The notes beneath the pieces are model-generated. The model had not been told where the DNA came from, searched no databases, and saw nothing but the letters and a program-made list of their open reading frames with translations. 64,000 nucleotides of DNA, from positions 2,551,501 to 2,615,500 of the forward strand of contig NC_092024.1 in assembly GCF_042242105.1 (NCBI RefSeq). The letters are read 5' to 3'. Numbering within the stretch: the stretch's first letter is position 1; each line of letters starts with the position of its first letter. The stretch comes from Pempheris klunzingeri. Its lineage: Eukaryota; Chordata; Actinopteri; Acropomatiformes; Pempheridae. Both the position numbers and the translations under genes were made by a program. Shown one piece after another: positions 1 through 64,000 of this stretch.

Positions 1-1737
1 AGCCTCACTTCAACACCCCTGAGAAACAAAGCCCTCGCCTGTCATCTCTATTTTATCTCCATCACACTGGCATACGTACGATGGAAAGTTCTTCCTTCAG
101 ACATTTACATGATCTCCATCACCGTTCGTTTTCACTTGTTCCCTTTAGAAACCTCCACTGGTTTGGTAAGGTGGGGGACTGGCTTCTCTTCCATTTGCAT
201 GATGACAGACCTGTGTTGCAATACTTCACAAGGATAAACACTGACCATCCATCCACTTCCAGGCATATAAAAGCAGCAGGGTAGTGAGAGGCACCCAGTC
301 CTGGCCTGAATAGATCTCCTTTAGGTCAGTGCACGTCCCACCAGCTGCTGCCTCACAGTACTCAATGGCCATTGTTGACGGACCTCCCTCTCTCTCTCTC
401 TCAGGACATGAAGGAGTCCTACACTGGAATGTCACATAGTCGTGTCAGAGGAGTGCGGACACATCACAGTCAGCGGCTGCATTCTCACCCTGTCCATCCT
501 GCCATCTCTGCCTCTCTTTCCCCCCCTCTTTTTTCAGCACACACACAGACACACACACACACTCCTTCTTTCCATCATAACATAACCCCGAGCTGACCTT
601 CAGATAGCTAGATTTAGGGAAAATTAAAAAAAAAACAGCCGTGTCTGCTACAGTGACTGTGAAACAGTCATCTTCAATAATGATGAGAGGTGAACAGTCA
701 GCGGTCAAAATCTGCTACCTGAGTGAAGGCCAAAGCAGAAAAGCAGAGAGTCACATTTGTGTTTGAGCATTAGGGAGGTAGACAGAAAAATAATTGAAGA
801 GTAAGTATGGCTTTGGTACGCATCTGTAAATCCCTGATTATACTCCATAAAATCTCCTTTTAGATTATTTTCTACACTTCCATCAAATTTAAAATATCCT
901 CCCCACACATCAAATATGAACCAAGCATTTAGATATTAACTGCGTGGTATTAAGAGTGTGATATTTGCACCGTTAATGCAGATTCGGAACATTTTAAATG
1001 AATTTCACAAAGAGCACACTTTAAGGCCATCATAGTCAAACAGTTCATTTCAAGTTTCAAACTCTGCCAAGTGCCCAGTTTGATTTATTCAGTAGAAGGC
1101 TACCTGGTTTACAACTGTTTCACTTCCCTTATTTAAAAATAAGAATGTCACTGAGGGAGATTTAAGCTAAATAACTAATCCCAGGTGGTGCATTTGAGGC
1201 CTCAATTAAACCCAAATACCCAATAAAATCATGTGGATAAAAACTCCATTCTTATTTCTTATTTAATTTTAGTTTACTTTATACTGCATTTTTAATTGAT
1301 GTTTTTTCTAGGAACATTTTTTAAAATCACCACCATGACAGCACAAATGCAGGCTATGCAAATATATGTATATTTTCACACGCATATGCAAATGTCTTTT
1401 TACTCTATAATATATCAACAGGCTTAAGAACGCATTTTGCCGTTTCAGTTACACAACAGCAACGTAACTCACTCAACAATTTACATTTTGGGATGTTCCA
1501 GTTTGACGTACGGCGTGTGGGGCTGATGCAAAAACCAAAACACTTAATTTTCCCGTTTGCTTTAATTCCTAATATTGCCAGTAATCGACAAAAATGACAG
1601 CGTGGTAATAAAACAGCAAGGCAGCGTGAGAAAATAATTATTCACTGAGAAAATCAGGTTAACGAACAATCTCTTCAAACATTTCCATCAATTGTTTAAA
1701 CCTAAATTGGACCATAACATGCTTTCCAATAATCGTA
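1..1737. other. gene-free DNA downstream of foxa2
   Basis: I see no gene here. The stretch is AT-rich, with a pyrimidine run and a short CA tract near 520-565 and no ORF with conserved-looking protein. It lies on the 3' side of foxa2, where vertebrate foxa2 loci carry long-range enhancers, but no specific element can be named. Confidence 0.5.
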
Positions 1738-1799
1738 TTGTTCTTTCACGCGCTTCTCGAATTGAAAAATGATAATAGCCTAATAATGAACACATGTGC

Positions 1800-3240
1800 T
1801 CCTCGGCAGTGGATAAGGTGCGGAGGACACTGGAGGCGCACACGGTGGAGGCGGACGGGCGGACAGACGGAGCGCCGCACCGGGCCGGGCCGCCCGCTGA
1901 GAAACCATGGGTGGCTTTGAGTTTTGACTTTGTGGTCCTTTAATATACTGAGGGACGGCAGTTTGCCTTGCTAAGATATGGGATTAGGAGTATTTCTGGT
2001 GAAAGAGGAGTTAAGTCGGGCTAGTGTGGACGGTCCCTCCCCTGCAAAAGGCTGAGACAGAATTACAGCTTGTTGGACCTGTGTCCCGCCGTCGCCATGG
2101 AGACAGATCTACTTGGGTGTTCCAGTCCGCGGGCTGCAGCGAAGGAAGCCTAAAGGTGCGGCAGGCGCGCGGCTGTACACACCACCATCCGATCCGTGGA
2201 AATAACTCTGTAGTCTTTATTAAAGCGCAGAAATGCAGCCGAGCAATTACCGGTGATCGGAGGGGGTTTAATGGCCAGTTGGAGGAGTGATTACAAAACT
2301 GTCCTTCCACACATCCGAGTGCTGCAGCTGCCGCGTCCCCGAGGGGGATTTTCATATGTCTTAATATTTCTTACATTTTTATATAAGTTATTTTCCCTCT
2401 TTCATACATTTTCCCTCTGTCAGGAATCCCAGTGCCCTTCCTCTGCCGTGGTATCCAGCTGACGCCCATGGGTGGACGCGCGTATGGCTTAGGATCCTGA
2501 GTCACTCAGTGAAAACAGAGGCCCAGAGGCATTACAATGAACCGCTGTAGGGAAAATGTCTCACCTAAAGGTCTGCTACAGTTAGAAGCTGCTGAAAGCA
2601 CATGACAACAGTTTGGTTACAATTAAAAAAAAAAAAAAAAGAAGAAAAGAATCTGAACTATGAGCAGTAAGCGTATTTAATCTGAAGGATATTATTTCCT
2701 GTTTTCATACATGCCATGTTTTAATAGAATTTGTGACATTTCTGTTCCATTTATTGATAAATGTAGATTTCCCGTCAGCAGGCTGCAGCCAGAGTCAGAC
2801 TCCCGCAGAGGATGCGTCTGGGAGCTTTGTGCCCGTGTGAGAAAGGAGGTCTGATTTCCAGGCCTTAATCGAGAAATATGCAAATGCGACCGCAAGAAAT
2901 GCAGAGAAATCAGGTTAGCTGAGTAAAAAGGATCAACAGGCTGGACCAGCCTTTATTCAGTTGCTATAACAACAGATGTGCCGGTGTATGATGGTGCGGC
3001 TACAGGAGCTGCAGAGGTTTCCTCCGCTGTTCAAAGTTAGGAGATGGGGAAGGAGCGGCGATGTGGCCTCGGCGCACTTTTGTCCGCCAGTACAGATTGG
3101 GGTTGGTTACCTTTGAACCGGCAAAGCTCCAAGAGGCCATTCCCATCTCAGTGCGCGCTGGAGAGGGCTTCACTGGGGTTATCCCGCCTTCAGAGGATCG
3201 GAGGAGAGCCGCGGCCGGATACAATTGTTTAATATTGGCT
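1800..3240. promoter_or_regulatory. CpG-rich blocks downstream of foxa2, possible promoter or enhancer cluster
   Basis: Three CpG-dense blocks (about 1800-1912, 2027-2345 and 2985-3232) stand out from AT-rich surroundings. None contains an ORF that looks conserved. The middle block carries TGGGTGTTC at 2114-2122, the reverse complement of the GLI site GAACACCCA known from the mouse Foxa2 floor-plate enhancer, which is also 3' of that gene. CpG density of this kind usually marks promoters or developmental enhancers. In human a lncRNA (LINC00261) lies near FOXA2, so a lncRNA promoter is an alternative. No splice structure can be assigned. Function is inference. Confidence 0.35.
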
Positions 3241-3341
3241 AATGGACATTTTGGAGGGCTCTCCATCTACTTAGGATTTAGAGGAACAGGTCCTCCAAAT
3301 TATAATAAAGGCATTATTTTCTAACGGCATCAAATATTGGG

Positions 3342-3342
<1 letters not shown>

Positions 3343-3395
<53 letters not shown>

Positions 3396-3515
3396 CATCA
3401 TCATTATTATTGTTGTTGTTATTATTATTATTTTTATTATTAAACATGTTGTTAATGTTAATACAAATGACAGGAATATTACTAGTAGTATTGTTAGTAT
3501 TATTATTATTAATAT
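3343..3515. repeat. (ATT)n microsatellite, imperfect towards the right
   Basis: A long run of ATT/TTA triplets occupies about 3343-3440, interrupted by CATCAT and GTTGTT variants, with scattered ATT units to about 3515. It creates spurious poly-Asn and poly-Ile reading frames. Confidence 0.9.
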
Positions 3516-5214
3516 CATTATTACAATACATTACAAATGAACATTTTAAGGCGTACCACAATAGCTACTGATATCTAGTTTCCATATCACCCTCACTCAT
3601 TAAACGCTTGCCATCACAATCAGACGTGTCTATATTTTACAAGTGCAGATTTAAAAAATAAATAGATAAATACTCTGATTCCCACCACACTGATTTGTAT
3701 GTGAGGTGACATATAAGAGCAGAGGCAGGGTCAGCAAAGCTCAGCTCGCTGTCATGGCTTCAGCGCAGCAACAACCATACCAATCAGCCGTACACTGCAA
3801 AAAATATCCGACTCAACAAGTCACGAAGTCCATACTGACACTCATATTTCTCTGAGCACGTGAAGAGACCCGCTGCTTTCACCTGCTCCCCGTGTCAAAG
3901 CTTCAGGAGAGGAGTTCTAGCTCTTGTCTTGTCAGATGGTTTTTTTATTTTTTAGTTTTCAGAAGTCACCGCACTGACAGGTGGAGTTGCCCCATTCTCT
4001 GAGTTACCTTTTAAAGATGAGCAGTGAGACCACATCCCCCTGTTAGTGACAGTTGTTTCTGCAGTGCAGCAGGAACTTCTCTCCATCACGCAACTCGAGA
4101 GACACAGAAGCCTGAAGCAGCCTCTATCACACAACGTGCAGATCCCCTCAGCTTTGCACCACCCTGTCGTGAAATCCAATACGTCTCCTTTCTCATGAAT
4201 CTAGGATATCAGCCTCCGCCACCCACCCCTCCACCACCACCACCACCACCACCACCCCACCCTTCCATGAATGACTGTTCGGGAATGACCATCAAACCAC
4301 CTCTCCCCCCTTCTTAATAATAAAGATTTAAAAAGAGAGCATTTTACAGAATAAAAAGCTTCATACCTGCGCAAAATAGCCGCTGCTTGTTGTTGGCACG
4401 CCACACAGGAGCCCATTGTAGAAGCTCGCCTTCTGCCTTCTGCAAAGGGCTCCAGACATCACGGCATTTATTTGAGCTCAAACTCTGTCACTGTTGACTT
4501 TAGCACAAAGCAAAGATTTCACTGCCCCGCTAGTTAAAAAAAAAAAAATGATTATTTTACAGAGATATCGATCAGTGTGCTATAAAAAAAAATCAGCTTA
4601 GCATTATATGTCTAAAATGAATAGAACGAAATTTAATGTCTGTGTAAATTTACTGAGCTGCGGCGTCCTATTCAAAGTTTACACTTGTGCAATTTGGTTT
4701 GTGTGTGTACTCTTCCTATATGTGGGCATAGCCTCCACTCCATTGTTTACTGCCTTTGTTTATTCGCAGATCACGCTGTTTAAAGTGCGATCTGTAAAGA
4801 GGGTCTGGAGAATAAACGCACACTTTAGGCCCTACGTGTTCAGAAGGCGAAGGGGTGTCGTGCGGTTCTAAGGGGAGCAGAAATGTCCCCAAACTCCCCT
4901 GGCCTTGGATTTGAGCTCAGCAGGGAAGGGCTGGCGGGAGGAGGAAGAGTGTGTGTGTGTGTGTGGGGGGGGGGGGGTCGATTCATTTGAACGACAACTA
5001 GCCTATCTTATCTAACAAGAGGGGAGGGTCCAACTACTTTAAAATAGGGAGTAGACAATGGACCCCCAGACTGAGGGGAGAGAAGTTAGAGCATCACATT
5101 CAGGCTGCTCTGTTCCCAAATCAGCCCCCTTTTCCAACAACTATTCTCCTGCGCCACGGGAGGCTGTTTTATGTGACAATGACACTTAATCTTATTCACT
5201 GATCTAAACTTTGC

Positions 5215-5241
5215 TGTGTGTGTGTGTGTGTGCGTGTGCGT

Positions 5242-5317
<76 letters not shown>

Positions 5318-5355
5318 GTGTGTGTGTGTGTGCGTGTGCGTGTGCGTGTGCGTGA
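5215..5355. repeat. (GT)n with GCGTGT interruptions
   Basis: About 140 bp of alternating purine-pyrimidine sequence, mostly GT dinucleotides with GCGTGT units at both ends. This composition is prone to form Z-DNA and to vary in length. Confidence 0.95.
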
Positions 5356-5997
5356 GGATGACCCTGTGTGACTGGCAGGCAGGTTGGCACCGTGTTTGAG
5401 TGACAGCGCTCCATAGGTTTGAATCCTAATGAGCGTGTGACTGTATCTGTGGGAATCTGAATGTCTGCTTTGATGCATGTATATTATCATCTGACACGTA
5501 GGCCCGCGGCTGCTGGATTCTGGCGAGATGAAACGGTCCAGTGAGAGAGCATGACGGAGAACAGCTCTGCATCAAACACTACGTTTTCCTTTGCAGTACG
5601 TTTGGATTGTGTTGCTGACTTGGGCCTTCTCTGCGGGGGCTGTCTTCTTCTTCTTCTTCATCATCTCGGTAACAAAATATTACAAACTGACTTATGTGTT
5701 GGGTAAGCCCCCTTTTCCCCCACCACCCCCCACCCACCCCATAAATATCCCAATTTGTGTTGGGGATTAATAAGCGTGTGCTTGTTTTGTTTGCATTTAC
5801 TGACTGACAAACTGAAAGCATTGTGCGCGCAAAGTGTCAGCAAAGCGATTAATCCCTGCTGGAAACATGCGCCTAATTACACAGGCAGGAGGAGAACATG
5901 TTTTAGAATTTTAAAAAATCCATAATTATTGTGAATAATGTTATTATGGATGTCATAAATACCCAAACGGCATCTAAGTGGAAATACTTTTAACGTT

Positions 5998-6000
<3 letters not shown>

Positions 6001-6040
<40 letters not shown>
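6001..6040. repeat. (TG)20 microsatellite
   Basis: Perfect dinucleotide run, left of the likely foxa2 3' end. Confidence 0.95.
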
Positions 6041-6043
<3 letters not shown>

Positions 6044-6308
6044 GAAATTTGCGTAAACTAACCGAAATTAATGTTTTTCTTGAATGTGAACCATGACGTT
6101 ATTTCCTGTCGTATGGATTTCTATTAATTTAATCTACTAATTTAGGGAACACAGTTGATTTAACATAATTTAATTGTGGATCCACTTATTCTAGTCCCCT
6201 GATTTATAATAATACTAATACTACTAATTATAATAAAACTACCAATGATAATAATAATAATAATAATGGTCGAACAACATGATATTCAGAAAACAAAACC
6301 AATAACAC

Positions 6309-6709
6309 TTTAATATAGATTCTGTTCTTGTCACTACAAGAATACACATATACAAGCCATAAATAGGAATTACACAAATGATTGAAGAAATCCTGCGAGG
6401 CATTTAAATTCATTTAGGAATCCAGGTATGCAGATGGAGGCTATTTTACAGCAAGTTGTTGTTGTTTGTCTTTGGAGTCCATTCCTGAAGCCGACTTCTG
6501 AACAGATCTCGTCACATTATCATTACTTTTAATTATCATTATCAACATCCTCTCTCAAAATAATTAGGCTACTAACAAACTCGACAACTAAAAGGGTGGG
6601 AAACGTCAAAAATATCTGAAATACATATTGTACACAAACTCTATATTTTTTTTTACAAATGTACAAATTGAAGGGGAAGAAAGTCCACATCGGATGGAGC
6701 CCAAAGAGT
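6309..6709 (-). other. foxa2: foxa2 3' UTR (approximate)
   Basis: The stop codon is at 6710-6712. On the minus strand the first plausible polyadenylation hexamer is the ATTAAA variant at 6309-6314, followed by A/T-rich sequence. No canonical AATAAA is seen between it and the stop. The true end may lie further left. Confidence 0.4.
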
Positions 6710-7882
6710 TTATGAGGAGTTCATGATTGGCCTGGAATAGACGCCTTGGTAGTAAGTCGTGTCAGGTATGGATGAAGAATCCAGACCGGGTTTGCCCGCC
6801 ATGGAGCCCATGGAAAGAGCCCCGGCCATGGGGGAGCCATAGCCAGAGTAATGCATCACCTGCTCGTAAGTCTTTAGGTCCATTTTGTGATGCTGCTGCT
6901 CCGAGGACATGAGGTTATTTATGGAGAAGGGGTGGTTGAAGGAGTAGTGGTGCTCCGGCTTCAGGTGCGCTTCGTGCGCAAGGACCGAGTGATGCTGAGA
7001 CATGAGGTGCTGCCCCTGCGACACCGGGGAGGCGGCGGCGTGCTCCGGGCTCAGGGCCTGGCTCGTCTTCATGTCCGACAGGGACCTTTTGTGGTCGCTG
7101 GAGGAGGAGTTAGAGTGCGGGGACTCGTTGCCGTTGCAGCTCTCCGAGCTGCTGTTGGAGGAGCCGCCGTCTCCCCCTTTGCGCCCGGAATCCTTCATGG
7201 TCTTCTTGTCGCACTTGAAGCGCTTCTGCCTCCTCAGGTAGCAGCCGTTCTCAAACATGTTCCCGGAGTCCGGATGCAGAGTCCAAAAGGAGCCTTTCCC
7301 GGGTTTATCCGGCGACCTGGGCACTTTGAGGAAGCAGTCATTGAACGACAAAGAGTGGCGAATGGAGTTCTGCCAGCGCTGCTGGTTCTGTCGGTAAAAA
7401 GGGAACAGGTCCATTATCCACTGGTAGATCTCGGCCAGTGTCAGCATCTTGCTGGGAGACTGCTGGATGGCCATGGTGATGAGGGAAATGTAGGAATACG
7501 GGGGTTTGGCGTGCGTGTAGCTCCTGCGGTAGGTCTTGGGGTCTCTGGACCTGTTGATGTTAGACTGTCCGTAAATGGGGCTCATGGCGTTCATGTTGGT
7601 GTAGGATGTCAGGGCGTTCATGGATGCGGGCTGCGCGGTCATGGGACTCATACTGGGGCTCAGGGCTGCGCTCATGGCCGTCATGCCCGCTCCCATGCCG
7701 TTCATGGCTCCGGTGCCCGGTGACATGCCGGTCATGGAGGGGCTCATGCCCGTGTTGACGTAAGACATGTTCATGGAGTTGGCTGTCATGTTGGCAGTGC
7801 TGTTCATGCCGGACATGCTCATGTAGGTATTCATAGAGTTCATTCCCAGGCCCGTGTTCATGTTGCCAACCGAGGTGTAACA
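6710..7882 (-). CDS. foxa2: foxa2 coding exon 2
   Basis: Starts after the acceptor CACTGACAG (phase 0), first residues CYTSVGNMN, and runs to the TGA at 6710-6712. It contains the whole forkhead domain and both C-terminal transactivation motifs. Confidence 0.96.
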
Positions 7883-8214
7883 CTGTCAGTGAGGGAAAGA
7901 GATGATCAGTTTGGCTCAAGCATTACAGGAAGGAACCAGAAGCAACTGTAATGACTAAACACAGAGGTTAGGTTTTCTCTAAGCCTCATAAAATCAGAAT
8001 GATTGCGTTCGTTCAAAATAGGATTATTCTGGTTGGAGGTACTTTAAATGCGCGCTGGCTCGTAAAGGTTAAACAGAGACGTGCTGTGATATTAAGAAAG
8101 CAGCTGCATGTGTTTAACAAAGCACTTAAAGCCGCTGCTAAAGACAGTAAATCAAGTTAAACAATCCGCTAAAAATGTACAATGTCGAAGAGACTGACAC
8201 CTAAAGTGACTGTG

Positions 8215-8253
<39 letters not shown>

Positions 8254-8660
8254 CACTGCGACTGCAACACAAATATTTGAATCAATTTCCCCAAAACCAA
8301 ATAGCCCAGATGTTTGTTGAGTGGAAACACGAGAAAAAAAAATAATCTGATCTAGTAAAGATACGTTTAGATTTATGAAATTATAATCCGAGTGAAAAGT
8401 CTCTCCCCCCCCCACCCTACATGTCAAGCAACTTTGTTAGGATAGTGCGCTGCGTGGAGATGGGGGAGGATTTGGAGGCGCCTCAAGTCAATATTTGATC
8501 ACAAAGTTAATATTATCTCAGGGCTAATATTGAGTTGTATAAAATGGGATCGGCTTTAGACGGAAAAAAAATATATATTTAAGGTACCCACCTCGGGCTC
8601 TCCGTAGTAGGTGCTCCAGTCGGTGTGTTCGTGTCCTTCCATTTTAACTGCTCCGAGCAT
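6710..8660 (-). CDS. foxa2: Foxa2 (HNF3-beta) forkhead transcription factor, two coding exons
   Basis: Pioneer transcription factor that opens chromatin for endoderm, notochord, floor plate and liver/pancreas genes in the nucleus. Exon 1 (8660-8592) encodes [19 protein letters not shown] and the next four residues. Exon 2 (7882-6710) encodes the rest, giving 413 residues, close to zebrafish Foxa2 length. A Met-rich N-terminal region (about 31-125) precedes the forkhead domain (about 147-246) with recognition helix [15 protein letters not shown]. The AKT-site context RRSYTHA lies just before the domain. The C-terminal conserved regions [18 protein letters not shown] and [14 protein letters not shown] are present. 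The N-terminus [25 protein letters not shown] and the SRPIMNSS end are those of FOXA2 rather than FOXA1 or FOXA3. A second in-frame ATG lies one codon upstream (8663). It has the weaker context, so the conserved start was chosen. Confidence 0.97.
7883..8591 (-). other. foxa2: foxa2 intron
   Basis: A 709-bp GT-AG intron with donor GAG/GTGGGT and acceptor TGACAG/TGT. It contains a CA tract at 8217-8252. The segment 8480-8540 has several TAATATT-like and TCAATATTTG-like motifs resembling forkhead or homeodomain sites, which is compatible with an intronic enhancer but unproven. Confidence 0.8.
8217..8252. repeat. (CA)18 microsatellite in foxa2 intron
   Basis: Perfect CA run. Confidence 0.95.
8592..8660 (-). 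CDS. foxa2: foxa2 coding exon 1
   Basis: Encodes 23 residues starting [11 protein letters not shown] and ending GEPE at the donor GAG/GTGGGT, phase 0. This short first coding exon matches the vertebrate FOXA2 structure. Confidence 0.95.
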
Positions 8661-8663
8661 CAT

Positions 8664-8965
8664 GGAGGACTTTTACAAAGCGTCTCCCAGCAGAGGAAAA
8701 GCCAAAAGTCTCTCTAATAGCAGGTGACTGGGGACCACTGAGTGTATTTGGGTCGTCGGTGTGTCCCTTCGTCGAGGACTGGCGCATGTGTGTCTTATGG
8801 AGCCAGCCGTGAGATGCGTCTGTCAGTGACTGGAGTTCAAATGACGCTCCGTGCTGCCTGTTAACGCTGTGATATAGCTCCGTGCGCTAGGCAAGCCTCC
8901 AATCCCTACTTCTACGCCTTGGGCCCTATTTGAATAATCTCCTCGCACCTAGGCGTGAGACTCCT
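8664..8965 (-). promoter_or_regulatory. foxa2: foxa2 5' UTR and proximal promoter region (approximate)
   Basis: Moderately GC-rich sequence immediately upstream of the start codon, with a reverse CCAAT motif near 8897-8901 (ATTGG on the minus strand). No clear TATA box at a fixed distance is visible, so the start site is not placed. Confidence 0.4.
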
Positions 8966-11900
8966 CAAGCTCCCTCCCCCCCACTGCCACCGCTACCACC
9001 CCAATTGTACACCTGCGCTGACTGAAAAGAACAGTTTCTTATGAAAAGCTTCATTAGAAACTAATCTTATTGTGTTTTTGGCTGAAGCAACAAAAAAAAA
9101 AAAAGAAAAAGAAAGAAAGAGCCATAAAAGGAATGTTTGGCGCTCTTCCTTCGTGTGCTTTTCATTATGCGCATCCTCCAGCGCGCTTATTCCACTTCAG
9201 CTGGGCTGAAATCTGAATTTTTATTGCGTTGCATTCAAGGAATTTTAAAGTGTCAGCCTTTATTGTAGCCGTTCATTATTTCACACCAACAACACTGAAG
9301 GAGATGCCACCGTGTCTGAGTCAGATCAAGCTTGATCCATAGGTAGGAATCAGCTTAAAGGAATGTTTTCTGGCAAATCATTGGTTAATAATTCTATTAG
9401 AACACGCTGTCAGGGTGTAGATCCACATGTAGGTGTTTAATCAAACAGTAGCATCATTATGTGTTAGAACCTGAAGAGAATAATGACGTTATGGCTGCAT
9501 GAGCGCACGTGCACAGGAGTCCTATGGGGTCCATTTAAATGATTGAAGCTCCTTTAATAAAAACGGGTTCGTATCAGCGAAGCTAGAAGTCATTTCATCA
9601 GCTTGTCCCAGCTGGTCAACAGTTAGGTTCTGATAGAAATCAGATGGTTTGATCGCTGTTTCAGTTTGGACAATTTTTCAAAATATTTTTTTTTTCCAAC
9701 TAGTGTTTGCAAAAAAAACAAAAAAAGTGCGGCTCCACGCTGCTTCAGCAGGCTGAGAGACTGAGAGACTGTTTCCAAATGTTTTAATTAGTGTGGAGTG
9801 AGGCACCGCAGCTTCAGAGCGCCCTCTCTCGGTTAACTTCTCCAACTGGCTCTGCTGTGTGAGGCACGTGGAGCACAATGATCCTCCAGAAGCAAACGTC
9901 TGAGAAACATTTTAGAATCGATGGGATTTGAGAAAATGAGTTTTTGACACTAAGTAGATGCAGAATAATTCAAGGCACAATAACCAGGGGTGGGGGTGGG
10001 ATGGAGGGGGGGGTGTAGTGGTCAGTGACCAGAACCCACGCTCACTTAACACCTTTTTTATTTGCTGAAGTGAATTTATATTTGTATATCTGCTCATTAG
10101 AGTGTGTATCACAGTGTGGGAAGATTGTTTTTGCGCCTCTCTTTGCACAATGGAACCTCCATCTCCATCTCATGGTTTTTTTTTTCTTTCCCTACCGTTC
10201 CAGCAGGAGAGGACGCGGCCCGGGCTGCCGAGGCCCAGCCTGTACAGTATTTGTATGACACAAACATCAAGGTGAGGCTGCAGTCCGGTGCCAGCCACGT
10301 GTCAGCGCTGGTACATCTATTTGACTGCATATTTACGCAAGAGCATAACTATCAGTATAGAGAGCCATTAGTAAAGGCGAGTAAACCTGTCGTGTTGACG
10401 AGGGACTAACAGAGTCTGCTTAACTTGGAAATGAGATCATGAGGGGGAAAAAAAAAAAAAGCTGTGTGTTTGAGGATTGGGGATTTCACCGGAGAGAGCT
10501 GGAGATGGTCACATCTGCCTGACGCGTTCAACACTTCTTTTTATTACACTTACACTTATAATTATTATTTCTAATAATTAAAAACAACAATTGTGTCACA
10601 GTGTTAAAACTCACAGCCACCTGACATTTACTGATATATTATTTGTATCATTCAGACAATGTATTTTAGGGCTATGTCTGCTGCAGGTCTTCATATAGAA
10701 TAGATATAAGCACAATAAGCTCATATCTAAAAATATAAATCATTGAAATCAAAAGTGTTTTACAGTTTTCACGTATATTTCTGTTGCGTAAATGAAAATA
10801 AAAAATATCTCTGTGAGGAAAAGTGTTGTCTGTGTTGCATGAACACGTCTGCTGTGTTTCCAGTGTTACATGTCTTTGTGCACACGAGGAGGAGTGTGAA
10901 CCGATCAGAAATCTGCTGGTGGACAATTATTTAAAACATTTTTTTTTTAAAAAACGTGTCTCCTCTAATTTAATCAATAGTGTGCACGGCTTGAAAACAT
11001 CAGCACATCATAGTTATTCCCAAATTACAGACATCAAATCCTCAGTCCTCTAAAACGGACCTTGACCTGCATGACATTATGTTCCTGATTGAGACATGTT
11101 GCTAATTCCATAGTTAATCATCAACCTGCCACAGTCCACATGGGTGAAGGTCACATTTTGGATTTAGTCAAAAACAAAAACTTCAACTGGGGCTTGTGTG
11201 TGTCAGTCACCGTATTCTGCATGTATTCCTAATAACCCCCCCTGTGGTGTGCATGCTACCACTCTCAGTCACACCAAAACAATAATCACCCTGATTACTT
11301 TTTCAAATGGGGTGCAAGAAAATTTGACAACAGAAATAACATCTCTACTGAGCTAAAGGGGAACTGGAACCTGGCTCCTTTGTCATTTCCCATTTGTATA
11401 GTCAGTTCAGTAAATCACAGTCAGGCGTTAGTAGTGAAGAACAGGCTTTAGTGAAAATAAAAATGAAATAAAAGGTATCACACATGAAATCTTCATTGCA
11501 TTATACCCAGATATAACAGAGACAAGCAATCAGACACACTGTAAGCAGACCTGTTATTGAGTGATTAAATATTAAGGTTGCACTTCTGCAGCTCGAACAA
11601 ACCATGATGAAATGCAAATGAACAGCAACACTGTTTTAGGAAACACTAATAAATTGAATTTTAAAAAAATTATTATTTTTTGTCTTTTCCTTTTAGTATG
11701 CTGGAAGATTTTTTAGCCAAAACTGTTTCTTCACATTAGAATTCTGGAGCCCTTTTGGTGTGTTGCATAGTGAAATCATTTCATTATTATGTCATGGTCA
11801 TATCGTGTGGAATCCTTCATATAATATCTGTGAAAAATGAGTCTCGGGTCAAATAAAGGCATTCATTAGCTTCTGTTCATCCTCTGTTCTATTTTATGAA

Positions 11901-12699
11901 CGCCAGATTTGACTCGGCCATTGCAATACTGTATGTAAGCTTGAAGATCAGCTTTTTGATAGGAGCATTGTGACTCTAAAAGCCTTTCAGTCGTTAATGC
12001 AACACGTTCTGCCACTGCATTTAGCTCATGTCTCCACAACCCTGTGCACAAGAGGAGGACAGAAGTGCATTGACTTTCTCTTTCAAGGATGAGTCAAAAG
12101 TAAAAGTAGCACACTACGTTCATGGAAAGTTGGCATTTTCCCCATGAGTATACATATCCAGGGCCCAACATCTCTCCTCCTTCAGGGCTAGTTTTGCCAC
12201 TTCATTGATCAATTAGCCTCAATGATGATCAGTGTCACATTTCACACATTCAGGCGTCATTCCTTTACTGGTTATGACAAGGGCAAACACTAAATGATGA
12301 AAGTTTAATGAGTCAGTTAGAGAGGTGAAAGCACAACACCTGCATGAGCGAGGCCTTATGGGACACCACAAAGCCTTGTTTGCTGGTACAGATGCTGGTG
12401 GGTGTCTGGGGGGGCTTTTCTTGGGTGCAGGGCATGGGGGGTGGGGGGGTGGAAGGCGGAACTCCTCGTACAACCCTTCAAACACCCAGGAGTTGTTGGC
12501 AGGAATGTGTTAACTTTAAGTTTCAACTTTCAAAGTAAGGATTTTTTTTTCTTTTTTTCAACTGAGATTGAAGGATTCACCGAAGAATGTCTCTTTTTGT
12601 GCCTTTGTATCCATCTGAGTGCACAAAGTCACACAGAACAGGACAGGGCAAAGGGTTAAGCATGTAATTCATCAAAATAAAATTAATAACGAGAGAGTC
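8966..12699. other. gene-free DNA upstream of foxa2
   Basis: No gene is seen. ORFs here are short and carry no recognisable domain. Homopolymer A/T runs occur at 9090, 9685, 10444 and 10938. This is where distal foxa2 enhancers would be expected in vertebrates, but nothing specific can be named. Confidence 0.5.
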
Positions 12700-13350
12700 T
12701 TCCTCTTAGAAAGTGCTGGAAAAAAGTGTTTGCTGCCAACTTGCCTGTGGTGACAGTAAACATTCCAGAGCCGGGCTGGAGTTTGGACTTGCCATTATCT
12801 GCCACAGCTGTGACAACGCCTGTTGGCCGCAGGTTTGTGGCTGGCCACACTGTGTTTACCTGGAAATGAATCTGAAAAGCGGCTGGACTGGGAAGGCACA
12901 CAACCCGGCTAAATAAAAACTGAGAGTGGTCATTGCAATGAGATGCAGTGTGGGAGGGAGTCCAAAGTTATTGCACTGGCCCCAGTGGGTCAGGGCGCAA
13001 ACACAGGCGTAAACGCACTAAGGATATCCTCAAATACACACCTTTTGATACTGAGAGGAATGTGGCGAGGAATGCCATTCGATATGTTTTATGTTGACTG
13101 TATCCAGGGCACTGCAGATTCAATACTTCTCTCTTGTCATGTTAAAGGACCCCGTGTTGACCGCTGGCCTTCATTTATCAAACAAGGTGACAGTTTATCT
13201 ATTGGACCACAGGAGAGGAGTGAGAACGGAGGGATCCCGAGAGACGCACAGATCAGATGGCACTAAAGAAGGACATCAATTTAGAGTCTTTAGGAGCTCC
13301 GATTGTTGCAACACACACCTATTTGGGTACCACACTCTGATAAGGCGCCA
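12700..13350. other. unique-sequence block, candidate conserved non-coding element
   Basis: Balanced-composition, non-repetitive sequence with no sustained reading frame, between AT-rich tracts. It holds TGTTTAC at about 12852, a consensus forkhead binding core. Candidate foxa2-domain enhancer by inference only. Confidence 0.3.
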
Positions 13351-13374
13351 TTTATAAAGGCTGTATGCTGAAAC

Positions 13375-13720
13375 TAATTACTTTATTAATGAATACAACA
13401 GATAATAATAATAATAGATCAGTTACTAATTCTTTATTGATCAGTTATAAGCATTAATAAGATTTACCTTTGGGTCCCAAGGTTGTGATTTACTAATGGG
13501 TGACTAACATTTAGAACTACATTATTACCAAATAGAAAGGATGAACACCTGCCAAATGGGGTTTTCGCTACCTGGCAACATAAAAAGTGTTCATTTAAAT
13601 AGCTTAGAATGATCTATAATGATTTAACAACCATTAATAGATAGTCTAGGTGCAGCAAAGAAGCATTTTTATGAAGGGCACCTTATTAGAAAGCACATAA
13701 AGTGAAGTTTTATGTATTAT
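13375..13720. repeat. AT-rich sequence resembling a dispersed fish repeat
   Basis: The segment with TTATTAATGAATAC, a short AAT run, CTACCTGGCAACATAAAAAG and GATTTAACAACCATTAATAG resembles a dispersed AT-rich repeat of spiny-rayed fish as I remember it. No terminal repeats could be defined, so boundaries are approximate and the family is unnamed. Confidence 0.35.
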
Positions 13721-13844
13721 TAAAAAAAGTTAAATGGTGGAGATAATTAATAGAACCGTAGACAGAAAAAACTAAAAGAGGAGTGAAAGGATGAAAACCC
13801 AATAGTTCATGTGGATGATGTGATGTGTTTTATAAATTGTATAT

Positions 13845-13861
13845 CCCCCCCCCCCCCCCCC
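13845..13861. repeat. poly-C tract
   Basis: Seventeen consecutive C residues. Confidence 0.95.
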
Positions 13862-13899
13862 ATTCTGATGTGATAGATGTGCTCAGACACTAGGCTTCC

Positions 13900-15620
13900 T
13901 CGCAATTTCTGAACTTTCCAAGCAACGTGGATGGGATGTGTATTAGAGCCAAAAGATTTAATATCACCAAATCAGCACATTGTTATTCATTAGTGGACCA
14001 ACTGCAGAGTCAATACACATTTAATCACAGACTGAAGGCAATTAAAACAGGAGGGGGGCCAGTAGTGCTATGTTAATTAAAGTGCCAGGCTCCCATGGGA
14101 AGCTCTGTGTCTAAATATCACCACAATCAAGCCCGTGCCATAATCCATGATGAGCTATTGCTGTTCACACTCGGCCGTCGTGCTGTCAGATTCACGTCAG
14201 GTTGGACAAGAGGGCAAACCTGGCCCGGTGATTAAAGAGTTGTGTATCAGTAATTGTCTTTTCAGTCCTTGCTGACTCAGGAGACGTGTGCATCACCTGC
14301 CAGCATCCCTTCCATGACAGTTCTATTAATTGATCAAGTATTGTAATCTAGCGTTGAGTTGATATATAATGATATGGAACGGGGGCCATCCTCCAGATAC
14401 TGCAGCAAGCTTCCTTTGATCACCACAATGCCCGATTTCTACGAATCTGCTGGGCTGCAACCATCTCTGACGGGCCTCTTGAGAAAACATGCACACACTC
14501 ATCTCAGCTCTACATCTCAGAGAGGCTTTTGCTCCATTTCCTTTTTCCATCAGTCACTCAGTCAGTCAGTGAGTGAGGTTCATATCTGCTGCTGTCTTAT
14601 CTGTATTCCAGGCTGATGGGGAAATTCAAGTTTGGGATTACCTCTGACTGCTGACCCGAACCCATCAGACAACTGGCCGGCCCTGCGCTTTCATTATCCC
14701 CATGCTTCAAAGCACAATACAACAAAATCTCACACTCTCTTGAGCAGGCACACGTTTCTGGCATATCTAAAATCCCTGTGCCTGAACGTGCTATCCTTGT
14801 TTCGCATGTATGTATGCATGAGGATAGAAATTAAAAGCTGATAGTGGAGAATGTATATCTGGTCTACATTAGAGGAGAGCCTATATCTTCTCCCCTTTGC
14901 CAGGCAGTTGTCTCCTTCCTGTATGGATTGAGGGCCCATCCATATGCAGATGGCTAATTTGTAGTGTTTACAGAGGAGCAAAGAGGGGGCCGACAACTCA
15001 TGAAGAGGGCTGAAAAGAGGCTGCCTATGTGTCACCCCAGGAGCCTGGTGGTAAAGCCTGCCCCACCAGAGCAACAACATAAGTGTCCAATCTGTGTTTG
15101 CTTACCCGTGGACACCGGTGGCTGAGTCCTGGCCTGGGGCCCGTAAATTGTGCTTTTTTTTTTTTTTTACAGGCCCTGACAGCTAACAGGCTATTGGGAA
15201 CAGGGGCCCAATGACACAGCCACTCAACAGATTAGCACCTCATCAGCCTCCTGCAGCTTCGAACAAATACGGTCCCTGCCTCCTTTAGGACACAATAGAG
15301 CCGCCGCTGCTAAACAGCCCCCCGCCAAGAGGGCCCCCACCCTTCTCCAGCCACAAAACTTCCTGGTCTGGTCTTTCTCCAGGCCACAGCTGCATCAAGG
15401 GGTCCTTCCCCGGTCCCCGAGCCCACCCCGACCCCAATTGGCAAGATGTGTGTATTTCAGGTGAGCAAATATTGCCACTTGCCTGAGAGTTCAATGGCCA
15501 GCCATTTCAGGGGGGTTGTGTATTGCGCCTGACTGCCTTGCAACAGGGGTACATGTGGCCTCACACAGCAACCGGTCCATGGGATGGGTCAGGGGAATTC
15601 TCCAGGCACAGCTGGAGTCA
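13900..15620. other. unique-sequence blocks, candidate conserved non-coding elements
   Basis: No gene. Two stretches (about 14040-14330 and 15230-15620) are non-repetitive and of balanced composition, with sites such as TGACTCAG (about 14274) and a TGTTTGC forkhead-like core (about 15106). They resemble distal enhancer blocks of a developmental gene desert. Conservation cannot be tested here. Confidence 0.3.
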
Positions 15621-17934
15621 GCAAATCAAACATACCCATATAGCTCATCTGCATTTTCCCAGACTAGGAAACCATTTCCAGCTTTCATTTCCCCTCTCCA
15701 CTGATTTTACAACAAAAGAATGTCTTGATGTCCCAACCAGCCACCACACACGCAGCGCTGACCTTTTTTTTTTTTCTGCAATACACAGTTTAAAACTGTG
15801 ATTTAGAGGTATCGCACATCTGGCATAATTGCCTTTGCTATCGTTGCATCAACATACCCCAGAATTTCCTTGCAAATGGAAACACATAGCTGCCATAACT
15901 CAGGCTGTTAGGGAATGGGTAAACATGCAGGGGAAAAGGTTGATCTTGTCAACCACTTGTCATGTTTTGGACACCTTTGTCTCCAATACACACATGCTTA
16001 AGGTATAAATGCCCTCTGCAGCTGCATTCATTTGTCTCCCTGGACTTAATGTGGAAAAAACACACAGGGAGAATTGTGTGCTGTGAGATTGTATTAGAGA
16101 TTGGAGATAGAGTGTTTCTTGGGACTTGTGCCCTTCATAAAGGACACAGGAAGCAAAAGTAAAACATTCTGGTTACTGTGTGAGTCGTATTCAGTTACAG
16201 GCAGAGGGCACTGAACTGATAAGATGGTCTACTAAATACAAGCTGGGAAAGTTTAGGTATTTGTTGTACAGGGCTCTTACTGTATCTTGAGAATCACTTT
16301 GGCAATTAGTTTATTTATTCCAGTCATCATTTACTAGGAAAGCTTCAGAGGTATTAGCATGCTGTGTACACACAGGATGGCAGTTTTAAGCCATCAAATG
16401 AATCAGTATATTTACTGGTCACGGCTGAGGGGCAGCATTGTCAGGATTAAAGGCCACCAGCTGTATGCCTTATCAACAACTTTTCAGGTAAAGACCACAG
16501 CAACAGAGTGCAGGGCCAGCTTAGGTAAAGGCTACAGCAGCCAGCTGTGTATGGGTCTGAAGGTGTTGTGTCAGCACAGAAGACCACCTTGATCCCCCCC
16601 TGGAAGTCAAACACAAGTGTGGGTCGCCGTGTCCTGGGAGGCCTTCTCTGCCATCACAGTGAAATGGAACTGGCCCGGAGAGCAAACAAGATCGCTCCAC
16701 ATCTCTCCCCCAAGCCCAGACCAGGCTTGTCTGGGTGATGGCTTTTTCTGTTGTTTTGTTTGTTTGCTTGTTTGGTCTGGAGCCCATGGATACCCAGCAT
16801 GAAGTAGAGAGGAGATGGCGGCAGAATGGAGGACGTAGAGGAGAGGCTGGGGGGCGGGGGGGGGGGTGGATGTGTGACACACAGACCTCCCCTTGAGGTG
16901 ACGAGAGACCTGCCGAGAAGCTACCAGACAAAGCTGCTCAACAAATACACAGAGACCCCAGGATCAGGGCAACAAAGACGGATCACTGTCCCTGATTCCT
17001 CTACAGATGTTATTTCTGACATGCATCTGACAGCACAGTCTTGGTTCATGTAAATTCCATTAGGACCTCTTCTAGGGGACTTTTCTTTGGCTGTATCCAC
17101 TTCTAATGTGTGAAACAGGTCACAGGTCACTTCCAAAAGTTGTACATGAAAGCGCACTTGTACGACACTACATGTAAAAATGAATCCTAGGATAACCAGA
17201 TGCTTCGCCACATAAAGGGTTTCAGCATCTTCCCACAAAGACTGTGACTGTTTCATGACAGTGTCACTGGATTAACCTACACAGAGTGACACCCTCTGGT
17301 GGCAAAGAGAACTGCTTTCTCAGTGGCTACAGAGCAGAGATACCACACTGTGTGACACTATGTGAATATAATAGTAGAGTTGTAGACTCATAATATCATA
17401 AACTATTGAATTATTGCAGCGCTTGAATATTTTCCTCGTCATAACACTCACAGTATTTTAAAGATCCCCCCAGGCATGTTTTAGACATATAACTGTTGTT
17501 AGAGTAGGATTTGGTCTTTCCACAAAAATGTTACCTTTTTAATTAAAAACCTTTAAAATGAATCTACGACTGAAGATAAATTTACTGCTTTTCCTTCATT
17601 GAAGAAATCAGAAATATTGTTCATTTCAAAAGTTTAACACAAAACGTCTCCTATTAAAAGGTCCATCGTCAGTGTAGGTGCATTGGAGGCTTGAGGTTGT
17701 GATGCCACAGAACCATGCTCACACTGACACATGGAAAAGTGAGATTTACAGCGAGCACAGAGAAACCAGTTCTCTATCAGCAGATGAATGTGAATAACAG
17801 CCTTCTAGTTTGAAACTCTGCACATGCATCATCCTGCAGCAGCCAGAAGCAAATCAATTTTTGGAGCCAAAGGGGCTTTAAAATGGTCTCCCTATTAAAG
17901 TTTTAATTTAAAGTGGAACAACACACATGCGGTG
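15621..17934. other. gene-free DNA between foxa2 and prkd3
   Basis: Only short ORFs without recognisable domains, T/C homopolymer runs near 15765, and a poly-G run near 16851-16867. Nothing further is supported. Confidence 0.45.
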
Positions 17935-18172
17935 GCTCTTTCCCATTTACATACATGAGGGGGGCAGAATATTAGAAGCACCTCTGAATGTAATACAGAA
18001 TATTAACTACGTCCTCGATGCCCTCAGTGCTAAAACATATAATTCAAGTAACACCTCCCTGCCAGTGACAACAGACCTGAGCATAGAAGCTGACTTTACT
18101 GCAGGGCAGTTGTGTTGGATTGCATTAGACTGTGCAGGTGTACCTAATAAAGTGGACAGTGGGTGTATATCT
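17935..18172 (+). repeat. dispersed repeat relic ending in a TGTACCTAATAAAGTGG motif
   Basis: The segment has the hallmark pieces of a very common teleost interspersed repeat: ATGAGGGGGGCAGAATATTAG near its start, a middle with ATACAGAATATTAA, and GTGCAGGTGTACCTAATAAA followed by GTGGACAGTGGGTG at its end. The assignment is from memory of the pattern. The family name is not certain. Confidence 0.6.
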
Positions 18173-19031
18173 AAATGGCACGGTGCTTTACAATATCTAC
18201 ACCTCTGTGCAGCCAGAGGAGGGAGACATTGCACTTTATTTCAACGCCACTTTTGTTCTAATCTCAGTTTTTTCTAAATTGCTGTAGCTGCCTCTCCACA
18301 ATGGAGCCTTGAGTTTGGCACAAGCTACAACCGAGCACGTGATATGTTATGGATAGTAGTTAGGGTTTCCTTAGTTGAATGTGTGAGCACCAACTCGGTG
18401 AACTCTAACAGTGCTGCTCAGCCTGCACATGTCTCCCTCACAGGGGTTAACGGGGTCATCTGGCCTCTAGAGAGGATCCACATCTTGAAAGCATTCAGAC
18501 CAACTGATAAAGGGGAGCAGCACTGAGTATCATTTAGAGGGAAAAAAAAGTATCTTCAACTTCTCATCAGTGGCTATTAGAGGATAGCGTTTGCAATAAT
18601 GCTAGCCGTGATTGCCAAAAGTGGTCGGCCAGTATCTACAGTAAGAGCAGGGAGCATTGGTGGAGGAATCAAGGACACTTCAAAGATTTGGGTAAATTAA
18701 TGACAGCTGCCTGTTTGCTGTAGTTTGTGTTGAGCTGTACCTTCAAACAATAGTCCCGTTCTGAAGCACGCTCTAGGAATAAGACATTTTAGTCAAATGG
18801 CTGGAGCTGAACAAACGTTTGATACTTAAAGGGATCCTATGATAGCATTTATCATGTGTGATTTCAAAGTCTTCCACAAAGCCCCACACCACCACCACCA
18901 CCACCACCCCCCTCTTTAACTATGTCATTACTGCCTTGTGGCGAGCGACTGGCTCTGCAAACTGCTCGGTGTGGTGCAACAATCACATCCAGCTGCTGAG
19001 GATGGGATCTGACATGTGAAACCACTACACA

Positions 19032-19072
<41 letters not shown>

Positions 19073-19214
19073 AACGTGATGCAACATGCGCAATACTACA
19101 AGCCACGGCTGCTCATGCATGCATGCACGCTGAGGCACTGGAATACAAAATCCATTGTTTAAGTCAGAAGCATGAACACAGAGACATTAAGAGCACGGAG
19201 GACACGTTTTCATT
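18173..19214. other. gene-free DNA left of prkd3
   Basis: No gene. Contains a (CAC)n tract at 18889-18908 and a CA microsatellite at 19033-19065. Confidence 0.5.
19033..19065. repeat. (CA)n microsatellite
   Basis: Perfect CA run. Confidence 0.95.
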
Positions 19215-20656
19215 ATCAGTTAAGAAGTGGGGTTTTTTTATTCCATTGGTATGTACTGAAATATACAAAACACTGACACCTGCCAATCCAGCGGCAACAA
19301 AGACAGGAAAAGGACAACAGGAAACAGAAACGTGCTCCCAAAACACACCGACAGAGCAAACTACAAAACCGTAGTGCTATAAGCTCCCATGTGAACCAAA
19401 CTGTGACTATACCTTGCTTCTACTGTCTAGACAAAAGGGCTGTTGAAATGGTCCAGACAACATAACAATTGAGGGAACTGATACCAATGTTTTGTTCTAT
19501 GTAAAATCTATGTTGGCCACATCTGGCGATGCAGCACATCAAAGACACATATTCCAGAATGGGGGTGCTTAGAAAGTCACATTCAAGAATACTGCGAAAG
19601 GACAGGAAAGGATACACAGAAACATGATGCTCTAACGTAGAGTCCATGCGGGTTTAGCCTCATGTTGAACACAAAACAAAATTGGCTCCATTATTGCATT
19701 TACGGACAGTTCAGGGTTTCTGGTCTTGTAGCACTGAACACATTCACAATGTTAATTTAGGAAAAGTTTAACAACAGTGACGTGAATGATCTTTGGACAT
19801 ATTTCTTCGGGGTCTGTTGGATCCAGAGGATAAAACACGTCCGATACACTAGATGGTGACAAAGCAGCCAATACTGTATGAGTTGCATCAACTTTCTGCT
19901 GATCATCACTAGTTAAAACTTCAGACTTGGACACTCAAACTGTTTGCTCTCTGTAGCAGCGAATAGTGTTTCTATTCATTTGCTATGTTCAATGGTAATA
20001 TAGTGCAAAAATCTACCACAATTATGAAATACATTAAAAAAAAAAAAACATACAAATATATGTGATAGTTCCAGTTTCATGCCAAAGGACAACCTCACAA
20101 ACAGTTCGGAAATGAGAACAAAACTCGTGTGTTTTAAATTCTCAGACTGTAAATCCCTTGTGAAAAGTGCCCTTTACTCCTGGGGAAAGCTCTCTCTGTG
20201 ATCTCTTCTCTCACATAAAGAACAGACTCATATTATTACTCAAAGTTATCCAAAATGATGTGTACAATAACTAAACTATTACGTCGACCTTGTGTGTTTT
20301 GGTTTGTTTCTTAAAAATGAACCAAACTTGAGCGAATCCTTGGAATGTTTTGACATCGTGCAAAAAGAAGAAGAAAGCTCTTCTCTCCTGACAGTTTCTT
20401 AATGCGTTTTCTGTGGCACGCACCTCCACCTGCGCGCTGCTTGTAGCAAGTGCATCGTGCTACAAATTCTGTCGGGTTTCCCCCCCCCACGTTTAAAGCC
20501 TCTGGAGAGTAATTCTGCCCCCTCGATCGGCGTCTCTCTGTTTCCACAACGAGCAGTTCTGGAGGGAACACCCACAGCTCCCAAAGCTTCCTGAAAAAAA
20601 GTCCCTGTGACAATCCTTGTGCTTAACACATGTGGCGCAGTGACACCCCCGTGCCA
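19215..20656 (-). other. prkd3: prkd3 3' UTR (approximate)
   Basis: Runs from just after the stop codon (20657-20659) to about 20-25 bases beyond a canonical AATAAA (plus strand TTTATT, 19237-19242). No coding potential. About 1.4 kb, a plausible length for this gene. An exact GAACACCCA 9-mer at 20576-20584 is probably chance. Confidence 0.55.
19237..19242 (-). terminator. prkd3: polyadenylation signal AATAAA of prkd3
   Basis: Canonical hexamer on the minus strand, about 1.4 kb after the prkd3 stop. It was chosen as a clear AATAAA in range. Upstream alternative sites are possible. Confidence 0.5.
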
Positions 20657-52185
<31,529 letters not shown>

Positions 52186-52565
52186 TGGGTTTCTTCCAAT
52201 GGCAACGTGAAATGCGGAATAGTGGAGGTTTTAGCGAAGGCTGGCAGAAAAAAGCACAGTTGGATGTCTGCGGATAGATTCTTGGTAATAATCTCTGGTC
52301 CTCATCAGCCGCAGTGAGTCAGCACTGTACGTTTTCATCAAAGTGACATCGTTATTCATAAATTAAAAAGAACAATAGCAGATCTGCCCACCTGAGCTCA
52401 CGCAACACACACTCATGCACTAGATGGGCAGGTGATGGAGAAAACGTCTCTGGACAATCCACAGACGTCTGCAGTAAAATCACTGCAAACAACTTCATAT
52501 CCTGGAGGGGTGCTCCTTCTCCTTACTGAGGTCAGTAATCCACTCTGACCACAGGAAGCCTGTCA

Positions 52566-52598
<33 letters not shown>
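52566..52598. repeat. (CA)n microsatellite
   Basis: Perfect CA run in the 5' UTR intron of prkd3. Confidence 0.95.
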
Positions 52599-52600
<2 letters not shown>

Positions 52601-53458
52601 GCTATTTTTATAAAGAGAAAAGTATTCACCTGTCTGTGTATCTGTGTACAATAGAGACAGTAGAGGCCTGGTGCACATTAGAGGACTGTTGCGTTACAGG
52701 CTGGACGTATGAATGAAGGAGCTGCTTTTCTTCCCACTGTGGACACTTCTGAGTGGATTTCATTTAGAGGAACACGTTTCAGCCAGCCTGCCTCCTCAGT
52801 CTGCACCCAGTCAATGGATTTCACCATCTCAGCTACTAATGTGAGAGTCACAGCCAGGCTCATCATTTACACAATGAAGACCATGAAATCAGTGTTTGAC
52901 TCTTCAGGATCTGCCACCTGGAGCATTGAGTGTGACCTCCAGCTTACCTGTTGGATAGTTGCTTGCTCTGCTGTTGTCCTGCACTGTTTTGGCTTCTGAA
53001 TGCTAAGCCTGTGGTTAGCTTTAAGCTAACTGTGGCTCCTTCCGAGTGGACCGTGCTAAAGGAGCCATGACTTCAACTTTTATCAACTGTGTCATTACTT
53101 TTCACCTCACTGCCGACCTCTTCTTTGACTTTTGCTCAACTTAACAAACTTCTCCCCGCAGCAGGCCTTCGTGCCCGCGCGCTAAACAGTCCCGCAGCAG
53201 CCTCACAGACAGGTAAAAGGAGATCACGCGCATCATTTCTGGGGGTTTACAAGAAACGAGCCTCTCGCTAACATCTGGAAGCGAGGCTTCCGAACATCTG
53301 CACCCCTCCCACTTCAGACTGGCTCGCTGGCAGAACACAACCCGAGCCGAGAATGCCAGCAAAACAAGTTATACAAGAGCTGAGTTCAGCCTCTCAGGGA
53401 CACTTCGGTGTAGCGGAGCCCGACTGACCCAACACACACACGTGAAACACAACTTTAC

Positions 53459-53620
53459 CTTCACAGCCAGCGAAGGGCGCTTTTCTCTCCATTGTGAGCG
53501 GGCTGAAGAAACTTTGTAACTCCATCAACTGAGGAAAGCGGAGTCTGAACTTTATTATTCTGCACTTTCTACAAGTGGCACGGCCCGGCCCGGCACGGCG
53601 CGGCGTCGCAGCAGCCTACA
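53459..53620 (-). other. prkd3: prkd3 non-coding first exon (5' UTR), upstream end approximate
   Basis: A donor GTGAAG/GTAAAG at 53459 lies downstream of a GC-rich promoter-like segment. Joined to the acceptor at 52240 it gives a 5' leader with two in-frame upstream ATGs (53525 and 53492). The second has strong context (A at -3, G at +4). The transcription start is not visible. Confidence 0.5.
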
Positions 53621-53930
53621 TGTAACAAATACCGACACAAGTTTCCCACACGGGCGCGCGGAGACCAACCGAGCTGTCCATTTCTTTTCTCTTATCTTTT
53701 ACTCCAGATTGTAAATTCATGCGCATCTTATTATCCTTCCAGCTGTGACTACTCCCCCCGCTCGACGAGGAACAGAGCAGCAGCCGTCGCTGGGGCTTGG
53801 AGTCTTTTTATCATATCCGCATAACTGACTTTCCATGTGTGGGGAGGGAAACTTGAACTACAGTCGCTGTGAAGCAATGGCGCCTCCGACGGAGCTCCAA
53901 CCAATGCGCATGTGCTTTTCTTTTCCGTTA
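53560..53930 (-). promoter_or_regulatory. prkd3: prkd3 promoter region
   Basis: CpG-dense sequence (GGCCCGGCCCGGCACGGCGC and following) with two TGCGCATG/ATGCGCAT NRF1-like motifs and a CCAAT box near 53900. No TATA box. This is typical of a housekeeping CpG promoter, placed directly upstream of the inferred first exon. Confidence 0.5.
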
Positions 53931-53961
53931 TTTCAACTTGGTGTCAAGCAAAAAAAAAACC

Positions 53962-54568
53962 TTTATTCTGCACGAGCTGGATCGGTTTGTGAATGCGCTC
54001 GTTTCCAGCGTGGGGTCTAGAAGTTCCCAGGGGCCGTGAAGGGGTTTCCTATGTGTCCCCTGCAAAATGAGGAATGCAGTGATCTCTCCTCACTTTGATG
54101 AACAGGCCACAAAGACAGCAGAGGTGGGAGTTTTTCTGATCATAGCTTCCAGTCTGTAAACATATAGACAGCTTAGGAGGGGTTTACATGGGAAACATGG
54201 GTATGAGGGCCACTGTGTCTGCTTCAGGACCCTGACATGGAGCGTGTGGGTTTAATTCATTAGATTTGAGGAAGCCTTCTATTGAACTCCAAGGATCGAC
54301 AGAAAAACAGGAAGAGGTAGCAGATTTTGCAAGGATGCTTACGTGTTATCTAACTGCCAGCTCATGTTTTTAATGAACTGATTACACAACAAATTCGAAG
54401 AACTGGCTCATTGTTACATTTGGGATGTGAGACTTTGCAATTCAGTGATGACTTCAAAGACAAGTTATGTGAAAGCACACTGTTTAGTGCGGATACAAAT
54501 AACATTAAAGAAATCAAGGATGAGAAGCAGATTGCGGATTTTATCAACAGAAAAGCGTTTCAAGAGTT
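53962..54568 (-). other. mocs3: mocs3 3' UTR and intergenic gap to prkd3 (approximate)
   Basis: Follows the mocs3 stop (54569-54571). Candidate polyadenylation signals on the minus strand are ATTAAA at 54369-54374 and AATAAA at 53962-53967. The latter would place the mocs3 end within the prkd3 promoter. No other gene is seen. Confidence 0.4.
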
Positions 54569-54726
54569 TTAATACTGTGGAAAAGTGGGGTCTATTCTCT
54601 TCGCCCAGGCCATGAGGCCTCCGCAGATGTCTTTCACTGTCATACTGTCCACTTCTGGTCCACTCATCTTCTCCAGAACCTGCACCGCCTTCTGAGAGTC
54701 GTTACCCAGCTTACAGACCACATACA
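54569..54726 (-). CDS. mocs3: mocs3 coding exon 13 (rhodanese active site)
   Basis: Encodes [20 protein letters not shown] to [17 protein letters not shown], stop TAA at 54569-54571. Acceptor CTCCTGCAG. Confidence 0.96.
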
Positions 54727-57700
54727 CTGCAGGAGAGAACAGTGGAGAGAACACACAGAGAAACATCTGAGACAAACTGAGATTTGGAGCTGTAGAAACA
54801 CTAATATTACCCATCAGTCCCACAGAGTCGGTGAGACTGTATTACAAGCAGAGTTAAAACCCCACAAGGCTAAATTTAGCTCATTGATAAAGAAAGCTCA
54901 TCAGAGTGAATATACAGGACATCACCGAAATAACGCTCTGAATATTTAGTTCTCTAAAGCAGGCCAGCTGCTCAGGTTGACCGTACGTGTTTTGGAAAAG
55001 GGGTCACCTAGCAACCCCATTACAACCTGCTACTAGCTGTCCAAAATAAGCCAGTATGAGACTGCACAGTGGGCTGTGAATATGCACCACTGGCTCTACA
55101 TGCCTGTTCATTTCAAACAGCACGTACGGACCCTGTCTGGTGTTTTGACATGTTACCTGGAGGCCGGCAGTCACCTGCCATCTGCTGCCTCAATTGGCTG
55201 ATTCTCTCCTGGAGTAATCGGATATGTTCGCTCTTCCTCTCCTCTAAACTCGAGAGGGGAATGTCTGGTGACAGCATAAGGAGAGTAATCACAAAGAAAG
55301 GGGGGAAAAACGGGATGAACGCGAACAGACAATACAGAATTGTGACAAAACGAGCCTGACTTTGTGCCTCCATCACTAGAAAAGGATACTGAGAGAGAAA
55401 GGTAAGTGGCATATGTCCACCTCCACAAGAGGGCGCACGTCCAATAAGAGATGGGGCTCTGCATTGTCCACGATCGATTTATAATCCTGGAATTTACATT
55501 AAATTACCCATTAGTGCACAAATATTAATAACTTTAAAATGCAAGTGTGAAATGTGGTTTTATCTTTTGGCAAATGACATAGATTTATATCAACGGTTAA
55601 AAGAGGGAAACCAAAATTGCTCAGAGAAAATCTTGATTTGTATTTGTGTAACGATATGAACATTTTAACTGCTTTTCCTTAAATCGCAGGAAACAAAACT
55701 GTTTCTAACTGGAGCCCCTTGCACAATCCTGATTACGGCCCAATCAATCATGATCCCCATCTCTGCACTTAATGACTCAGCGGGTTTGAAAGCGCCAGTT
55801 CTGCAGAAACATAAACAGATGCAATCCACTACCACTGCTCTCAGTGCCAAACAGAACATATTATTCTTTCCCATAGAAAATCTACAGGCTCATTTTAAGT
55901 CATTTCCCATTTGGGGCTGGGTCCGTGCTGAGATGTAATCAGTTTATGAATGCACATGAAAACTGAGAAAATTGTGAGTAATCATACAATAAACAGCGCT
56001 AAACACGGGGAGGCACGCAATGGCAGACTGTTCCGGGACATGTGCTCTCTACCTGTACTGTGATCCTCTGATCGCTGGAAAGGAGGTTGAGTTTGCGGCA
56101 CTGAAACACATGGGAAATCAGGCAATGAGAGATTTTTCCCGGGATTAGAGAATAATTACCCACACTGTACTGTGCCATGTTAAACAGCAAAATCCAGCCA
56201 ATGTAAGGCACACTTCTTATTGCCTGAAAAGTAATATTCTTGTGAAAATGGGCATGACCACCATAATATAAGGTACCCCGTCATCTTCGCCTGCTATGAC
56301 CAACCTTATCTGTGGCAGCAGACCCACAGAAGGCCTCATAGTCCACCAGCTGGGTTACACCGGGGTTCTCGCCGCACACTGCACAGCTGGCCTGCTTGGG
56401 ACGCAGCTTGATGGACCTGAATCTGGCATCTTGAGCATCAAACATCACCAGCTGCTGGCCGCAGGAAGCTGTCAGGCCGGGTCAGGAAAAAGGCCACTTT
56501 ACGAAAAGCATCACCAAGTTGCAAGATTCAGAGAATCGGCTGGCACGTCTCCCCCGTTTGTGTAGGGAGCGCCGTCGCTACTTACAGGCGTTTTGGGAGG
56601 AAAATAGTACAAAACTTCCCCCGGCTGACGCATAAGGGCCAGGTGTTAGTCTGTGTATAACAATGGAGAAGAAGGAAGAAGAGGGCAAGTCTATTCTCCG
56701 ATGTGAGCCTCAGTATAAGAGAATACTATAATCACAAGCCTCAGCCTCATAAGGGTTCTCGTAGGAACGGCAGACACAAACAGCCTCTTTTTGCTTTATT
56801 TTATCAGATGGGCACAAAACACACTTCTCACCCCTAACTTTGCTACAACGAAAACCCTTTCAGCAGCTCGTTGGTGATTCACCCAGATGGCTCGACACAA
56901 GACTCTGATGTACTGTATGTAATGTGGGAGTTGGGAACGGAAAACCAAAAGGATACAGCCTTGTCCTGAGGCGATCTTGATGACTTCCAATGCTTGGAGG
57001 CAGCCCATTATCCCTGGAACTAAAAGAAAAATGGAACATTTTGCAAACAATCATTTACACAGACTGTGCTCTGTGCAAATGTAACAGTTTTTGGGGCAAG
57101 TTAGGGGACAAGACTCACCCACTCCTAACACCCCTCCGTCAGAACAGTTGGTCACCGTCTCGGGGGGTGGGGGCACCGGGTACAGGCATCTGTAGCAGGG
57201 GCCGCCACAGTAGTTATATACTGTCAGCTGCACACACAGAGTCAGATAAAGTGAAGTAACATTACAAATGTAGAATAGCTCATGTCCTCTTGCCACAATG
57301 AAGCAAGTAAGAGGCCTCTCTACCGTACCTGCCCCTCCATTCTCAGGGCACTTGCTGACACCAGAGGTTTGCCGCCGAGCACGCAGGCGTCATTCACTAG
57401 ATAACGAGTGGGCACGTTGTCTGAACAATCAGCCACAATGTCATACATGAGGTCAGCAAAGTCAAGGTGTAATCATATCATTGGTATTGGTTATTGCTAA
57501 GTCACATGTACACATTTCCCAACTGAATATCTGAAATTGTCCTCATGCAACAAAAGCAATCATGAGGCGGAGGGAGACCTGGTGGACGGCAGCTGTAAGA
57601 TAGACTCACGACAAAGAACTAGCAAGAGGCAGGTCTGTGTAGCAGATGTAGGTTGAGGCATTTGCAGCAGGATACTGTTGAATGAGTTGCAAGGCGTTCT

Positions 57701-60700
57701 CTGACGAGAGCTGCAGGTGGTAGGGAACACACTCTACTGTTGAGTTCAATCTGCACACATAAAGTCACATTCAGAAACATTAATGCATGTCCTAAGAAGT
57801 CTGGTTTGGTCCCCCCCATTATTCTCTCCCCCCTCCTGATCTTTATCACCTTTATCACCAAAGAGGCATCGTAAAAACACAAATGGGTGACACAGCATCC
57901 AAACTGTATGAGGTATTTGCTAGTCAGAGAAATGGCCCCCTCATGTGGTCATGGTTATACAGTGTGTATGTTAACCACAGTAGGCCCACTGTGAGGGAGA
58001 GAGGCACCAAAAACAGTCCGTAAAATGACATGTTTACACAATATTTGCGGACTGGGGAGAAATACACAACCAAATATAACCTGTGGTGAGACTGGAGAGC
58101 GCCAACATGCATTACACAGCAACCAAAGGGTCACAAAAAACACAGAAATACACCATTTATCATAGTTACAGAACATTTTCTAATAATATCAAAATACTAA
58201 CTTCTCTGTTTCAGGTCTGTTTGCGCAAGTTTGCCACAAGTGCACAGGCTGTACTGGATAATGTTTCATTCAGTGTTTGCTGCCCAGGCGCCAGTCAGTA
58301 CCTTTTAACTGCCAGCGCAGCGGACAGAGCCTTGGCCTGGCCCTGGCTGTCCTCCCCATGAAGCACCTGTCTGTGCAGGTTACTGAGCTCCACCTCGTCA
58401 TAGTCCAGCAGACCCAGACGCCCTGCAGAGACACAAACCAACAACTCAGTCAGAGTTTTTAGAATAAATGTGAAACCCAGATGGAGGTGAACCTTGACGA
58501 TTAAACCAGGGTATAAACTGGACTGTTTTTTTGTTTGGTTTTTCTTTGGCAGACTTTACTGACACTTTTTTATCTGTGCTTCTCGGTTGTTGCATTTTCT
58601 TAAAATTTGTATCCACTAACCACTGGACACAAGGAGTGACTGTGGCCCTGAACGGTACACCGACTCTACACAAACTTCTACCCCTACCCCTTGCATTAGT
58701 TTTTCCATTTCCACCACTTAGATACAGCCAAGCTGTAGTTTTACCTGAGGTAACAGGTGGTATCATTTTAACTGCAAAAGAAAAACACTCACAAAATAAG
58801 TAAATCTTAAATTAGAATTTGTGAATCTACTTCTGTCTCTTCAGAGTTGTGCCAGTGCACCTGATTTTATTAATTATATAGCACTCAAAAGCGGTGGTGT
58901 GATATATTTCTTTTGGAAACATAAATGAAAACTTTCCATTCCTTGTGTTTCTTGGCCCAAACTATTCTCTTCTTCTTCTTCTTCTTCTTCCTCAGTTAGT
59001 GGCCTCTTTGCAGCAGTTCGACCATGAAGGCCTGATTCACACAGTCTCCTCTGAACAGTTGATGCTGAGATGTGTCTGCTACTCTGTGAATCATTTATGT
59101 GCTCTAAACTGAGGTGCTGTTAATTTAACTCTAATGAACTTATCCTCTGCAGCAGAGGTAACCCTTGGTCTTCTTTTCCTGGGCCGTCCTCATGAGAGCC
59201 TGTTTCATCACAGCGTTTGATGGTTTTTGCGACTGTCCTCGAGGAAACATTAAAAGTTCTTGAAATTATCTGGATTGACTGACCTTCATGTCTTCAAGTA
59301 ATAATAACTGTCATTTCTCTTTACTTAGTTGAGTGCTTCTTTCCATAATGTGGATTGGAACAGAGGGATTTTCACTGTATAGAACTGTGCACCAAGCCAA
59401 CCTCTGCACAGCACAACTGATGGTCTCAAATGCATTAAGAAGGTAAGAAATTACACAAATTAACTCGTGACAAGGCTCATGTGTTGATTGAAAACTACTC
59501 CAGGTGACGTCCTCATGAAGCTGACTAAGAGAATTCCAAGAGTGTGCAAAGCATCAAAGAGTCATCAAAGCAAAAGGTGGCTGTAGGTTAGCAGCTACTG
59601 GGAGGTGAGATTACCAGATTACTAATTTTACTCCTTATATAAAAGGAAAAGACTAATTGTTGACATCTCAGCTGTTACTGATGCCCATATAGCACATTCA
59701 TGACAAGGACAGTGACAGAAAGGTTAAAGATTTGTTTGGCACAAGATCACGCTGAGCATTAATCAACTAGAATACTTACCGATGCCTGCTGCTGCAAGAT
59801 ACTGTGCCAAGGGGCAGCCCAGTCCTCCACAGCCCACAACCAGCACTGAGGTCTTGGATAAGTTTAGCTGACCTTTGGACACACAAGATCCACTCTGTTG
59901 TGTTCAGTCATGTCATAGATCTCACTGGGCACAAAGCTTACCGTAGTGTATATGAGAATAACACCGTGTGTAGCCAGCCGTACCTTGCACACCCAGATCA
60001 GGCAGGAGGAGCTGTCTGCTATACCGCATGATGTCCTCATTGCTGAGGGCTGGTTTGGCTTTCAGGGGGGTTAGGGGTATCACTTTGCCATGCAGCTCGA
60101 GGACTGAGGTGTGGCTCTGAGAACGGATCAGATCAGATCAGGAACCAATTATCAAACAAGACATATGCTTAAACATCACAGCCCTCAACAATCTGCCTCT
60201 AGGATATGATGAGCTACATTTCTATCTCTCTTTACATCCGTCTCCTGCCCATATGTCTGACATATGGAGCTATGTGGGAAAAGCTCTTCACAGAGACAGA
60301 TTTACGTCGCTGGTAGTGAGCTTACTGATATCTTCTTTAGCATTTCAGGCAGGCTTATTCTGGACACTTTAAAACGCCTGTTTTTATCTCCCCTTTGTGA
60401 CAATAACGGGAGATAAAGAGGTTTTTATTCTTTTGCATGTTTTGCACTGATTTATTTCTTAGCTCAAAATCCTCTGACTCTATGAATATCTATTAACACT
60501 GCATATTGCTTTTACACATTTCCTTGTACAGGTGTGTAGGCATTTAGTGCTGTACTACTAATGCAATGCTGATGGGATATTCACGTGGGTGTTGTGCATT
60601 CACTCCCAGTAATTAAATAATTGTTGTCAGATTTAGATGATCAATTACCTAATTACGCTTTCAGTGCTGGTTTTTACCCAGCAGCACCTGCACACGTAGA

Positions 60701-61201
60701 TGAGTGTGTCCCTGCTATAAGGAGCCACACTAAAGTCTGTGTGTACTGTGTGTGAGTTTCTCTGTTTCTAACTGTGCTTTAATGTTTCATCTTTCCACAG
60801 CTACACATCATCTTTAAGACAGTTACAGTCACTAGTTCACTGGCTAGCTAACAAGCTAGTTAGCTCAGTGAGTCCCAGTGCCCAGGTTTGTTTTAAGGTA
60901 GGAGTAACGGTAATGTTACTGCCGTTACCTTACAGGACAGACTGTGAGGAAGGTGTGCTGACTTTATGTGGACTACAGAGGTGCTACAGTAACGTTTCAG
61001 CTAGCTGCAACATAAATGCTAAACCGCTGGATTAAAAACACGGACAACTAATAGCATTTACCTGTTGTGATAAAAGTAACCTGAGCATTCAGTAAGACTT
61101 CTCCGTACCTTTTCCAGCTGTGCCAGTTTACTCTTCAGAGCAGCAATTTCTGCCTCTTTCTCCCTGAGCTGTGCCCGCAGACAGCACACACCCTGAGCCA
61201 T
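54569..61201 (-). CDS. mocs3: Mocs3/Uba4, adenylyltransferase and sulfurtransferase, 13 coding exons
   Basis: Cytosolic E1-like enzyme that adenylates and then thiolates the C-terminus of the sulfur carriers MOCS2A (molybdopterin synthase) and URM1 (tRNA wobble thiolation). Joined exons total 1380 bp, 459 residues (human 460). Order: N-terminal coiled-coil-like segment (1-31), ThiF/E1 domain with nucleotide loop GCGGLG (89-94), zinc cysteines C222/C225 and C297/C300, catalytic Cys239 in [10 protein letters not shown], then rhodanese domain with active-site Cys412 in [13 protein letters not shown] and the family C-terminus [17 protein letters not shown]. Cysteine numbering equals human, supporting the exon model. 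The human gene is intronless, whereas here there are 12 introns, three with U12-type donors. It sits head to head with qpct and in tandem with prkd3. Confidence 0.96.
55157..55264 (-). CDS. mocs3: mocs3 coding exon 12, two in-frame donors
   Basis: Encodes [20 protein letters not shown] and [15 protein letters not shown]. Donors CAG/GTGACT (after 55175) and CAG/GTAACA (after 55157) are 18 nt apart and in the same phase. The second restores Cys412 at the human position and is taken as main. Confidence 0.9.
55265..55389 (-). other. mocs3: mocs3 intron 11, U12-type donor
   Basis: A 125-bp intron starting GTATCCTTTTCT, an exact match to the minor-spliceosome donor GTATCCTTT. It ends with a CTCCTTATG branch-like motif 12 nt before the CACCAG acceptor. 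Confidence 0.65.
55390..55486 (-). CDS. mocs3: mocs3 coding exon 11 (rhodanese start)
   Basis: Encodes [20 protein letters not shown] and [12 protein letters not shown]. Acceptor ATTCCAG, donor CTCA/GTATCC. Confidence 0.93.
56053..56100 (-). CDS. mocs3: mocs3 coding exon 10 (48-bp exon)
   Basis: Encodes [16 protein letters not shown], linker between E1 and rhodanese domains. Acceptor TTTCAG/TGC, donor CAG/GTAGAG. Confidence 0.92.
56305..56468 (-). CDS. mocs3: mocs3 coding exon 9 (second zinc pair)
   Basis: Encodes [20 protein letters not shown] through [20 protein letters not shown] to CGSAATDK. The CAVC pair completes the zinc site. Acceptor CTGACAG, donor AAG/GTTGGT (weak). Confidence 0.93.
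56469..56956 (-). other. mocs3: mocs3 intron 8, U12-type
   Basis: A 488-bp intron starting GTATCCTTTTGG and ending TTTTTCCTGACCCGGCCTGACAG-like, with TTTCCTGAC 13 nt before the acceptor. The donor is a perfect minor-class match and the branch motif lacks one T of the consensus. Confidence 0.7.
56957..57019 (-). CDS. mocs3: mocs3 coding exon 8
   Basis: Encodes [20 protein letters not shown]. Acceptor TCTTTTAG/TT completes GVLGVVPGIMG. Donor GGCT/GTATCC. Confidence 0.94.
57119..57227 (-). CDS. mocs3: mocs3 coding exon 7 (catalytic Cys239)
   Basis: Encodes [20 protein letters not shown] and [16 protein letters not shown], with the zinc cysteines C222/C225 and the E1-type Cys239. Acceptor GTGCAG, donor GG/GTGAGT. 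Confidence 0.96.
57329..57446 (-). CDS. mocs3: mocs3 coding exon 6, unusual acceptor
   Basis: Encodes [20 protein letters not shown] through [19 protein letters not shown]. The reading frame requires the exon to start at the G of GTATGAC (57446), directly after CCTCAT. There is no AG in the 40 bases before it. Donor CAG/GTACGG. Confidence 0.88.
57447..57675 (-). other. mocs3: mocs3 intron 5, U12-type with GT-AT ends
   Basis: A 229-bp intron starting GTATCCTGC and ending ACACCTTGACTTTGCTGACCTCAT on the coding strand (CCTTGACT is an excellent U12 branch motif, about 15 nt from the end). It terminates in AT, not AG or AC. The boundary follows from the conserved protein [15 protein letters not shown]. 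Confidence 0.6.
57676..57750 (-). CDS. mocs3: mocs3 coding exon 5
   Basis: Encodes [20 protein letters not shown] and QLIQQ. Acceptor TGTGCAG, donor CAACA/GTATCC. Confidence 0.93.
58302..58422 (-). CDS. mocs3: mocs3 coding exon 4
   Basis: Encodes [20 protein letters not shown] to [10 protein letters not shown] with the E1-domain DYD and NLHRQ motifs. Acceptor CTCTGCAG, donor AAAAG/GTACTG. Confidence 0.95.
58905..59590 (-). mobile_element. degenerate Tc1/mariner-like transposon relic
   Basis: In mocs3 intron 3, antisense reading gives fragments of a Tc1-family transposase N-terminus, including [16 protein letters not shown] of the paired-type DNA-binding domain, then frameshifts and stops. 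The flanking part (59440-59590) with AAATTAACTCGTGACAAGGC and AAGAGTGTGCAAAGCATCAA matches the outer region of a Tc1-like element abundant in teleosts. An expanded TTC run sits at 58970-58994. Non-functional, and no intact ends found. Confidence 0.75.
59780..59872 (-). CDS. mocs3: mocs3 coding exon 3 (nucleotide-binding loop)
   Basis: Encodes [20 protein letters not shown] to [10 protein letters not shown] with the GCGGLG ATP-binding loop. Acceptor CCAAAG, donor ATCG/GTAAGT. Confidence 0.96.
59984..60116 (-). CDS. mocs3: mocs3 coding exon 2
   Basis: Encodes [20 protein letters not shown] to [19 protein letters not shown], the E1-domain start with RYSRQ motif. Acceptor TTCTCAG, donor CAAG/GTACGG. 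Confidence 0.95.
60117..61108 (-). other. mocs3: mocs3 intron 1
   Basis: A 992-bp intron with no recognised gene or repeat beyond AT-rich sequence. Donor AAG/GTACGG and acceptor TTCTCAG are of the major class. Confidence 0.7.
61109..61201 (-). CDS. mocs3: mocs3 coding exon 1
   Basis: Starts [20 protein letters not shown] and ends [10 protein letters not shown], a heptad-like helical segment as in other MOCS3 proteins. The ATG at 61201 is the first in frame after an in-frame-neutral leader. Donor AAG/GTACGG. Confidence 0.92.
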
Positions 61202-61682
61202 GGCTGCTGCCACGGACCAAACAACACCGCTCTTCTGAAGGGGAAAAAAGATGCTACTGATGTGATTCTGCTACTACAACGGCAGCGTGTTGTCATATTA
61301 TGAACACACACGGTACAAACTTCCGGGTCGACCACGTGACAACGAGACCACGTGGTAGCTGACGTGCAAAGTGCTCCGCATACTTTCACCAAAAAGTTAA
61401 TAAGTTAATATCTAGTGGTGTGGTTTACTCTTAGAAAGGAAATAGAAAATAAGAATTATTTATTTATTTAAAAAAAAAAATATTTATTTATTTTTATTAT
61501 TATCTTTTTTTTTTTTTTTTTAAATCAAAAAACACAGTGGGTCCGGTTAGTCTGCCTCATTACCAGCAGGCTGTAGGTGATAAATGTGCTGGTCTGTTGT
61601 TGAAACTACCAAAGGAAGGTGTGGGGTCGGTGTGCTATTATTTGCACCCATGACACCCATGAGGTTCCTAAGAGTGGAAGAG

Positions 61683-61734
<52 letters not shown>

Positions 61735-61849
61735 CAGTGTAGTGACGCGCGGTGGTTTAGAGAGCCTCGGGTCCTCCCTCCTGCTTTTCACATGATCCGT
61801 GAGCTCTCACCGAGGACAGGCAGGAATGTGGAGAGGAGCGTCAGCAGCG
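61202..61849. promoter_or_regulatory. shared divergent promoter of mocs3 and qpct
   Basis: The two start codons are 649 bp apart on opposite strands. Near mocs3 lie an ETS core (CTTCCGG, 61319-61325), two CACGTG boxes (61333-61338 and 61349-61354, the second within the palindrome ACCACGTGGT) and TGACGT (61360-61365). No TATA box is seen. An AT-rich stretch (61440-61525) and a CA microsatellite (61684-61731) separate this from qpct. Confidence 0.6.
61684..61731. repeat. (CA)24 microsatellite
   Basis: Perfect CA run in the mocs3-qpct interval, about 120 bp upstream of the qpct start. Confidence 0.95.
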
Positions 61850-61957
61850 ATGGCTGAGCGAAGCCACAGCTCCTTCATTATGCGTTTATGTTACACTGTG
61901 GCCGTGTGGGTGACATTCATCCACTGCTCCTCTGGAATCCCCTGGACACAAGAGAAG
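61850..61957 (+). CDS. qpct: qpct coding exon 1
   Basis: Encodes 36 residues, MAERSHSSFI to IPWTQEK, phase 0 at donor AAG/GTAAAG. The signal-peptide architecture matches QPCT. Confidence 0.87.
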
Positions 61958-64000
61958 GTAAAGAAATGAAGAGGGTCTGTTGTTTTAACATGCTGCCACA
62001 CTGGCATAAATGTAACCGTCTAAAGAAGTGAAACCTTTTTACAAACTTGCCACATGCAGTGTTCTATGATTGTGTTTTCATTTTGCCTACTTCTGACAAA
62101 CCTCTAATCACTGATCCACTCCAAATATCTCGTTTGCCTTTTTAACCATTTAAAAACATCTGAATTCAATATGTTTAATTGTTTTGTTCAAAAATAATTT
62201 TGAATCATATGAAAAATAGTTCAGTTCTGTTTATATTCTGTCTCTGCAAGCGTTTCCTTTTCAAGATGAAGATTCAAAGTTCCTATACTGTTTATGAGGA
62301 TAAAATGAAAGCTATAAGTTCCCAATATCGGTTTTTGATATGCATGATATATTATTCATGATATGCCAACATCCCTCTGTGCTGTTGTGTAATTCTCCTG
62401 AGATCCACCTGGGTATGCCTGGCCATTCATGCTCCTCATCTGTGTTCTTCTTCTCCTCCTCTCCTCTTCGCCCTGTTGCTATGGTAGCACAGTCATCATC
62501 ATTGATCCTCCAATTGCAGGTCTTGGTATTTATAGACCTTAAGTGGACCCCCTTTTTAACTCTCTCTGTGCCCAGTGAACCCCTGCTCTTTGGATAACTA
62601 TATTCAGTCTGTGTGACCACATAATGATGCCCTTTGCACCGTATGCTGCTCTGTAATTACAGGGTGAGTCAGTTCGGGCCCAACTCAGTATTGGGAACGT
62701 GTTTTGCAAGTGGATGGTAATGCTTCAGTTGTAATGACTGAAGGAGTGTGTCCTCCCCTATTGTCTGAGAGAGTGAAACCAAATTAGAAGGAAGAGCAAA
62801 TACCAACGATGAATTCCCATAACAATCGCTCAACCTGAAGAGTCTCATACCATACCGGTCAAAGGTTTGCTGGTTCCAGCTTCTTAAATGTGATGATGTG
62901 CTGTTTGCTGCTTTGGGTGTGCTGTTTGTATGTGATGGCTGTTTCTCACCATTTTCCTTTATTGACTGATCAACAAATAATCAACAGAATAATGGATGGT
63001 TAACATAATTGATTGAAGCAGTGTAAAACGTACAAATGGGCTTTGACCGTGCTCTGATATTCACCATCAGCTCTCTCCCTCCCGCTCTCGGTCCTTGTTC
63101 TCAGTTCAGTTTGTAACCAAGACAACCGTGGCTCTAGGCAGGTGAACTTTGAGACCAAATGAAAAAGAGGCTTGGGATCAGAGGATCAATATGTTTTTTT
63201 TTTTAACCTGTTGCTGCAATTTAGCTCACATGGAATTGACACCTACAGCCTGAAACCTGAAGGCAAATCCATATTGTGCTCCTTAAATTGTGCAAAGTTT
63301 TTTTTTTTTCCTTCCTATAATTATGTCTATTTCCCAGAGCAAGAGAGACTAACAGCATGTTAACAAGCAGCCTTCACTCTTCTGCCTCTCAATTCAATAG
63401 ATCCCTGCATCTCTAAAGTAGCCCTTGTGTGTTTTTGAAGCCACTCAATCAGCATCTATTCACACTGGCTCTCTCTGAGGAGGTGTTAGAGTCTAAAACA
63501 CAATGTTTAATACAATCACCACAAGATCAAACCGCTGCTTTTTTATGCTGAGCTGTATGTTTTTGTCTATATATATAGACAAATTCCTCTTTTTTTTCTC
63601 CCTCTGCTGGCAGATTTAAAGTAACATGACATAGTGCTGTGACAGTGGTTATGTATTCTATGTGTCATCCACATTATTTCTTCAGAAGTTGTTGATCTGA
63701 AACTGTGCCACTGATTTGGAAATTGTTCCATATCCTTATTGCAACACTGCAGTGATTAACAGCAGCCTAGATCACAGTAATCTGACCACAGCGCTGATGT
63801 TTACTGGCCCTAATGGCTACCTTGCTCTACGCTGTTTCTCATCCATTTTGTACCGTCTTGTTTGTGTCCTCTGGCCCCCGTTCAGCTCCATCACCAATCT
63901 CTCACTCTAACACAAGATGAGATCAGGACCGCCGTGTCTCACACTGACCTGGAGCAGATGTGGCAGAGGGACCTGAGGCCACTGCTGGTTACCAGGTACC
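61850..64000 (+). CDS. qpct: Glutaminyl-peptide cyclotransferase, N-terminal part (cut by window end)
   Basis: Zinc-dependent cyclase of the secretory pathway that converts N-terminal Gln or Glu to pyroglutamate on hormones and chemokines. Exon 1 (61850-61957) encodes a signal peptide with hydrophobic core LCYTVAVWVTFIHCSSG, ending WTQEK. Exon 2 (from 63886) continues LHHQSLTLTQDEIRTAVSHT and DLEQMWQRDLRPLLVTRY, which aligns with the QPCT start region (EKNYHQ..., MWQNDLQPLLIERY). Catalytic residues lie beyond the window. An in-frame upstream ATG at 61826 would add eight residues. Adjacency to prkd3 as on human 2p22 favours qpct over qpctl. Confidence 0.88.
61958..63885 (+). other. qpct: qpct intron 1
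   Basis: A 1.9-kb intron with donor AAG/GTAAAG and acceptor CCCCCGTTCAG. It contains a dispersed-repeat relic at about 62866-63030 and T runs. No nested gene. Confidence 0.8.
62866..63030 (+). repeat. dispersed percomorph repeat relic
   Basis: Starts TTTGCTGGTTCCAGCTTCTT and AAATGTGATGATGTGCTG, and ends with TTGACTGATCAACAAATAAT and CAACAGAATAATGGATGG. This is the layout of a common spiny-rayed fish repeat (CCAGCTTCTCAAATGTGA ... ATCGATTAATCGA). Heavily shortened. Family unnamed. Confidence 0.5.
63886..64000 (+). CDS. qpct: qpct coding exon 2 (partial)
   Basis: Begins after CCCCGTTCAG and stays open to the window edge, encoding LHHQSLTLTQDEIRTAVSHT and DLEQMWQRDLRPLLVTRY. The MWQ.DL.PLL..RY pattern is conserved in the QPCT family. 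Confidence 0.88.

Follow-up and report, generated by a model that had tools for sequence, protein, structure and literature searches.

Intron 5 of mocs3 in the percomorph Pempheris klunzingeri (family Pempheridae) appears to be a genuine minor-spliceosome intron with an old and conserved AT acceptor, a reading drawn from sequence to which we give a probability of about 0.85. The AT acceptor looks old in that it is readable in sturgeon, bonytongues, otophysans, salmonids and percomorphs, the AT ends of these relatives being deduced from their proteins. We infer that the intron is cut by the minor spliceosome and that the AT is the site used in P. klunzingeri.

The gene lies complete within the window, by which we mean the whole 64,000-nucleotide stretch of DNA analysed here, and spans 6.6 kb. 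When its 13 exons are joined with a GT-AT junction at intron 5, the product is a 459-aa protein that equals, letter for letter, P0001, the deposited MOCS3 of P. klunzingeri. Both domains of a MOCS3/UBA4 protein, the ThiF-type adenylation domain and the rhodanese domain, are present: a 371-aa partial gave a ThiF match with E 1.3e-79, and PF00899 and PF00581 are listed for P0001 (identical over 459 aa). The features needed for the argument are as follows.

54569..61201, minus strand: coding region of mocs3 (459 aa) in 13 exons, with 12 introns
57676..57750, minus strand: exon 5, closing with ...LIQQ, of whose final Gln codon it carries two bases (CA)
57447..57675, minus strand: mocs3 intron 5, 229 nt, phase 2, with U12-type signals and GT-AT termini
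57667..57675, minus strand: intron 5 donor, GTATCCTGC
57461..57467, minus strand: branch motif of U12 type, CCTTGAC; its presumed branch A is 57462, 15 nt from the end of the intron
57452..57453, minus strand: competing AC, 10 nt past the branch A, frame-shifting
57447..57448, minus strand: terminal AT, the in-frame 3' splice site
57329..57446, minus strand: exon 6, which starts with the adenylation-domain segment YDIVADC
56469..56956, minus strand: mocs3 intron 8, U12-type donor, GTATCCTTTT ... TTTTTCCTGACCCGGCCTGACAG, GT-AG
55265..55389, minus strand: mocs3 intron 11, U12-type donor, GTATCCTTTT ... CTCTCCTTATGCTGTCACCAG, GT-AG

A search with P0001 of the species' own 646-Mb assembly returned 11 matches, all at the mocs3 locus, so that at this sensitivity no second copy or retrocopy was found, and a retrocopy or second gene as a spliced fossil was rejected on the same grounds. 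A degenerate pattern for the fish DNA of exon 6 gave no match in either the viral or the prokaryotic contig collection. Elsewhere in the window, a single open frame at 6710-7885 on the minus strand carries Forkhead, Forkhead_N and HNF_C domains (FoxA type), and possible pieces of a gene of protein kinase D type lie at 22960-52230 on the minus strand, with a PRKD ubiquitin-like domain (51862-52227) and, at 22960-23490, a weak kinase match under the curated cut-off. Intron 3 of mocs3 (59779-58423, minus strand) includes a stretch resembling the remnant of a Tc1-type DNA transposon. Rfam at gathering scores gave no match over the whole window.

The intron 5 junction reads CAACA/GTATCCTGC...ACACCTTGACTTTGCTGACCTCAT/GTATGAC on the minus strand. 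A sequence-only reading of this DNA had placed it at these same positions, 57675-57447, and had described a GTATCCT donor of minor-spliceosome type, a branch motif about 15 nt before the end, an AT terminus and the absence of AG in the 40 bases before exon 6. All of this is borne out: the 13-exon splice through that junction yields P0001, the AT is read directly in the window DNA, and the last 40 bases of the intron contain no AG. The same reading made no mention of the AC at 57453-57452 or of the U12 donors in introns 8 and 11. Because GTAT is repeated at both ends of intron 5, the junction can be drawn in five equivalent registers that give an identical mRNA. Canonical termini appear in none of these registers, and a register shift within the repeat was therefore rejected as a way to obtain them. 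Only the GT-AT register sets the donor in the U12 register. Inside the intron there are no direct or inverted repeats of at least 10. Use of the AC at 57453-57452 as acceptor would add 5 nt, shift the frame and bring a stop at codon 190, and retention of the intron would bring one at codon 195.

The intron 5 donor, GTATCCTG, agrees with the U12 donor pattern [G/A]TATCCTT at 7 of 8 positions. Scored against GTATCCTT, the donors of introns 5, 8 and 11 reach 7, 8 and 8 of 8; the donors of the other nine mocs3 introns, all of them GT-AG, score 2 to 5 of 8. The heptamer GTATCCT occurs seven times in the window, counting both strands with their 7,674 GT dinucleotides, and three of the seven copies are the donors of mocs3 introns 5, 8 and 11. 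Introns 8 and 11 thus have perfect U12 donors (GTATCCTT) and mocs3 has three U12-type donors in all, which makes the class assignment of intron 5 safer. The U12 branch-site consensus used for scoring was TTCCTTRAC, to which the intron 5 branch, CACCTTGAC, matches at 7 of 9 positions with a perfect CCTTRAC core. That core falls 8-25 nt from the end in 0.45% of 20,000 dinucleotide shuffles of intron 5. The looser 7-of-9 match is weak taken alone, since it is present in 8% of the shuffles and so is not significant. By one and the same script, the distance from branch to acceptor is 15 nt to the AT and 10 nt to the out-of-frame AC in intron 5, 13 nt in intron 8 and 11 nt in intron 11. The assembly also contains a U11 snRNA gene (E 3e-21).

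GT-AT is neither of the main-subtype termini, AT-AC or GT-AG, which are not required for membership of the class; the accessible parts of several papers report other termini for U12-type introns (PMC8280824, PMC10639083, PMC3584512, PMC2831892). Extracts of PMC3584512 add that non-canonical ends support U12-dependent splicing in experiments, often at lower efficiency, and those of PMC2831892 report that each of the 16 possible NU-AN pairings of terminal bases has been tested by mutation. If intron 5 is removed in this way, the GTATCCT donor would be recognised by U11 and later by U6atac, the CCTTGAC branch site would be recognised by U12, and the second step would cut after the AT, 15 nt downstream of the branch, joining CA/G TAT and so restoring LIQQ/YDIVADC.

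The junction was followed in proteins. Three protein searches, the last two of which targeted faulty junctions and each of which listed its best 120 matches, brought together 185 MOCS3 proteins. In 148 of them LIQQ joins YDIVADC cleanly, with no spare residue; 21 have extra residues before YDIVADC, which are the 3' end of intron 5 translated, as far as protein sequence can tell; and 16 continue past the donor, every one of them through QYP, with part or all of YDIVADCS gone, as if a gene finder had met no canonical acceptor. Proteins from the source 'lgn', which come from contigs of 1.1-2.1 kb in other fishes, have the clean junction in 22 of 22 cases. We take these short contigs to be presumably transcripts because mocs3 in the window spans 6.6 kb. 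For one of them, P0005, the nearest other collected protein is a Pampus model (94.8%); a gap of 47 residues, the length of the Pampus read-through, separates the two.

We asked how exon 5 could be joined to exon 6 in other ways, using the terminus pairs GT-AG, GC-AG, AT-AC, GT-AC and AT-AG. Donors could lie between 20 nt into exon 5 and 20 nt short of exon 6, acceptors could reach to within 10 nt of the end of exon 6, and introns had to be at least 50 nt long. Sixty-four alternatives are in frame and open; all were rejected, since each alters the protein and none restores MOCS3, and it is the GT-AT junction alone that gives the conserved protein. The GT-AG alternative with the least change runs from a donor at 57619 to an AG within exon 6 (57422-57421), at a cost of 8 residues lost and 18 gained. 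Were the major spliceosome to use this pair, YDIVADCS would be replaced by residues coded in the intron, and solutions of like kind are indeed found in the 16 deposited QYP models. The segment that would be deleted, however, aligns with WDVILDCTDN in the adenylation domain of the solved Uba4 structure, such a splice is absent from all 22 short contigs, and some of the same species also have clean models (in Seriola dumerili P0009 is clean and P0169 has no intact YDIVADCS, as is the case for P0053 and P0093 in Mastacembelus). We regard this alternative as very improbable. The deposited MOCS3 models that do not have the YDIVADCS segment are likely to be annotation errors.

The 21 read-through proteins preserve a record of how the intron ends. 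The codon preceding the exon is Met in 12 proteins, Ile in 8 and Thr in 1. Its third base belongs to the exon, and the intron would therefore end in AT in 20 of the 21 and in AC in the remaining one. The 20 AT cases come from 14 genera besides that of the window, from sturgeon and bonytongues to salmonids, tetras and percomorphs: Huso (a sturgeon, Chondrostei), Scleropages, Arapaima, Astyanax, Triplophysa, Oncorhynchus, Salmo, Menidia, Mugilogobius, Pholidichthys, Pampus, Xyrichtys, Amphiprion and Oreochromis. Fourteen of the 21 tails fit L-[D/N]-x-x-x-x-[M/I], a form that CTTRAC, a further 12 nt and AT could encode, with the spacing seen in the window; these are from sturgeon, Astyanax, salmonids, Menidia, Pampus, Amphiprion, Oreochromis and Xyrichtys, and the Huso tail, FFLN, is compatible with the full TTCCTTAAC. 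The seven that do not fit are short tails from Scleropages (two proteins), Arapaima and Triplophysa, in which the last codon is less certain, and other tails from Pholidichthys, Mugilogobius and Albula. Clean and read-through models occur within one species in Amphiprion ocellaris (P0012 clean, P0140 a read-through ending in AT) and in Astyanax mexicanus (P0180 clean, P0149 a read-through ending in AT). This set is biased, since gene models would handle a canonical end properly and such introns would then be missing from it. Relatives could also be AT-AT, because the protein does not reveal whether the intron starts with G or A, Gln being CAA or CAG.

The one AC case, P0185 from Albula goreensis, counts against our reading. 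It also has a donor read as YP, which is consistent with a GT-AC or an AT-AC form.

The sequence-only reading had combined two propositions, that mocs3 contains a U12-type GT-AT intron and that its AT arose recently from AC by deamination at a CpG. The first is supported and the second is not. A recent mutation, a polymorphism or a sequencing error in the assembly, turning AC (or AG) into AT, would need only a single C-to-T change, and the site would be a CpG in P. klunzingeri, but the AT end recurs in the 20 read-through proteins from other fishes. In species with Ile there would be no CpG at all, because Ile together with a normal Gln means that the exon starts with A, and a shared sequencing error is not credible because the AT recurs over so many assemblies. 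We give this account very little weight. A change from AC to AT far back in the ray-finned fishes is possible, Albula goreensis being the species that reads AC, and its AC form could help to polarise the change.

If instead the AC at 57453-57452 were the main 3' splice site, giving a GT-AC intron, the AT would be unused or minor. AC is a normal end for a minor intron, and the accessible text of PMC3584512 gives 11-13 nt as the best distance from branch to 3' splice site, to which the AC at 10 nt comes nearer than the AT; that the AT at 15 nt lies beyond this optimum while an AC stands at 10 nt is a point against our own reading. The AC would nevertheless add 5 nt and lead to the stop at codon 190, all 22 short contigs of other fishes have the clean junction, the same text describes GT-AC as disfavoured, and in the Astyanax read-through a Phe at that place leaves no room for an AC. 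We regard such a main role for the AC as very improbable, if slightly more probable than recent mutation or the major spliceosome. Another account accepts the AT as real but as one of two outcomes, with AT splicing leading to protein and AC use or retention leading to mRNA decay, so that a weak site would set mocs3 output. The stops at codons 190 and 195 agree with this, and a codon (GAY or CAY) that would allow an AC 10 nt past the branch can be read in Pampus and the salmonids as well, although that AC is absent from some lineages, as in Astyanax. We consider this account unlikely, if well ahead of the other alternatives. The 15-nt distance and the nearby out-of-frame AC do suggest that the intron 5 AT is a weak site. 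The further proposal that the AT has been under selection since the ray-finned ancestor, as a weak or specially read site that competes with the AC and limits MOCS3 output, is speculative and in our judgement improbable. Our preferred reading remains that of an old, conserved AT acceptor in a genuine minor-spliceosome intron.

Damage to deposited models was compared across introns by counting non-conservative columns at every junction in the 119 other proteins of the first search. With at least five disturbed columns, the count (of 119) is 10 at intron 5, 23 at intron 1, 4 at intron 12, 1 at intron 11 and 0 at the other eight. Raising the threshold to six leaves 4 at intron 5, 14 at intron 1 and 1 each at introns 11 and 12, and at seven there are 3 at intron 5, 8 at intron 1 and 1 at intron 11. 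A count of gaps only, which misses replacements, gives 4, 6, 4 and 1 of 119 for introns 5, 1, 12 and 11 and none for the rest. That intron 1 is disturbed more often than intron 5 at each threshold weighs against our reading; its junction lies in a variable, poorly conserved N-terminal stretch. Inspection by eye puts the number of listed proteins with a wrong intron 5 at 11 of 120, one of which, P0062, the script missed. The 453-aa isoforms P0019, P0033 and P0050 from three percomorphs are six residues shorter than their 459-aa partners and show gaps at the intron 12 junction, possibly reflecting an alternative splice site there.

What stands out is the reach of the odd end across fishes, the presence of three U12-type donors in mocs3, and the damaged gene models. 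The annotation cost can be put at 37 of the 185 collected MOCS3 proteins that depart from the clean junction, a share raised by the design of the searches, two of which looked for faulty junctions on purpose. The gene concerned is one of sulfur transfer, MOCS3 being an enzyme of tRNA thiolation and of molybdenum-cofactor synthesis. The ways in which gene models fail may expose other conserved non-canonical introns. Because its odd 3' end appears to be kept across the ray-finned fishes, intron 5 can serve to test how the minor spliceosome reads intron ends, and it could also be used to ask whether non-canonical ends are tolerated or selected.

Openly licensed main texts yielded no literature linking mocs3 to a U12 or minor intron. 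The GT-AT minor intron is itself a kind already known, and mocs3 intron 5 adds to it. The sequence-only reading had called AT-ended minor introns very rare, a statement that needs context: according to the accessible text of PMC10639083, about 3.8% of the orthologous minor introns of animals have non-canonical termini, with AT-AT the second commonest non-canonical type, and GT-AT is named among the human G-type (GT-AN) minor introns in that of de Wolf et al. 2021 (PMC8280824). For U12 introns of fishes, the 'other' column in the portion of PMC7367187 available gives 2.7% in zebrafish, 5.0% in fugu and 11% in Tetraodon.

Intron 5 resembles the human GT-AN minor introns in being U12-type with a GT start and a variable last base, and differs from the human GT-AT entry, as given in the accessible text (PMC8280824), in lying in fish mocs3 with an AT end traceable in proteins across the ray-finned fishes. 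AT-AT minor introns, as extracts of PMC10639083 present them, have the same 3' end, whereas the first base of mocs3 intron 5 is G, although its relatives, read from proteins, may be AT-AT. The GT-AT splices of Drosophila have the same terminal dinucleotides; in the part of PMC4528330 consulted, 11 of 14 have RNA-seq junction support. They differ in that all 14 are listed with a similar alternative splice and that U12 introns occupy other rows of the table. The non-canonical U12 introns of Lin et al. 2010 (PMC2831892) are like intron 5 in having odd termini that genome-scale work tends to miss. In the accessible text of that paper, however, these cases have an odd 5' end and canonical orthologues in other vertebrates, whereas the odd end of intron 5 lies at its 3' side and appears to be widely shared.
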